DNA of 64,000 nt, from positions 2,604,001 to 2,668,000 of the forward strand of contig NZ_CP067041.1 of assembly GCF_016599855.1 (NCBI RefSeq), given 5' to 3'. Source of the stretch: Bradyrhizobium diazoefficiens. Lineage in GTDB: Bacteria > Pseudomonadota > Alphaproteobacteria > Rhizobiales > Xanthobacteraceae. Position numbers and translations under genes: made by a program. This document shows positions 1-64,000 of this stretch, one piece after another. Positions within the stretch are counted from its first letter, which is position 1. Every line of letters begins with the position of its first letter. The notes beneath the pieces were generated by a model, which was given only the letters and a program-made list of their open reading frames with translations, was not told where the DNA came from and made no database searches.

Positions 1-753
1 GAGATCATCGCGCGGCTGAAAATTCCGACGCAAGGCTGTGTGCTGACCCATGTCACGACGACGCTGGGGCTGATCGGGCAAGGCGTGCCGGTCGACCTGG
101 TCTTCCAGTCGGTCGCCGGCACCGAGGCTGCCAACCGCAGCTTTGGCATCGATCTCGCGCTGCTGAGGGAAGCGCAGGCGGCCGGGCTGTCGCAGAAGCG
201 CGGCACGGTCGGCGAGAACGTGATGTATTTTGAGACGGGGCAGGGCTCGGCGCTGTCGGCCAATGCCCATCACGGCGTCGACCAGCAGACCTGCGAGGCG
301 CGTGCCTATGCGGTGGCGCGGGCCTTCGCGCCGTTGCTGGTCAACAGCGTGGTCGGCTTCATCGGCCCGGAATATCTCTACGGCGGCAAGGAGATCATCC
401 GGGCGGGGCTGGAAGACCACTTCTGCGGCAAGCTGCTCGGCCTGCCGCTCGGCGTCGACATCTGCTACACCAACCATGCCGAGGCGGACCAGGACGACAT
501 GGATAATCTCCTGACGCTGCTCGCCGCTGCCGGCGTCACCTTCATCATGGGGGTGCCCGGCGCCGACGATGTCATGCTGAACTACCAGTCCACGTCTTTT
601 CACGATGCGCTCTATGTCCGCGAGGTCTTCGGTGCGGCCCGCGCGCCCGAGTTCGACGACTGGCTGGCGCAGACCGGAATTGCGGGGCCCGATTTCCGGC
701 TTGCCTCTGATGCAGGGCTCATGCCTGATTTCGCGTCCCGGCTGATCGCGTGA
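1..753 (+). CDS. eutB: Ethanolamine ammonia-lyase large subunit EutB, 3' part
   Basis: The frame is open from base 1, so the gene begins left of the window; about 250 C-terminal residues are visible. They match the EutB family throughout: the segments GENVMYFETGQGSALSANAH, GPEYLYGGKEI, CYTNHAEADQDDMDNL and GVPGADDVMLNYQSTSFHD are characteristic. EutB with EutC forms the adenosylcobalamin-dependent lyase that turns ethanolamine into acetaldehyde and ammonia in the cytoplasm. Its partner eutC does not follow directly: hpnP lies between them, all three on the same strand. No microcompartment genes are visible in the window, so this looks like a simple catabolic version. The 170 bp to hpnP leaves room for a separate promoter. 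Confidence 0.95.
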   Translation, partial: EIIARLKIPTQGCVLTHVTTTLGLIGQGVPVDLVFQSVAGTEAANRSFGIDLALLREAQAAGLSQKRGTVGENVMYFETGQGSALSANAHHGVDQQTCEARAYAVARAFAPLLVNSVVGFIGPEYLYGGKEIIRAGLEDHFCGKLLGLPLGVDICYTNHAEADQDDMDNLLTLLAAAGVTFIMGVPGADDVMLNYQSTSFHDALYVREVFGAARAPEFDDWLAQTGIAGPDFRLASDAGLMPDFASRLIA

Positions 754-923
754 TGTGAAAATCTCGCGAAAAACCCATCCGCCGGCGTGAACCGGGGAAA
801 CCATTGGCGCGTCTCAGGAATTAGTTCGGTGCCATAATATTGAGGAAATCCGGTCGCAGCGTTACGCTATGTTTCTGGTGACCTCGTCAGTACCGTTCGT
901 AGAACGTGGTTGGGGGAAGTTCG

Positions 924-2510
924 ATGCGCGCTGAAAGCAACGGAACGAGCCGGCATATTCTCTGCGTCTTCCCGCGTTACACGTCGTCCTTCGGCACCTT
1001 CGAGCACGCTTATCCGCTGACCGACGGCGTTCGCGCCTTCATGCCGCCGCAGGGCCTTCTGTTGCTCGCGGCCTATCTGCCTAGGGAATGGCAGGTCAAA
1101 TTCGTCGACGAGAATCTGCGCCGGACGACGAAAGAAGAGTTCGAATGGGCGGAGGCCGTGTTCGTCAGCGGCATGCACATCCAGCGCCAGCAGATGAACG
1201 ACATCTGCCGCCGCGCCCATGAGTTCGACCTGCCGGTCGCGCTCGGCGGCCCCTCGGTCAGCGCCTGCCCGGATTACTATCCCTCGTTCGACTATCTCCA
1301 TGTCGGCGAGCTCGGCGACGCCACCAATCAACTGATCGAGATTCTGTCGCGCGATACCTCGCGTCCTGAAAGCCAGGTGGTGCTGACCACCAAGGACCGC
1401 GTGCCGATGACGGAGTTTCCGATCCCGGCCTATGAGCTCGCTGACGTGAAGAAGTATTTCCTCGGCAGCATCCAGTATTCCAGCGGCTGTCCCTATCAGT
1501 GCGAGTTCTGCGACATCCCCGGCCTCTACGGCCGCAATCCGCGCATCAAGACGCCGCAGCAGATTATCGCCGAGCTCGACCGCCTGCGCGAATGCGGCAT
1601 GACCGACACGGTCTACTTCGTCGACGACAATTTCATCGGCAACCGCAAGGCGGCGATGGATTTGCTGCCGCATCTGATCGCGTGGCAGAAGAAGACCGGC
1701 TACGTGATGCGGCTCGCCTGCGAGGCGACGCTTAACATCGCCAAGCGCCCCGAAATCCTCGAGAAGATGCGTGAGGCCATGTTCCACACCATCTTCTGCG
1801 GCATCGAAACCCCCGATCCTGACGCGCTGCACGCGATGCACAAGGACCACAACATGATGGTCCCGATCCTCGAGGGCGTGCGCACCATCAACTCCTACGG
1901 CATGGAGGTCGTCTCCGGCATCATCATGGGACTCGACACCGACAAGCCGAGTACATCCGATGCGTTGCTGGCCTTCGTCGAGGAATCCCAGATCCCGCTT
2001 CTCACCATCAACCTGCTTCAGGCGCTGCCGAAGACGCCGCTGTGGGACCGGCTGGAGCGGGAAGGGCGCCTGATCGACGACGAGGGCCGCGATTCCAACG
2101 TCGATTTCCTGCTGCCTTATGACGACGTCGTCGCGTCCTGGAAGCACGCTATGAGCGTCGCCTACGAGCCCGAGAAGGTCTATGCGCGCTTCCAGTATCA
2201 ATGCGACCACGTCTATGTGCACCGCCTTAAGGTGCCAGTGCCGGACGAGATGAAGACCTGGCCGAATATCAAGCGCGGCCTCGTCATGCTGCGCAATATC
2301 TTCTGGAAGGTCGGCGTGCTCGGTGACTACAGGCGCGTGTTCTGGAAATTCGCGCTGGGGCGTATCAAACGCGGCGACATCGAAGGCCTGATCGGCTCCA
2401 CCATGATCGCGCATCATCTCATCACCTTTGCGCGCGCGGCCTCCAGCGGCAAGCAGAACGCTTCGAACTATTCGATTCGGCTGCGCGAAGCGTCCGTTCC
2501 CGCCGAATGA
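924..2510 (+). CDS. hpnP: Hopanoid C-2 methylase HpnP (B12-binding radical SAM)
   Basis: Predicted to methylate carbon 2 of hopanoids to give 2-methylhopanoids. The protein is 528 aa: an N-terminal cobalamin-binding domain (about residues 10-145), then a radical SAM core with the cluster motif CPYQCEFC at Cys189, Cys193 and Cys196 (x3, x2 spacing), then a C-terminal helical region. The [16 protein letters not shown] start region and [10 protein letters not shown] are typical of HpnP as I know it. ATG 924 is chosen because GGGGGAAG lies just upstream (912-919); an in-frame GTG at 906 would overlap that site. The stop overlaps the eutC start by 4 bp, so translation is probably coupled. No convincing EcfG promoter was found in the 170 bp upstream, although hpnP is known to be EcfG-regulated in Rhodopseudomonas. 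Confidence 0.92.
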
Positions 2511-3292
2511 GCGACAAGCCCGTTCCGGCGCGCCCGGCCGTCGACCTCAGATCGTTCACGCCGGCGCGCGTTGCGCTCGGGCGCAGCGGCGCGAGCCTGC
2601 CGACCAAACCGCTGCTCGATTTTACGCTGGCCCACGCCCGCGCCCGCGATGCCGTGCATGCCGCCTTCGACGCTCCGGGTCTGCTCGCCGCGGTAAGAGG
2701 GCTCGGCCTTGCCGCCACGGCGGTCAGCAGCCGGGCTGCCGATCGCAGGGACTATTTGCGCCGGCCGGATCTGGGACGACAGCTCGATGCCGGCTCCGCG
2801 GTGGCGCTGGCGGATGGCGCCACCGCGCCGTGTCAGCTTGCGATCGTTATCGGGGACGGATTGTCGGCCGCCGCGGTCCATGTCCATGCGATCGCGCTGC
2901 TGAACAGCCTGCTGCCGCTGCTTGGCGCCGGCGACGCTGTCGCGATCGGCCATGTCGTCGTCGCCTCAGGCGCGCGGGTTGCGCTCGGGGACGAGATCGG
3001 GGCCATTCTCGGTGCCCGCATGGTTTTGCTGCTGATCGGCGAGCGGCCGGGCCTGTCCGCGCCGGACAGCCTTGGTGCCTATCTGACCTTCGCGCCGAAG
3101 CCGGGCCTCACCGATGCCGGGCGCAACTGCGTGTCGAACATCCATAAGGCTGGGTTGAGCTATGACGAGGCGGCCGTCAAAATCGCCTGGCTCGTGCGCG
3201 AGGGGCTGGCGCGGGAGGTCACCGGCGTGGCGCTCAAAGATGAGAGCGCCGACCGCGCGCCGCCTCGAATTGGCAGGGCTTTGCCCGAATGA
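2507..3292 (+). CDS. eutC: Ethanolamine ammonia-lyase small subunit EutC
   Basis: The 261-aa product is the light chain of adenosylcobalamin-dependent ethanolamine ammonia-lyase, needed with EutB for the active complex. Family features include [20 protein letters not shown] near the N-terminus (residues 15-34), [14 protein letters not shown], the IGDGLSA segment and a C-terminal [17 protein letters not shown]. The ATG overlaps the hpnP stop as ATGA (2507-2510), which ties this gene to hpnP translationally rather than to eutB. It is slightly shorter than the enterobacterial protein (about 295 aa). A spacer of about 200 bp without any clear hairpin follows. Confidence 0.94.
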
Positions 3293-3498
3293 CGGGCATT
3301 CCGGCAAAATCGCCGCATCTTGATCGATTCGGAGAGCGTTGGCGTGCTTGCGAGAAGGGTGATTGACCTGCTAAACCGCTGCCGGCGATTTTCCGCGCAT
3401 TTTCAAAGGGCAAGCCACCCCCTTGGTATGGCGTTTTCAAGCCGTTCGCGGGGCGCAATAAGCTCACAGACCGAGCCGATTTAGGAACTGGACAAGGC

Positions 3499-5865
3499 AT
3501 GCTCGAAAAGCACCGCGAGAACGAGGTTCATGTCGACAAGGTCGAGCAGGGGCCTACAACCTCCATCGCCTTCGGGCTGGAGCGTCTCGGGCTGATTGCG
3601 GTCCGGGCGCCGATCGTCTCCTGCATCATCCTGCTCGCGCTGATCGTCGGCGCCGTGTTCGGCATCGAGCGGATCAAGATCGATGATTCGCTGTCGCAGC
3701 TATTCCGCTCCAACACCCGCGAATTCAAGCAGTACGAAGAGGTGACGAAGAAGTTCCCGGCCGAGGAATTCGACGTCCTCGTCGTGGTCGAGGGCAAGAA
3801 CCTGCTGGCGCGCAACAATCTCGAGAAGCTGCGCGACTTCGTCACCGACCTCCAATTGGTCGACGGCACGCGCGGTCTAGTCTCGCTGTTCTCGGCGCGC
3901 CAGGCGCCGGCGCCCGGCAAGCTGCCGGCGGCGCTGTTCCCGCCCGAGCTGCCGGAGGGCGCAGCCTATGATCAGTTCATCGAGACCGTCAAGAACAACG
4001 AGATTATCCGCGGCAAGCTGTTGTCGGAGGACGGCACGCTCGCGCTGATCGTGCTCTCGCTCGATCCGGAGGTGGTCGCTTCCAGCAAGCTCACCAAGAC
4101 CGTCGGCGATATTCGCGCGCTGATGAAGGAGGATCTCGGCGACACCGGGCTGAGCGTACAGCTCTCCGGCGTGCCGGTGATGCAGCTCGAGATCCGCAAC
4201 GCTGTCGAGCGTGACGGCCTGACCTACAACATCCTCGGCATTCTCGCCGGCTGCCTCATCGCCATCATCTTCTTCCGCAAGATCTCGTTCATGGTGGTGG
4301 CGGCGTTCCCACCGATGATCGCGATCCTGATCGCACTGGGCGCGCTCGGCTGGGCCAATTTCAATCTCAACATGTTCCTGAACGTGATGACGCCGCTCAT
4401 CATGGTGATCTCTTTCTCGGACTCCATGCAGCTCACCTTCGCCGCGCGCGACCGGCTGATTGCTGGCCAGGACAAATTCACAGCGTTCAAGAACGCGGTG
4501 CTGGTGGTGGGCCCGGCCTGCGTGCTGACGCACGGCACCGCCGGCATTTCCTTCATCGCGCTCCAGTTCTCCGATTCCGACCTGATCCGCAAATTCGGCG
4601 AGGCGGGCCTTGCCGCGACCATCATCGCGCTGATCACGGTGCTGTCGCTGGTCCCGGTGTTCGGCGTGCTGTTCGTGCGCAACGAGAAGATCTTTGCGGT
4701 CAAGTTCCAGAGCGCGGATGCCGGCGTGCAGGCGCTGCGCAATTTCTGCTACTGGATCGCGGTGCGCATGGTCGGGCGGCCCGGCCTGTTCAGCCTGATC
4801 GCGCTGCTCTTTGTCGCCAGCCTCGGCGTCGTCTACGCCAATCTTCAGCCGCGCTACCGGCTCGCCGACCAGGTGCCGGACAAGCGCCAGGCGGTTGCTG
4901 CGAGCAACCGACTCGATGCCAAGCTGACCGGTGCCAATCCGGTCAATGTGCTGATCCAGTTCCCCAAGGGTGAATCGCTCTACTCGTCGGAGACGCTGCA
5001 GACCATCGCAGACGTGCACGCGACCGTCGAGAAGACGGCCGGCGTCGGCAACGTCTGGTCCCTGGAGACGCTGCGCCGCTGGTTGGCGGAAAAGGCCGGC
5101 AGCGACGACATCGCGACGCTCAAGGAATATGTCAACGTCATCCCCGAGCATCTGGTGCGACGCTTCATCGACGCCGAGCAGGATGCGGTGGTCGTGGCCG
5201 GCCGCGTGCCGGACAAGGATTCCAGCCAGCTCTTGCCGATCGTCGACAAGCTCGATACCGAACTCGACGCCGTCCGCAAGAAGCATCCCGGTTATGAGAT
5301 TGCCGTTACTGGTCTCGCCGCCATCGCCGCGCGCAACTCCGCCGGCATGATCGAGAAGCTGAACCGCGGCCTCACCGTCGAATTCGCGCTGGTCGCGATC
5401 TTCATCGGCCTCGCGTTCCGCTCCTGGGTGGTGATGTTTGCGTGCATCCTGCCGGGCATCTTCCCGGTGGTGATGTCGGGAACGGTGCTGTGGGCGATGG
5501 GCGAGGGGCTGCAATTCGCCAGTGTCGTCGCGCTCACCGTCTCGTTCGGCCTCGGCCTCTCCGCAACCATCCACTTCCTCAACCGCCTGCGGCTGGAGAG
5601 CAAGCCCGGCGTCGGCTCGGCGCTTGCGGTGGAGCGCGCCACCGTGCTGGTCGGCCCGGCGCTGATCCTGACCACGGTGGTGCTGGCCTGCGGCCTCGTC
5701 GTCACCGTGTTCTCCGATCTGCCCTCGCTCCGGTTGTTCGGCTGGCTCAGCGCCTTCTCGATGGTGGCGGCGCTGATGGCCGACCTCTTCATCCTGCGGC
5801 CGACCGCGATGTGGCTGATCAATCTGCACGCCAGGCTTCAGGGGCCCGACAAACCGGCGATCTGA
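3499..5865 (+). CDS. MMPL/RND-family transporter (hopanoid-region paralogue)
   Basis: A 788-aa inner-membrane protein of the RND superfamily (MMPL type). It has two repeats, each with one membrane segment, a large periplasmic loop and a block of five or six segments: TM1 near residues 35-55, a block near 235-400, then TM7 near 430-450 and a final block near 630-780. It is a distant cousin of HpnN at 17185-19773 but shorter and clearly different in sequence. The start ATG is preceded by AAGG a few bases upstream. Its place downstream of hpnP-eutC and just before the squalene genes suggests lipid export, but substrate and direction cannot be read from the sequence. A strong hairpin terminator follows at 5902-5931. 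Confidence 0.8.
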   Translation: MLEKHRENEVHVDKVEQGPTTSIAFGLERLGLIAVRAPIVSCIILLALIVGAVFGIERIKIDDSLSQLFRSNTREFKQYEEVTKKFPAEEFDVLVVVEGKNLLARNNLEKLRDFVTDLQLVDGTRGLVSLFSARQAPAPGKLPAALFPPELPEGAAYDQFIETVKNNEIIRGKLLSEDGTLALIVLSLDPEVVASSKLTKTVGDIRALMKEDLGDTGLSVQLSGVPVMQLEIRNAVERDGLTYNILGILAGCLIAIIFFRKISFMVVAAFPPMIAILIALGALGWANFNLNMFLNVMTPLIMVISFSDSMQLTFAARDRLIAGQDKFTAFKNAVLVVGPACVLTHGTAGISFIALQFSDSDLIRKFGEAGLAATIIALITVLSLVPVFGVLFVRNEKIFAVKFQSADAGVQALRNFCYWIAVRMVGRPGLFSLIALLFVASLGVVYANLQPRYRLADQVPDKRQAVAASNRLDAKLTGANPVNVLIQFPKGESLYSSETLQTIADVHATVEKTAGVGNVWSLETLRRWLAEKAGSDDIATLKEYVNVIPEHLVRRFIDAEQDAVVVAGRVPDKDSSQLLPIVDKLDTELDAVRKKHPGYEIAVTGLAAIAARNSAGMIEKLNRGLTVEFALVAIFIGLAFRSWVVMFACILPGIFPVVMSGTVLWAMGEGLQFASVVALTVSFGLGLSATIHFLNRLRLESKPGVGSALAVERATVLVGPALILTTVVLACGLVVTVFSDLPSLRLFGWLSAFSMVAALMADLFILRPTAMWLINLHARLQGPDKPAI

Positions 5866-5901
5866 GACGATTGCAATATGCGAACATGCCTGTGAAATGA
5901 G

Positions 5902-5931
5902 AAAACCCCGGCTCGTGAGAGCCGGGGTTTT
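5902..5931. terminator. Bidirectional Rho-independent terminator
   Basis: A perfect 13-bp inverted repeat (AAAACCCCGGCTC / GAGCCGGGGTTTT) around a GTGA loop, with A and T tracts at the two ends. It lies between the convergent transporter gene (ends 5865) and the secreted-protein gene (ends 5956) and can serve both. Confidence 0.9.
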
Positions 5932-5955
5932 GTTGACCTCAGAATTGGAGCGCAA

Positions 5956-6456
5956 TCAGCCCTTCGTCATCGTGATGTTGACGCCGCGGATCTCGCCTTT
6001 GGACGAGATCTGCACCGTCTGCTTCGAGCCATTGGTGCGCAGCGACAAATTAGCGGCGAAGCCATTGGCTTCGACGAACACGTCGATCTGACCGCCGCCG
6101 GCGGTGCCCTGCAAATTGCCGAAGATGTTGCGATTGGCCTCGCTCCAGTTGCCGGAGATCCGCTCGCCCTGGCTGGTCACGTCGCTGGTGAGGTCGAACT
6201 TGTAGCTGTCCGACGCGCAGTGCAGGGCCTGCTTGAGGCTGAGGCCGGTGCCGGCAACCCTGTAGTCCGCCTTGCAGCGGATGCGTTCGGTCGAACCGTC
6301 GGACAGCGACACCGTGCCGGTGCCGGTCCATGCCCCGTCGAAACCGGCGAACGGCCCAGACGACTGAGCGTGGCCTGCGGCAACTGAGAAGAGCAGCGCG
6401 GCACCCATGCCGACCGCCTTGATCGCCAGTTCAGATCGCCCAAAGAATGTCGTCAT
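5956..6456 (-). CDS. Secreted protein of unknown function
   Basis: A 166-aa protein with a clear Sec signal peptide: a basic start, a hydrophobic stretch near residues 12-28 and an AGHAQS cleavage region near 30. The mature part reads as a small beta-rich domain (FDGAWTGTGTVSLSDGSTERIRC... ending in GVNITMTKG) with two cysteines that could form a disulphide. I do not recognise a named family, though the layout resembles small periplasmic proteins common in Bradyrhizobium. The ATG at 6456 is preferred over one at 6498 because GGGA lies about 8 bp upstream and the signal peptide then starts normally. The gene stands alone, convergent with the MMPL gene. Confidence 0.75.
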   Translation of the reverse strand: MTTFFGRSELAIKAVGMGAALLFSVAAGHAQSSGPFAGFDGAWTGTGTVSLSDGSTERIRCKADYRVAGTGLSLKQALHCASDSYKFDLTSDVTSQGERISGNWSEANRNIFGNLQGTAGGGQIDVFVEANGFAANLSLRTNGSKQTVQISSKGEIRGVNITMTKG

Positions 6457-6931
6457 CAATATCCCGTTCTGGAACGACGCCCGCTCATCACAGGACATCT
6501 CGCCACATCGAAAGTTTAGTGTTGTGAGGCTGTCTCAGGTTCAAGAGGCTGCGTCAGGTTCGGAAGACTAACCGCCCACGATGTCAGGTCCGCGAGGCGC
6601 CCTTGCCGCGGTTCGGCCCCGGAATTCCTCCGTTTCCATGTGTTTCTGTTCGAGTTGGCCGATTGAACAGATGCAGCTCTGCAACAGGTCCGCAGTAAAA
6701 CGCGACGTGCCAGAATTATGACGTAGTATCAAACGCTTACATCTGCCAATGAAGAGCCAGGGAAGACCTGATTTGGCAAGGGCGTCGCCAATTTGGCCGC
6801 ATTTGCCAGCGCTTGTGCCTTCTCCGGGGCCGCTCTTTCCGCGGCAACTTGCCATCAGAACAATCCGTCCCGTCGTCCGCCCTGTGCTGTCCGGGATTGG
6901 TGCGATTCTGCCGTCAGAATGAAGGAATACA
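6457..6931. other. Gene-free stretch between divergent genes
   Basis: About 475 bp separate two divergently transcribed secreted-protein genes. TCAGGTTC occurs twice near 6534-6560, with a related TCAGGTCC at about 6582. No convincing promoter boxes, RNA gene or coding sequence were recognised. It must hold both promoters. An antisense open frame here lacks family features and runs across the following gene, so it was not called. Confidence 0.5.
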
Positions 6932-7165
6932 ATGCGTAAGCTTCTCGTCGCTCTCACCGTGCTGTCGGCAACCCTGTCCACGGCTGCGTTCGCGCAGCAG
7001 GGGCGTGGCACGGACGCCGAGCAGAAGGCCTGCACCCGTGACGTGCAGAAGTTCTGCCGTCCGGTTATCGACCAGGGCGATTTCACCGTCCTGGCCTGCC
7101 TCAAGGAGAACCGGGCCAAGATCTCGCAGGCCTGCGACCAAGTGCTGAAGGACCATAACCAGTAA
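6932..7165 (+). CDS. Small secreted Cys-rich-repeat protein
   Basis: A 77-aa precursor with a standard Sec signal peptide (MRKLLVALTVLSATLSTAAF, cleavage after AFA near residue 21). The mature part is about 56 residues with four cysteines in the order ACTRDVQKFC ... VLACLKEN ... ACDQVL, which resembles the short Cys-rich repeat seen in the GLG1 family. Such small periplasmic proteins are common in Bradyrhizobium; their role is not known to me. The ATG is preceded by AAGGAA. It has its own terminator at 7187-7209 and is therefore probably monocistronic, not part of the hpnC operon. Confidence 0.82.
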   Translation: MRKLLVALTVLSATLSTAAFAQQGRGTDAEQKACTRDVQKFCRPVIDQGDFTVLACLKENRAKISQACDQVLKDHNQ

Positions 7166-7186
7166 GCTCGGCCACTGGCCCACAAA

Positions 7187-7209
7187 GGCGGCCCTAGGGC
7201 CGCCTTTTT
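7187..7209 (+). terminator. Rho-independent terminator after the Cys-rich gene
   Basis: An 18-bp perfect palindrome, GGCGGCCCTAGGGCCGCC, followed by five T residues, lies 21 bp after the stop codon at 7165. It should isolate the downstream hopanoid operon from this small gene. Confidence 0.9.
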
Positions 7210-7255
7210 CGGGCTGGATCCGGAAGGGCTGCCATCGCGGGACAGGATTGGTTTT

Positions 7256-7284
7256 GCGGCCGTATTCCCCTATATGGGGGCCGC
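7256..7284. promoter_or_regulatory. GC-rich inverted repeat upstream of hpnC
   Basis: GCGGCC (7256-7261) pairs with GGCCGC (7279-7284) around an inner CCCC / GGGG pair (7267-7270 and 7276-7279). It lies about 75 bp before the hpnC start, in the only spacer that can hold the promoter of hpnCDE-shc-hpnG. It could be an operator or a leader hairpin; nothing identifies a binding protein. Confidence 0.3.
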
Positions 7285-7357
7285 GGCGGCGTCGCCGGCA
7301 TGAGCCCGCGCGAGCGCAAAAGCCCTTCCTGTCCAAACGATTGTTGATCAGCCCTCG

Positions 7358-8236
7358 ATGACCTCTGCGAGCGAATTGCGATCCGGCAAGGGTGACCGCG
7401 ACGAGAATTTTCCCGTCGCGTCCTGGATCATTCATCCGCGTCATCGGGCGCTGATCTTGGCGTATTACAATTTCGTCCGCACCGCCGACGACATCGCCGA
7501 CCACGCGACCCTGCCGCCCGACCAGAAGCTTAGCTATCTCGATTTGCTCGAGGCGGAACTGCTCGGCAAGGGCGACACCCAGGCCGAAGCGGTCACGCTG
7601 CGGCGTGCGCTCGCCGAACGCGGCATGGCGCCGCGTCATGCGCTCGACGTGCTCGTCGCGTTCCGGATGGACGTGACCAAGCTGCGCTACGAGAATTGGG
7701 ACGAGGTGATCCACTATTGCCGCTACTCGGCGATGCCGGTCGGCCGCTTCATGCTCGACGTCCATGGCGAGAGCACCTCGACCTGGGCTGCGTCGGATGC
7801 GCTCTGCGCGGGCCTCCAGATCAACAACCATCTCCAGGATTGCGGCAAGGATTTTCGCGAACTCAACCGCGTCTATCTGCCGCGTGACGCCCTGGCCGCA
7901 AGCGGCGCCTCGATCGAACAGCTTGGCTTGACGCAGTCGCCGCCGGCGATGCTGGACTGCCTTCAGGCGCTCGCGGTGCGCAACGAGGCGCTGCTCAATG
8001 AGGGCAGGTCGCTCAGCGCGGAGATCAGGGATTTCCGTCTCGGCGTCGACGTCTCCGTGATCCAGGCCTATGCCGACCGAATCGTGCGCCTCCTGAAGGT
8101 GCGCGATCCCCTGCGCGAGCGCGTGCATCTGAACAAGTTCGAGCTGCTCACCTTCAGCCTCGCCGGCATGATCGGCGAGGTCGGCCGCCGCGCCATCGGC
8201 CGCAAGGCCATCTCCAAACCGGGGACTGCTGCATGA
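7358..8236 (+). CDS. hpnC: Hydroxysqualene synthase HpnC
   Basis: A 292-aa trans-isoprenyl synthase-like protein. In bacteria with HpnCDE, HpnC converts presqualene diphosphate to hydroxysqualene. The first Asp-rich motif is TADDIAD (Asp44, Asp45, Asp48) and the second is LQDCGKDF (Asp161, Asp165) followed by RVYLP, the squalene/phytoene synthase signature. It begins the operon: the hpnD start overlaps its stop (8233-8236). Cytoplasmic, probably membrane-associated. The ATG at 7358 is the only sensible start before the conserved NFPVASW segment. Confidence 0.95.
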   Translation: MTSASELRSGKGDRDENFPVASWIIHPRHRALILAYYNFVRTADDIADHATLPPDQKLSYLDLLEAELLGKGDTQAEAVTLRRALAERGMAPRHALDVLVAFRMDVTKLRYENWDEVIHYCRYSAMPVGRFMLDVHGESTSTWAASDALCAGLQINNHLQDCGKDFRELNRVYLPRDALAASGASIEQLGLTQSPPAMLDCLQALAVRNEALLNEGRSLSAEIRDFRLGVDVSVIQAYADRIVRLLKVRDPLRERVHLNKFELLTFSLAGMIGEVGRRAIGRKAISKPGTAA

Positions 8237-9072
8237 CGCTTGAGGCGACCACGCCCGGCGCCAATTATGGCTCGACCGCATCCGGCAGCTCGTTCTACGC
8301 CGCGATGCGCATCCTGCCGCGCGCCCAGCGCGAAGCGATGTTCCAGATCTACAGCTTCTGCCGCCAGGTCGACGACATCGCCGATTCCGACGGCCCGCGC
8401 GAGGAGCGGCTCGCCGCGCTTCAGCAATGGCGCAACGACATCGACGCGCTCTATCAGGGCAATCCGCCGCCGCGGCTGAAGGACTACGTCGCGTCCGTGA
8501 AGACCTTTGGGCTGAAGCGCGAGGATTTCCTGGCCATTGTCGACGGCATGGAGATGGACGTGCCGCAGGATATCCGCGCGCCCGATATGGCGACGCTGGA
8601 TCTGTACTGTGATCGCGTCGCCAGCGCCGTGGGACGGCTGTCGGTGCGGGTGTTTGGCCTGCCTGAGGAAGACGGTATCCAGCTCGCCTATCATCTCGGC
8701 CGCGCGCTGCAGCTCACCAACATCCTGCGTGACATCGACGAGGACGCCGGCCTCGGACGGCTCTATCTGCCGCGCGAGGCGCTGCTGCATGCGGGCATCA
8801 CCTCCAACGATCCGAACCGTGTGATCGCCGAGCGTGCGCTGCCAAAAGTCTGCCTGCCGCTGACGCAGCGCGCGAAAGCGCATTTCGAGAAGTCGGACGA
8901 AATCATGAACCGCAACAAGCGCCGCGTGGTGCGTGCGCCACGGATCATGTCGAAATACTACCACGCCATTCTGGACCTCCTGATCGCGCGCGGCTTCAAC
9001 GCGCCGCGCGAGCCGGTGCGTGTGTCGAAGGTCACACGCTTCGCGATCCTGTTCCGCTACGCTTTCATCTGA
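8233..9072 (+). CDS. hpnD: Presqualene diphosphate synthase HpnD
   Basis: A 279-aa squalene/phytoene synthase family enzyme that joins two farnesyl diphosphates to presqualene diphosphate, the first committed step here. Motif 1 is QVDDIADSD (Asp47, Asp48, Asp51); motif 2 is LRDIDEDAGLGRLYLP (Asp167, Asp171). The SFYAAMRILP start region (residues 20-29) is typical of HpnD. The ATG overlaps the hpnC stop (ATGA) and the stop overlaps the hpnE start (TGATG), so the three genes are translationally coupled. Confidence 0.96.
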   Translation: MTLEATTPGANYGSTASGSSFYAAMRILPRAQREAMFQIYSFCRQVDDIADSDGPREERLAALQQWRNDIDALYQGNPPPRLKDYVASVKTFGLKREDFLAIVDGMEMDVPQDIRAPDMATLDLYCDRVASAVGRLSVRVFGLPEEDGIQLAYHLGRALQLTNILRDIDEDAGLGRLYLPREALLHAGITSNDPNRVIAERALPKVCLPLTQRAKAHFEKSDEIMNRNKRRVVRAPRIMSKYYHAILDLLIARGFNAPREPVRVSKVTRFAILFRYAFI

Positions 9073-10340
9073 TGCAAAACACAGCTCACATCATCGGCGC
9101 CGGAATTTCCGGCCTCTCCGCCGCTGTGCGGCTCGCCAATGCCGGCTTCAAGGTCGCCGTGCACGAGGCGACGCAGCAGGCCGGCGGCCGCTGCCGCTCC
9201 TATTTCGACGGCGCCACCAATCTCACCATCGACAACGGCAATCATCTGCTGCTGTCCGGCAACAGCCACGCGCGCGCCTATGCCCGCTCGATCGGCACCG
9301 ATGCGGGCCTGGTCGGGCCCGAGAGCGCGCAGTTTCCCTTCGTCGACATCAAGACCGGACAGCGCTGGCAGATCGATCTCGGCAGTGGCCGGTGGCCTGA
9401 CTGGGTGTTTGATGAGAGCCGCCGTGTGCCCGATACCGGGCTCACCGATTATCTCAAGCTGGCGCCGCTGATCTGGGCGTCGGAACAGACGTTGGTCGGA
9501 AAATCCATTCCGACCGAAGGCATTCTCTATCAACGCCTGGTGCAGCCGCTGCTGCTTGCGGCGCTCAACGTCGATCCGCCCGAAGGCTCGGCCGGGCTTG
9601 CCGGCGCGATCGTGCGCGAGACGCTGCTTGCGGGCGGGCAGGCCTGCCGTCCGCTGATTGCGCGCGACGGACTCAGCGCCGTGCTGATCGAGCCTGCCGT
9701 CAAGTTCCTGCAAGAGCGCGGCCATACCGTTCAGCTCGGCCATGAGCTGCGTTCCTTTGTCAGCAGCGACGGCAAGGTCAGTGCGCTGAATTTCGGCGGC
9801 GAGGACGTCGTCCGACTTGCTGCGGGCGATGTGATCGTGATGGCGGTGCCGCCGCGTGCGGCGACGAGCCTGCTGCCCGGCCTGAAGGCGCCGACCGAAT
9901 TCCGCGCCATCGTCAATGCGCATTTCCGCGTTCAGCCGCCGCCGGGCGCGGCGCCGATCCTCGGTGTCATCGGCGGCGTTGTGGAATGGCTGTTCGCGTT
10001 CCCGAACCGACTCTCGGTGACCATCAGCAATGGTGATCGCCTGGTCGATATGCCGCGCGAGGAACTCGCGCAGGCCATCTGGAACGACGTCTACGAGGCG
10101 GGTGGCGTGTCCGGCAAGCTGCCGTCTCAACTGCCTCCCTGGCAGATCGTGCGCGAGCGCCGTGCCACATTTGCGGCCACACCCGCGCAGAATGCCCTGC
10201 GTCCCGGGCCGGTCACCGTCCTGAAAAACCTGTTCCTTGCCGGCGACTGGACTGCTACGGGATTGCCGGCAACCATCGAGGGATCGGTCCGGTCCGGTGA
10301 CCGCGCCGCAGATCTGGTTTTGGCCGCAAAGCGGCTCTGA
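9072..10340 (+). CDS. hpnE: FAD-dependent squalene-forming oxidoreductase HpnE
   Basis: A 422-aa flavin amine oxidase/desaturase-like protein that reduces hydroxysqualene to squalene, completing the three-enzyme route HpnD-HpnC-HpnE. The N-terminal dinucleotide-binding motif is IIGAGISGLSAA (Gly9, Gly11, Gly14), followed by an acidic residue at the end of the second strand (VHEA) and GGRCRS. The C-terminal NLFLAGDWTATGLPATIEG segment is the usual second FAD-contact region. Its start overlaps the hpnD stop, and 50 bp separate it from the likely shc start. Confidence 0.95.
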   Translation: MQNTAHIIGAGISGLSAAVRLANAGFKVAVHEATQQAGGRCRSYFDGATNLTIDNGNHLLLSGNSHARAYARSIGTDAGLVGPESAQFPFVDIKTGQRWQIDLGSGRWPDWVFDESRRVPDTGLTDYLKLAPLIWASEQTLVGKSIPTEGILYQRLVQPLLLAALNVDPPEGSAGLAGAIVRETLLAGGQACRPLIARDGLSAVLIEPAVKFLQERGHTVQLGHELRSFVSSDGKVSALNFGGEDVVRLAAGDVIVMAVPPRAATSLLPGLKAPTEFRAIVNAHFRVQPPPGAAPILGVIGGVVEWLFAFPNRLSVTISNGDRLVDMPREELAQAIWNDVYEAGGVSGKLPSQLPPWQIVRERRATFAATPAQNALRPGPVTVLKNLFLAGDWTATGLPATIEGSVRSGDRAADLVLAAKRL

Positions 10341-10390
10341 CGGCAAATGTGCCCGTCAATTTCAATCGACGATTGGAGCAATCGAGCGAC

Positions 10391-12388
10391 ATGGATTCCG
10401 TGAACGCGACCAGCCGCGAAGCCCAGGAGTCGAGGATCTTGGAATCGGGGATCTTGGAATCGAAAGTCTTGGAGTCGAGCATTGCGTCGGCGACGCAAGG
10501 CGTGCTCGGCTTGCAGCAACCCGACGGCCATTGGGTGTTCGAGCTCGAGGCCGACTGCACGATTCCAGCCGAATACATCCTGCTGCGCCACTATCTTGCC
10601 GAGCCCGTCGACGCGGTGCTCGAGGCCAAGATCGGCAACTATCTGCGTCGCGTCCAGGGCGCCCATGGCGGCTGGCCCCTGGTGCATGACGGCGAATTCG
10701 ACATGAGCGCCAGCGTGAAAGCCTATTTCGCGCTCAAGATGATCGGTGATGCCGTGGACGCGCCGCACATGGTGCGTGCGCGCGAGGCGATCCACGCGCG
10801 CGGTGGTGCTATTCATAGCAACGTCTTCACCCGCTTCCTGCTTGCGACGTTCGGCGTGGTGACCTGGCGTGCGGTGCCGGTGCTGCCGATCGAGATCGTG
10901 CTGCTGCCGTTCTGGTCGCCGTTCCACCTCAACAAGATCTCCTACTGGGCGCGCACCACCATGGTGCCGTTGATGGTGATCGCTGCGCTGAAGCCGCGCG
11001 CGAAGAATCCGAAGGGCGTCGGCATCGACGAGCTGTTCCTTCAGGATCCGCGCTCGATCGGCATGACTGCGAAGGCGCCGCACCAGAGCATGGCCTGGTT
11101 CGTGCTGTTCCGTGCGCTCGACGGCATCTTGCGTGTGGTCGAGCCGATGTTTCCGAAGAGCCTGCGCCAGCGCGCCATCGACGCCGCGCTCGCCTTCATC
11201 GAGGAGCGGCTCAACGGCGAGGACGGCATGGGCGCGATCTATCCGCCCATGGCCAACATCGTCATGATGTACGACGCGCTCGGCAAGGACGAGACCTATC
11301 CGCCACGCGCGATCACGCGCCGGGGCCTCGACAAGCTGCTCGTCGTCAAGGGCGACGAGGCTTATTGCCAGCCTTGCGTTTCGCCGGTGTGGGACACGAC
11401 GCTGACGGCGCACGCGCTGCTCGAAGCCGGCGGTGACAAGGCCGTGCCTGCGGCCAAGCAGGGGCTCGACTGGTTGATCCCCAAGCAGGAGCTCGAGGTG
11501 AAGGGCGATTGGGCGGTGAAGCGGCCCGACGTGCGCCCGGGCGGCTGGGCCTTCCAGTACAACAATGCCTATTATCCTGACCTCGACGACACCGCTGTCG
11601 TGGTGATGTCGATGGATCGCATGCGCCGGGAGCACGGTGCGACCGGCTATGACACCGCGATCGACCGCGGCCGGGAGTGGATCGAGGGCATGCAGAGCGA
11701 CGACGGCGGCTGGGCTGCCTTCGACGTCAACAACCTCGAATATTACCTGAACAACATTCCGTTCTCCGACCACGGCGCACTGCTCGATCCGCCGACCGAG
11801 GACGTCACCGCGCGCTGCATCTCGATGCTGGCCCAACTCGGCCAGACCGCGACAACCAGCAAGCACGTCGTCGACGGCGTCGCCTATCTGCGCAAGACCC
11901 AGCACCCTGAAGGGTCCTGGTACGGCCGCTGGGGCATGAACTTCATCTATGGAACCTGGTCGGTGCTCTGCGCCCTCAACATGGCCGGCGTCGATCACAA
12001 CGACCCCATGATTCGGAAAGCCGCGGCCTGGCTGGCCTCGATCCAGAACAAGGATGGTGGCTGGGGCGAGGACGCCAAGAGCTACCGGCTCGACTACAAG
12101 GGCTGGGAGGCCGCCCCTTCGACCGCTTCGCAAACGGCATGGGCCTTGCTTGGCTTGATGGCTGCTGGCGAGGTTGATCACCCCGCCGTCGCGCGCGGGG
12201 TGGAGTACCTGATTGCAACACAGAACGAAAAAGGACTGTGGGATGAAAGCCGCTACACCGCCACAGGCTTCCCCCGTGTGTTCTATCTGCGGTATCATGG
12301 TTACCCGAAGTTCTTCCCGCTGTGGGCACTGGCGCGATATCGGAACTTGCGGAGCACCAACAGCAGGGTGGTAGGGGTCGGGATGTGA
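10391..12388 (+). CDS. shc: Squalene-hopene cyclase Shc (HpnF)
   Basis: A 665-aa class II triterpene cyclase that folds squalene into hopene and diplopterol at the inner membrane. The catalytic DxDD motif is DLDDTA at residues 397-402; several QW-type repeats (for example QSDDGGWAAFDVNN and QNKDGGWGED) are visible. ATG 10391 is preferred to an in-frame GTG at 10349, which lies only 8 bp after the hpnE stop and lacks a good ribosome site; the choice is not certain. Residues 12-31 consist of four 5-residue repeats encoded by a 15-bp tandem repeat, an unusual N-terminal leader. The hpnG start overlaps the stop. Confidence 0.96.
   Translation: MDSVNATSREAQESRILESGILESKVLESSIASATQGVLGLQQPDGHWVFELEADCTIPAEYILLRHYLAEPVDAVLEAKIGNYLRRVQGAHGGWPLVHDGEFDMSASVKAYFALKMIGDAVDAPHMVRAREAIHARGGAIHSNVFTRFLLATFGVVTWRAVPVLPIEIVLLPFWSPFHLNKISYWARTTMVPLMVIAALKPRAKNPKGVGIDELFLQDPRSIGMTAKAPHQSMAWFVLFRALDGILRVVEPMFPKSLRQRAIDAALAFIEERLNGEDGMGAIYPPMANIVMMYDALGKDETYPPRAITRRGLDKLLVVKGDEAYCQPCVSPVWDTTLTAHALLEAGGDKAVPAAKQGLDWLIPKQELEVKGDWAVKRPDVRPGGWAFQYNNAYYPDLDDTAVVVMSMDRMRREHGATGYDTAIDRGREWIEGMQSDDGGWAAFDVNNLEYYLNNIPFSDHGALLDPPTEDVTARCISMLAQLGQTATTSKHVVDGVAYLRKTQHPEGSWYGRWGMNFIYGTWSVLCALNMAGVDHNDPMIRKAAAWLASIQNKDGGWGEDAKSYRLDYKGWEAAPSTASQTAWALLGLMAAGEVDHPAVARGVEYLIATQNEKGLWDESRYTATGFPRVFYLRYHGYPKFFPLWALARYRNLRSTNSRVVGVGM
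10424..10483 (+). repeat. Four-copy 15-bp tandem repeat inside shc
   Basis: Units start at 10424, 10439, 10454 and 10469. Units 2 to 4 begin TTGGAATCG or TTGGAGTCG; unit 1 begins CAGGAGTCG. They are in frame and encode QESRI, LESGI, LESKV and LESSI. Copy number could vary by slippage without breaking the frame. Confidence 0.9.
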
Positions 12389-13134
12389 CTTTGGGGACGG
12401 GGGACTATTTTAGCGCGGGCAATGCCATTGATCCGCGGCCGATATTGATCGTGACCGGACTGGTGCAGGAGGCCCGCATTGCGGCCGGGCCCGGAATGGC
12501 GGTGATTTGCTCGTCGAGCAGCCCGAGCCAGTTGCGGGCGCTTCTGACGGTGGTGGATCCCGAGACGATTCGCGGCGTGATCTCGTTCGGCGTGGCCGGT
12601 GGGCTCGACCCGAGCTTGCGCTCCGGCGACGTCGTGGTGGCCACCGAGGTGCTCTCGGGCGATGCCCGCTGGGCCGCCGGCCTGTCGCTCAGCGACGACC
12701 TCATCGACAAGCTGACCTCCGGCCGCCGCCGCGTCGTCCGCGGCAGCCTTGCCGGCGCCGAAGAGGTGGTCACGGGCAGCACCTGCAAGGCGGCGCTGCA
12801 CTCCGAAACCGGCGCCTCCGCCGTCGACATGGAAAGCCATATCGCGGCCGCCTACGCCGCCGAGGCAGGCCTACCTTTTGCCGCTGTGCGCGTCATCAGC
12901 GACCCCGCCCATCGCGCGCTGCCGGCGCTCGCCCGCGCCGCGATCAAGCCGAACGGCCAGATCGACCTCGCCGCAGTGTTCCGCGGCATCGTGCGCAATC
13001 CGGCAACGCTGCATGCGCTGGTCTCGACCGGCCTCGACTTCAACCGCGCTCTGCGCAGCTTGCGCGGCTGCCGGGATTTCCTGATCGGGACGGAGCTCGC
13101 AGGCAGCGAGGCGCTGGTGTCGGAGGCGGCCTGA
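12385..13134 (+). CDS. hpnG: Hopanoid nucleoside phosphorylase HpnG
   Basis: A 249-aa member of the purine nucleoside phosphorylase superfamily. HpnG removes adenine from adenosylhopane on the way to ribosylhopane, so it acts after HpnH. Family features are the FGVAGGLDPSLRSGDVVVA segment, SAVDMESHIAA (the ribose-contact Met-Glu pair) and VRVISDPAHRALP. GTG 12385 is chosen because it overlaps the shc stop in the usual coupled manner (ATGTGA) and has GGGG upstream; an in-frame ATG at 12322 would add a poorly conserved 21-residue leader inside shc. It closes the operon and is followed by a hairpin terminator. Confidence 0.93.
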   Translation: MTLGTGDYFSAGNAIDPRPILIVTGLVQEARIAAGPGMAVICSSSSPSQLRALLTVVDPETIRGVISFGVAGGLDPSLRSGDVVVATEVLSGDARWAAGLSLSDDLIDKLTSGRRRVVRGSLAGAEEVVTGSTCKAALHSETGASAVDMESHIAAAYAAEAGLPFAAVRVISDPAHRALPALARAAIKPNGQIDLAAVFRGIVRNPATLHALVSTGLDFNRALRSLRGCRDFLIGTELAGSEALVSEAA

Positions 13135-13163
13135 GCGGGTTGTTCGATCTGAGGAAACATAAA

Positions 13164-13197
13164 GGTCCGGTCGCGATGGCGATCGGGCCTTTTTCTT
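13164..13197 (+). terminator. Rho-independent terminator after hpnG
   Basis: GGTCCGGTCGC (13164-13174) pairs with GCGATCGGGCC (13179-13189), with two wobble pairs, around a GATG loop; a T-rich tail follows. The same sequence, slightly varied, recurs at 14555-14590 beside hpnH. Confidence 0.9.
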
Positions 13198-13286
13198 TGA
13201 TGTGCGGTGCCGGAGGGGCGAACCTATTGAATGTGAGTCCATCCCCGTCTATCTTACCTTTGTCTTACATTATGAGGAAGGGGCCG

Positions 13287-13562
13287 ATGGCCGGCGCGGA
13301 AAAGCTCATTACGACCGTTTCCACCAAGGGGCAGATCATCCTGCCCAGCGCCATTCGTCAGCGGCGGGAATGGAGGGCGGGAACGCGGCTCACCGTTGAG
13401 GACACCCCGGAGGGCGTGCTGTTGAAGCCGGCGCCGGCCTTTACGGAGACGCGGCCGGAGGACGTGTTCGGCGTCCTGGCCCACCAAGGCAAACCGAAAA
13501 CGCTGGAAGAGATGGACGCAAGCGTGCTTGCCGAAGCCAGGCGGCGGCATGATCGCGATTGA
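13287..13562 (+). CDS. vapB: VapB-like antitoxin, AbrB/MazE DNA-binding fold
   Basis: A 91-aa protein whose first half is a swapped-hairpin AbrB domain: TTVSTKGQIILPSAIRQ (residues 9-25) is the family signature, followed by GTRLTVEDTPEGVLLKP. The C-terminal half (from about residue 50) would wrap the toxin. The ATG at 13287 is preferred over one at 13272 because AGGAAGGGG lies immediately upstream. The coding sequence overlaps vapC by 14 bp, the usual antitoxin-first layout. By family, the complex should bind its own promoter region. The pair sits between hpnG and hpnH, two genes that neighbour each other functionally, so it looks like an inserted module. Confidence 0.88.
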   Translation: MAGAEKLITTVSTKGQIILPSAIRQRREWRAGTRLTVEDTPEGVLLKPAPAFTETRPEDVFGVLAHQGKPKTLEEMDASVLAEARRRHDRD

Positions 13563-13950
13563 TACCAACCTGATCGTCCGGTACCTGACCGGAGACCACG
13601 CCACACAATCCGCACTTGCCCGCGCCTTGATCGACGGCGAGAGAGTCTTCGCCACTATCACGGTGCTCCTCGAAGTCGAATGGGTGCTGCGAGGCGCGTA
13701 CGAGTATCGGGCTGCGGACGTCGTGCCCGCGCTTCGCGGCTTCGCGGGCCTTCCGACCGTCACGGTCGAGGACGGCGCGATGGTTGCGGCGGCGCTCGAC
13801 CTTGCCGAGAAGGGAATGGATTTCGCGGATGCTCTGCATCTGACAAGATCCGGACATTGCGAGGGCTTCGTCACCTTCGATCGCAAGCTCGTCAGGGCCG
13901 CGAAAGCGGCTGGCCATGAAGGGGTGCGCGAAGCACGGTCATCGCGGTGA
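13549..13950 (+). CDS. vapC: VapC-like PIN-domain RNase toxin
   Basis: A 133-aa PIN-domain protein, expected to cut RNA (often tRNA) when freed from its antitoxin. The acidic active-site residues are in place: Asp5 in IAIDTNLIVRYL, Glu42 or Glu44 in LLEVEWVLRG, Asp91/Asp94 in MDFADALHL and Asp111 in FVTFDRKL. The start ATG lies inside the end of vapB. An intact active site suggests a working toxin. A long non-coding stretch follows. Confidence 0.9.
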   Translation: MIAIDTNLIVRYLTGDHATQSALARALIDGERVFATITVLLEVEWVLRGAYEYRAADVVPALRGFAGLPTVTVEDGAMVAAALDLAEKGMDFADALHLTRSGHCEGFVTFDRKLVRAAKAAGHEGVREARSSR

Positions 13951-14554
13951 AACTTGGCGACGCGAGCACTGAAACGGCCTCCGCGTCGCTTCCCTCTTTC
14001 CATCGCAGAAACTAAAGAAAACAAAAAACCCGGTCGCCATTGGGGATTAGGATTACGGTGACAGTGCTGGACTGCACCCCTGAAGTGAGACACGCTAATT
14101 GCGGTGACAGTGCAGTTGCCTATCGCGCTGTTTGCCGGAGGTTGGATATCAGCAGGGATTCCGCGCGTCCGGCTGCGGCGATTTGCCTTTGCCGCTTTCG
14201 AATGGGCCACGATGGCATAGTGCCACTGTTTTGCCCGACGTGTCAGATTGAGTTCGTAAAATACGAAGTCAGCGCTGTCGCGGATTGCGACTCAACGCGA
14301 CGGCGTGCCGCGCACTCTGGTGACAGCGCTGCGCAAGGCCCGGCCGTTGCCGATTTGCCGCTGATTTGCTAGACACGGCAGGTGGCTTAATCGAACGGAC
14401 ATGGTGCCGTTCGGCCGGTGTGTTTCTACTGTGCATGGGGTTGTTTTTCACTTTTTGCAGGAGCGCGGTCTCGTCCGGCCCAGCGATGAGGGGAGGGAGC
14501 GCAGCCCGCGCGTTCACCCTTCTCTTCCCCCGGACTTGAGCCTGAGCAAAAGAT
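13951..14554. other. Gene-free, repeat-rich stretch after vapBC
   Basis: About 600 bp without a supported gene. It contains a partial copy of the hpnG/hpnH terminator (14023-14045: six A then CCCGGTCGCCATTGGGG), two copies of CGGTGACAGTGC (14056-14067 and 14102-14113), a variant GGTGACAGCGC at 14319-14329, and near 14227-14460 a segment (TTTTGCCCGACGTGTCAG ... CTGTGCATGGGGTTG) that I associate with a common dispersed intergenic repeat of Bradyrhizobium. It looks like an accumulation of repeat debris. No promoter was recognised. Confidence 0.55.
14056..14113 (+). repeat. Direct repeats of CGGTGACAGTGC
   Basis: CGGTGACAGTGC occurs at 14056-14067 and again at 14102-14113, 46 bp apart, with a diverged third copy at 14319-14329. 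I associate this word with sequences upstream of REP-associated transposase genes, but no transposase is present here. Confidence 0.5.
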
Positions 14555-14590
14555 AAAGGCCCGGTCGCCAATTGGCGATCGGGCCCTTTT
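14555..14590 (-). terminator. Rho-independent terminator of hpnH
   Basis: GGCCCGGTCGCC (14558-14569) and GGCGATCGGGCC (14574-14585) form a near-perfect stem around an AATT centre. Read on the minus strand it lies 27 bp beyond the hpnH stop and is followed by a T-rich run. It is nearly the same as the hpnG terminator at 13164-13197 and in the same orientation. Confidence 0.88.
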
Positions 14591-14612
14591 CATTCGTGAT
14601 GGTTCGCGCTGC

Positions 14613-15773
<1,161 letters not shown>

Positions 15774-15808
15774 TACACGTTTCTTTCTGGGCTTGAAACT
15801 CGGGTAGG

Positions 15809-16725
15809 TCAGCTTGCAGCCAGCTCGGCTGGAAGCCTGAATTCGATGTTTTCCTCGCGACCCGGCAGCACCGAGACCGTCACCGGTCCGATTCGCCGCA
15901 GCGCTTCGATCACGTCATACACCAGCACCTCGGGCGCCGATGCGCCGGCCGTGAGGCCGACCGTTCTGGCACCCTTCAACCACTCCGGATTGAGCTCGCG
16001 CCGTCGGCGATCAGATAACTCGCGACGCCGGCTTCGGTGCCGATTTCGCGGAGCCGGTTCGAGTTCGAGCTATTTGCAGCGCCCACTACTAAGATCACGT
16101 CGACCAGCTTGCTCAGGTTCCTTACCGCAGATTGGCGGTTCTGTGTCGCATAGCAGATATCCCGGATGTCCGGGCCTTGAATATCTGTAAATTTGGCTCG
16201 AAGAGCCGCGATAATGTCCCTGGTAAGGTCGAGCGGTAGGATGGTCTGGGTGATGTAGGCCACTGGCGTATCCGCCGGCAGCGCCAGACCTTGGCCTCTT
16301 CGACGCTCTGGACCAGCAGAACGGGCCCGGGAACCTGGCCCATCGTGCCCTCGGCCTCGGGATGGCCGGCGTGGCCGATCAGGATCAGGGTACGGCCCTT
16401 GGTGAGATAGCCCTTCCCCTGATTGTGAACTTTCGTGAGAGGTGGCATTCAGCACCGGAAGGTCGCGGGCGGCAGCCTCTTCCTCGACGCTGCGGGCGAC
16501 ACCATGGGCACTGAATACGGTCACTGCTTTCGGCGGAACCTCGGACAAGTCCTCGACGAAGATCGCGCCCTTGTCCTTCAGGCTCTCGACGACGTATTTA
16601 TTCTGCACGATCTCGTGGCGCACGTACACCGGCGGGCCGTATTTCTCCAGCGCCCGCTCCACGATCTCGATCGCGCGCACCACGCCCGCGCAAAAACCGC
16701 GCGGCTGCGCTAGATAAACTTCCAT
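15809..16725 (-). pseudogene. ispH: Decayed ispH/lytB (HMBPP reductase)
   Basis: Homology to IspH, the last enzyme of the MEP isoprenoid pathway, runs from ATG 16725 to the TGA at 15809-15811 but needs three reading-frame changes. After VLNAT an 8-base loss removes the codons for CPLV, including the second cluster cysteine (Cys96 in E. coli numbering). A 1-base loss after AKVW restores the frame, and another 1-base loss after YLIADG shifts it again. The substrate-binding His41 position reads Gln ([11 protein letters not shown] instead of HEIVHN), and the conserved TTLSVDDT reads TILPLDLT. The 8-base deletion and the substitutions argue for true decay rather than sequencing error. The first and third cluster cysteines remain (GFCAGV, DICYAT). 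A functional copy should exist elsewhere. hpnH follows after 35 bp. Confidence 0.9.
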
Positions 16726-17184
16726 TGGACGCCCATCACGCAAGTTGCACCAATCCGCTCAATTGTTCCCGGTGGCATCTCGACGGTGGCGGATGCTGCA
16801 ATATCCGCACCATTGGTTGGCGACCGCGGTAACTCCTACTCATCTGGGCCCCGGCGCATGCAGACACAGCACTTTGTGTCAAAAAATCGGCAGTACGGAA
16901 AGGTGGGAAATGGGAGCGCGGGTTCCGGACAAGCTAATCCCAGGTATCATAATGCGGTATTTTGGGTGAGCAAGCCGGCGACATCTGTGCTCACCCCTTC
17001 GTCACTTTACCGCCTCAACTGCCCGGCTATACCGGCCGCTCCGCATGATTTTGCCATGGCCTCCCGCGGTTTCTTTCGAACCTGGTTCCCGCGAGAGCCA
17101 CTCAAAACAGCGATAGGTTTCGCCCGGGAACTCCGATAAACAGCGGGCGTTTTCGGCAGGCTGTTAACACTAGAAAGAAAAGAA
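16726..17184. other. Intergenic region between divergent ispH pseudogene and hpnN
   Basis: About 460 bp with no supported gene. It carries the EcfG-type promoter of hpnN at 17127-17151 and should also hold the leftward promoter for the ispH remnant and hpnH. On the leftward strand, GGAAC boxes occur near 16765, 16922 and 17085, but none has CGTT at the right distance, so the hpnH promoter was not identified. An AT-rich patch lies near 16870-16890. Confidence 0.6.
17127..17151 (+). promoter_or_regulatory. EcfG (general stress) promoter of hpnN
   Basis: GGAAC at 17127-17131 and CGTT at 17148-17151 are separated by exactly 16 bases, a perfect match to the alphaproteobacterial EcfG/RpoE2 consensus GGAAC-N16/17-CGTT. 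Transcription would start about 8 bp later and leave a short leader before the hpnN start at 17185. No other spacer scanned in the window has a perfect match. Confidence 0.8.
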
Positions 17185-19773
17185 GTGCTGCAAAGCGTAG
17201 TCGTTGCCATCGTCAGGGCCTGTACCCGGTTTGCCTCCGTCGTCGTCGTTCTCGGGCTCCTGCTGGCGGTCGGGGCGGGCTATTACGCGTCCCGGCACTT
17301 CGCCATCAATACCGACATCAATTCGCTGATCTCGCAGCACCTCGACTGGCGCCAGCGCGACCAGCAGTTCGACCGCGCCTTCGACCGCGATGCGACGATC
17401 CTGGCAGTCGTCGAGGGAGCGACGCCGGAGCTGACGACCGCCGCGGCGGATGCGCTCTATGCCAAATTGAAGCATGACAGGACCAATTTCGTCTCGATCC
17501 AGCAGCTCGGCACCGGCGAGTTCTTCGAGAAGAACGGCCTGTTGTTTCTTCCGACCGAAGAGGTCAGCAAGACCACCAGCCAGCTCGAATCCGCGGCGCC
17601 GCTGATCGAGATCATGGCCGGCGATCCTTCGATCCGCGGCCTCACCGGCGCGCTGGAAACGGGGCTCGCGGGCGTCAAGCGCGGACAGGTCAAGCTCGAT
17701 AGCACCGAGCGGCCGTTCAACCAGATCTCGCAGACGGTCGAGACCGTGCTCAACGAGGGAAACGCGACCTTCTCCTGGCGTGAGCTCGTCAGCGACCAGC
17801 CGCTGCAGGACTCGGATAGGCGCGCCTTCATCGAATTCAAACCGATCCTTGACTACAACGCGCTCGAGCCCGGCAAGGACGCCACCGACGCGGTCCGCAA
17901 GGCGGCGGCGGACCTCGATTTCGCGACCAAATACCACGCGCGCGTGCGGCTGACCGGTCCGGTTCCGATCGCGAACGAGGAATACGCCACCGTCCAGGAG
18001 GGCGCCGTCATCAATGGCATCGGCACCGTTCTCGTCGTGCTGTTCATCCTGTGGCTGGCGCTGCATTCGGCCAAGATCATCTTCGCCGTGTTCGTCAATC
18101 TTGTCGTCGGCCTCGCGATCACCACCGCTGCCGGCCTGATGATGGTCGGCTCGCTCAATCTGCTGTCGATCGCGTTTGCGGTGCTGTTCATCGGGCTCGG
18201 AGTCGATTTCGGGATCCAGTACAGCGTCCGCTACCGCTCGGAGCGTTACAAGGTCAATGATCTCGGCAAGGCGCTGGTGCTTGCCGCCAGACGTTCCGCA
18301 ATCCCGCTGTCGCTCGCTGCGATGGCCACCGCGGCCGGCTTCCTCTGCTTCATCCCGACCGACTACAAGGGCATCGCGGAGCTCGGCCAGATCGCCGGCG
18401 TCGGCATGCTGGTGGCGTTCGTCTCCTCGATCACCGTCCTGCCGGCAATGCTCAAGTTGCTCAACCCGCCCGGCGAGAAGGAGCCGGTCGGTTACGCTTT
18501 CCTGGCGCCGCTCGATCATTTCCTGGAGAAGTACCGCGTGCTCGTCGTCGGCGGCACGCTGCTGCTCGCGGTCGCCGGCCTGCCGCTGCTCTACTTCATG
18601 AAGTTCGACTTCAACCCGATGAACCTGCGCAACCCGAAGGCCGAATCGATCGCGACCTTCCTCGACCTCCGCAAGGATCCCAACACCGGCGCCAATGCCA
18701 TCAACGTGATGACCAATTCGGAAGAGCAGGCCAAACAGGTCGAGGCGAAGCTCGAGAAGGTGCCGGAGGTGCTGCGGGTGATGTCGCTCGACAGTTTCGT
18801 GCCGGAGGACCAGCAGCCGAAGCTGAAGCTGATCGCGCAGGCCGCGAAGGTCCTGAACCCCGCCCTCAATCCGGATCAGATTGACGCGGCGCCGTCGGAT
18901 CAGGAGAACGTCGAGGCGCTGAAGTCCTCGGTCGACAATCTGCGCCGTACCGCGGGGGACGCCGAGGGCCCGGGCGCAGTCGCCTCGCGCCGCCTCGCGG
19001 ACGCGCTCGCGAAGCTTGCAAATGCCGACGAGGCGACCCGCAACAAGGCGCAGGACGTGTTCGTGACGCCGATGAAGATCGTGTTCGACCAGCTCAGGAA
19101 TGCGATGCAGGCCGAACCGATCACCTTGAAGTCACTGCCGCCCGATCTCGTCAATGCCTGGAAGAGCAAGGACGGAATTATCCGCGTCGAGGCTCAGCCG
19201 AAGGGCGATCCCAACGACAACGATACGCTCCGCAAATTCGCGGCAGCCGTGCTTCAGGCCGAGCCGACCGCCATCGGCGGCCCGGTCTCGATCCTGAAAT
19301 CCGGCGACACCGTGGTGAGGGCGTTCATCCATGCCGGCGTTTACGCGCTGCTGGTGATCGGCCTGTTGCTGTGGATCACGCTGCGCCGCATCGTCGACGT
19401 GCTGATGACGCTGGTGCCGCTCCTGGTGGCGGGCGCGGTGACGCTCGAGATCTGCGTACTGATCGGCCTGCCGCTCAACTTCGCCAACATCGTCGCGTTC
19501 CCGCTGCTGCTCGGCATCGGCGTCGCGTTCAAGATCTACTATGTCGTGGCGTGGCGCTCCGGCAGGACAAACCTGCTTCAGACCAGCCTGACGCGCGCGA
19601 TCTTTTTCAGTGCGCTGACGACGGCAACCGCGTTCGGCAGCCTGTGGCTGTCGAGCCATCCGGGCACGTCCAGCATGGGCAAGCTGCTCGCACTTTCGCT
19701 GGTGACGACGCTTGCCGCAGTGCTGCTGTTCCAGCCGGCCCTAATGGGCAAACCCCGCAATCTCAGGGAGTAG
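17185..19773 (+). CDS. hpnN: Hopanoid transporter HpnN (MMPL/RND family)
   Basis: An 862-aa inner-membrane RND protein; HpnN moves hopanoids toward the outer membrane in Rhodopseudomonas. TM1 lies near residues 12-32, a first membrane block near 275-430 (with GLGVDFGIQYSVRYRSER), TM7 near 450-470 and a last block near 715-850. Two large periplasmic loops fit the family. Start is GTG 17185 with a purine-rich AGAAAAGAA before it; no better start exists nearby. Driven by an EcfG promoter 34 bp upstream. Its 3' end overlaps the convergent DUF2147 gene by 33 bp. Confidence 0.93.
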   Translation: MLQSVVVAIVRACTRFASVVVVLGLLLAVGAGYYASRHFAINTDINSLISQHLDWRQRDQQFDRAFDRDATILAVVEGATPELTTAAADALYAKLKHDRTNFVSIQQLGTGEFFEKNGLLFLPTEEVSKTTSQLESAAPLIEIMAGDPSIRGLTGALETGLAGVKRGQVKLDSTERPFNQISQTVETVLNEGNATFSWRELVSDQPLQDSDRRAFIEFKPILDYNALEPGKDATDAVRKAAADLDFATKYHARVRLTGPVPIANEEYATVQEGAVINGIGTVLVVLFILWLALHSAKIIFAVFVNLVVGLAITTAAGLMMVGSLNLLSIAFAVLFIGLGVDFGIQYSVRYRSERYKVNDLGKALVLAARRSAIPLSLAAMATAAGFLCFIPTDYKGIAELGQIAGVGMLVAFVSSITVLPAMLKLLNPPGEKEPVGYAFLAPLDHFLEKYRVLVVGGTLLLAVAGLPLLYFMKFDFNPMNLRNPKAESIATFLDLRKDPNTGANAINVMTNSEEQAKQVEAKLEKVPEVLRVMSLDSFVPEDQQPKLKLIAQAAKVLNPALNPDQIDAAPSDQENVEALKSSVDNLRRTAGDAEGPGAVASRRLADALAKLANADEATRNKAQDVFVTPMKIVFDQLRNAMQAEPITLKSLPPDLVNAWKSKDGIIRVEAQPKGDPNDNDTLRKFAAAVLQAEPTAIGGPVSILKSGDTVVRAFIHAGVYALLVIGLLLWITLRRIVDVLMTLVPLLVAGAVTLEICVLIGLPLNFANIVAFPLLLGIGVAFKIYYVVAWRSGRTNLLQTSLTRAIFFSALTTATAFGSLWLSSHPGTSSMGKLLALSLVTTLAAVLLFQPALMGKPRNLRE

Positions 19774-20367
19774 GCAGATGTCGCCGACGGGATCGGCGGC
19801 GCCTTTCTGGCCGGGCTTGGCCGCGGCCGCGCTCTTTGGAGCGCCCGTCGTCGGCGCTGGCGCCACCGTAGCCGGCGCGGCCTTGGACGCTGCGCCGGTG
19901 GTTCTTGGCGCACCTTTGGCCATGGCATTGGCGGTGCTCAAGGGAATAGGCGGACCGATGCGGGTCCAGGTCTCGCCGCCGCACAGGAAGCCGAGCACGC
20001 AGCCCTTGATCTCGAGCTGGTCGGTGCCGACAGGCGTGATGGTCGCACTATACATCTGACCATCCTTGGCATTGTAGACCTGACCTTCCCACTGTTCGGC
20101 GCCAGCGGTCTTCTTCATGTTGATCAGGGTCGCCATGCCCAGTGTCGGCCTGTTCTTTTTTGAGACATCTGGGTTGTTCTGGTCGCGGCCGCCGGGTTGC
20201 TTTTCCCAGGAAACCGCGCCCCACATGCTGCCATTGCATTGGGCGACGCGGATATTGGCGACGCCATCGGCGACCCGCCAATCGCCGGTGGGATCGGCGG
20301 CGAGCGCCGGAGCCAGGCCGGCGTAACCGCCAGCCAGTATTAGTCCGGTGTAAAGGGCTAAACGCAT
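19741..20367 (-). CDS. Secreted DUF2147-family protein
   Basis: A 208-aa precursor with a Sec signal peptide (MRLALYTGLILAGGYAGLAP, cleavage after ALAA near 25). The mature domain has the DUF2147 pattern: DPTGDWRVADGVANIRV, CNGSMWGAVSWEKQPG, DQNNPDV and GQMYSATITPVGTDQLEIKG, a lipocalin-like beta fold. The last 70 residues are Ala/Pro/Thr-rich and probably disordered. AAGGAA lies 8 bp before ATG 20367. A DUF2147 gene beside hpnN is a recurring arrangement in hopanoid clusters as far as I recall; its function is unknown. It is convergent with hpnN and overlaps it by 33 bp. Confidence 0.85.
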   Translation of the reverse strand: MRLALYTGLILAGGYAGLAPALAADPTGDWRVADGVANIRVAQCNGSMWGAVSWEKQPGGRDQNNPDVSKKNRPTLGMATLINMKKTAGAEQWEGQVYNAKDGQMYSATITPVGTDQLEIKGCVLGFLCGGETWTRIGPPIPLSTANAMAKGAPRTTGAASKAAPATVAPAPTTGAPKSAAAAKPGQKGAADPVGDICLLPEIAGFAH

Positions 20368-20509
20368 GATGGTTCCTTGGCAGTGCAACATGGTCTAAAG
20401 CTGTGCTTGCGAAGATGGTCCGAAAAAGGGCAAAAGGCCGCACAGACCCTTTTCCGTTTGCTGACCGTTTTCAGTTGACGAAGCGGCCCTCAACCGAAGT
20501 ATGTAGCGG

Positions 20510-21901
20510 ATGAACAGTCCAAATCCAGACATGTCCCAGTTGTTCGCGGACCGTCAGGCCCAGCGCAGCACCCTGCATAATCGGTACCTGAACGAGCAGT
20601 TCGTCCGGGTTCTCAAGACCATCGGCTATGACGTCGGCTTCCAGAAGGGGCAGGGGCAGTACCTCTACGATCGCGACGGTGCGCGCTATCTCGACCTGCT
20701 GTCCGGCTTTGGCGTGTTTGCGATCGGGCGCAATCATCCGGCGATGCGCGAGGCGCTGAAAAGCGTGCTCGACGCCGATCTGCCCAATCTGGTCCAGTTC
20801 GACGTCTCGGTGCTGGCCGGCGTGCTTGCCGAGCGGCTGTTGAAATATGTTCCCTATCTCGACAAGGCGTTCTTCGCTAATTCCGGCGCCGAATGCGTCG
20901 AGGCCGCGATCAAGTTCGCGCGCGGCGCCACCGGCCGCCCCGGCATCGTCTATTGCGCCCACGGCTATCATGGCCTGACCTATGGCGCGTTGTCGCTGAC
21001 CGGTGATTCGAACTTCCGCACCGGCTTCGAGCCGCTGCTGCCGGGGTGCACCTCGGTTCCGTTCAACGATCTGGCCGCGCTCGAGAAGGCGCTGGCATCG
21101 CGCGAGGTCGCGGCCTTCGTGGTCGAGCCGATCCAGGGCAAGGGCGTCAACATGCCCTCCGACGAGTTCCTGCCGGGCGCGGCCGCGCTCTGCAAGAAGT
21201 ACGGCACGCTGCTCGTCGCCGACGAGATCCAGACCGGTATGGGCCGCACCGGGCGCTTCCTCGCGGTCGAGCACTGGAATGTCGAGCCCGACATGGTGCT
21301 GCTGTCGAAGTCGCTGTCGGGCGGCCACGTGCCCGTCGGCGCGGTGCTGACGCGCAAGAGCATCTTCGACAAGATCTTCAACCAGATGGACCGCGCCGTG
21401 GTGCACGGTTCGACCTTCTCCAAGAACGACCTCGCGATGGCCGCCGGCATCGCCACACTCGACGTGATGGAATCGGAGAAGCTGATCGAGACCGCCGCCA
21501 AGCGCGGCGCCGAGCTTCGCCTCGCGCTCACCCGCATGGTGCCCGGCTATGAGCTGATGAAAGAAGTCCGCGGCAAGGGCTTGATGATCGGCATCGAGTT
21601 CGGGCCGCCGAAATCGCTGCGGCTGCGGGCGTCCTGGAACGTGCTGGAGGCCGCCAACAAGGGCCTGTTCTGCCAGCTCATCACCGTGCCGCTGTTCAAG
21701 GACCACAAGGTCCTCACGCAGGTCGCCGGCCACGGCAGCCACACCATCAAGCTGCTGCCGCCGCTCACCATCACCGAAGAAGACTGCAGCTGGGTCGAGA
21801 AGGCGTTCGACGACGTCATCGCCGGTAGCCACAAGGTCCCCGGTGCGATCTGGTCGCTCGGCAAGACGCTGGTGGACAACGCGGTGCGGCGGTCGGCGTA
21901 A
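20510..21901 (+). CDS. hpnO: Hopanoid aminotransferase HpnO
   Basis: A 463-aa class III PLP aminotransferase that converts ribosylhopane to aminobacteriohopanetriol. Family features: NSGAECVEAAIKFARGATGR, the DEIQTGMGRTG motif with its cofactor Asp, and the PLP-binding Lys267 in LLSKSLSGGHVPVGAV. It is a single gene reading away from the DUF2147 gene; the spacer of about 140 bp shows no EcfG box. A large palindrome begins 23 bp after the stop. Together with hpnP, hpnCDE, shc, hpnG, hpnH and hpnN, the window covers the whole C-2-methylated aminohopanoid route except the shared precursor supply. Confidence 0.94.
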   Translation: MNSPNPDMSQLFADRQAQRSTLHNRYLNEQFVRVLKTIGYDVGFQKGQGQYLYDRDGARYLDLLSGFGVFAIGRNHPAMREALKSVLDADLPNLVQFDVSVLAGVLAERLLKYVPYLDKAFFANSGAECVEAAIKFARGATGRPGIVYCAHGYHGLTYGALSLTGDSNFRTGFEPLLPGCTSVPFNDLAALEKALASREVAAFVVEPIQGKGVNMPSDEFLPGAAALCKKYGTLLVADEIQTGMGRTGRFLAVEHWNVEPDMVLLSKSLSGGHVPVGAVLTRKSIFDKIFNQMDRAVVHGSTFSKNDLAMAAGIATLDVMESEKLIETAAKRGAELRLALTRMVPGYELMKEVRGKGLMIGIEFGPPKSLRLRASWNVLEAANKGLFCQLITVPLFKDHKVLTQVAGHGSHTIKLLPPLTITEEDCSWVEKAFDDVIAGSHKVPGAIWSLGKTLVDNAVRRSA

Positions 21902-21924
21902 GTTCGCCGATCTATCTCAGCAAT

Positions 21925-22004
21925 CGTCATTGCGAGCGAAGCGAAGCAATCCAGTATCCCTCCGCGGATACAGTCTGGATTGCTTCGCTTCGCTCGCAAT
22001 GACG
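21925..22004. repeat. 80-bp dispersed palindrome (repeat family B)
   Basis: A 30-base arm starting CGTCATTGCGAGCGAAGCG (21925-21954) has its perfect reverse complement at 21975-22004. Inside lies a second small palindrome, GTATCC / GGATAC. It sits between the convergent ends of hpnO and the anti-sigma gene and could fold into one long hairpin. The type is common between genes in Bradyrhizobium and Rhodopseudomonas by memory. Confidence 0.9.
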
Positions 22005-22009
22005 GTGGA

Positions 22010-22774
22010 CTACCCCTCCACATTCGCCTTCATCGCGGCCTCGAACTTGTCGACGAACTCGGTGAGCTCGTCGTTGCCGATGTCGCTGACGGCCCAGAAA
22101 TTCAGGCCGCGCTGGCCCCAGCGGCGGCAGTTGAAGCCCTGCATGGTCTGGGTCTTCGGCGGCCGGTGTTCGGTGCTCGCGGTCTGCGACACGAACAGAT
22201 TGATGATGTGCTGCCGGCGCCGGTAGACCACTGCGCCGATCGCGCGCGCATCGACATAGTCGAGCCGGCCGCCGACCAGCGTAAAACCTTGCGCGGTGAG
22301 ATCGATCACAGGCGGGGCGACGTCCAGCTTGCCGTTGAACCACGGTTTGACGGTGTGCTGGTCGGTCGAGACCACGTCGATGAGGTGGCCGGCCTGGAGC
22401 GAGCGCAGATGCGCGGAGACGACCTCCGAGAGGATGCGTTGCTGGTCGTCCTGGCGCAGCACGACAGCGACGACGCCCGAGGCGGCGAGTGCGGAGACGG
22501 CAGAACCCATCGCAAAGCCGCGCAGCACCGAGCGTCGGCTGGGCTGCGGCCGCGCCTGCGGCAGCGACGCCTCGATTCGGGCGCGTAAGGTCGCCGGTGC
22601 GGTGTAGCGCAGTTTCGCGTCGGCAAGCGCGCGCTTCATATCGCGCTGGGCCGCCAACTCGGCCGCGCAGGCCGGGCAGCTTGCGATATGGGCTTCGACC
22701 TCGCGTGCGTGGCCGGCATCGAGCTCGTTGTCGAGCAGCGCATGAAGCAGAATCTTTGCTTCGTCGCAGGTCAT
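22010..22774 (-). CDS. Zinc-finger anti-sigma factor
   Basis: A 254-aa membrane anti-sigma factor. The N-terminal ZAS domain has the zinc motif HIASCPAC (His29, Cys33, Cys36) after TCDEAKILLHALLDNEL. One membrane segment lies near residues 86-106, leaving about 145 residues in the periplasm. The start overlaps the stop of the ECF sigma gene (22771-22774), the usual pairing. The periplasmic part should sense an envelope signal; the neighbouring cupredoxin suggests copper or redox, which is only inference. Confidence 0.9.
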   Translation of the reverse strand: MTCDEAKILLHALLDNELDAGHAREVEAHIASCPACAAELAAQRDMKRALADAKLRYTAPATLRARIEASLPQARPQPSRRSVLRGFAMGSAVSALAASGVVAVVLRQDDQQRILSEVVSAHLRSLQAGHLIDVVSTDQHTVKPWFNGKLDVAPPVIDLTAQGFTLVGGRLDYVDARAIGAVVYRRRQHIINLFVSQTASTEHRPPKTQTMQGFNCRRWGQRGLNFWAVSDIGNDELTEFVDKFEAAMKANVEG

Positions 22775-23319
22775 TTCGAATGCTCCTCTTCCGCCGTCCA
22801 GGCCGCGCGCAGCATGGCGCGGGCGCGTGCGAGGCGGGACATCACGGTGCCGACGGGGGCGCCGACGGTTTCGGCGATTTCACGATAAGACAGGTTGTTG
22901 ATCTCCCGCAGCACGAAGGTCTCCTTGAACGGCTCGGCAAGCGCGTCGATCAGCTTGCGGATGGCGCCGGCGTCGCGGCTGCGTAACACTTCGGTTTCCG
23001 GGCTCGCCTCGGTCTCCTGCCACATCGGCGTCTGCTCGGGGGCGCCGGGGGTGTCCTCGATCGCGGCGTGCGAGTGCGCGCGTCTGGCATATTCGGCATT
23101 GCAGACGTTGCGCAGGATCGCGAACAGCCAGGGCTTCATCGCCGGGCCGCGATAGCTGTCGAAATGCTTCAATGCGCGCAAATAGCATTCCTGCACCGCG
23201 TCCTCGGCGTCGGAGGCGTCGCGCAGCAGATAGCGTGCGAGCGTGTAGACGTCGTCGAGATAGGGCAGGGCCGCCTCGCGGAAGCGCTGCGCCTTCTGGA
23301 AATCGTCGCTGACGGGCAT
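22771..23319 (-). CDS. ECF sigma factor
   Basis: A 182-aa group IV sigma factor. Region 2 is visible as LPYLDDVYTLARYLLRDASDAEDAVQECYLRALKHF (in pieces) and region 4 as LREINNLSYREIAETVGAPVGTVMSRLARAR near the C-terminus, with a linker rich in Glu and Pro. It pairs with the overlapping anti-sigma gene. ATG 23319 is preferred to one at 23466, which would lie within the cupredoxin gene; the ribosome site is weak (AGAGG close to the ATG). It is preceded by the cupredoxin and metallophosphoesterase genes on the same strand and probably shares their promoter. Confidence 0.92.
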   Translation of the reverse strand: MPVSDDFQKAQRFREAALPYLDDVYTLARYLLRDASDAEDAVQECYLRALKHFDSYRGPAMKPWLFAILRNVCNAEYARRAHSHAAIEDTPGAPEQTPMWQETEASPETEVLRSRDAGAIRKLIDALAEPFKETFVLREINNLSYREIAETVGAPVGTVMSRLARARAMLRAAWTAEEEHSK

Positions 23320-23458
23320 CGCCTCTCGCTTTGCCTCTTGCTGCGTTGCGTACGTCGTTGCTTGCTTCGTGTCGCTCTCGGGCCCGACTGAAGACAAACA
23401 AGCCCGGCCAGCGTTGGACCACCAGCCGGGCAAGACAGAGATGCCTTGGTTGGAGACG

Positions 23459-23800
23459 TTACTCAACCTTGATCATCCCCGTCATGTGCGGGTGCAACGA
23501 ACAAAAATACTTGTAGTCGCCCGCATTGGTGAAGGTGAACGTGAACTTGTCGTCGGTATCAAGGGTCTTGGACCTGAATTTGCCGGCCGACACCACGGTG
23601 TGCGGGATGTCGTCCCGATTGGTCCAGGTCACCGTCGTTCCAACCTTGATCTTGAGCTCCGGCGGCTGGAAAACGAAATTATCGATATGCACCTCCATGT
23701 TGGTGTCATCGGCATGGGCGGTCGTGACGGGCAAGAGGATGGCCGCGGCCAAAGTGAGACCGAAGTCGACGGAGAAGTCGCGGCGATTGAGTGTCTTCAT
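23459..23800 (-). CDS. Secreted cupredoxin (amicyanin/plastocyanin-like)
   Basis: A 113-aa blue-copper protein. All four expected ligands are present: His67 in DIPHTVV, then Cys100, His103 and Met106 in FCSLHPHM. The N-terminus (NRRDFS followed by a hydrophobic stretch to AHA near 30) is an export signal that could be Tat- or Sec-dependent. It should carry electrons or bind copper in the periplasm. It lies between a Tat-type metallophosphoesterase (25 bp upstream) and the ECF sigma gene. Confidence 0.9.
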   Translation of the reverse strand: MKTLNRRDFSVDFGLTLAAAILLPVTTAHADDTNMEVHIDNFVFQPPELKIKVGTTVTWTNRDDIPHTVVSAGKFRSKTLDTDDKFTFTFTNAGDYKYFCSLHPHMTGMIKVE

Positions 23801-23824
23801 TGTCAGCTTCCGATCAACCTTGAA

Positions 23825-24769
23825 TCAACCTTGGAGCGGCGTGTCGATGATGGCGAGCCGCTGCTCGTTTTGCTTGAAGTTGATGCTGGCGACCCCGAGC
23901 ATCGAGCGGAGCTTGGCGTCCTCGACCTTCATCGGTCCGGGCGAGGAGGCGGCGCCCGGCGCCGGCTGCGGGAAGGCGGTCGAACGCGCGGTGTGGAAGG
24001 TGACGTTGCCTTCCACCTTCTGCATCACCTGATGAATGTGGCCGTTCAGCACGGTCACCGAGCCAAAACCCTTGACGTATTCGAGCGCGCGGCCGCCATC
24101 CTCGGTGCCCCAGCCCCATTCCGGATAGACGGTCCAGAGCGGGATGTGAGCGAACAGCACGACCGGGGTGGATTTCGACTTGCCGCGCAGGTCGTCCTCA
24201 AGCCAGGACAGCTGTTCGGCGCCGAGATTGCCAAGGCCGCCGGCCTTGAGGTCGACGACGTTAACGAGGCCGATGAAGTGCACGCCGCCGGCGTCGAAGG
24301 AGTACCAGCCCGCGCCCTTGGTGCCGCGGCCGTAACGCTCGCGATAGAACTTCACCTCTTCGTCGAGGAAGTCATGCTCGCCGGGCACGTAATGCACGTC
24401 CAGTTTGGACTGCGAGATGATGCGATCGGCGTTGTCGAACTCGGCAGCCTTGGAGAGATGGGTGATGTCGCCGGTGTGGATCATGAACGACGGCTTGGCC
24501 GGCATCGCATTGATCTTGTTGACCGCTTCCTCCAGCGTGCCCAGCGCATTGGGGTTGGCCGGCTTGTCGAAGCCGACATGGCTGTCGCTGATCTGGAGGA
24601 AGGTCATGCCGGGTGCCGCGGCGGTTGCGGCCTGCGCGGAATCGATGATGCCGAGCGAGCGCGGCACGCCGCCTGTGATGGTCCAGAGCACCCCGGTGCC
24701 GGCCCAGGTCATGCATTCCAGCACCTTGCGACGGCTTAAGCCGTGGTCCCCGTGATCGTGTCCGCTCAT
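23825..24769 (-). CDS. Tat-exported metallophosphoesterase
   Basis: A 314-aa calcineurin-like phosphoesterase. Metal motifs are in order: SDSH (Asp62, His64), HTGD (Asp101), GEHD (residues 130-133, a variant of the usual GNHD), His208 in LFAHIP and GHIH (243-246). The N-terminus is a twin-arginine signal, SRRKVLE followed by a hydrophobic segment and cleavage near SAQA 44-47; a His-rich tag (GHDHGDHG) precedes it. It begins the four-gene operon with cupredoxin, ECF sigma and anti-sigma. The substrate is unknown. Confidence 0.9.
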   Translation of the reverse strand: MSGHDHGDHGLSRRKVLECMTWAGTGVLWTITGGVPRSLGIIDSAQAATAAAPGMTFLQISDSHVGFDKPANPNALGTLEEAVNKINAMPAKPSFMIHTGDITHLSKAAEFDNADRIISQSKLDVHYVPGEHDFLDEEVKFYRERYGRGTKGAGWYSFDAGGVHFIGLVNVVDLKAGGLGNLGAEQLSWLEDDLRGKSKSTPVVLFAHIPLWTVYPEWGWGTEDGGRALEYVKGFGSVTVLNGHIHQVMQKVEGNVTFHTARSTAFPQPAPGAASSPGPMKVEDAKLRSMLGVASINFKQNEQRLAIIDTPLQG

Positions 24770-24892
24770 CGCACGTCTCCTTTGGCCCGGAATTGGGCTT
24801 CGGGGAGGTGATTGGGGAAACGAGCAGCTTATTCCCGGTTGGGATGACGTTTTCGTGAGCAGGCTGACCTATCGCGGCCGAACTCCGTCAAG

Positions 24893-26512
24893 TTACTTCG
24901 CATCCTCCAAAATCATCGCCGCGCCCTTCTCGGCGATCATCGCCGTGGGCGTGTTGGTATTGCCCGAAGTGATCGTCGGCATGATGGAGGCATCGACGAC
25001 GCGAAGACCGCCGAGGCCGTAAAACCGCAGGCGCTCGTCGACCACGGCCATGGGATCGCTCATCGCGCCCATCTTCGCCGTGCCAACGGGATGAAAGATG
25101 GTGGTGCCGATATCGCCGGCGGCTTTGGCAAGCGAGGCATCGTCGTCGCCGACGGTGGGACCGGGCAGATATTCGCTCGGGTGATATTTGGCCAGCGCCT
25201 TCTGCTGCATCAGCCGGCGCGTGGTGCGAATGGCGTCGGCGCCGACCTGGCGGTCGTCGTCGGTCGACAGATAATTCGGCGCGATGATCGGCTTCTCGTC
25301 GGGACTCGCCGAGCGCAGCCGCACGGTTCCGCGCGAGGTCGGCTGGAGATTGCAAGCGCTCACGGTGATCGCGGGGAAGCGGTGCAGGGGATCGCCGAAC
25401 TTGTCGAGCGACAGCGGCTGCACGTGAAATTGGAGGTTGGCGCGCTCGCGTGTCGCATCGGAGCGCGTGAAGATGCCGAGCTGCGACGGTGCCATGGTCA
25501 GCGGACCACGGCGGCGGAAGGCGTAGTCGAGGCCCATCAGGCCGCGGCGGAACAGATTGTAATAAGTCTCATTCAGCGTCCGCACGCCCTCGACCTTGTA
25601 GATCGCGCGCTGCTGCAGATGGTCCTGCAGATTGCGCCCCACGCCGGGCTTGTCCATCACGATGTCGATGCCGAGCGGCGAGAGCCAGTCGGCAGGCCCG
25701 ATGCCGGAGCGATGCAGCACCTGCACCGAACCGATGGAGCCGGCCGAGAGGATTACCTCGCGCTTGGCGCGCGCCTCGATGATCTCGCCGTTCTGGATGA
25801 AGCGAACGCCGACGGCGCGGCCCTGCTCGACGATGAGGCGGTCGACCAGCACATGTTTCTCGAGCCGCAAATTCGCGCGGTTCAGCGCCGGCTTGAGGAA
25901 GCCGCGCGCGGACGACCAGCGCCGGCCCCGCTTCTGGTTGACGTGGAAATAGCTGGTGCCTTCGTTGTCGCCGGTATTGAAGTCCGGGATTCGCTTGATG
26001 CCCATCTCCTCGGCTGCGTCGCCGACCGCATCGAGCACGTCCCACGACAGCCGCGGTGCCTCGATGCGCCAGCCGCCGCCGGCGCCGTGATGCTCGTTTG
26101 GCCCAAGGAAGTGATCTTCCAACCGCTTGAACAGCGGCAGCACGTCGTCATAGCCCCAGCCGGTCATGCCGAGCTGGCGCCAGTGATCGTAATCGGCGGC
26201 CTGGCCCCGCATCGAGATCATGGCGTTGATGGCCGAGCAGCCGCCGATCACCTTACCGCGGGGATAGGCCAGCGAGCGGCCATTCAGGCCCGGCTCGGCC
26301 TCGGTCTTGAACATCCAGTCCGAGCGCGGATTGCCGATCGCGAAGAGATAGCCGACCGGAATATGGAACCAGATCCAGTTGTCGTCGCCGCCGGCCTCGA
26401 GCACGAGGACGCGGTTCTTGGGCTCGGCCGACAGTCGGTTGGCGACGATGCAGCCGGCTGTGCCGGCGCCCACGACAATGTAATCAAACTCACCTTCGAG
26501 TCGCCTTGGCAT
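24893..26512 (-). CDS. GMC-family FAD oxidoreductase (choline/alcohol dehydrogenase-like)
   Basis: A 539-aa glucose-methanol-choline oxidoreductase. The FAD motif is VVGAGTAGCIVANRL (Gly15, Gly17, Gly20); the first GMC signature region reads GKVIGGCSAINAMISMRG, and the second reads SAGSIGSVQVLHRSGIG. The catalytic His/Asn pair lies in IFHPVGTAKMG and GNTNTPTAMIAEKGA near the C-terminus. The substrate (choline, an alcohol or a polyethylene glycol-like compound) cannot be told from sequence. No betaine-aldehyde dehydrogenase is nearby. The gene stands alone, divergent from the M20 gene. Confidence 0.92.
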   Translation of the reverse strand: MPRRLEGEFDYIVVGAGTAGCIVANRLSAEPKNRVLVLEAGGDDNWIWFHIPVGYLFAIGNPRSDWMFKTEAEPGLNGRSLAYPRGKVIGGCSAINAMISMRGQAADYDHWRQLGMTGWGYDDVLPLFKRLEDHFLGPNEHHGAGGGWRIEAPRLSWDVLDAVGDAAEEMGIKRIPDFNTGDNEGTSYFHVNQKRGRRWSSARGFLKPALNRANLRLEKHVLVDRLIVEQGRAVGVRFIQNGEIIEARAKREVILSAGSIGSVQVLHRSGIGPADWLSPLGIDIVMDKPGVGRNLQDHLQQRAIYKVEGVRTLNETYYNLFRRGLMGLDYAFRRRGPLTMAPSQLGIFTRSDATRERANLQFHVQPLSLDKFGDPLHRFPAITVSACNLQPTSRGTVRLRSASPDEKPIIAPNYLSTDDDRQVGADAIRTTRRLMQQKALAKYHPSEYLPGPTVGDDDASLAKAAGDIGTTIFHPVGTAKMGAMSDPMAVVDERLRFYGLGGLRVVDASIMPTITSGNTNTPTAMIAEKGAAMILEDAK

Positions 26513-26685
26513 TCTGCTTCCACCGGATGATCTTTAAGCGCTTCATCCTAATAGGCAGACCGAGACGATGGGGACAAGCCCGGGCATGACGAGAGAACAG
26601 GGCTACCTTCGAACGGCGGCAGTTAGGTGGACTGGCGCTTGCATGGTAGACACGCCTGTATTTTCAACAAAGCTTGAGACCCTCC

Positions 26686-27858
26686 ATGCCCATCGTGAAC
26701 CGCGTCGCCGACCTTCAACCCGATATCCAGGCCTGGCGGCGGGACATCCACCAGCACCCCGAGCTGCTGTACGATGTCCATCGCACCGCAGCATTCGTCG
26801 CGGACCGCCTGCGCGAGTTTGGCTGCGACGAGGTCGTGACCGGCATCGGGCAGACCGGCGTGGTCGGGGTGATCAAGGGCAACAAGCCGGCCGGCGAGGG
26901 GCTCAAGGTGATCGGTCTGCGCGCCGACATGGACGCGCTGCCCGTCGAGGAGCAGACCAACCTGCCTTACGCCTCCAAGACTCCGGGCAAGATGCACGCC
27001 TGTGGCCACGACGGCCACACCGCGATGCTGCTCGGCGCGGCGCGCTACCTCGCCGAGACTCGCAACTTCGCCGGCGATGCGATCGTCATCTTCCAGCCGG
27101 CTGAGGAAGGCGGCGCCGGCGGCGCAGCGATGGTCAAGGACGGCATGATGGAGCGCTTCGGCATCGAGCAGGTCTACGGCATGCATAACGGCCCCGGCAT
27201 CCCGATCGGCTCGTTCGCGATTCGGCCGGGCCCGATCATGGCGGCGACCGACGAGGTCGACATCATGATCGAGGGCCTCGGCGGCCACGCCGCCCGTCCG
27301 CACAAATGCGTCGACTCCGTCTTTGTCGGTGCGCAGGTGATCACCGCGTTGCAGTCGATCGTCGCGCGCAGCGTCGATCCCTTGGAATCGGCCGTGATCT
27401 CGATCTGCGAGTTTCACGCCGGCAACGCCCGCAACGTGATCCCGCAAACCGCGACGCTAAGGGGAACCATCCGCACGTTGTCGCCGGAGGTCCGCAAGCT
27501 GGTCGAGAAGCGCGTGCGCGAAGTGGTGGCGGGCGTGGCCCAGATCACGGGCGCGAAGATCGATTTGCACTACAAGCGCAACTATCCCGTCGTGAACAAC
27601 CACGCCGCGGAGACCGAGGTGGCGACGCGCATTGCCAAGCAAGTCGCAGGCGATGCCAATGTGCATGAGATGCCGCCGCTGATGGGCGGTGAGGACTTTG
27701 CCTACATGCTGGAAGCGCGTCCCGGCGCGTTCATCTTCTGCGGCAATGGCGACAGCGCCGGCCTGCATCACCCCGCCTACAATTTCAACGACGAGGCGAT
27801 CGTGTTCGGGACGTCCTATTGGGTCAAGCTGGTCGAGGAGCAGCTCGCGGCATCGTGA
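26686..27858 (+). CDS. M20 amidohydrolase (hippurate hydrolase-like)
   Basis: A 390-aa M20D peptidase/amidohydrolase, the group that includes hippurate hydrolase and N-acyl-amino-acid deacylases. Metal ligands: Cys106 and His108 in HACGHDGH, the Glu pair in QPAEEGGAGG, His in YGMHNGPG and the C-terminal His in LHHPAYNFND. Asp81 in LRADMDALP is the usual conserved Asp. A dimerisation domain lies about residues 185-300. ATG 26686 is chosen over an in-frame TTG at 26674. Followed by a strong terminator. Confidence 0.92.
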   Translation: MPIVNRVADLQPDIQAWRRDIHQHPELLYDVHRTAAFVADRLREFGCDEVVTGIGQTGVVGVIKGNKPAGEGLKVIGLRADMDALPVEEQTNLPYASKTPGKMHACGHDGHTAMLLGAARYLAETRNFAGDAIVIFQPAEEGGAGGAAMVKDGMMERFGIEQVYGMHNGPGIPIGSFAIRPGPIMAATDEVDIMIEGLGGHAARPHKCVDSVFVGAQVITALQSIVARSVDPLESAVISICEFHAGNARNVIPQTATLRGTIRTLSPEVRKLVEKRVREVVAGVAQITGAKIDLHYKRNYPVVNNHAAETEVATRIAKQVAGDANVHEMPPLMGGEDFAYMLEARPGAFIFCGNGDSAGLHHPAYNFNDEAIVFGTSYWVKLVEEQLAAS

Positions 27859-27881
27859 CGCGCTGAGCGGAAGTGCAAATG

Positions 27882-27912
27882 AAAAAGGCCCGTGCATCGC
27901 ACGGGCCTTTTT
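27882..27912. terminator. Bidirectional Rho-independent terminator
   Basis: AAAAAGGCCCGTGC and GCACGGGCCTTTTT form a perfect stem around ATC, with A and T runs at the two ends. It lies between the convergent amidohydrolase and phosphate transporter genes. Confidence 0.93.
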
Positions 27913-27933
27913 CATCGTATGTCGTGCCGGGGC

Positions 27934-29556
27934 TCAGAACAGGTGCGAGAACAAATAATAGAGCGCGCCCGAGATGATCATCGCGGCCGGCAGGGTCAGC
28001 ACCCAGGCCATGGCGATATTGCGGATCGTTGCCCATTGCAGGCCCGATCCGTTGGCGGCCATGGTGCCCGCGATGCCGGATGACAGCACGTGGGTGGTCG
28101 AGACCGGCAGGCCGTAGACGTCGGCGGCGGCGATGGTGGCGGCCGCGGTGATCTCGGCGCAGGCGCCCTGCGCGTAGGTCAGATGCGTCTTGCCGATCTT
28201 CTCGCCGACCGTGACCACGATGCGCTTCCAGCCGACCATGGTGCCGAGACCAAGCGCGATGGCGACCGCGATCTTCACCCAGCCGGGGATGAACTTCGTC
28301 GCGCTGTCGAGCGAGCCCTTGTAGGCGTTGAGCACGGTGACGTCGGGAGCGCCGAGCTCGGCTGCCTTGTCCTTCATCAGGAAGCGCAGCGCTTCCGAGA
28401 CGAGGTACATGTCGTTACGGGTGTTGCCGACGAGGTCGGCCGGCACCTTGGAGAGCGAGCCGTAGGTGGTCACCTGCTTGGAGATATCGCGCACAAGCAC
28501 GGCGAGCGACGGGAAGGTGCCGCCGTTGACTTCGCGCGTGGCGACGTAGCTGGTCACGGCGGGACGCGGATTGCCGATCACGCTGTAGCCAGCGGCCTTG
28601 CCTTCGATGATCTTGCTGGCGGCCTCCGAGCTCTGGCTGAACGCGACGATCTGGCTCTCCGGCAGCGCGCGGTTGAGCGCGTAGGCGGTCGGCACGGTGC
28701 CGATCAGGATCAGCATGATCAGGCCCATGCCCTTCTGACCGTCATTGGAGCCGTGGAAAAAGCTCACCAGCGTGCAGGTGAGGATCAGGATGCCGCGGAT
28801 CCACCACGGCGGCGGCTGGTCGCCCTTCGGCTCGCCGAACAAGGCGGGCGTGGCGCGCAGCAGCACGGTGCGCAGGATCAGGAGCAGGCCGGCGGCGAGT
28901 GCGAAGCCGAACAGCGGCGACAGCAGCAGCGCCTTGCCGATGTTGGCGGCCTGGGACCAGTCGACGCCGGAGGTGCCGCTGCGGCCATGCAGGATCGCGT
29001 TCATGATGCCGACGCCCATGATCGAGCCGATCAGCGTGTGCGAGCTCGAGGCCGGCAGGCCGAAATACCAGGTGCCGACGTTCCAGATGATGGCGGCGAT
29101 CAACAGTGCGAACACCATGGCGAAACCGGCGCTGGAGCCGACCTGGAGGATCAGCTCGACGGGCAGCAGCGAGACGATGCCGAACGCGACCGCGCCGGAG
29201 GACAGCAGCACGCCGAACAGGTTGAACATGCCGGACCACACCACGGCGACGTGAGCGGGAAGCGAACGGGTGTAGATCACGGTTGCGACCGCGTTGGCGG
29301 TGTCGTGGAAGCCGTTCACGAACTCGAAGCCGAGCGCGATCAGGAGTGCGACGAAAAGCAGGAGGAAGGGAGCGAAAGTCTTGACCTGCGCGCCGGCCGC
29401 ATCGACGTCGACCCAGATGCTGTAGGCGACGAAGAGCAGTGCGGCGGCGATCACCCCCATGTAGATCACGCCGGTGAGCGGATGGAAGCCGCGATTGAGG
29501 TCAGGTCCCTTACTCAAAGCAGGCTCGATGGAGCCCGGCAAAGCAACGCCACTCAT
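27934..29556 (-). CDS. pit: PiT-family inorganic phosphate transporter
   Basis: A 540-aa inner-membrane phosphate transporter (low-affinity, ion-coupled). The two family signatures are present: GFEFVNGFHDTANAVATVIY near residues 75-95 and GLPVSTTHVLSSGIAGT near 485-500. About ten to twelve membrane segments with a central soluble loop (about residues 300-430) fit the long Pit subclass. ATG 29556 has AGGAG 8 bp upstream. The open frame continues beyond this start, across the next gene, but that extension has no family features. The gene stands alone. Confidence 0.93.
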   Translation of the reverse strand: MSGVALPGSIEPALSKGPDLNRGFHPLTGVIYMGVIAAALLFVAYSIWVDVDAAGAQVKTFAPFLLLFVALLIALGFEFVNGFHDTANAVATVIYTRSLPAHVAVVWSGMFNLFGVLLSSGAVAFGIVSLLPVELILQVGSSAGFAMVFALLIAAIIWNVGTWYFGLPASSSHTLIGSIMGVGIMNAILHGRSGTSGVDWSQAANIGKALLLSPLFGFALAAGLLLILRTVLLRATPALFGEPKGDQPPPWWIRGILILTCTLVSFFHGSNDGQKGMGLIMLILIGTVPTAYALNRALPESQIVAFSQSSEAASKIIEGKAAGYSVIGNPRPAVTSYVATREVNGGTFPSLAVLVRDISKQVTTYGSLSKVPADLVGNTRNDMYLVSEALRFLMKDKAAELGAPDVTVLNAYKGSLDSATKFIPGWVKIAVAIALGLGTMVGWKRIVVTVGEKIGKTHLTYAQGACAEITAAATIAAADVYGLPVSTTHVLSSGIAGTMAANGSGLQWATIRNIAMAWVLTLPAAMIISGALYYLFSHLF

Positions 29557-29678
29557 TGGAAGTCTCCTGTCCCAAGGCCCAAATTTTGCGCGCGGCATGT
29601 GACAGGCGGTTGAAATGACGGGCAGAGACTTGAAATGGCGCGAGTTCTCCACGGCTGGTTGCATGCATCCGAACCGCC

Positions 29679-31121
29679 TCAGGCGGCGCGCGAGGATTTT
29701 CGCTGCAACGCGGCGGCAATTTTCAGGTCTTCGACAAAGCGCTGATATTCCAGCACCTTCGCCTCCGGATCGGGCAGCCGCAGTAGATAGGACGGATGCA
29801 CCGTCACCAGAGCTTTGCGCCCATCGGGGAGGTCTATGACCCGGCCGCGGGTCTTGCCGATGGGCGTGATCTTGCCGAACACGCTTTGTGCGGCGGTGGC
29901 GCCCATCGCCACGATGAGGTCGGGCTGGATTGCCGAAACTTCCCGCTCGTACCATTGCCGGCAGGCCCGGATCTCCGGCGTCGTCGGCTTCTGGTGGAGG
30001 CGGATCTTTCCGCGCGGCACGAATTTGAAGTGCTTGACTGCGTTGGTGACATAGACCTTCTTGCGGTCGACGCCGGCCTCCGCAAGCGCACGGTCGAGCA
30101 TTTGGCCGGCCGGACCGACGAAGGGATGGCCGGCAAGGTCTTCCTTGTCGCCGGGCTGCTCGCCGACCAGCATGATATTGGCGTTCTTCGGGCCTTCGCC
30201 GAACACGGTCTGCGTGGCGTCCTTGTAGAGATGGCAAGCGCGGCAATGTGCGGCTTCTTCGCGAAGCGCTTCGAGATCGTCGGCAGCAAGCTTGCGTTTC
30301 ATCGGAGCCTCCGGCCGCTTCTGAGGCTTGTGCGGATCGGTTGCGGCATTGGCGATCATGGCGCCGGTCATGCGCTCGGCGTCCTCGATCAGGGGTCTAA
30401 TGATCGAAGCCTCCGGCAGGTTCCTCCAGTATTTCTTCGGCATCTCGGTTTGCATCGCCTTCACCTTCAACCGCGCCGGGTTGAAGATGCTGGCGTAGTA
30501 GCGCCGCCAGGTTTCCTCAAGCCGGTCTTCGCCCGGTGCTTCGCTCTTGCTCACGCCCGGCGTGAACGAGAGCGCGTGGCCGTCCCAATGGGCGCAGAGG
30601 TCCGGCGTCAGGATCGACCAGGGCATGTCGGCAAAGCGCTTTGCGAAGAACGGCGCGGCGAGCTCGACGATGTAATGTTCCGGCTCGAACCAGGCGACGT
30701 AATGCGCTGCGCGTTCCCTGCCGATCTCGCGGAAGCGCACGAAGGCATGCATCTTGTGCTCGTCGCGATGGACCGCTCTCGCCATGACCGTGACCAGCGC
30801 GACATCAGGGTCGGTTGCGACCTCGATGAGATCGTGATTGTCCTTCAGCCGAAAAAGCAGGCGATAGAGGATCGCAAAACGCTCGGGATCGCGATGCAGG
30901 ATTGCGGCCTGGGCGAGGTCAACGAATTTGCCTGATACGTTGAAGGTGCCGTCGTTCACCTCGAGGATCGGAGATGGCGCGGACGGCGCGAACAACTCGG
31001 CTTCGCCGCCTTGCACGGCCCAGGTGACGTCGGTGGGCTTCACGTGATGAAGCACGAGCGTCCGCGCGGCTTTGCGCCAGCCATCGAAATCGGTTTCGGT
31101 GTCGAGGGTGATGTACTGCAT
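29679..31121 (-). CDS. UdgX-type uracil-DNA glycosylase fused to a DUF4130-like domain
   Basis: A 480-aa two-domain protein. Residues 1-245 form a DUF4130-like domain of unknown chemistry that regularly pairs with a radical SAM repair protein. Residues 280-470 are a UdgX uracil-DNA glycosylase: GEQPGDKED (320-328), VTNAVKHFKF (358-367), KIRLH (372-376) and HPSYLLR (442-448). In Mycobacterium UdgX the equivalent His of KRRIH bonds covalently to the abasic site; His376 aligns with it. Cys293 and Cys296 are candidate iron-sulfur ligands, with Cys387 a third. The start overlaps the stop of the radical SAM gene. It probably acts in repair of uracil or damaged bases. Confidence 0.88.
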   Translation of the reverse strand: MQYITLDTETDFDGWRKAARTLVLHHVKPTDVTWAVQGGEAELFAPSAPSPILEVNDGTFNVSGKFVDLAQAAILHRDPERFAILYRLLFRLKDNHDLIEVATDPDVALVTVMARAVHRDEHKMHAFVRFREIGRERAAHYVAWFEPEHYIVELAAPFFAKRFADMPWSILTPDLCAHWDGHALSFTPGVSKSEAPGEDRLEETWRRYYASIFNPARLKVKAMQTEMPKKYWRNLPEASIIRPLIEDAERMTGAMIANAATDPHKPQKRPEAPMKRKLAADDLEALREEAAHCRACHLYKDATQTVFGEGPKNANIMLVGEQPGDKEDLAGHPFVGPAGQMLDRALAEAGVDRKKVYVTNAVKHFKFVPRGKIRLHQKPTTPEIRACRQWYEREVSAIQPDLIVAMGATAAQSVFGKITPIGKTRGRVIDLPDGRKALVTVHPSYLLRLPDPEAKVLEYQRFVEDLKIAAALQRKSSRAA

Positions 31122-32356
31122 CAGAAGCCAAGCCCTAATTGTGTTGCCTTCGGCTTGAACCGCTCGATCAGCCGTACCTCGTCGAGGCGATGCGGCGAGG
31201 GGCGGTGATCGCTGAGGACGATGAACGGCAGCGCCTTGTTACGAGGTACATGCAATCGCGCGAGATCGGAGAGGCGGATCGTGGTGGTGCGCCGGGTCGC
31301 GATGATGCGTTCAACCGCCTTGGTGCCGAAGCCCGGCACGCGCAGCAGCTCCTCGCGGCTGGCGCGGTTGACGTCGAGCGGGAAGCGGTCGCGATGACGC
31401 AGTGCCCAGGCGAGTTTCGGATCGATGTCGAGCGGCAGCATCGCGCCGCCGTCGACGATCTCGCCGACGTCGAAGCCGTAGAACCGCATCAGCCAGTCGG
31501 CCTGGTAGAGCCGGTGCTCGCGCAGCAGTGGCGGCGCGCGCAGAGGCAGTGCGCGGCTCGCATCTGGGATCGGGCTGAAGGCGGAGTAATAGACGCGCCT
31601 CAGCCGGTATGAGCCGTAGAGATTGGAGCTGGTGTGGAGAATGGTGTGGTCGGAAGCGCCATCGGCGCCGACGATCATCTGTGTGCTTTGTCCGGCTGGC
31701 GCGAAGCGCTGCGATTTTGTTTTCGTCTTCGCGGTGCCGCCTTCCTCGGCCTCGTCCAGTTTCAGCCGCAGCCGGCCCATGGTGCGGCGGATCGCGCGGA
31801 CGTCCTTTTCCGGCGCGAATTGCTGCAGGCTCGTTTCTTCAGGCATCTCGATGTTGATGGAGAGGCGGTCGGCATATTTGCCGGCTTCCGCGATCAGCGC
31901 GTCGTCTGCCTCCGGAATGGTTTTCAGGTGAATGTAGCCGCGGAAGTGATGCTCCTCGCGCAGCTTTCGTGCGACGCTGACCACCTGCTCCATGGTGTAA
32001 TCAGGATTGCGGATGATGCCGGAGGAGAGAAACAATCCTTCGATGTAGTTGCGCCGATAGAAGTCGATCGTGAGCTTGACCAATTCGTCGATGGTGAAGC
32101 GGGCGCGCGGCACGTTGGAGGAGGCGCGGTTGACGCAATAGAGGCAGTCGTAATTGCAGGCGTTGGTGAACAGCACCTTGAGCAGCGAGATGCAGCGTCC
32201 GTCCGGCGCGTAGGAATGGCAGATGCCCATGCCGGGCGCGGTCGAGCCCATGCCTTTGCCGTCGCTGGAATCCCGCTTTTCGGTGCCGCTGGAGGCACAG
32301 GAAGCATCGTATTTGGCGGCGTCCGCCAGGATCTCCAGCTTGCGTTGTACGTCCAT
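31121..32356 (-). CDS. Putative DNA modification/repair radical SAM protein
   Basis: A 411-aa radical SAM protein with the cluster motif CNYDCLYC (x3, x2 spacing) at about residues 67-74 and a helix-hairpin-helix-like region near 340-370 (VNRASREELLRVPGFGTKAVERI, in pieces), which would bind DNA. This family is usually encoded beside the DUF4130/UdgX partner, as here. The true substrate is unknown. It starts the two-gene leftward operon; a LexA box lies 82 bp upstream, between it and imuA, so SOS control of both directions is possible. Confidence 0.86.
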   Translation of the reverse strand: MDVQRKLEILADAAKYDASCASSGTEKRDSSDGKGMGSTAPGMGICHSYAPDGRCISLLKVLFTNACNYDCLYCVNRASSNVPRARFTIDELVKLTIDFYRRNYIEGLFLSSGIIRNPDYTMEQVVSVARKLREEHHFRGYIHLKTIPEADDALIAEAGKYADRLSINIEMPEETSLQQFAPEKDVRAIRRTMGRLRLKLDEAEEGGTAKTKTKSQRFAPAGQSTQMIVGADGASDHTILHTSSNLYGSYRLRRVYYSAFSPIPDASRALPLRAPPLLREHRLYQADWLMRFYGFDVGEIVDGGAMLPLDIDPKLAWALRHRDRFPLDVNRASREELLRVPGFGTKAVERIIATRRTTTIRLSDLARLHVPRNKALPFIVLSDHRPSPHRLDEVRLIERFKPKATQLGLGF

Positions 32357-32437
32357 CCCGGAATCCCTTTGATTCAGCTTATGAATCCGATTGGGCGCAA
32401 TTCGATTGACTCTTCGGGCGCCGTTAGCTTTATATTA

Positions 32438-32452
32438 GAACATATCATGAAC
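32438..32452. promoter_or_regulatory. LexA (SOS) box
   Basis: GAACATATCATGAAC fits the alphaproteobacterial LexA consensus GAAC-N7-GAAC exactly. It lies 67 bp before the imuA start and 82 bp before the divergent radical SAM gene. Confidence 0.85.
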
Positions 32453-32518
32453 AAATGAGCCAGCCGCTGGTTCTCTTTTTGAGAGCCTTCGGCAATCACC
32501 TCTGAAGGAGCGGCGAGC

Positions 32519-33319
32519 ATGAGCGGCGCACGCATGAGCGCGCTTGCGACCTTGCGCAGCCAGATCGAACGGATCGAGACGACGGAAATCGTGCATCATC
32601 ACGACCGCGTTGCGCTCGGCCACAGCGAGGTGGACTGCGCCTTGAAAGGCGGGCTCGCGCGCGCGGCGATCCACGAGGTGTTTTGCGCTGGGTCTCAGGG
32701 CGCAGCCGCAACGGGCTTTGTCACCGGTCTTGCGGGCCGCGTCACGGTGCGCCGGCCGCTGCTGTGGGTGCGGCAGGATTTCTCAGAGATAGAGACCGGT
32801 GCGCTGTCGATGAGCGGGCTCGCCGAGCTTGGTCTCGATCCGCGCCGCGTGGTGATGGTGCGTGCCGCCGATGTCGAGAGCGCGCTACGCACTTCGGCCG
32901 ATGCGCTCGCCTGCGATGCGCTCGGCGCCGTCGTGCTCGAGCTCTGGGGCGAGACCAGGCAGTTCGATCTCGTGGCGAGCCGCAAGCTGACACTGGCCGC
33001 GCAATCGTCCGGCGTCACCGGTCTGTTGCTTCGGATGGCGGCGCAACCGATGCCCTCGACCGCGGAGACGCGATGGATGCTGCGCGCGGCACATTCGCCG
33101 CCGGGGCTGGCATCAATGCCTGCGGCGCCTTGGAGCGCCTGGGGCGCGCCGCGCTTCGATGCCGAACTGTTGCGCAATCGTCATGGCCCATGCGGCCGGT
33201 GGATCATGGAATGGAAATGTGATGAGTGCCAGTTCAGTGAACCGTCGGCGTATTCTCAGCCTGTGGCTGCCGCGCCTGCCCATCGACCGGATCCAGCGAT
33301 TCTTCTGCGCGCTGGGTAA
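32519..33319 (+). CDS. imuA: ImuA, RecA-like mutagenesis accessory protein
   Basis: A 266-aa member of the ImuA family, which works with ImuB and DnaE2 in damage-induced mutagenesis. It has the typical N-terminal LATLRSQIERIE, a RecA-like core starting ALKGGLARAAIHEVF, and a C-terminal RWIMEWKCDECQFSEP. The classic Walker A is degenerate. The ATG at 32519 follows GAAGGAG. The coding sequence overlaps the likely imuB start by 98 bp in another frame, a long overlap. First gene of an imuA-imuB-dnaE2 operon under a LexA box. Confidence 0.92.
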   Translation: MSGARMSALATLRSQIERIETTEIVHHHDRVALGHSEVDCALKGGLARAAIHEVFCAGSQGAAATGFVTGLAGRVTVRRPLLWVRQDFSEIETGALSMSGLAELGLDPRRVVMVRAADVESALRTSADALACDALGAVVLELWGETRQFDLVASRKLTLAAQSSGVTGLLLRMAAQPMPSTAETRWMLRAAHSPPGLASMPAAPWSAWGAPRFDAELLRNRHGPCGRWIMEWKCDECQFSEPSAYSQPVAAAPAHRPDPAILLRAG

Positions 33320-34808
33320 GGCCAATGAACCAAGCATTGTCGTCATGAAGGACAACAATGCGCTGGTGATCCATGCGCTGGACGAGGCTGCCGAGCGCCT
33401 CGGCCTGTACATCGGCCAGCCGCTGGCGAATGCGCGGGCGATGTGTCCGGATTTGAAAGTGTTCGATGCCGATGTCGTGGCCGATGCGAAGACGCTCAGC
33501 GACATCGCCGACTGGTGTGATCGCTTCACGCCGCTGGTGGCGCTTGATCCGCCGCACGGGCTGTTCCTCGACATCACCGGCTGTGCGCATCTGTTCGGCG
33601 GCGAGGCTGCGCTGTTGCAGACCCTCGTCCGTGCTCTGGCGCGCCAGGGCTTTGCCGTCAGCGCGGCCATTGCCGGCACCTCGGTCTGCGCGCGCACGCT
33701 GACGCGGCAGGCCACGGGCAGCATCGTTGCCGATGGCGGAGAGGCGGCGGCGATCGACCGGTTTCCGGTGTCTGCGCTCGGTGCAGACGAAACCATCACC
33801 ACCGGCCTGCGCCGTGCCGGCTTGAAGACCATCGGCGATGTCGCCTCGCGCGCGCCGAGTGAAATCACGGCGCGGTTCGGCGCACGATTCTCGACCTTGC
33901 TCGCGCATGCGCTGGGGCAGGGCGATGCACCGATCAATCCGCGAAAGCCATTACCCGATTACATCGTGGAGAAACGCTTTGCCGAGCCGATCGCGACCGA
34001 CACCATGATCGCGATGACGCTGTCGCGGCAGGCGGACACGCTGATTGCCTCCATGGAGAAGCAGGGCAAGGGCGCGCGGCGGTTGGAAGCCACGTTCTTC
34101 CGCACCGACGGCGTGGTGCGCGCGATCACAGTCGAGACCGGACGTCCCGTGACGCGCAGTGCCGTCATTGATCGTCTTTTCCGCGAACGTCTCGATGCGC
34201 TCGCCGATCCCCTCGATCCCGGCTTCGGCTTCGACATGGTGCGGCTGTCGGCGAGCCGTACCGAGATCGTGGTGCAGGAGCAGCGCGATCTCGACGCTCA
34301 TGTCCACGACAATGATGAGCTCGCCGCGCTGATCGACCGTATCGCCGCGCGGATCGGCGGCAAGCGCGTCGTCGTTCACCTGCCGCAGGACACCCATATC
34401 CCCGAATGTGCGGTGCTGGCCGCGCCCGCCCAGCATCATCTCGCCGCCGCCATGCAGGCCGAATGGCCGGCGCGCGCCAAGAGCGAGCCGCCACTGCGTC
34501 CCCTGCGGCTGTTCGACAAGCCAGAACTGGTCACCGTACCGTTCGCGACCGTGCCGGATGGCCCGCCGCATCAATTCACCTGGCGGCGCGCGAAACATGC
34601 GGTCGTGCGGGTGGAAGGACCCGAGCGCATCGCCATGGAATGGTGGCGGCAGGACGGCAAGCAGCTGAGTCGGGATTATTTCCGCATCGAGGATGCCGAG
34701 GGCCTGCGCTTCTGGATTTTTCGCGATGGTCTTTACGAGGGTGAGGTGTTCGACGCCGAAGGCAAGCCCGCTCCGCCCAACTGGTATGTGCACGGTCTCT
34801 TCGCATGA
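33222..34808 (+). CDS. imuB: ImuB, Y-family polymerase-like protein
   Basis: A 528-aa Y-family polymerase homologue that lacks the catalytic acidic residues and acts as the adaptor linking DnaE2 to the beta clamp. RRRILSLWLPRLPIDRIQR opens the protein; the palm-like region (DITGCAHLFGGE) and a helix-hairpin-helix part (LRRAGLKTIGDVA) follow. ATG 33222 is preferred over one at 33159 because GGAA lies upstream and the family begins near SLWLPRLP. The stop overlaps the dnaE2 start as ATGA. Confidence 0.93.
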   Translation: MSASSVNRRRILSLWLPRLPIDRIQRFFCALGKANEPSIVVMKDNNALVIHALDEAAERLGLYIGQPLANARAMCPDLKVFDADVVADAKTLSDIADWCDRFTPLVALDPPHGLFLDITGCAHLFGGEAALLQTLVRALARQGFAVSAAIAGTSVCARTLTRQATGSIVADGGEAAAIDRFPVSALGADETITTGLRRAGLKTIGDVASRAPSEITARFGARFSTLLAHALGQGDAPINPRKPLPDYIVEKRFAEPIATDTMIAMTLSRQADTLIASMEKQGKGARRLEATFFRTDGVVRAITVETGRPVTRSAVIDRLFRERLDALADPLDPGFGFDMVRLSASRTEIVVQEQRDLDAHVHDNDELAALIDRIAARIGGKRVVVHLPQDTHIPECAVLAAPAQHHLAAAMQAEWPARAKSEPPLRPLRLFDKPELVTVPFATVPDGPPHQFTWRRAKHAVVRVEGPERIAMEWWRQDGKQLSRDYFRIEDAEGLRFWIFRDGLYEGEVFDAEGKPAPPNWYVHGLFA

Positions 34809-37800
34809 CGACATCAGTCTATGCCGAGATCGGCATCACCACAAACTTCTCCTTCCTGCGCGGCGGCTCGGATCCGCGCGCCTATGTGCACCAGGCCAGC
34901 ATTCTCGGCCTCCCAGTGATCGGCATTGCCGATCACAACACGCTCGCCGGCGTCGTGCGCGCCTACAAGGAGCTCGACAATGACAAGGTGCTGCACAAGC
35001 CGAAGCTGCTGATCGGCGCACGCATCGTCTTCATCGACGGCACGCCCGACATTCTGGTCTATCCGCGCGACCGCACTGCTTATGGCCGGCTGTGCCAGCT
35101 TCTGACTAAAGGCAAGCGCGGCGACGACATCATCCGGATCGAGAAGGGTGAGTGCCGTCTCAGCTTCGCCGATCTCCTGGAGTTTTCGGAAGGCCAGCTC
35201 CTGATCCTGACGCTGCCGCACCGCTTCGAGCCGGCGCAGGCGCTGGATATTCTTGCAAAGCTCAGGGCCAGCCGCGCCGAGGGCGTGTGGCTGGCGGCAA
35301 GCCTGATCTATCGCGGCGACGACCGCCGCCGCCTGGCGCGGCTCGATGATATCGCCGGACAAGCAAAAGTGCCGCTGCTCGCGACCAACGAGGTGCTCTA
35401 TCACGATCCCGGTCGTCGTCCCCTCCAGGACGTGCTGACCTGCATCCGGGAAAAGACCACGATCGAGGCGGTCGGACGCAAGCTCGAAGCCAATGCCGAG
35501 CGGTTCTTGAAGACGCCACGTGAAATGGCGCGGTTGTTCCGCGATTTTCCTGATGCGATCGCGGAGACCATGCGCTTTGCCGACAGGATCGATTTCTCGC
35601 TCGACCAGCTCAAATACCAGTATCCGGACGAGCCGGTGCCGCCGGGCAAGACCGCGCAGGGGCATCTGGAGGATCTGACCTGGGCGGGGGTCGAGAAATA
35701 TTTTGGCGTTATCGACAACATTGACGAAAAGCTGCGTGCCACCCTCAAGAAAGAGCTCGCGCTGATCGCCGAGCTGAAATACGCGCACTACTTCCTCACC
35801 GTGCACGACATCGTGCACTACGCGCGCAGCCAGAACATCTTGTGTCAGGGGCGAGGATCGGCGGCGAATTCGGCCGTGTGCTATGTGCTCGGCATCACCT
35901 CGGTCGATCCGACCAAGGTCGATCTGCTGTTCGAGCGATTCATCTCCAAGGAGCGGCTGGAGCCGCCCGACATCGACGTCGATTTCGAGCACTCGCGGCG
36001 CGAGGAGGTGATGCAATATGTCTATCGCCGCTACGGCCGTCATCGCGCCGCGATCATCGCAACCGTCATCCATTATCGCCCGCGCAGCGCCATCCGCGAT
36101 GTCGGCAAGGCGCTCGGGCTGACCGAGGACGTCACCGCCGCGCTCGCCGACACCGTCTGGGGCAGCTGGGGCAATGGTCTCAACGACATGCAGGTCAGGC
36201 AGGCCGGCCTTGATCCCCAAAATCCCATGATCAACCTCGCCGTCGAGCTTGCGACCGAGCTGATCGAATTCCCACGCCATCTCTCCCAGCATGTCGGCGG
36301 CTATGTGCTCACACAGGACCGGCTCGACACCTATGTGCCGATCGGCAATGCCGCGATGGACGACCGAACCTTCATCGAATGGGACAAGGACGATGTCGAC
36401 GCGCTCAACATGATGAAAGTCGACGTGCTCGCGCTGGGCATGCTGACCTGCATCCGGAAGTGTTTTGATCTGATCGCAGACCACAAGGGCGAGCGCTGGG
36501 TGCTGGCGAGCGTTCCGCAAGACGATGAAAATGTCTACGACATGCTGTGTCGCGGCGAATCGCTCGGCGTGTTCCAGGTCGAGAGCCGCGCGCAGATGAA
36601 CATGTTGCCGCGGCTGAAGCCGCGGGAATTCTACGATCTCGTCATCGAGGTCGCGATCGTGCGCCCGGGGCCGATCCAGGGCGACATGGTGCATCCTTAC
36701 TTAAGACGACGGAATGGGCTGGAGAAGGTGAGCTATCCGTCTCCGTCGCCGGACCACGGCGACAAGGATGAGCTTTACAATGTGCTGCATAAAACGCTCG
36801 GGGTACCCCTGTTCCAGGAGCAGGCGATGCGCATCGCGATCGAAGCGGCAAAATTCACTTCCGAGGAGGCCAACGGCCTGCGCCGTTCGATGGCGACCTT
36901 TCGCAATGTCGGCACCATCGGCCAATACGAGGAGAAGCTGATCGGCAACATGGTCGCGCGCGGCTATGATGCAAATTTCGCCAGAAGCTGTTTTGACCAG
37001 ATCAAGGGCTTTGGTTCCTACGGTTTTCCGGAGAGCCATGCCGCGAGCTTCGCGCAGCTCGTCTACATCTCGTCGTGGCTGAAATATCATCATCCCGACG
37101 CCTTCTGCTGCGGCCTCCTGAACTCGCAACCGATGGGCTTTTACGCACCGGCGCAGATCGTCGGCGACGTCCGCAAGAACGGCGTCGAGGTGCGCGAGAT
37201 CGATGTGTCCCACAGCTTTGCGCAGAGCACGCTGGAGAATACAGACGGAAAATATTGCGCCGTCCGTCTGGGCTTCCGCCAGATCGACGGCTTCCACTGG
37301 CTCGATGAGGATGAGGAGAGGCTGAAACGTTCTCAACTGTCATTCCGGGGCGCGCCACTTGGCGCGAACCCGGAATCCATCGGGCCGCATACGCCTGGCG
37401 AAATGGATTCCGGGCTCGTCGCTGACGCGACGCCCCGGAATGACAAGAGAGAAGACTGGGCCGACCGCATCATCGCCGCGCGCAACCGGCGCCCCTTCAC
37501 CTCGCTCGAAGACTTCGCCCGCGATACCGGCCTGCCCAAGCGCGCGCTGATCCTGCTGGCGGATGCCGATGCGTTCCGCTCGCTCGGGCTCGACCGCCGC
37601 GAGGCGTTGTGGCAGGTGCGGCGGCTGCCCGACGATGTGCCACTACCGCTGTTCGAAGCGGCCACTGCGCGCGAACAGCCGGACGAGCAGGCCAAGCCGC
37701 TGCCCGTGATGCCGCGTCCCGAACAGGTCGTCGCCGACTACCAGACCATCCGGCTGTCACTTAAAGGCCATCCGATGGAATTCCTGCGCGAGATGTTTTC

Positions 37801-38266
37801 GCGCGAGCGCATCGTCGCCTGCAAGGAGATCAGTCACGAGAACGAGCGGCGCCGCGTCCGCTGCGCCGGCGTGGTGCTGGTGCGGCAGCGGCCGGGCAGC
37901 GCCAGCGGCGTCGTGTTCATCACACTGGAGGACGAAACCGGCATCGCCAATGTCGTGGTGTGGCCCAAGATCATGGAGCAGTACCGGAAAGAGGTGATGG
38001 GCGCGCGCCTCATCCTGGTCGAAGGCTATATCCAGAGCAGCCCCGAGAAGGTGACGCATCTCATCGCCCAGCGCATGATCGATCGTTCGCACGATCTGGT
38101 CGGTCTCGCCAATGATGCCCTGAGCCGCAAGCATCCGGTGCCGGCAGGCGCCGACCTGACCGAACCGCTCAACGACGACCGCCGTGACCACGCGGATATG
38201 CCTGCGCAAAAAATCCGCCACCCCCGCAACGTCCGCATCCTGCCGCCGTCGCGGGATTTTCACTAG
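34805..38266 (+). CDS. dnaE2: Error-prone DNA polymerase DnaE2 (ImuC)
   Basis: An 1153-aa C-family polymerase used for translesion synthesis. The PHP domain is at the N-terminus (EIGITTNFSFLRGGSDP, then GIADHNTLAGVVRAY), the catalytic aspartates lie in PPDIDVDF (Asp389, Asp391, Asp393), and an OB-fold is C-terminal (residues about 1000-1080). Residues 845-880 are encoded by a 108-bp palindromic repeat inserted in frame between LDEDEERLKR and DWADRIIAARNRRPFTS; other DnaE2 proteins I know have only a short linker there. The insertion is in the region before the helix-hairpin-helix domain and is probably tolerated. Last gene of the SOS cassette. Confidence 0.95.
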   Translation: MTTSVYAEIGITTNFSFLRGGSDPRAYVHQASILGLPVIGIADHNTLAGVVRAYKELDNDKVLHKPKLLIGARIVFIDGTPDILVYPRDRTAYGRLCQLLTKGKRGDDIIRIEKGECRLSFADLLEFSEGQLLILTLPHRFEPAQALDILAKLRASRAEGVWLAASLIYRGDDRRRLARLDDIAGQAKVPLLATNEVLYHDPGRRPLQDVLTCIREKTTIEAVGRKLEANAERFLKTPREMARLFRDFPDAIAETMRFADRIDFSLDQLKYQYPDEPVPPGKTAQGHLEDLTWAGVEKYFGVIDNIDEKLRATLKKELALIAELKYAHYFLTVHDIVHYARSQNILCQGRGSAANSAVCYVLGITSVDPTKVDLLFERFISKERLEPPDIDVDFEHSRREEVMQYVYRRYGRHRAAIIATVIHYRPRSAIRDVGKALGLTEDVTAALADTVWGSWGNGLNDMQVRQAGLDPQNPMINLAVELATELIEFPRHLSQHVGGYVLTQDRLDTYVPIGNAAMDDRTFIEWDKDDVDALNMMKVDVLALGMLTCIRKCFDLIADHKGERWVLASVPQDDENVYDMLCRGESLGVFQVESRAQMNMLPRLKPREFYDLVIEVAIVRPGPIQGDMVHPYLRRRNGLEKVSYPSPSPDHGDKDELYNVLHKTLGVPLFQEQAMRIAIEAAKFTSEEANGLRRSMATFRNVGTIGQYEEKLIGNMVARGYDANFARSCFDQIKGFGSYGFPESHAASFAQLVYISSWLKYHHPDAFCCGLLNSQPMGFYAPAQIVGDVRKNGVEVREIDVSHSFAQSTLENTDGKYCAVRLGFRQIDGFHWLDEDEERLKRSQLSFRGAPLGANPESIGPHTPGEMDSGLVADATPRNDKREDWADRIIAARNRRPFTSLEDFARDTGLPKRALILLADADAFRSLGLDRREALWQVRRLPDDVPLPLFEAATAREQPDEQAKPLPVMPRPEQVVADYQTIRLSLKGHPMEFLREMFSRERIVACKEISHENERRRVRCAGVVLVRQRPGSASGVVFITLEDETGIANVVVWPKIMEQYRKEVMGARLILVEGYIQSSPEKVTHLIAQRMIDRSHDLVGLANDALSRKHPVPAGADLTEPLNDDRRDHADMPAQKIRHPRNVRILPPSRDFH
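37338..37445. repeat. 108-bp palindromic element (family C) inside dnaE2
   Basis: Outer arms TGTCATTCCGGGGCG (37338-37352) and CGCCCCGGAATGACA (37431-37445) are perfect reverse complements; inner arms CCCGGAATCCAT (37369-37380) and ATGGATTCCGGG (37403-37414) also pair perfectly. Its length is 36 codons, and it contains no stop in the dnaE2 frame. Confidence 0.92.
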
Positions 38267-38295
38267 GCCCTTTGCCACGACGGCCCATCTATTGC

Positions 38296-38336
38296 CGTCA
38301 CCCTGAGGTGGCCGCTTCTTTAGCGACCCTCGAAGG
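38296..38336 (+). repeat. Dispersed repeat, family A (diverged copy)
   Basis: Starts CGTCACCCTGAGGTGG and ends CCTCGAAGG, matching the head and tail of the family A elements at 59202-59816 with several changes. It lies 30 bp after dnaE2. Confidence 0.7.
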
Positions 38337-38364
38337 CGCCGGCCCGGCTGCCACCTCGGCCGTG

Positions 38365-38425
38365 CATGCTTCGAGGCTCGGCTTGCGATGCATGCGCATC
38401 ACAAGCCTCGCACATCAGCATGACG
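38365..38425 (-). repeat. Dispersed repeat, family A (reverse copy)
   Basis: Read on the minus strand it begins CGTCATGCTGATGTGCGAG and ends GAGCCTCGAAGCATG, the same head and tail as the other family A copies. It faces the copy at 38296-38336 tail to tail. A hairpin (TGCGATGCATGCGCA-like centre) lies in the middle. Confidence 0.75.
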
Positions 38426-38460
38426 GGACTGGCAGCGAAGGACTCAAAGCAATTCACGCC

Positions 38461-38748
38461 TCACTCCGGCGCCGCTCCCACCGGCGGGCCGCCGGGCGGG
38501 CGGTGCAGGAAAGTCAGCGACGCATAGGCGCCGACCCATGAGCCGGCCGCCGCGAAAGCGACATAGAAGGCGTTTTCGGTGTAGCTGATCACGGCATAAG
38601 AGGAGAGCAGATACCAGATCGCGCTCCAGCTCGCCGCCGGCACACGTTTGCGCGCGACCACGGCTGACGTGAACATGACATAAACCGCGTCGGTTGCCGC
38701 TGTTGCGACGAGCACGGCGCCCGCGGTGAGGGGATCGATGGCGGCCAT
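38461..38748 (-). CDS. Small membrane protein of unknown function
   Basis: A 95-aa protein with about three membrane segments (near residues 6-26, 38-58 and 62-82) and a Pro/Gly-rich end (HRPPGGPPVGAAPE). I do not recognise a named family; similar small proteins occur in Bradyrhizobium. ATG 38748 is preferred over one at 38769 because GAAAGGG lies about 6 bp before it. It is divergent from the CoA-transferase gene with 55 bp between starts. Confidence 0.7.
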   Translation of the reverse strand: MAAIDPLTAGAVLVATAATDAVYVMFTSAVVARKRVPAASWSAIWYLLSSYAVISYTENAFYVAFAAAGSWVGAYASLTFLHRPPGGPPVGAAPE

Positions 38749-38803
38749 TGCAACCCTTTCTGCGCTCATGACATGGTCGCAAAATTAGGGGAGAGTAGCG
38801 GAC

Positions 38804-40198
38804 ATGCAAAGCCCTACCGGCATTCTCAAGGATATCTGGACCTCCGCGGGCGGCGATAAAGCCGCGCTCGAACGCGTGCACCTGACCGGCGACGAGCCGC
38901 AGATCCCGTCCTCGTTTCGCGTCGCCGTCGCCGGACAAACAACGATCGCCGCCGCAGGTCTTGCCGCTGCCGAAATCTGGCGACTGCGCAGCGGCGAGGC
39001 GCAGGACGTCAGCGTCGACATGCGCCACGCCGTCGCCGAATGCCGCTCCGAGCGCTATCTGCGCCTTGACGACAGGCCGCCGCCTCCTGCTTGGGACGCC
39101 ATCGCCGGAGTCTACAAGACCGGCGATAATCGCTTCGTCCGCTGCCACACCAATTTTAGGCATCACCGCGATGCCGTCTGCAGGGTGCTCGGCTGCGTGC
39201 CCGAGCGCGAGAAAGTGCAGGCCGCGCTGATGCAGTGGAACGGCGAGGAATTTGAAACCGCGGCTTATGCTGCCGGCGGGGTCGTTGCGCTGATGCGCTC
39301 TTACGACGAATGGTCCGCGCTGCCGCAGGCACGTGCACTCGCCGAATTGCCGCTGATATCGATCGAGCAGATCGGCGATGCCCCGCCAAAACTGTGGTCT
39401 GAAGGCGATCGTCCGCTCTCGGGCCTCCGCGTGCTCGATCTCTCCCGCGTCATCGCAGGTCCCGTCGCCGGCCGCACGCTCGCGGCGCACGGCGCCGACG
39501 TGCTCCTGGTATCGGGGCCGGAGCTGCCCGCCATTTCCTGGCTCACCATCGACACTGGTCGCGGCAAGCTCACCACCTTCATCGAGCTGAAGAGCGAGGC
39601 AGGCCGGGCGCAGATGCGTACGCTGTTGAGGGACGCCGACATTGTCTCGCAAGGCTATCGCCCGCGCGCGCTCTCCGCCCTCGGCTTCTCGCCGGAGCAG
39701 GCCGCGGAGATCAATCCCGGCATCGTTTACGTCACGCTGTCGGCTTACGGCCATGCCGGTCCGTGGGCCGAGCGGCGCGGCTTCGATTCACTGGTCCAGA
39801 CCACGACCGGCTTCAACGATGCGGAAGGGAAGGCCGCCGGCATCGACGGTCCCAAGGAATTGCCGGCGCAGATGCTCGACCACGCCACCGGCTATCTGAT
39901 GGCGTTCGGCGCGATGATGGCCAGGGCGCGCCAGGCCCGTGAAGGCGGCAGCTGGCACGTGCGCGTGTCCCTGGCGCAGACCGGACGCTGGCTATGGAAT
40001 CTCGGCCGGCTCGACGGCGGTCTTAACACCGCCGATCTTACGGCCGAGGCCGTACATGCTGCCTTCATGGAAACGGTGTCATCTGGCTTCGGCACGTTGC
40101 AGGCGGTGCGCCATTCGGCCGTGCTGCCGAGAACGCCGGCGCAATGGAGTCGTCCAGCGATGCCGCTCGGCAGCCATCCGCCGCGATGGCCGCACTGA
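38804..40198 (+). CDS. Class III (CaiB/BaiF-type) CoA-transferase
   Basis: A 464-aa formyl-CoA transferase-like protein. The second half carries the family core: GLRVLDLSRVIAGPVAGRTLAAHGADVL, then ADIVSQGYRPRALSALGFS and NPGIVYVTLSAYGHAGPW. The first 190 residues are related but lack the usual opening of the domain, so the arrangement looks like the long two-part subclass. Substrate acid and CoA donor are unknown. The C-terminus ends in a Pro/His-rich tail (PLGSHPPRWPH). Stands alone. Confidence 0.88.
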   Translation: MQSPTGILKDIWTSAGGDKAALERVHLTGDEPQIPSSFRVAVAGQTTIAAAGLAAAEIWRLRSGEAQDVSVDMRHAVAECRSERYLRLDDRPPPPAWDAIAGVYKTGDNRFVRCHTNFRHHRDAVCRVLGCVPEREKVQAALMQWNGEEFETAAYAAGGVVALMRSYDEWSALPQARALAELPLISIEQIGDAPPKLWSEGDRPLSGLRVLDLSRVIAGPVAGRTLAAHGADVLLVSGPELPAISWLTIDTGRGKLTTFIELKSEAGRAQMRTLLRDADIVSQGYRPRALSALGFSPEQAAEINPGIVYVTLSAYGHAGPWAERRGFDSLVQTTTGFNDAEGKAAGIDGPKELPAQMLDHATGYLMAFGAMMARARQAREGGSWHVRVSLAQTGRWLWNLGRLDGGLNTADLTAEAVHAAFMETVSSGFGTLQAVRHSAVLPRTPAQWSRPAMPLGSHPPRWPH

Positions 40199-40349
40199 AG
40201 CTGACGTGAAGCTGACGGATCGCAAAATTTTAACGCAAACCGAAAGACGATCCGCGTTTTTTAGGTTGTTTGAAATCCCAATTCAGCACTATTAGCGCGA
40301 CCGATGAGGCAGTTGTCTGCCGAGATCGTCGCAGACATGACCGAGCCCT

Positions 40350-41594
40350 ATGGTAGTTGAAAATACCAAGCGATTGCAGGTGCTTACAAAACGGCGGGTG
40401 ATCGCATCCGTGGTTTTGCTGGCAATTGCCGGGATGGGCGCCTATGGCTTCCTGTCTGTGGGCGCCAAGGAGAAGAATCACTCCGAAGTCTCCAGCCAGT
40501 CGCGCAAGAACGCTCAGAATTTCACGCCGACGCCGTCGGAATGGGCGACGCTGACAATCGAGCCTGTCAATGCCAGGACCTTCCGCGCCGAGTACATCAC
40601 TGAAGGCAAGGTCGCCGTCGATGAGGATCGTTCGACGCCGGTGTTCTCGCCCTATGCCGGCCGGGTGACCAAGCTGCTCGCCAAGCCAGGCGAAAGCGTG
40701 ACCCAAGGTCAACCGCTGTTCACAATCGAGGCCGCCGATACTGTGCAGGCTCAGAACGATTTCATCGCGGCGATGACATCTCAGAACAAGGCAAAGTCGG
40801 CGCTCGAGCTTGCCGACATCCAGTACCGGCGCGCCAAGGATCTCTACGAAGGCCGCGCCATTCCGCTCAAGGATTATCAGCAGGCGGAAGCGACCCAGGT
40901 CCAGGCGCAGAACGACATGCGCTCCTCCGTGACGGCGCTGGAGGCCGCAAATAACAAGCTGCGCATCCTTGGGTTCACCGATGAGACGATCAAGGCGTTC
41001 CAGAACAAGGGCACCATCAATCCCGAGATCACGATCTATGCGCCGATCTCGGGCACAGTCGTGCAGCGCAAGATCGGCCCCGGTCAGTACGTCAATTCCG
41101 GCGCCAGCGATCCGGTCTTCGTGATCGGCGATCTCTCCACGGTCTGGCTCACCGCCTTCGTGCGCGAGAGCGATGCCGCCTCCGTCAGTGTCGGGCAGGA
41201 CATCAGCGTCAACGTGATGGCGCTCCCGGGCCGCCCGCTGACCGCCAAGATCAACTACGTCGCCGCCGCGATCGATCCCAATACCCGCCGCCTGCTGGTC
41301 CGCGCCACCATCGACAACAAGGACGGTCTGCTCAAGCCGGAAATGTTCGCCAACGTCACGATCTATTCGGCCGGCGACCGCGGGGCACCTGCGGTGCCGA
41401 AGCAGGCGCTGATCTACGAAGGCGACCAGGTCCGCATCTGGGTCGCGCGTGAAGACAAGTCGGTCGAGCTGCGCCAGATCAAGATCGGCCTCATCAACGG
41501 CAACCTCGTCGAGGTCACCAGCAACGTGAAACCCGGCGAGAACATCGTCGTCAAGGGCAGCCTGTTCATCGATCGCGCGGCGTCCGGTAGCTGA
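40350..41594 (+). CDS. RND efflux periplasmic adaptor (HlyD/CusB type)
   Basis: A 414-aa membrane fusion protein with one N-terminal membrane anchor (residues 17-35). The biotinyl-lipoyl part (FSPYAGRVTKLLAKPGESVTQGQPLFTIE, in pieces) and its second half (YAPISGTVVQRKIGPGQYVNSG) flank a coiled hairpin at about residues 130-205. The beta-barrel and proximal domains follow. It is 30 bp upstream of the pump gene in one operon. It would link the pump to an outer-membrane channel, for which the TolC-like protein at 45819-47249 is a candidate. Confidence 0.92.
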   Translation: MVVENTKRLQVLTKRRVIASVVLLAIAGMGAYGFLSVGAKEKNHSEVSSQSRKNAQNFTPTPSEWATLTIEPVNARTFRAEYITEGKVAVDEDRSTPVFSPYAGRVTKLLAKPGESVTQGQPLFTIEAADTVQAQNDFIAAMTSQNKAKSALELADIQYRRAKDLYEGRAIPLKDYQQAEATQVQAQNDMRSSVTALEAANNKLRILGFTDETIKAFQNKGTINPEITIYAPISGTVVQRKIGPGQYVNSGASDPVFVIGDLSTVWLTAFVRESDAASVSVGQDISVNVMALPGRPLTAKINYVAAAIDPNTRRLLVRATIDNKDGLLKPEMFANVTIYSAGDRGAPAVPKQALIYEGDQVRIWVAREDKSVELRQIKIGLINGNLVEVTSNVKPGENIVVKGSLFIDRAASGS

Positions 41595-41624
41595 TCGACG
41601 ACCCAAAGAAACGCGAAGACCTGA

Positions 41625-44741
<3,117 letters not shown>

Positions 44742-44760
44742 CGGGGCGCCGGCCGCGATT

Positions 44761-45723
44761 TTAAAATCCGTAGAGTAGCGCCGGATTGTCGACCAGAATC
44801 TTCTTGCGCACACCGGCATCCGGCGCCCACACCGGGAGCTGGTTGAGCAGGCGGCCGTCGTCGATCTGATAGAGTGGCGCAATGTCGGTTGGCTTGCGCC
44901 CCTCGACGTGGCTTGAATCCGGATGCGGCCAGTCGGTGCCCCAGACGATGCAATCGGCATTGGCCGCGATCAGGGCACGGGCAAACGGCACCATGTCTTG
45001 GTAGTCGGGCGCAAGCTTCGAGGAGCGATAGGCGCCGGAGATCTTCACATAGGCCTTGCCGGATTTGACGAGCTCGACGAGGTCGGGGAAGCCCGGCTGC
45101 TCGAGCCCGAGCGAGGCCTCAAGGCCGCCGAAATGATCGAACACCGCAGGCACTGGCGCCGCAAGCACAAGGTCCTTAATCGCCGAGATCATCGGCAGCG
45201 TGGTGTAGAGTTGCACGTGCCAGCCACGCCCCTTCATGCGCTCGACGGCAGCTGTGAAACGGGCACGACCCACATTGGGATCGCTGATGCCGCCGGTCGC
45301 AAGGTTGATGCGGATGCCGCGAAAACCTTCCTGCTGCATCGTGTCGAGCTGGGCTTCCGTCGTCTTGTCGTCGATCACGGCGACCCCGCGCGCGTTCGCC
45401 CCGCGCGCCTTCATGCCAAACAAGGTTGAGGAATTGTCAGTGCCGTAAACGCTCGGGGTGACGATCACCACGCGCTCAATATGCAGCGCATTGTGCAGCG
45501 CGGCCATCTCTTCCGGTGAGGCCGGCTCGGGCGTGTAGACGCGGCCTGCGAAGAACGGAAATTTTTCGGCATCGCCGTGGATGTGGGTGTGACAATCGCA
45601 GGCATGCGGCGGGACGTCGAAATTGACAGGCGTCGCGGGTTGCGACGCACGGGCGTGGGCTCTGGTGGTCATGGCTACTCCGGCAGCAAGGGAGGCAAGC
45701 AGGGCGCCGCGTCGGTTGAGCAT
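44761..45723 (-). CDS. Secreted amidohydrolase-2 family protein
   Basis: A 320-aa TIM-barrel metal hydrolase of the amidohydrolase-2 (2-pyrone-4,6-dicarboxylate lactonase-like) type: CDCHTHIHGD gives the first metal His pair, FDHFGG a later one, and GTDWPHPD the C-terminal Asp. The N-terminal NRRGALLASLAAGVAMTTRA stretch is an export signal, probably Tat-type. ATG 45723 has GGAG 6 bp upstream; the open frame extends further up without family features. Substrate unknown, likely a lactone or dicarboxylic acid. Lies between the RND operon and the TolC gene. Confidence 0.85.
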   Translation of the reverse strand: MLNRRGALLASLAAGVAMTTRAHARASQPATPVNFDVPPHACDCHTHIHGDAEKFPFFAGRVYTPEPASPEEMAALHNALHIERVVIVTPSVYGTDNSSTLFGMKARGANARGVAVIDDKTTEAQLDTMQQEGFRGIRINLATGGISDPNVGRARFTAAVERMKGRGWHVQLYTTLPMISAIKDLVLAAPVPAVFDHFGGLEASLGLEQPGFPDLVELVKSGKAYVKISGAYRSSKLAPDYQDMVPFARALIAANADCIVWGTDWPHPDSSHVEGRKPTDIAPLYQIDDGRLLNQLPVWAPDAGVRKKILVDNPALLYGF

Positions 45724-45818
45724 GGTTTTCTCCGTGCTTCGTCGAGCTGTCAGACCATAGCATCGCGGCCGGGCCGCCGGCGCTCGCAGCTCGCATAGCA
45801 GCCCGACGGCTTCTGCAA

Positions 45819-47249
45819 TCACTGCCCCGACGGCGTGCGCAGGCCGTGCCAGGCGTCGCGGACCTGATGGTAGTGTACTTCGGGCAGATAGTCCGGCGTG
45901 TTCAGGCTCAGCGTTTTGACGTCGAGATGGCCGACGGCGCTGAGCAGTGTGTAGGAGGCGATCACGCGGTCCCGCAGCGCGCCGATCAGGCGGGCCTTGG
46001 CCTGGATCAGATCGGCTTGCGAGTTCAGCACGTCCACCGTGGTGCGCTGTCCGCCGGCAGCTTCCCGCTGCACGCCCTGGAGCGCGACGGTTGCCGCCTT
46101 CACCTCGGACTCCGAGGCCGAGACCGCGATCTTGGCGCCTTCATTGGCGACCCAGGCGCTAACCGCCGCCGTGCGCGCCTGATTGCGCATCTGATCGAGC
46201 ACGAGGCGGCTCTGCGCCGTGACTTCCTTGGCCTGCCGGGTCTGCGACGACGCCTGACCGCCGTCATAGATAGGTGCGGTGACGTTAGCGACGATCGAAG
46301 CCTGGTCGGTGGCGAAGGTGCCGAGCGTCGGATCGCTGTCGCGGCTGCGGCTGACGCTGCCCTGGAGGCTGGCGCTCGGCAGCAGCGCGCCTTCGGCGAC
46401 GCGGATATTGGTCGAGGCGACGTCGACGTCGAAGCTGGCGGCCATCACCGCCGGATGCTCGCGGATCGCCATCGCGACCGAATCCTCGCGGCTCTTCGGC
46501 AGATAGCGATCGACCACCTCGGCGGGGCGAAGCGCCGAGGGCGCATTGCCGATCACCTGGGAATAGGTCGCCTGGCTCACCGCGAGCGCGACTTCGGCGG
46601 CATTGAGATCGGCAAGGCCGCGATTGAGGCGCGCCTCGGCCTGGGCGCTGTCGGTCGGGGTGACGTCGCCGGCATTGAGGCGGCGCTGGGTGATGGAGAG
46701 CGTCTCGCGCAGGAAGGCGACGTTGGAGCGTTGCGCCTCTACCAGTGACTGATTGGCCAGCACGTTGGTGTAGGCGATCACCGCGTCAAGCAGCACGCCC
46801 TGGCCGACATTGCGCAGCGCCTCGCGGCCGGACTGCACCTGGAGCTCCGCGACCCGCACGCTGTTGGCGGTGCGGAAGCCGTTGAACAGGGTCTGTGACA
46901 CCGTGACCCCGATGGTCCAGGGTTTCAGCGTCGCGGTCTGGATGGTGTTGTCGGGAAGCAGGTTGCGCACCGCCTGCAAGCCGGCGCTGAGGCTCGCCAC
47001 GATCTGCGGCCGGTAGCCGGCGAGCGCCTGCGGCACATTCTCGTCGGTGGCGCGCTGCCTTGCACGCTCGGCGTTGAGTTGCGGATTCGTCTGGTAGGCC
47101 TTGACCAGCGCCTCCGGCAGGGCCTCCGCGGCGGCCGCGGCGGGCAGGGCGCAGCAGAGCGCCAGCGTGGTCCATATCGCCAGGACAGGACCCACGCCCG
47201 ATCGACGCCGCGACATCACGCGACCAGCTCTGGCGGCACGCCCAATCAT
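45819..47249 (-). CDS. TolC-like outer-membrane efflux protein
   Basis: About 476 aa with a signal peptide (hydrophobic VLAIWTTLALCCALPAAAAA). The two OEP repeats are clear: LVKAYQTNPQLNAERARQRATDE at the start of the mature chain (in pieces), and YSQVIGNAPSALRP at mid-protein; coiled helices rich in Ala, Gln and Arg follow. It should form the trimeric channel for a type I or RND system. The start is uncertain between ATG 47249 (GGG a few bases upstream) and ATG 47216. Opposite strand from the RND pair 3 kb away. Confidence 0.9.
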   Translation of the reverse strand: MIGRAARAGRVMSRRRSGVGPVLAIWTTLALCCALPAAAAAEALPEALVKAYQTNPQLNAERARQRATDENVPQALAGYRPQIVASLSAGLQAVRNLLPDNTIQTATLKPWTIGVTVSQTLFNGFRTANSVRVAELQVQSGREALRNVGQGVLLDAVIAYTNVLANQSLVEAQRSNVAFLRETLSITQRRLNAGDVTPTDSAQAEARLNRGLADLNAAEVALAVSQATYSQVIGNAPSALRPAEVVDRYLPKSREDSVAMAIREHPAVMAASFDVDVASTNIRVAEGALLPSASLQGSVSRSRDSDPTLGTFATDQASIVANVTAPIYDGGQASSQTRQAKEVTAQSRLVLDQMRNQARTAAVSAWVANEGAKIAVSASESEVKAATVALQGVQREAAGGQRTTVDVLNSQADLIQAKARLIGALRDRVIASYTLLSAVGHLDVKTLSLNTPDYLPEVHYHQVRDAWHGLRTPSGQ

Positions 47250-47466
47250 GTAATCCCGCAAAACCCCGGCTGTCCGCCCCCGCCGACGGTGGCCTCTTAA
47301 CTGTTTAACCAGCGCCGGTCCCGCAGGCAAACTGCCACGGGGAAAACCCCCATGTATTCCGTGCTTGTTGCAGGTGAGTCACACACCAATCCCTTTCCGG
47401 ATGCGCTATAGGAGCTTTGGCGGCTTCAATCCGTCAGGTGCCTGTCATGTGCTCCGGACTCTGCGG

Positions 47467-49328
47467 ATGATGCCGAAACTCTTCTCCGATCCCGATGCGC
47501 TCGCGGAGGAGATCATTCGCCACGTCGGAGCCGATCTGGTGGTCGGACTGCCGCTCGGCCTCGGCAAGGCCAATCACGTCGTCAATGCCCTCTATGTGCG
47601 GGCCTGTGCCGATCCTGACATCAAGCTGACATTGCTGTCGGCGCTGACACTGGAAAAGCCGAAGCCAAAAGCCCTGGTCGAACGCCGGTTCATCACACCC
47701 GTGATTGACCGCCTGTTCGACGGGTATCCCGATCTGGCCTATGCCGATGCGCTGCGCGAAAAGCGGCTGCCGCCTAACATCAAAATCGCCGAATTCTTCT
47801 TTCTTGCCGGACGCTGGCTGCACGTGCCGGCCGCGCAGCAGAATTACATCTCGGCCAACTACACACATGCGGCGAGCTATCTGCTAGCGCGCGGGATGAA
47901 CGTGGTGACACAGCTGGTGGCCAAGCGCGTCGTCGACGGCGTGCCGCGCTACAGCCTGTCCTGCAACACCGACACAACCCTGGACGTGCTGCGCGAGCGC
48001 CGTGCCGGACGCGCGTCGTTCAAGCTAATCGCGCAGGTGAATTCCGAGCTGCCGTTCATGCCGGGCCCGGGCGATCTTGCGGCCGAGGAGTTCAGTGCCG
48101 TGCTGGACAGCGCGGCGACCGACTTTCCGCTGTTCGCGCCGCCGTCGGAGCCGATCTCCGATACCAAATATGCGATCGGCCTGAACGCGGCGTCGCTGGT
48201 GCGCGATGGCAGAACGCTTCAGATCGGTATCGGGCAGATCGGCGATGCGCTCGCGCAGGGCCTGATCCTGCGCCATCGCGACAGCGCAACGTTTCATGAT
48301 GTGGTCACGCGGCTATCGCCCGCGCGACCGGCCGTTGCGCGGGAATCCGGTGCCTTCGAGGCGGGCCTCTATGGCGTCAGCGAGATGGTGACCGAGGCGT
48401 TCATCGGCCTGATCGCGCCGGCATTCTCAAGCGCGCGGTCGACGGCGTGGTGCTGCACGGCGCCTTCTTTCTCGGCTCAAAATCCTTCTATCGCGCGCTA
48501 CGCGAGATGCCGCCGGACCAGATCGCGCGCATCCGGATGATGCCGGTCTCGTTCACCAACGAGCTCTACGGCGAGGAGGATCAGAAGCGCCGCGCCCGCA
48601 TCGATGCGCGCTTCGTCAACAACACGATGATGGCGACGCTGCTGGGTGCGGCCGTTTCCGATGGCCTCGATGACGGGCAGGTGGTGAGCGGCGTCGGCGG
48701 GCAGTACAATTTCGTGGCGCAGGCCTTCGCGCTCCGCGGCGCGCGATCGATGCTGACGCTCGAAGCGACGCGGCAGGCTGGCGCTGCGCTGAAATCCAAC
48801 ATTGTCTGGCGCTACGGACACCAGACTATCCCGCGGCATCTGCGCGATGTCTTCGTCACCGAATATGGTGTTGCCGATCTGAGGGGGAGATCGGATGCCG
48901 ACGTCGTCGCGAGCATGCTGACAATCGCGGATTCGCGCTTTCAGGACGAGTTGGCGCGGGCGGCGAAGGACGCCGGCAAGCTGCCGCGGGACTATGTGAT
49001 CCCGGCGGCGCATCGCGAAAACCATCCTGAAAGGATCGCGACGGCGCTCAAGCCTGCACGCGAGGCCGGGCTATTCCCGTCGTTCCCGTTCGGCTGCGAT
49101 TTCACCGAGGTGGAGCTGCGCCTCATCCCGGCACTGGAGATTCTGCAAGGCGCGCAAAGCTCGCTGCGGGCGCTCGCGGGTTTGCTGTTGCAGGGGATGA
49201 TACGGACACCCGACAGGGCCGACGAGGAATGTCTCGCACGCCTCGGCTTCGATCGCCCTAAGAGCTGGTCCGAGCGTGGCTATCGTGCGCTCGTAAGTGC
49301 AGCTTTGGCGCGCAGCCGCAGCAGCTAG
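47467..49328 (+). pseudogene. Acetyl-CoA hydrolase/transferase, frameshifted
   Basis: Two adjoining frames together encode a protein of about 620 aa like acetyl-CoA hydrolase/4-hydroxybutyrate CoA-transferase. The first runs from ATG 47467 (MMPKLFSDPDALAEEII) to the SEMVTEAFIGLI segment; the second picks up at GILKRAVDGVVLHGAFFLG and ends at 49328. At 48411-48420 (GATCGCGCCG) one base, probably the A of a GAC codon, is missing. All other parts are well conserved, so this is either a very recent mutation or a single-base sequence error. The exact start is unclear; an in-frame ATG also exists at 47401. Confidence 0.8.
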
Positions 49329-49367
49329 CTCCACTGCGTCCCGGCGAACCGGGACGACTGCGGAGAG

Positions 49368-50147
49368 CTACCGGTTCTTGTTCACCGGCTTGCGCTTCTC
49401 GATGAAGGCGGCCATGCCTTCAGAGCGGTCCTCGAGCGCGAAGGTCGCGTGGAACAGGTTGCGTTCGACGCTCATGCCCTCAGCAAGCGTGGTCTCGAAG
49501 GCGCGGTTGACCGCTTCCTTGGCCATGGCGACGGCAGGGCGTGACATTGCCGCGATCTTCTCGGCGGCCGCCATCGTTTCGTCCATCAGCTTGTCGGCGG
49601 GCACGATGCGGCTGACGAGACCGCTGCGCTCGGCTTCCGCTGCATCCATCATGCGGCCGGTGAGGCAGAGATCCATCGCCTTGGACTTGCCGATCGCGCG
49701 GGTGAGCCGCTGCGTTCCGCCGATGCCGGGGATGGTGCCGAGCGTGATCTCGGGCTGGCCGAATTTGGCGGTGTCGGCGGCGATGATGAAGTCGCACATC
49801 ATGGCGAGCTCGCAGCCGCCGCCGAGCGCGTAGCCCGCAACGGCTGCAATGGTCGGCTTGCGGCAGCGCGCGATGCGGTCGCCGCCGATCACGGCAAAGT
49901 CCTCGGAGAACATGTCGATGAAGCCTTTCGGCTGCATTTCCTTGATGTCGGCGCCGGCGGCAAAGGCCTTCTCGCTGCCGGTCACGACGATGCAGCCGAT
50001 GGCGTCATCGGCTTCGAGATCATCGACGGCCGCGGCAATCTCGCGGAAGACGCCGAAGGAGAGCGCGTTGAGCATCTTCGGGCGGTTCAGCTTGATGATG
50101 CCGACCGTGCCTTTGCTTTCGACGATGATGTGTTCGAACGTGCTCAT
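49368..50147 (-). CDS. Enoyl-CoA hydratase
   Basis: A 259-aa crotonase-fold enzyme that hydrates trans-2-enoyl-CoA in beta-oxidation. The oxyanion-hole segments are [10 protein letters not shown] (residues 62-71) and [15 protein letters not shown] (105-119). Both catalytic glutamates are present: Glu113 and Glu133 ([13 protein letters not shown]). The length and start are normal for the family. Convergent with the broken CoA-transferase gene. Confidence 0.93.
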
Positions 50148-50259
50148 GGTCCACCCACGCTTTTGATTGAACGGGCAATGTGCCCGCTGGCGGCGTGGGC
50201 TTCAAGGGGGCCGTAACGCGCTGGCCGGCGCGTCCCGGACAGGCTCGTCAGGCCGGAAA

Positions 50260-50931
50260 CTAGGCCATGAACATGCGTGCAGCGGAGGCCAGCGTCAGCA
50301 GCGTGCCGACGCCAATGAAGATCTTGCCGATCAGGGAACTCTGGTCCCAGGCCGAACTCGGCTGACTGCTTGCCATCACCGGTGCCGGACGCGGCTGTGT
50401 GTCGGTTGCGGCGACCGCCGCTTTCTGCACGGGCGGGTTGTCCTGTTGCAGAGCGCGGTCGATATCGTTGAGCTGGTCGGGCGCGACCACCTGGTTGTCG
50501 GCGCCGGGCGCTGCGGGACTGTCGGCGGCGGCCTGGACATTGTCATTGGCGCGGCCCGTCATCGCCGAGGCTGCGGCCGCAGGCGGCGCATCAGTGGCGG
50601 CGAGCTGCGCATTGGCATTGGCGACTTCCGGCGGCATCTGGCTCGTGCCGGGGACGTCGGTGCTGGCCTCTTTGCCGGCCTTGGCTTCGTCCGCCTGCGG
50701 CGCCGTGTCAGCCTTGTCGGACTTGTCGTCGGATTTCTGCGCCGTCTTGCCGTCGGTGTGGCGGTGAGACGTATGGCGTCGCTGCTTGGCCGGCTTGACC
50801 GTATCGGCCTGTTTGCTCGCGCCGTCCGGCCCCGTGCTAACAGAGTTCGGCGCGGCCTGCGCCGTCGCTCCAAACAGCAGCAATAGTCCGGCCAGAACGA
50901 CCAATGCCGCGCGTCCGCTGGCTTTCATCAT
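50260..50931 (-). CDS. Secreted or membrane-anchored low-complexity protein
   Basis: A 223-aa protein with a signal peptide (GRAALVVLAGLLLLFGATAQ, cleavage near AQAA 25), a long Ala/Asp/Lys/Pro-rich, probably disordered middle (residues 30-185, including QRRHTSHRHTDGK) and a C-terminal membrane segment near residues 200-220 (SLIGKIFIGVGTLLTLASAA). It would span the periplasm tethered at one end. I do not recognise a family. ATG 50931 has GGGGAG 9 bp upstream. A second ATG directly follows. Confidence 0.72.
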   Translation of the reverse strand: MMKASGRAALVVLAGLLLLFGATAQAAPNSVSTGPDGASKQADTVKPAKQRRHTSHRHTDGKTAQKSDDKSDKADTAPQADEAKAGKEASTDVPGTSQMPPEVANANAQLAATDAPPAAAASAMTGRANDNVQAAADSPAAPGADNQVVAPDQLNDIDRALQQDNPPVQKAAVAATDTQPRPAPVMASSQPSSAWDQSSLIGKIFIGVGTLLTLASAARMFMA

Positions 50932-51176
50932 GTTGACGATCTCCCCAATTCGCCCGTCCCGGAAGCGAACAGAGACCCCGGCGCATGACCACAGCGGGGC
51001 AAAAAATGGGAATCTTCGGGCCACACCGGGCAAAACCGGGGCAAACCGGTCGGGCGTACCGCCCGACCGGGTGCGGTAGGGACCGATCGGTGTTATGAGC
51101 CCTGATGGAATTTATGCGGCTGCTTCGGACCAGGGCTCAGAGCTGATCACGATTTTGTGATCGCCTGGGCCGCGAC

Positions 51177-51201
51177 GTAACAAATTGAAAGAGCGGCCGA
51201 A
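51177..51201 (+). promoter_or_regulatory. Candidate ECF (SigF-like) promoter
   Basis: GTAAC (51177-51181), 16 bases, then CGAA (51198-51201). This resembles the Caulobacter SigF motif (GTAACC-N16-CGAA), but the sixth base is A and the spacing after a six-base box is 15. It ends 5 bp before the annotated sigma gene start, so the transcript would be leaderless or the true start is downstream. Confidence 0.4.
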
Positions 51202-51206
51202 TTGCA

Positions 51207-51767
51207 ATGGTGAGGGCGCGCGTGCGCGGACGTGAGGACGAGTGGACCGGCCTGATGCGGTCGGCCATGGCAGGCGATGATGCGGCGTATCATCGCCTGT
51301 TGAAGGCGGTCACGCCGGTGCTGCGCGCTGCCGCGAGGCGCGGCCTGGCCCGTGCCGGGCAGGCTCCCGACCAGGCCGAGGATATCGTGCAGGAGATTTT
51401 GTTGGCGGTGCATCTGAAGCGGCACACCTGGGACAGCGAAGCGCCCTTCGCCCCCTGGTTGTTCGCGATCGGGCGCAACAAGCTGATCGATGCGCTCAGG
51501 CGCCGCGGCCGGCGCGTATTCGTCAACATCGACGATTTTGTCGAAACGCTGCCCGGCGAGACGCCTCAGGAGACCGCTTCGGCGGGCGAGGTCACAGCGC
51601 AGCTCAGTACCCTGCCGCAGCGCCAGCGCGACGTGCTGCAGTCGATCGCAGTCGACAGCGCCTCGATCAAGGATACGGCGGCGAAATACGCGATGAGCGA
51701 AGGTGCGGTACGGGTCGCGCTGCATCGGGGGCTCGCCGCCCTGACCGCCAAACTACGGGACCACTAG
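51207..51767 (+). CDS. ECF sigma factor, SigF-like
   Basis: A 186-aa group IV sigma factor. Region 2 is visible as QAEDIVQEILLAVHLKRHTWD and PFAPWLFAIGRNKLIDALRRRGRR, each in pieces; region 4 as LPQRQRDVLQSIAVDSASIKDTA and MSEGAVRVALHRGLAAL. It is followed 2 bp later by a DUF1109 membrane gene, the NrsF-type anti-sigma, which marks the SigF oxidative/metal-stress system of Caulobacter. A downstream GTG at 51231 is an alternative start. Confidence 0.88.
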   Translation: MVRARVRGREDEWTGLMRSAMAGDDAAYHRLLKAVTPVLRAAARRGLARAGQAPDQAEDIVQEILLAVHLKRHTWDSEAPFAPWLFAIGRNKLIDALRRRGRRVFVNIDDFVETLPGETPQETASAGEVTAQLSTLPQRQRDVLQSIAVDSASIKDTAAKYAMSEGAVRVALHRGLAALTAKLRDH

Positions 51768-51769
51768 TC

Positions 51770-52408
51770 ATGGACACCGATCAACTTATTCGCACGCTCG
51801 CGGCCGACAATACCCACCGCGCTCCGCGTGTCGGCGCGCTGCTGACCACGGGACTCCTGGTTGCGGCGCCATTGTCGATCCTGATTTTTGCGGCGTTCCT
51901 CGGCGTGCGGCCGGACGTGATGAGCGCCATGCACAATCCGTTCTTCGACATGAAGTTCGCGGTTACGCTGTCGCTCGCGATCCCCGCGATCATCATCAGC
52001 CTGCATCTGTCGCGGCCCGAAGCCTTGATGCGCGGCTGGGGCTGGCTCCTGCTGCTGCCGATCGGACTGCTTGCGGTGGCGATTGGGAGCGAAGCGATGA
52101 TGGCGCCGGCCATGCCGATGACGATGCGGCTCGTTGGCAAGAACTCGCGGGCGTGCCTGTCGGCGATCCCCGCGATGTCGCTGCCGCTGCTCGCGGGCGC
52201 ATTGTTCGGCCTGCGCCACGGCGCGCCGTCGCGGCCGGCGCTTGCCGGCGCGCTCGCCGGCCTGCTGTCGGCCGGGCTCGCCGCCACGCTCTATGCCTCG
52301 CACTGCACCGACGACTCGCCGCTGTTCGTCGCGACCTGGTACACGATCGCGGCCGCTCTCGTGACCGCGATCGGGGCGGCGGTTGGGTCGAGGGTCCTGA
52401 GGTATTAG
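51770..52408 (+). CDS. NrsF-like membrane anti-sigma factor (DUF1109)
   Basis: A 212-aa protein with six membrane segments and an N-terminal cytoplasmic stretch (MDTDQLIRTLAADN). DUF1109 proteins such as NrsF hold the sigma factor at the membrane and release it through two conserved cysteines; here Cys131 (NSRACLSAIP) and the Cys in YASHCTDDSP near 181 fit. It begins 2 bp after the sigma gene and ends in a 4-bp overlap with the convergent DUF2336 gene. Confidence 0.88.
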   Translation: MDTDQLIRTLAADNTHRAPRVGALLTTGLLVAAPLSILIFAAFLGVRPDVMSAMHNPFFDMKFAVTLSLAIPAIIISLHLSRPEALMRGWGWLLLLPIGLLAVAIGSEAMMAPAMPMTMRLVGKNSRACLSAIPAMSLPLLAGALFGLRHGAPSRPALAGALAGLLSAGLAATLYASHCTDDSPLFVATWYTIAAALVTAIGAAVGSRVLRY

Positions 52409-53505
52409 GCCACGAACGTCGTGCTCTGCATGCGGTGGAAGCGCAGCACCTGCTGCGCGGTGGAGCTGCGCAGGGCCTCATAGGTATCCCGCAGCGTCAG
52501 CATGTCGGTCCGCGAGCCGCCGGACAGCTTTTCGCGCATGGCGATGATCGCGCGCACGCTGGACCATTGCATGCCGGCGGCCTTGGCGAGGATCATCACG
52601 CCCTCGGTGCGGCTCTCGATCATCATGTTCTCGGCAGTCTCGACGGCGACGCCGGCGAGTGCCGCAAGCCCGGCATTGGTCTCGTCGAACTTGCCCTGCT
52701 CGGCGAACGTCGTGACCTGGAATTCGTTGAGCCGGCCGTCGTCGTGGAGTGACTTCACCAGCGCGCGTGCCATTTCGGTCTGCCGGGTCATCGCGGCGGC
52801 ACGGATCCGCTGCGTCGCCTCCTGGACCACGCTCGATACTTCGCCGGCGAGCTCGGGATGGGCGGCCTCCAGTTTCCTGCGCACGCTCAGGGAGGCCTTG
52901 GCGATCAGCTTCAGATAATGATGCCGCGGCAGGTCAGTCCGCAGGCCGATGCAGGTGGCGAGGTCGTCATCGCGCTCGGCGCGCGCGACGAGATCGGTGA
53001 GGCTGCCCTCGGAGAGTCGCGCGCCGGGGTTGCCGACGGTCGACTGCACCACGTCTTCATTGCCGCGCGTCACCAGCACGTCGGTCAGCGCCTCCGACAG
53101 CACCCGCCGCAGCGAAATCGCCTTGAGATGGGCCTGGCTCTTGCTGCGCGCGATCTCGATCAGGGTCGTCTCGTCGAGCCGCTCCGACTTCGACAGCACG
53201 GGGCCCGCGATCTCGATGATGTCATCGAGCGCCAGCGTACGGATGATTGCTGGCGGTGCGGCGGCGATCGGCGCGAGCCGGTCGGCGAGCAAGGCCTTCG
53301 CCGAAGTCTCGATCCGCTCGGCGAGGCACTGGAAGACATCGTCGAACACGCGGATATGGTCGTCGGAGTAATCCACCGCGTTGCCAACGAAGAGGTCGGT
53401 GACGCGGCGCAGCGTCTCGACCCGGCGCGCGACTGTGCCGTGCGCGAGCGCGGTCTGCAATTCCTCGAGCAAGTTCTCGGATGACTTGACGGATCTGGAT
53501 CTCAT
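52405..53505 (-). CDS. DUF2336-family protein
   Basis: A 366-aa, mostly helical soluble protein of the DUF2336 family; MopJ of Caulobacter, a cell-pole regulator, belongs to it. The N-terminal LLEELQTALAHGTVARRVETLRRVTDLF region and repeated helical segments with Leu/Ala/Arg fit. No catalytic motif is visible. ATG 53505 is preferred to one at 53559. It lies 63 bp downstream of a diguanylate cyclase gene on the same strand, and the two could share a transcript. Confidence 0.8.
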   Translation of the reverse strand: MRSRSVKSSENLLEELQTALAHGTVARRVETLRRVTDLFVGNAVDYSDDHIRVFDDVFQCLAERIETSAKALLADRLAPIAAAPPAIIRTLALDDIIEIAGPVLSKSERLDETTLIEIARSKSQAHLKAISLRRVLSEALTDVLVTRGNEDVVQSTVGNPGARLSEGSLTDLVARAERDDDLATCIGLRTDLPRHHYLKLIAKASLSVRRKLEAAHPELAGEVSSVVQEATQRIRAAAMTRQTEMARALVKSLHDDGRLNEFQVTTFAEQGKFDETNAGLAALAGVAVETAENMMIESRTEGVMILAKAAGMQWSSVRAIIAMREKLSGGSRTDMLTLRDTYEALRSSTAQQVLRFHRMQSTTFVA

Positions 53506-53568
53506 AGCCCTGTCCTGGAGCGTTCGGTCCGGCGGCGTGTTCTCACGCGCCGGCAGCAAATGAATTGG

Positions 53569-54726
53569 TCAGCTCGTAGCAATGCGGTTGCGCCCTTGCG
53601 CTTTGGCGGAATACAGCGCCCTGTCGGCGCGCGCGAGAAAGATGTCGGCAGTATCAACGTCGCGCAGCATCACGAGGCCGGCGGAGATCGTCACGCGCAT
53701 GCCGGGTGCGAAGGCGCTCCAGTCGAGTTCGGCGACGATGCTGCGCAGCCGCTCGAGCATGCGCGATGCAGCCTCGCTCGCGGTGCCGGGTAGCAGCAGC
53801 AGAAACTCCTCGCCGCCATATCGGCCGAAACGGTCGTCGGGCCGGATGTTGGCGAAGATGGTGATGGCGAAGGTGCGCAGCACCTCGTCGCCGACCGGAT
53901 GGCCGTAGGCGTCGTTGATGCGCTTGAACCAGTCGAGGTCGATCAGCGCGATGGCGCAGGCGCTGCCGCTCTGCCGCGACTTCTCGATCTCGGCGTCGAG
54001 AAGCCGCATGATGCAGCGACGGTTGTAGGAGCCGGTGAGCTCGTCGACTTCGGCAAGTTCCTCGATGCGCCGATAGGCCGCCTTCAGCTCGATGCTGCGC
54101 CGGTACAGGATCTTGCGCAGCGTCGCACCGAATAGGCCGAGGAAGGCGCACTGGCCGATCACCAGCACGAAGCACAGCATCGAGGCGATCCGCTGCAGCC
54201 GCGTCGCAACCGGCATGCCGATCGGCAGGTCCGAGCCGAGGAACACGGCCGCGAGCGCAATGGTCGCGAGTGCCCAGGTCAGCATTGCCTGAGCCGAGGT
54301 CATGCGCAGCGTGCCGAAGGCGAAGATCAGGAACAGGACGCTGATGAAGGCGATCCCGAGTGTCGGCACCGAGATCAGGAACATGAATTGCAGCGCCATA
54401 TGCGCCGAGATCTGGAAGACCGTGAGATAGTGGTCGTTGTGCCTGTCGCCGACGCCGGCCTCCGACATCACGACAAAGATGCCGATAATCAGGAGGCCGC
54501 CGACCCAGAACAGCGACGGAACGTCGATGTGGACGGCGCCGTCATAGGCGTAGAGCAGCAGCACGGAGGCGCCGAGCGAATAGCTGACGACCTGGCCGAT
54601 ATACATCTGCCGGCGCTGCCGGATGCGGCGCGCCAGCACCTCGGGCGCCGCCGCTTCGGGCGTGAGGACGAGATCCGCGACCTCTGTGGCATTCCTCTCC
54701 GGAAAGGACGTCGCGGCCGTGCTCAT
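53569..54726 (-). CDS. Membrane diguanylate cyclase (GGDEF)
   Basis: A 385-aa protein with six membrane segments (residues about 45-205) and a C-terminal GGDEF domain starting near DELTGSYNRRCIM. The active-site motif is GGEEF (304-308), an active variant. An RxxD inhibitory site, RPDD at 295-298, precedes it by the usual five residues, so the product c-di-GMP should feed back. No EAL domain. The ligand of the membrane part is unknown. Confidence 0.93.
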   Translation of the reverse strand: MSTAATSFPERNATEVADLVLTPEAAAPEVLARRIRQRRQMYIGQVVSYSLGASVLLLYAYDGAVHIDVPSLFWVGGLLIIGIFVVMSEAGVGDRHNDHYLTVFQISAHMALQFMFLISVPTLGIAFISVLFLIFAFGTLRMTSAQAMLTWALATIALAAVFLGSDLPIGMPVATRLQRIASMLCFVLVIGQCAFLGLFGATLRKILYRRSIELKAAYRRIEELAEVDELTGSYNRRCIMRLLDAEIEKSRQSGSACAIALIDLDWFKRINDAYGHPVGDEVLRTFAITIFANIRPDDRFGRYGGEEFLLLLPGTASEAASRMLERLRSIVAELDWSAFAPGMRVTISAGLVMLRDVDTADIFLARADRALYSAKAQGRNRIATS

Positions 54727-55149
54727 GGTCCCGCCAATGGTGGATGTCAGCCGAAAAATCTAAGTGGCAAGCCTTTAGGTTTGGTATCCTTTTGCATCGA
54801 ATCCGGGGGAGGCCGCGCGAGTGAGCGGTCGCGAGCGGCGCGGAGTTTTGCAGCCAGTTAGGCATCGCAGGCGATATCGCGGACCAAAGCCGGCGCCGGG
54901 CGACATAAGGTGCAAGGGGCCGTGTTATGGATCCGGCTCTGATCAGGCCGCCTGCGTGGCACGTTAAGAGAGTGTTTACGTATTATGTTACCATTCAGGA
55001 GCGACCAACCGCGGCGGGTGGGACAAGGAAAATCCGCGTATGTGGGGTAAATCACAGAGGTCCCCGTGTGAGTGCGGTAGGTTGAAGAATTTGGCCCCTT
55101 CCGTCGAACCGTCCGCCATATCGGCCCGACCAATCTTGCGAGACGGCCT
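54727..55149. other. Gene-free stretch between divergent genes
   Basis: About 420 bp between the cyclase and the next ECF sigma gene. An AT-rich segment near 54965-54995 (GTTAAGAGAGTG then TACGTATTATG) is a plausible promoter zone. No EcfG or LexA box and no RNA gene were recognised. Confidence 0.5.
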
Positions 55150-55719
55150 TTGAGCGTGACACACGCGGCTACGGACGAGATCCTGATCGCCAGGATCGCC
55201 CAAGGCGACCGGCTCGCCATGCAGGTGCTGTACGGGCGGCACCATGTCAGGGTCTACAGGTTCGGGCTCAGACTCGTACGGAACGAGCAGACGGCGGAGG
55301 ACCTCATCAGCGAGGTGTTTCTGGACGTCTGGCGTCAGGCCGGCAAGTTCGAGGGCCGGTCCGCCGTTTCCACCTGGCTTTTGGCAATCACCCGATTCAA
55401 GGCCCTGTCTGCGCTTCGGCGCAGGAAGGATTTTGAGTTGGACGACGAAGCCGCCAACGCGATCGAGGATTCGTCCGACAATCCCGAAACGGCGGCGCAG
55501 AAGAAGGATACGAGTGCAGCGTTGCGGGAGTGTCTGGCGGGCCTCTCGGCGGACCATCGGGAAATCGTCGATCTCGTCTACTACCACGAGAAGTCCGTGG
55601 AAGAGGTGGCCGAAATCGTCGGGATCCCCGAGAACACGGTAAAGACGCGCTTGTTCTATGCGCGCAAGAAATTGGCCGAACTGCTGAAGGCAGCCGGCAT
55701 TGAGCGAGGCTGGCCATGA
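55150..55719 (+). CDS. ECF sigma factor
   Basis: A 189-aa group IV sigma factor. Region 2: NEQTAEDLISEVFLDVWRQA followed by STWLLAITRFKALSALRRR; region 4: LSADHREIVDLVYYHEKSVEEVA then IPENTVKTRLFYARKKLAE. The frame opens with TTG 55150; GTG 55156 is an equally possible start. The stop overlaps the ATG of the anti-sigma gene, and the protease gene follows in the same direction, making a three-gene unit. Confidence 0.92.
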   Translation: MSVTHAATDEILIARIAQGDRLAMQVLYGRHHVRVYRFGLRLVRNEQTAEDLISEVFLDVWRQAGKFEGRSAVSTWLLAITRFKALSALRRRKDFELDDEAANAIEDSSDNPETAAQKKDTSAALRECLAGLSADHREIVDLVYYHEKSVEEVAEIVGIPENTVKTRLFYARKKLAELLKAAGIERGWP

Positions 55720-56408
55720 TGGCTTTGAGCAAGAAGATGCTGGAGCAAGAGCCCGGTGAGATCGAGATGCTGCTGCCCTGGCATGCCGCGGGCACGCTGA
55801 ATGCGCGCGATGCCCGCCGCGTCGAGGAAGCGCTCGCCGGCGATCCGGAGCTTGCAAAACAATATGCGGCGATCCGCGGCGAGTACGAAGAGACCATCCA
55901 CTTGAACGAGAGCCTGGGTGCGCCGTCGGCGCGCGCGATGCAAAAGCTGTTCGCCGCGATCGACGCCGAGCCGGTGCGGACGGCCGGTTCGCTGCCGCTG
56001 TCGGCCCGCATCGCCACGTTCTTCGCCAGCCTGTCGCCGCGCACGCTGGCCTGGTCGGCGAGCCTCGGCGCCATCGCGCTGCTGCTGCAGGCCGGCATTA
56101 TCGGCGCCGTGCTGATGAGGACCCAGACCTCGACGTTCCAGACCGCATCGCTCTCGACCGGCGCGCCGATCACGCGCGAGTTGGGCGCCGCCGCTCCTGC
56201 GCGGGCGCTGGTACGCTTCACGCCTGAGGCGCGTGTCGCCGACGTCACGGCGCTGCTTGACATCTACCAGGCCTCTATCATCGGCGATGCCAAGGGCGGC
56301 ATGTTCCGCCTGCAGTTCGACAAGGCGATGAGCCAGGACGAGCTCACCGCGCTGCTAGGCAGGATGCAGCGCGAGAGTTTCGTCAATCTCGCCGTGGCGG
56401 CGCCGTGA
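55716..56408 (+). CDS. Membrane anti-sigma factor without zinc motif
   Basis: A 230-aa protein. The N-terminal anti-sigma domain (EIEMLLPWHAAGTLNARDARR, residues about 15-35, in pieces) lacks the His/Cys zinc ligands. One membrane segment lies near residues 108-130 (LAWSASLGAIALLLQAGIIG), and a periplasmic domain of about 100 residues ends ESFVNLAVAAP. It overlaps the sigma gene by 4 bp and ends 16 bp before the subtilase gene, which might process its periplasmic part; that link is inference. Confidence 0.87.
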   Translation: MMALSKKMLEQEPGEIEMLLPWHAAGTLNARDARRVEEALAGDPELAKQYAAIRGEYEETIHLNESLGAPSARAMQKLFAAIDAEPVRTAGSLPLSARIATFFASLSPRTLAWSASLGAIALLLQAGIIGAVLMRTQTSTFQTASLSTGAPITRELGAAAPARALVRFTPEARVADVTALLDIYQASIIGDAKGGMFRLQFDKAMSQDELTALLGRMQRESFVNLAVAAP

Positions 56409-56424
56409 GGCCGCCTTCGCAGCT

Positions 56425-58104
56425 ATGACGCGCAAGTCCGAGAGTAAGTTGCGAACTGCGGCCGGTGCTTCGTCGGCCGGAGCCGCGCTCCTGCTCGCCG
56501 CCTGCCTCGGTATCGAAGCGGCGCACGCGCAGGCGATCATGCGGACGCCCACCATCAGCGTTCCCTCGCGCACGCCAACGATCTCTCCGAGCGTCGCGGC
56601 CAGGGCCGGGAGCGTCGATCGCGGTCCGCGCATGGCGCCGATGGCTCATATCTCGCCGCGGATGGGGCCGAATCCGGTGCTGCCTTATGCGCACTACTCG
56701 CCGAACCTCTATCCGGCCTGCTCCGCAGCCTATCGCGATGCCGATGGCGAGTGCCTCGGCCAGCCGAATCCGGGCGGTGGCTCCGGCAAATTGGCCAGGA
56801 AGAGCGCCGGCAAGGGACGGGGCAACGCGACGGCGCTCGCCACAATCTCGCGCGCCTTCACCAACGAATTCGTGGCCGAGATCGACAGCGCGCTGTCGCC
56901 GGCCGAGGCCGATGAACTGGCGCGCCGTCATGGTCTGACCCGCGTGTCGTCCGAGAATTTCCCGCTGATCGGGGCCACAGTCGGACTGTTCCGCATCAGC
57001 GACGGCCGGCCGTATGAGACGGTGCGGCGCGAATTCGCGGCCAATTCCAGCGTGCGCTCGCTTCAGCCGAACTTCCGCTACATGCTCCAGGACCAGAAGC
57101 CGGCGGTGCTGATTGAAGGCGATCCGGCGCAATACGCGCTGGCGAAGCTGCGCCTGCCGCAGGCGCACACCCTGGTGCACGGTGCCAATGTCACTGTCGC
57201 CGTGATCGATTCCGGGATCGACGCCAGGCATCCCGAGCTCGTCAATTCCATTGCCGACAATTTCGACGCGCTCGGCAGCAGCGAGGGCGCCCATGTCCAC
57301 GGCACCGGCATTGCGGGCGCCATCGTGGCCCATGCCAAGCTGATGGGCAGCGCGCCGGAAGCGCGCATTATCGCTGTTCGCGCCTTCGGTGGCACCACGG
57401 GCAGCGCCGAGAGTTCGTCCTACATCATCCTGCGATCGCTCAATTATGCCGCCGAGCACGGCGCCCAGATCATCAATATGAGCTTTGCCGGTCCGAAGGA
57501 CGCGGTGATCGAGCGCGCGATCGCGGCGACTGCCGCGCGCGGCCTGGTGCTGATCGCGGCTGCCGGCAATGCCGGCGCCAAATCGCCGCCGCTCTATCCC
57601 GCCGCCAATCCCAATGTGATCGCGGTCAGCGCGACCGACCAGCAGGACAAGCTGTTCACCGCCTCGAACCGCGGCAGTTACATCGCGCTGGCCGCGCCCG
57701 GCGTCGATATCTTCCTGCCGGCGCCGGATGGCAAATATCAGATGACGTCTGGCACCTCGTTCTCGGCTGCCTATGTCTCCGGCGTCGCCGCGCTGCTGCT
57801 CGAGCGCAACTACACGCTGAAGCCGAACGCGCTGCGCATGGCGCTTGCCAGAACCGCGCGCGACCTCGGTTCACCCGGGCGTGATGATCTCTACGGCGAT
57901 GGCGAGGCCGACGCGTTTGCCGCCGTGATGGCTGTTCCCGCCGATAGCGCGCCGCCGGTCGCGGCCGCGTCCGATACAAGAAAACGTGAAGGTGCCGAGA
58001 AGCGTCGCGAGGAGCCCGGCATCCGCGCAATAGAGCAACCCTCGCTGTCGAGCGCGGACGATAAATCCGCGGTTTTTCAGGTGGATAGGCCGGCGGCGCG
58101 GTAG
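56425..58104 (+). CDS. Exported subtilisin-like serine protease (S8)
   Basis: A 559-aa precursor. The catalytic triad is complete: Asp262 (AVIDSGID), His292 (VHGTGIAG), Ser445 (SGTSFSAAYVSG), with the oxyanion Asn382 (AAAGNAG). A signal peptide spans residues 1-36; LAAC at 24-27 also fits a lipobox, so it may be a lipoprotein. A Pro/Ser-rich stretch and a propeptide-like domain (residues 135-225) come before the protease domain; a charged tail of about 55 residues ends it. It is the third gene after the ECF sigma and anti-sigma genes, with only 16 bp to the latter. Confidence 0.92.
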   Translation: MTRKSESKLRTAAGASSAGAALLLAACLGIEAAHAQAIMRTPTISVPSRTPTISPSVAARAGSVDRGPRMAPMAHISPRMGPNPVLPYAHYSPNLYPACSAAYRDADGECLGQPNPGGGSGKLARKSAGKGRGNATALATISRAFTNEFVAEIDSALSPAEADELARRHGLTRVSSENFPLIGATVGLFRISDGRPYETVRREFAANSSVRSLQPNFRYMLQDQKPAVLIEGDPAQYALAKLRLPQAHTLVHGANVTVAVIDSGIDARHPELVNSIADNFDALGSSEGAHVHGTGIAGAIVAHAKLMGSAPEARIIAVRAFGGTTGSAESSSYIILRSLNYAAEHGAQIINMSFAGPKDAVIERAIAATAARGLVLIAAAGNAGAKSPPLYPAANPNVIAVSATDQQDKLFTASNRGSYIALAAPGVDIFLPAPDGKYQMTSGTSFSAAYVSGVAALLLERNYTLKPNALRMALARTARDLGSPGRDDLYGDGEADAFAAVMAVPADSAPPVAAASDTRKREGAEKRREEPGIRAIEQPSLSSADDKSAVFQVDRPAAR

Positions 58105-58590
58105 CGGCCGCGACAAGATTGCTTGCAGCAGGACGGCCAGAAAATCGAGCGCCGCGTTGAACGTTCAAGCGCCCTGCCACGACCAAAATACGTGGGAGCG
58201 GTCATCCCTCCCCATAAGTCATATCAGGCGCGAGCGCCCATCCACCCCAAGCGCCCATATGGCTCGACCCGTCCGGTTGTCCCCCCGGACGGGTCTTTTC
58301 TTTTTAGGGATCCGATTTCTTGAAGTCTCGTGCGAGATCAGCTTGCGATTGAACCCGCGGGTGCGATCGTCGTCAGGACCCGGCGCGGCACGCGGCAGGT
58401 CCGCTATGCTTGTGCGAAGCTTGACTCGCAAACACCGAAAATCTCCGCACGACTACGGCGTTTGATGACGAACGACGCGTCGTTGCTGGACAAGTCAAAA
58501 CTTTTCCACAACATATTCCCGTCGCGTCTAAATTGATTCGTGTGCGTTGCGTCTCCCGCGTCCGTATTTTTTCTCCTGACGGGCTGGTTC
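58105..58590. other. Gene-free stretch with one terminator
   Basis: About 490 bp after the protease gene. The terminator at 58266-58305 ends the upstream unit. The part from 58306 to 58590 includes an AT-rich zone near 58494-58535 that probably holds the promoter of the next gene. No RNA gene or conserved box was recognised. Confidence 0.55.
58266..58305 (+). terminator. Rho-independent terminator
   Basis: GACCCGTCCGG (58266-58276) and CCGGACGGGTC (58285-58295) form a perfect 11-bp stem, followed by TTTTCTTTTT. It lies 160 bp after the protease stop, so an RNA of some length or a small transcript of its own could end here. Confidence 0.92.
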
Positions 58591-59163
58591 ATGACTCATC
58601 GCCAAAGCGCGGCAGGCAGCCGCGACATTGCGGCACGCTGGTGCGCTCTCGCCGAGCAGCGGCTGGAGCATCTCTCCGAAATGTTCGAGACCGGGCGCTG
58701 GCGCCGCTATCACTCCGAGCTCGCATTTCTTGAAAACATCCAGGAAGCCAAGCGTGCGGTCCAGACCTGGCGCGCGCTTGCGAATGGTTGGGACGTCGCC
58801 GCGGCCGCCGCGAGCGTGACCTCCGCATTCGGCTGGTCGCCGGCGACGATGCCGCGCGTGTTTGCGCGCGAGGAGCAGATCCAGACCGTGCAGCCGAAGG
58901 CGGTGCACATCGCGCCCGAGACTTTCGTTCCGGTCAGGCTCGAGCCGAAGCCGGACGTGCTCGCCGAAATCGTCGAAGCGCCGATTGCGCCGCTCGCCCC
59001 GACTGCGCCGGTCGCGCCGCTGCCGCCGTCGGTCGCGTCGTTCTTGCAGACCTTCTCGCCGCCCGCCAATGAAATCGCCGCAGCTCCCGAGCGCGTCGTC
59101 GAATTCACCTTCAGCCTCGACGGCATCGAGGCAAAGTACCCCTTGCTGCGGAATTCGTTTTAG
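58591..59163 (+). CDS. Uncharacterised conserved protein (possibly TIGR03809 family)
   Basis: A 190-aa protein with a helical N-terminal half (DIAARWCALAEQRLEHLSEMF, in pieces, then GRWRRYHSELAFLENIQEAK) and a Pro/Ala-rich linker (residues 110-155) before a short end. No signal peptide or catalytic motif. I recall a TIGR03809 family with this N-terminus, found in the same organisms as the TIGR03808 beta-helix protein that lies 0.7 kb further; the assignment is from memory. ATG 58591 is the likely start; an earlier in-frame ATG at 58540 is less conserved in character. Confidence 0.75.
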   Translation: MTHRQSAAGSRDIAARWCALAEQRLEHLSEMFETGRWRRYHSELAFLENIQEAKRAVQTWRALANGWDVAAAAASVTSAFGWSPATMPRVFAREEQIQTVQPKAVHIAPETFVPVRLEPKPDVLAEIVEAPIAPLAPTAPVAPLPPSVASFLQTFSPPANEIAAAPERVVEFTFSLDGIEAKYPLLRNSF

Positions 59164-59201
59164 GGCGACGCTGGTGAAGCGCCCCGCGTCTCCTCCAACC
59201 C

Positions 59202-59266
59202 CGTCATCCTGAGGTGCGAAACATGGGACGCAACGCGTCCCATGGAGAGCCTCGAAGGATGAGCGG
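59202..59266 (+). repeat. Dispersed palindromic repeat, family A, copy 1
   Basis: Head CGTCATCCTGAGGTGCGA, a perfect 10-bp hairpin in the middle (CATGGGACGC / GCGTCCCATG around AAC, 59222-59244) and tail GAGCCTCGAAGGATG. Head and tail also pair in part with each other. Confidence 0.9.
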
Positions 59267-59289
59267 CCGGACTGCTCGCCGTATCACGC

Positions 59290-59598
59290 TCACTTCTTCG
59301 GTCTGGGCGCTCCCGCCCGCCGCCGTGCAAACTGGCTCACAGCCTTCCAATCCGATCGAATGAGCGCTTCCTTCTTTGCGCGGCTCCAGCCCTTGAGCTG
59401 CCGCTCGGCAGCGATACCGTCCGTGATCCGCTCGAAATACTCCGACCAGACCAGGACGACCGGGCGTCTCGAATAAGTGTATCCCGGATAAGCACCGGCA
59501 TTGTGCTCGTCGACCCGCTTGGACGTGTCTTCGCCGGTTGCACTTCCGATGTAGAAAGAGCCGTCCGCGCATCGCAGCATGTAGATATAGATGCCCAC
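59290..59598 (-). CDS. Small GIY-YIG nuclease-like protein
   Basis: A 102-aa GIY-YIG domain protein: IYIYMLRCADGSFYIGSAT gives the two signature tyrosine blocks, RVDEHNAG the middle Arg/His region, and ERQLKGWSRAKKEALI the C-terminal Glu helix. Such one-domain nucleases (UPF0213-like) have no firm role. GTG 59598 is chosen because AAGGA lies 7 bp before it; this ribosome site belongs to the tail of the repeat at 59603-59663. The gene is bracketed by inverted copies of the same repeat (59202-59266 and 59603-59663). Confidence 0.85.
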   Translation of the reverse strand: MGIYIYMLRCADGSFYIGSATGEDTSKRVDEHNAGAYPGYTYSRRPVVLVWSEYFERITDGIAAERQLKGWSRAKKEALIRSDWKAVSQFARRRAGAPRPKK

Positions 59599-59602
59599 AA
59601 CA

Positions 59603-59663
59603 TCATCCTTCGAGGCTCCCCGTACGCTGCTGCGCACCGCACGGCTCGCACCTCAGGATGACG
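59603..59663 (-). repeat. Dispersed palindromic repeat, family A, copy 2 (reverse)
   Basis: On the minus strand: head CGTCATCCTGAGGTGCGAG, a variable centre with GTGCGGTGCGCAGC, tail GAGCCTCGAAGGATGA. Its tail abuts the start of the GIY-YIG gene. Confidence 0.9.
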
Positions 59664-59750
59664 GCAGTGTGCTCGTTGTCAATATTAGAATCAGCAACTT
59701 TTGGCTGTGTTATCGAATAGCGTGGTTTCGTCGGACCTAGGCTTCGCTTC

Positions 59751-59816
59751 CGTCATCCTGAGGTGCGAGCCTTGCGGTGCAAAGCACCGCGAGAGCGAGC
59801 CTCGAAGGATGCGCGG
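59751..59816 (+). repeat. Dispersed palindromic repeat, family A, copy 3
   Basis: Head CGTCATCCTGAGGTGCGAG, centre hairpin GCGGTGC / GCACCGC around AAA, tail GAGCCTCGAAGGATG. It ends about 20 bp before the stop of the beta-helix gene. Confidence 0.9.
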
Positions 59817-59836
59817 CCCATCTGCCAACCGCCCAC

Positions 59837-61207
59837 CTACCGCCGCACCGCATTGCCGCCGACCAGGACCTGCGCAAAGCGTTGGGCGCCCTCCGCTGAC
59901 AGGTCCGCCGTCACGGCGCGCGCATGGTCCAGGCCAACCACGGCGCCGCGCGGGGTTTCCGAGATCATGTTGTTGTTGACGAGCGCGGTGCCGGCGCCCG
60001 GCACGACGGAGACGCCGATGCCGGCCAGCGCCTTGCGGATGACGTTGCCAGTGATCGCGACGTCCCGCAGATATTGGCCCCAGCCCGCGACGATGCCGTA
60101 GGACGGCGCGTTCTCGATCACATTGCCGGTGACCGATGAATCCGCCTCGATGTAGATGCCGATTCCGGCATCGTCATCGGGCGCGGTGCCGATCGGCCGT
60201 TTCGGGATCAGATTGCGGATGATGTTGCCCTGGACCACTGCGATCCGGCCGCCCTCGTTGAAATTGCAGACGGAGACACCGATGGCTGCGCCGTCCACAA
60301 TGTTGTTGGCGATGACCGCAGCCTCGAACGCGAACTCGGAATAGAGCGCGACCTCCCGCACGTCGCTGACGCTGTTGCCTGATATGTGGATGTTGGAGGC
60401 CGAGTTGCCGCGTACGGCGGAATAGTCGCAGTTCTTGATGCGGTTGCCGCGCACGATCACGTTGCCGGCGCGGAAAGCGTTGATGGCGTTGCCGTACTGG
60501 CCGGAGCCGCCGGGCCCGGCCTTGATGTCCTCGATGCGGTTATCCGCGACCAGCGTGCCGTCGTCGCCGATCGCGGTGCGCAGGATTTCGATGCCGTTGT
60601 CGTTGGTGCCGATGATGGTGTTGCGCGAAACGCTGAGGCCCCTGGCGTCGAACGAGACCACCGCGGTCACCGCGATGTTGGTGAAGATGTTGCCCGAGAT
60701 GTCGCCTGTGATCTGCTCGAGCCAGACGCCGCTGCCGCCGGAGCCGCTGATCTCGCAATCGGTGATACGGACGTCGCGCCCGCCGAGGACATGGATCAGC
60801 CCGCGCCGCGTCGGCAGCGGAATGCCGCCGCCGTCGAAGGTGATGCCGGTGAGGCCGATCGAGTCGGAGCCGTCGCTCTGGATCGCCGAGGCCCCGCCGG
60901 TGAACACGAGGTTTGTCGCGCCGCGCACGCCGATCAGTTGCGCGCCATTCGGTAGCCGCAGCAGCCCGGTTCGGTAGAATCCCGGCGGAAGCGCGAGCGG
61001 CATCTGCGCGCGCGCGGCCTCGTCGATCGCGCGCTGCAGCGCGCGCGTCTGATCCTCGCTGCTGCTGGGCCGTATGCCATATTGGGTCGCATCGCGGCCG
61101 AGCAGTGACGTCAGCGGCGCCGCGCGGGCGGCATCGGCGGGCATCGCGAGAGCGCCAGCAATGCCGGCGGTCGAGGCGCCAATGAGATGACGACGGTTGA
61201 GATCCAT
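59837..61207 (-). CDS. Tat-exported right-handed beta-helix repeat protein
   Basis: A 456-aa protein with a twin-arginine signal (MDLNRRHLIGASTAGIAGAL, cleavage near ARA 30). The rest is a parallel beta-helix built of imperfect repeats such as ISGNIFTNIA, VSRNTIIGTNDNGIEILR and ITGNVIRKALAGIGV. It matches the TIGR03808 family (Tat-exported repeat protein) as I recall it. Beta-helix proteins often act on polysaccharides, but no catalytic residues can be named. ATG 61207 directly starts the RR signal. Confidence 0.87.
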   Translation of the reverse strand: MDLNRRHLIGASTAGIAGALAMPADAARAAPLTSLLGRDATQYGIRPSSSEDQTRALQRAIDEAARAQMPLALPPGFYRTGLLRLPNGAQLIGVRGATNLVFTGGASAIQSDGSDSIGLTGITFDGGGIPLPTRRGLIHVLGGRDVRITDCEISGSGGSGVWLEQITGDISGNIFTNIAVTAVVSFDARGLSVSRNTIIGTNDNGIEILRTAIGDDGTLVADNRIEDIKAGPGGSGQYGNAINAFRAGNVIVRGNRIKNCDYSAVRGNSASNIHISGNSVSDVREVALYSEFAFEAAVIANNIVDGAAIGVSVCNFNEGGRIAVVQGNIIRNLIPKRPIGTAPDDDAGIGIYIEADSSVTGNVIENAPSYGIVAGWGQYLRDVAITGNVIRKALAGIGVSVVPGAGTALVNNNMISETPRGAVVGLDHARAVTADLSAEGAQRFAQVLVGGNAVRR

Positions 61208-61319
61208 GACGCGTCCCTCGGCGGACGCGGGATGTCCGCACCCCTTAGGTAGCGCAGGGCAGGGAGCACCGTGAGGATTGTTCGCGGTAGGGTTAAATGT
61301 TTACCGCAAAGCGCGGTGC

Positions 61320-61414
61320 CGTAGGGTGGGCAAAGCGTAGCGTGCCCACCATCGTAACCGCAGATCGGACCGCGATGGTGGGCACGGCGCAAGGGCGCCT
61401 TTGCCCACCCTACG
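61320..61414. repeat. 95-bp palindromic repeat, family D
   Basis: Outer arms CGTAGGGTGGGCAAAG (61320-61335) and CTTTGCCCACCCTACG (61399-61414) and inner arms CGTGCCCACCATCG (61341-61354) and CGATGGTGGGCACG (61373-61386) are perfect reverse complements. The right arm supplies the stop codon of the pyroglutamyl peptidase gene (61410-61412). Confidence 0.9.
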
Positions 61415-62066
61415 AAGTCTGCGTGTTTCGCCCCTTCCTTGCGAGCCCCACCATCTCCATCAGCATCGCTTCCCCGGCATCCACGAGCTCCTCCAGCGTG
61501 ATCCGCGGCGCGTCCTTGCGCCGTACCGCGCCGCTGCGCGCAAGCAGGGGAATGTGGATGAACGCCGCCAGTTGCGGCCGCCCAGCCTTCACGTTCTCGA
61601 TCGCGCGCCAGCTCAGATAGTTGCAGAGATAAGCGCCGGCATCGCGCGAGGACCGCGCATCGATGCCGGTGAGGCGCGCGGCGCGTAGGAGCCTTGCCGT
61701 GTGCGGACCGAACGTCATCGCGTCCGCATGGCCGGCAATGCCGCGCTTGCTCGAGCGGGTGTTCGCGGCATCGGGCCACAGCATGGTGACCGCGTTGCGC
61801 GCGCGGCTCTCGATGCGCAAGTACGGCGTGCGCGCGGCGAGGCCGAACATCAGCAGCGCATCCGGCTTCACGTTCGCCAGCACCTCCGGCAATTGCCGGT
61901 CGACCGCGGCATAGGTCACCGGAAAGATATGGCTCGATAGCGCGACATCATCGAGCGCCGGCCGGCGCAGTTGCACCAGCCGCTTCACCAGCGGCTGGGT
62001 GGGATTGTGGGGCGCGCCGGGAAACGGGCCGAAGCCGGTGAGGAGAATGCGGAGCTTTTCGCTCAT
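61410..62066 (-). CDS. pcp: Pyroglutamyl-peptidase I
   Basis: A 218-aa C15 cysteine peptidase that removes N-terminal pyroglutamate. The fold opens with ILLTGFGPFPGAPHNPTQ (residues 7-24). The catalytic residues are Glu86 (LRIESRARN), Cys148 (GAYLCNYLSW) and His171 (AAFIHIPLL). ATG 62066 overlaps the meaB stop, so it is translated from the meaB transcript. The last codons and stop lie at or inside a palindromic repeat, so the C-terminal RKGRNTQTS may be altered from the ancestral end. Confidence 0.9.
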   Translation of the reverse strand: MSEKLRILLTGFGPFPGAPHNPTQPLVKRLVQLRRPALDDVALSSHIFPVTYAAVDRQLPEVLANVKPDALLMFGLAARTPYLRIESRARNAVTMLWPDAANTRSSKRGIAGHADAMTFGPHTARLLRAARLTGIDARSSRDAGAYLCNYLSWRAIENVKAGRPQLAAFIHIPLLARSGAVRRKDAPRITLEELVDAGEAMLMEMVGLARKGRNTQTS

Positions 62067-63052
62067 TGCAGCAGCTCCAGAATCTGCTCGGCAGCAAGCG
62101 CTGGAGTCAGATGCCCGTTCGCCACCTCGGTTTCGATCTTCCGGACCTTGCTGCGGACGGAGGCCTCGCTGCGCAGCCGCGACAGCATGCGCTGCTCCAG
62201 CATCGACCACATCCATTTCACCTGCTGGTCGCGCCGCCGTGCGGTGAACTCGCCAGATGTGTTCATCGCGTTGCGGTGATCCAGGATCTTCTGCCAGAGC
62301 TCGGCGATGCCGGTGCCGGCAAGCGCCGAATAGGTGATGACAGGCGGATGCCAATGTTCGGAGCGCGGCGCCAGAATGTGCAGCGCGCTACGATAGTCGG
62401 CCGCGGTGATGTTGGCGCGCTTGAGATTATCGCCGTCGGCCTTGTTGATCGCGATCATGTCGGCGAGCTCGACCAGGCCCTTCTTGATGCCTTGCAGCTC
62501 GTCGCCGCCGCCGGGCAGCATAAGTGCCAGGAAGAAATCGGTCATGTCGCAGACCGCGGTCTCGGATTGGCCGATGCCGACGGTCTCGACCAGCACCACG
62601 TCGAAGCCGGCCGCCTCGCACAGAAGCATCGCCTCGCGCGTCTTGGCGGCGACGCCGCCGAGTGTGCCTGACGACGGCGAGGGCCGGATGAAGGCAGCGT
62701 CGGAGGCCGACAGCCGTGCCATGCGTGTCTTGTCGCCCAGGATCGAGCCGCCGCTGCGCGCCGAGGACGGATCGACCGCGAGCACCGCGACCTTGTTGCC
62801 CTGCTCGATCAGATAAGTCCCGAGCGCATCGATCGTGGTGGATTTGCCGACGCCGGGCGAGCCGGTGATACCGACGCGAACCGCCTTGCCGGTGTCGGGC
62901 AACAGCATCTGCACGAGCTCGCGCGCCTGCGCCTGATGGTCGCCACGCCGGCTCTCCACCAGCGTGATGGCCCGCGCCAGCGCCGCGCGATGACCGGCGC
63001 GGAGGTCGCGGGCAAGGGAGGTGATATCGAGCGAAGTCTTCTTCTCAACCAT
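62063..63052 (-). CDS. meaB: Methylmalonyl-CoA mutase-associated GTPase MeaB
   Basis: A 329-aa G3E GTPase that loads and protects B12-dependent methylmalonyl-CoA mutase. Walker A is GSPGVGKST (64-72); DPSSARSGGSILGDKTRM, VETVGIGQSE and NKADGDN are the other G motifs. A C-terminal dimerisation arm ends HLTPALAAEQILELLQ. ATG 63052 is the family start (VEKKTSLDITSLARDL follows). The frame stays open further upstream, over the next gene, without family content. The mutase itself is not in the window. Confidence 0.94.
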   Translation of the reverse strand: MVEKKTSLDITSLARDLRAGHRAALARAITLVESRRGDHQAQARELVQMLLPDTGKAVRVGITGSPGVGKSTTIDALGTYLIEQGNKVAVLAVDPSSARSGGSILGDKTRMARLSASDAAFIRPSPSSGTLGGVAAKTREAMLLCEAAGFDVVLVETVGIGQSETAVCDMTDFFLALMLPGGGDELQGIKKGLVELADMIAINKADGDNLKRANITAADYRSALHILAPRSEHWHPPVITYSALAGTGIAELWQKILDHRNAMNTSGEFTARRRDQQVKWMWSMLEQRMLSRLRSEASVRSKVRKIETEVANGHLTPALAAEQILELLQ

Positions 63053-63093
63053 ACCCTGCTTTACAACGGCGGAAGCAGGCAGGCGAGGGGCCC

Positions 63094-64000
63094 TCAAGCC
63101 TTGGCAAAGCCGGCCGCCTTCATGGCCTGGCCCATCTGGCGATCCGCCTGGTTCATGAAGCTCTCGAACTGGCCGGCATCGCGCCATACGATGCCAAAAC
63201 CGCGTCTGGTCATGAAGTCCTTGAATGCGGCGGAGTCGTATACCCTCTTCAAGGCCGCGGTCAGCCTGGTTGCGATCTCCGGAGCCAGGCCCCTGGGCCC
63301 GGCAATGCCGCGCCATGAGCTGGTGGAATAGTCGACGCCAAGCGCCTCCTTCAACGTCGGGACGTCGGGGAAGATCGGATTGCGCGCGTTCGCCATGATC
63401 GCAAGGCTCCGCGCCTGGCCGGCCTCGATGGTGGCGCGCGCTTCCGGCACCGAGCAGGTGGTGAGATCGAGGCTGCCTGCGACGAGATCCTGCATCGCCG
63501 GTGCTGCGCCATTCGACGCAGACCACGCGACCTGGTTTGCCGGCAATCCCATGGCCTGCATCCAGCCGGCGAGGGCGAGATGCCAGATGCCGCCTTGTCC
63601 AGTGCCTGATGCCTTGAACCTTCCCGGCGGTGCTAATCGGATGGCCTCCATGAGCTCCTTCGCCGACTTGTATGGCGAGGACGTGGAAACCTGGATGCCC
63701 GGCGGATCTTCGTTCATCAGCGCCAGCGGCGTGTAATTCCGCGGCGTCAGATGCGTAACGGCCTGCCAATGCAGCATCGTGATTTCCACGGTCAGCATGC
63801 CGATCGTGTAGCCATCCGGTGGTGCTGTTGCGATCTCGGCATGGCCAATGACGCCGGATCCACCGGTGCGGTTGACGACGTTGAACGGCTGGCCGAGCTC
63901 CTTCTCCAGCAGCGACGCGACGATGTGCGCGGTCGCATCCGTGCCGCCGCCGGCGCCCCATGGGACGATCATGGTCACCGGCCGCGCCGGATAGGCTTGC
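63094..64000 (-). CDS. Bug/TctC-type periplasmic solute receptor, partial
   Basis: At least 302 residues of a tripartite tricarboxylate transporter receptor; the frame is open to the right edge (AYPARPVTMIVPWGAGGGTD is the normal start of the mature protein), so the signal peptide and start are outside. Family features: GGSGVIGHAEIATAPPDGYT, then GAAPAMQDLVAGSLD and IFPDVPTLKEALGVD. These receptors bind carboxylates; the ligand is unknown. The membrane partners TctA/TctB are not visible. It ends 41 bp before meaB, same strand. Confidence 0.9.
   Translation of the reverse strand, partial: QAYPARPVTMIVPWGAGGGTDATAHIVASLLEKELGQPFNVVNRTGGSGVIGHAEIATAPPDGYTIGMLTVEITMLHWQAVTHLTPRNYTPLALMNEDPPGIQVSTSSPYKSAKELMEAIRLAPPGRFKASGTGQGGIWHLALAGWMQAMGLPANQVAWSASNGAAPAMQDLVAGSLDLTTCSVPEARATIEAGQARSLAIMANARNPIFPDVPTLKEALGVDYSTSSWRGIAGPRGLAPEIATRLTAALKRVYDSAAFKDFMTRRGFGIVWRDAGQFESFMNQADRQMGQAMKAAGFAKA

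Follow-up and report, generated by a model that had tools for sequence, protein, structure and literature searches.

The small GIY-YIG nuclease gene that we describe here in Bradyrhizobium diazoefficiens lies between inverted REP palindromes of the CGTC type, and the reading that we favour, with a probability of about 0.6, is that such GIY-YIG/REP elements mobilise themselves, that gene-less REP dimers and solo REPs are their non-autonomous derivatives, and that they would move by a nuclease-and-repair mechanism that we infer from sequence comparison. The comparison shows that gene and repeat are associated, with a characteristic orientation and in particular clades; that units at unrelated positions end where the repeats end; that two sites occur both with the gene and without it; and that dimers lacking the gene retain inner ends of the gene-bearing unit. 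REPs count among the most frequent repeats of bacteria. RAYT transposases have been proposed to move the GTAG REPs, and the CGTC superfamily was without a candidate enzyme in the accessible part of a 2013 survey (PMC3733652). A candidate enzyme for the CGTC REPs can now be named; gene-bearing and gene-less forms occur in one genome, defined sites exist with and without the gene, and the spread of CGTC REPs becomes directly testable. If the reading is true, a nuclease of about 100 residues and host repair would suffice to run a mobile element. We give even odds to the broader proposal that the GIY-YIG nucleases of two clades are the missing mobilisers of CGTC REPs in several phyla, and that REP-GIY-REP units of about 0.37-0.62 kb form a new class of minimal autonomous element in which a hydrolytic nuclease and host repair replace a transposase.

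The window, that is, the whole 64-kb stretch of DNA analysed, corresponds to positions 2604001-2668000 of the 7.1-Mb single-contig genome. Its GIY-YIG gene (59290..59598, minus strand, 102 aa, with a GTG start at 59598 and the stop at 59290-59292) is intergenic in our reading of the ORFs; the left neighbour (58540..59163, plus strand) and the right neighbour of 456 aa (59837..61207, minus strand) served as synteny anchors. The original prediction had put the gene between inverted copies of one repeat with a third copy beyond, and the sequence and a strict repeat pattern both confirm this; the three copies were correctly located, with outer ends extending up to a few bases further. REP1 (59202..59261, plus strand) has its CGTC end outward and its tail facing the 3' end of the gene, the inverted REP2 (59604..59663, minus strand) has its tail facing the gene start, and REP3 (59751..59811, plus strand) is a direct repeat of REP1. 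REP3 closely matches a solo REP at the equivalent place in genome G093 (L281). A unit of about 460 bp had been expected, which is too short: by blastn homology to loci L022 and L023 the complete conserved unit (REP1, GIY-YIG gene, inverted REP2, spacer and REP3) covers 59201..59818, about 618 bp, and so includes the third copy, the spacer between REP2 and REP3 (59664..59750) lying within the homology. These repeats, which we call family A, start with CGTC, have longer variable hairpins and carry no CCA tail. The strict family A pattern has 13 matches in the 7.1-Mb genome, three of them at the window unit, and since only 1 of 200,000 uniform simulations placed three of 13 repeats this close, the cluster is not due to chance.

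The window protein matches Pfam PF01541 at 53.3 bits (cut-off 22.6) and keeps the residues that are invariant among nine aligned proteins (Y6, Y16, G18, R28, H32, E65 and others). Pfam at E 0.01, a threshold that a divergent domain could escape, finds no domain other than GIY-YIG and no DNA-binding domain of the NUMOD type, and NCBIfam returns no name for the protein. GIY-YIG being the sole Pfam family in the unit's gene, a DDE transposase is absent from it, and the Y1 transposase family PF01797 has no match in the source genome, the same search being positive in 5 of 14 control genomes.

As had been predicted, the reverse copy supplies a putative ribosome site of the gene: REP2 carries the ribosome-site-like AAGGA, and its tail reads AAGGATG on the gene strand a short way upstream of the GTG. 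This would suit an account in which the REPs serve a host nuclease that processes palindromes, as its ribosome site, terminator or regulator, and in which the whole arrangement is vertically inherited, as would the distance of 4-5 bases between the 5' REP and the matched gene start in L021-L027. We nevertheless consider a host function improbable, given the patchy presence of the gene at both sites described below, the units at unrelated sites and the several copies with in-frame stops.

To quantify bracketing by inverted REPs, we scored the best local alignment of the 450 bases upstream of each gene with the reverse complement of the 450 bases downstream, taking a score of at least 16 as a pass; the score overlooks loci with degraded or paired REPs. 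PF01541 has seven matches in the source genome, and by eye five of these genes (the window gene, L001, L002, L004 and L005) are flanked by inverted palindromes, which differ in sequence; at L001 and L004 the palindromes are weak and have tails alike. The window gene, L002 and L005 score at least 16; L001 (13) and L004 (15) were entered as misses. There is no bracketing of L003, of the 85-aa type, or of L007, which we take from its length and sequence to be UvrC-like. Downstream of L003 (4876649-4876864 of the genome) an apparent tRNA gene can be seen by eye.

Across the genus a relative is present in 59 of 60 genomes, and inverted REPs on both sides (score at least 16) accompany 27 of 35 scored loci, the 35 being 33 small GIY-YIG genes of bracket-prone types plus L003 and L007 as misses, with L029 dropped at a contig edge. 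The usual repeat of bracketed relatives at 72-99% identity is CGTCATCCTGAGGTGCGAG..GCCTCGAAGGATGA (L030 is mixed), and that of bracketed relatives at 48-58% is CTCATCCTGAGGAGC..GTCTCGAAGGATGG; four members of the latter identity group (L037, L038, L040 and L043) score below 16. Br-REP1/2-type repeats accompany L044-L046. In the genus, then, the repeat family mostly follows the protein clade. In-frame stops are present in the GIY-YIG copies L031, L032, L039, L041 and L048 and, by eye, in L332, as expected of decaying mobile genes.

PF01541 matches occur in 277 of the 289 genomes of the class. From these we sampled 29 new top-scoring loci and 40 loci picked by hand from the listed rows (two from genomes among the 29); after L123 and L137 were dropped, 33 of 67 scorable loci reached 16, versus 38 of 1366 flank pairs drawn from different loci. 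A tree of 98 genus and class rows, built on few columns and with many unresolved forks, contains clade I (43 rows), clade II (35 rows, to which the window gene is related) and three further branches with 20 rows between them. It was made without the window gene (L021), L029, L048 and any row in which a stop falls within the first 60 residues, later in-frame stops being coded X; the window gene is put in clade II through L022-L027, which are 89-93% identical to it. Because ORF-end boundaries had lowered some scores (L101, L122, L152 and L162), we used domain boundaries for the clade counts, again leaving out L123 and L137. On this basis 29 of 42 clade I and 26 of 34 clade II loci are bracketed at 16 or above (55/76 in total, with 21/76 below), as against none of the 20 of other types; Fisher's test gives p of about 1e-9 for rows that are not independent of one another.

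Control genes behave differently from the two clades. Over 400 kb of the same genome none of 319 ORFs of at least 100 aa reaches 16 (maximum 14.5), and random 306-bp windows of that genome do so in 11 of 2000 cases, with none at 20; in a second, REP-carrying alphaproteobacterial genome (G159) the figure is 0/299 ORFs (maximum 15.5). The enrichment of inverted repeats beside GIY-YIG genes relative to other genes, which the original prediction had proposed as a check, is thus strong and confined to two GIY-YIG clades. Two simpler statements are ruled out: that abundant REPs bracket any gene (0/618 control ORFs in two genomes) and that all GIY-YIG genes are bracketed (0/20 outside clades I and II).

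The association extends to other phyla. Searching a set of named genomes with a five-row clade I alignment yielded at least 583 relatives, from which we took the best 80; with L186, L187, L225 and L245 dropped, 60 of the 76 scorable loci among these best 80 of at least 583 score 16 or more. The bracketed records come from Nitrospirae, Dehalococcoidia, Omnitrophota, Delta-, Beta- and Gammaproteobacteria, Parcubacteria and Berkelbacteria, and those below 16 include Ignavibacteriales, Bacteroidetes and Elusimicrobiaceae records and two Dehalococcoidales records. Pairs made of different named loci reach 16 in 27% and 25 in 5% of cases, and own pairs reach 25 in 39/76; matches between different loci are frequent because one consensus recurs, CGTCATTCC[CG]GCGAA[AG]GC[CG]GGAATCCAG. 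With a hairpin detector, the nearest REP at the 76 named loci points tail-in on both sides at 39, tail-out on both at 7 and is missing on both at 7, the rest being mixed. No control ORF has a hairpin on each side, whatever the orientation (0/330 and 0/310, together 0/640), and the detector finds none at the 20 GIY-YIG loci of other branches. Applied to the 43 clade I rows of the genus and the class, it detects 10 tail-in pairs and leaves 25 without any hairpin, which we attribute to its seeing one REP shape only.

Units of this kind stand at unrelated sites. The blastn match of the window unit (L021) to L022 and L023 is confined to 59199/59201-59818, and the flanks are unrelated; L024, L025 and L027 share the genomic site of the window unit. 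Two deltaproteobacterial records (L205 and L249) have 376 bp in common at 90% identity, and L205 and the Nitrospirota record L244 share 385 bp at 80% across phyla; both matches stop either at the outer CGTC ends or some bases past them, in flanks that by eye look unrelated. Within one MAG, two copies (L190 and L207) match over 467 bp at 85%, a match that covers the gene and that we read by eye together with its flanks. We consider it quite probable that the element is mobile together with its REPs, whatever the chemistry.

To follow the window site through the genus, we located the right neighbour in 145 of 146 genomes and read the site in 70 of the 145: the 30 best flank matches and 40 rows picked by hand from those that follow, a choice that omitted G015, G012, G130, G077 and G029 and included G007, already known to bear the gene. 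The gene is present in 11, a family A repeat without the gene in 20, neither in 31 and other sequence in 5, and 3 are unreadable (L260, L264 and L268). By eye, sites with the gene and sites with a solo REP have both flanks in common; the 31 empty sites have a gap of 38 bases or less and differ from the filled ones by more than the REP. On a tree of the flanks, gene presence needs 10 changes for 11 rows, a pattern that an old insertion plus loss or recombination could also yield, and the solo REPs could be deletion products rather than targets. GIY-YIG genes at and off the window site interleave in a poorly resolved tree, and at the site the mean gene distance is 0.158 and the mean flank distance 0.097, with a correlation of 0.39. 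One of the 20 gene-less sites (L261, genome G144, at about 840-855) has the outer ends of two inverted REPs joined as GTCATCCTAGGATGAC, a short perfect palindrome, with spacer and REP3 retained; among 339 loci the string occurs once. The locus is a deletion derivative, and its junction looks like an excision or slippage scar. At the window site of L056 and L071 a different CGTC-like REP pair, of the GTCCTGGCGAACGCCAGGACCCATA type, is in place.

The second site lies beside L005, and here we read the 30 best loci of 146 genomes. Ten have a GIY-YIG gene, five of these being of another subtype, 63-68% identical to L005 and in the opposite orientation. Seven carry a clear symmetric palindrome, CGTC-core-GACG, without a gene (with CTC in L321 and enlarged in L331) and two a degraded one; L324 is a REP dimer, L333 an apparent internal-deletion form, L315 and L328 are without a REP, and seven have other sequence. 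Gene-less palindromes thus occupy both sites that elsewhere carry the gene, and sites without the gene, which the original prediction had suggested looking for, exist at two loci. In five of the seven loci with other sequence (L314, L317, L323, L325 and L337) the second site has repeats with GTAGCC ends, GTAG-type by their look, where others host CGTC units.

The L005 REP occurs at 89 strict places in its own genome, four of them symmetric. Its 23 neighbouring pairs within 400 bp all have the CGTC ends on the outside; in 22 the spacer measures 18-25 bp, and the remaining pair, the 23rd, encloses the GIY-YIG gene. We fetched 20 of the 22 dimers, including five of the seven with 18-19-bp spacers, and all five retain, base for base, a 10-bp inner end of the L005 unit (null 0.00025 for each, the pattern fixing three of the ten bases). 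None of the 15 longer-spacer dimers has this exact end; some of them resemble the other subtype, with as many as 11 or 12 of 12 bases agreeing at one end, a resemblance given without a null. Flush direct repeats of 2, 3, 4, 5, 6 or 8 bases, as a target-site duplication would leave, flank 0 of 20 of these gene-less second-family dimers; at a 1-base offset, four of the 20 show a 2-base direct repeat and none a longer one.

In the mechanism that we propose, the element would consist of one GIY-YIG nuclease gene flanked by CGTC-type REP palindromes whose CGTC ends face outward. The nuclease would recognise the REP palindrome, in hairpin or cruciform form, and then nick or cut it, and host repair would copy or re-insert the REP-ended DNA; both the recognition and cleavage of REPs by the protein and the way in which repair may restore or spread a copy are what we infer. 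Where a REP is present at the target, the process would resemble homing into it; REP-free targets would also require repair-dependent joining. GIY-YIG nucleases are hydrolytic enzymes and are not known to join DNA, so that insertion at REP-free sites would need a partner. Gene-less dimers and solo palindromes would stand to the element as MITEs do to a transposon, or as REPINs do to their RAYT gene. It is also conceivable, if unlikely, that the GIY-YIG protein, by itself or helped by a host partner, both excises and inserts REP-ended DNA through hairpin recognition in a true transposition, not by break repair, along the lines proposed for RAYT/TnpA-REP. That units and dimers occur at unrelated sites and end sharply at the repeats, that the dimers are devoid of flush 2 to 8 base direct repeats and that two outer repeat ends are symmetrically joined in L261 would all agree with transposition, but the joining that it demands is not a known activity of the GIY-YIG fold, and the window protein is little more than that domain.

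The nuclease-and-repair reading also bears on the number of REPs per genome. In 60 genomes of the genus, strict family A counts have a median of 23.5 and a minimum of 6 where the gene is present (n=12, two of these with an in-frame stop) versus a median of 1, with 19 zeros, where it is absent (n=48; Mann-Whitney p 4e-6, uncorrected for genome relatedness). The expected difference in repeat number is therefore there, with clear exceptions: G041, G002, G043, G003 and G009 hold 38, 32, 24, 21 and 20 family A copies without a cognate gene match. In the class, at least five copies of the common REP are present in 17 of 82 genomes with clade I versus 4 of 207 without, again uncorrected for relatedness, clade I presence being defined by a best E of 1e-20 or better, a cut of our own choosing. 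The common REP has no copies in 54 of the 82 clade I genomes, as expected if other clade I genes pair with other REPs. Genome G422 has 87 strict copies of the common CGTC REP and is not among the clade I matches, which may reflect recent gene loss or another partner.

Such REP-rich genomes without a cognate match, and the gene-less dimers that greatly outnumber gene units, would be natural if some other enzyme moved the CGTC REPs and the GIY-YIG genes were cargo caught between two of them. We regard this as rather doubtful, less probable even than transposition: bracketing is limited to two GIY-YIG clades while control ORFs are unbracketed, the REP family mostly tracks the protein clade in the genus, and short dimers retain the inner end of the gene unit. 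The enrichment, the gene-less sites and the repeat numbers support what had been suggested from the window alone, a repeat-associated mobile unit that resembles the RAYT-REPIN arrangement with a GIY-YIG protein in it.

Among the known systems closest to the GIY-YIG/REP element is the REPtron (RAYT/TnpA-REP), with which it shares a small gene between inverted REPs of its own dispersed family, many dispersed gene-less dimers and singletons, and several families per genome. There a Y1/HUH transposase goes with GTAG REPs, whereas here a GIY-YIG nuclease goes with CGTC REPs; the element would work like a REPtron but is not one, since it has no Y1 transposase and its repeats are CGTC, not GTAG. With GIY-YIG homing endonucleases it has in common the catalytic domain and the gene-bearing and gene-less versions of one site; it differs in that the window gene is intergenic and has no further Pfam domain, and in that the sites are dispersed palindromes. 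From a classical DDE insertion sequence the window unit differs in lacking a DDE transposase, and the second-family gene-less dimers in lacking a target-site duplication. The nearest solved sequences to clade I by profile are the UPF0213 GIY-YIG proteins BH0048 (1zg2) and EF2693 (1ywl). The other GIY-YIG branches examined differ from clades I and II, with REPs at 0/20.

According to the accessible part of the survey by Di Nocera, De Gregorio and Rocco (2013, PMC3733652), REPs split into GTAG and CGTC superfamilies, dimers with outer tags are called HH, and CGTC elements are mostly HH dimers, found mostly in Alphaproteobacteria and not associated with transposase genes; that part of the text names no CGTC-associated enzyme, and GIY occurs 0 times in the paper. 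Its CGTC families resemble our repeats in the CGTC end, the hairpin, the CCA tail and the HH dimers, and differ in that a GIY-YIG partner is proposed here and that family A has longer variable hairpins and no CCA tail. The traits of the superfamily recur in our second family, which is HH in 23/23 close pairs, and in the CGTC end and hairpin of family A. The repeat beside the L045 GIY-YIG gene contains both consensus sequences given for Br-REP1 and Br-REP2 of Bradyrhizobium (PMC5082802) letter for letter; that paper has 0 occurrences of GIY and, in its accessible part, mentions no gene partner, and no GIY-YIG/REP link is made in the accessible parts of PMC12306157 and PMC1564403. Our search of the open-access literature, with preprints and most subscription journals outside its scope, found no report joining GIY-YIG and REPs.

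Elsewhere in the window, an ORF of 559 aa (56425-58104) presumably encodes a subtilisin-type protease.
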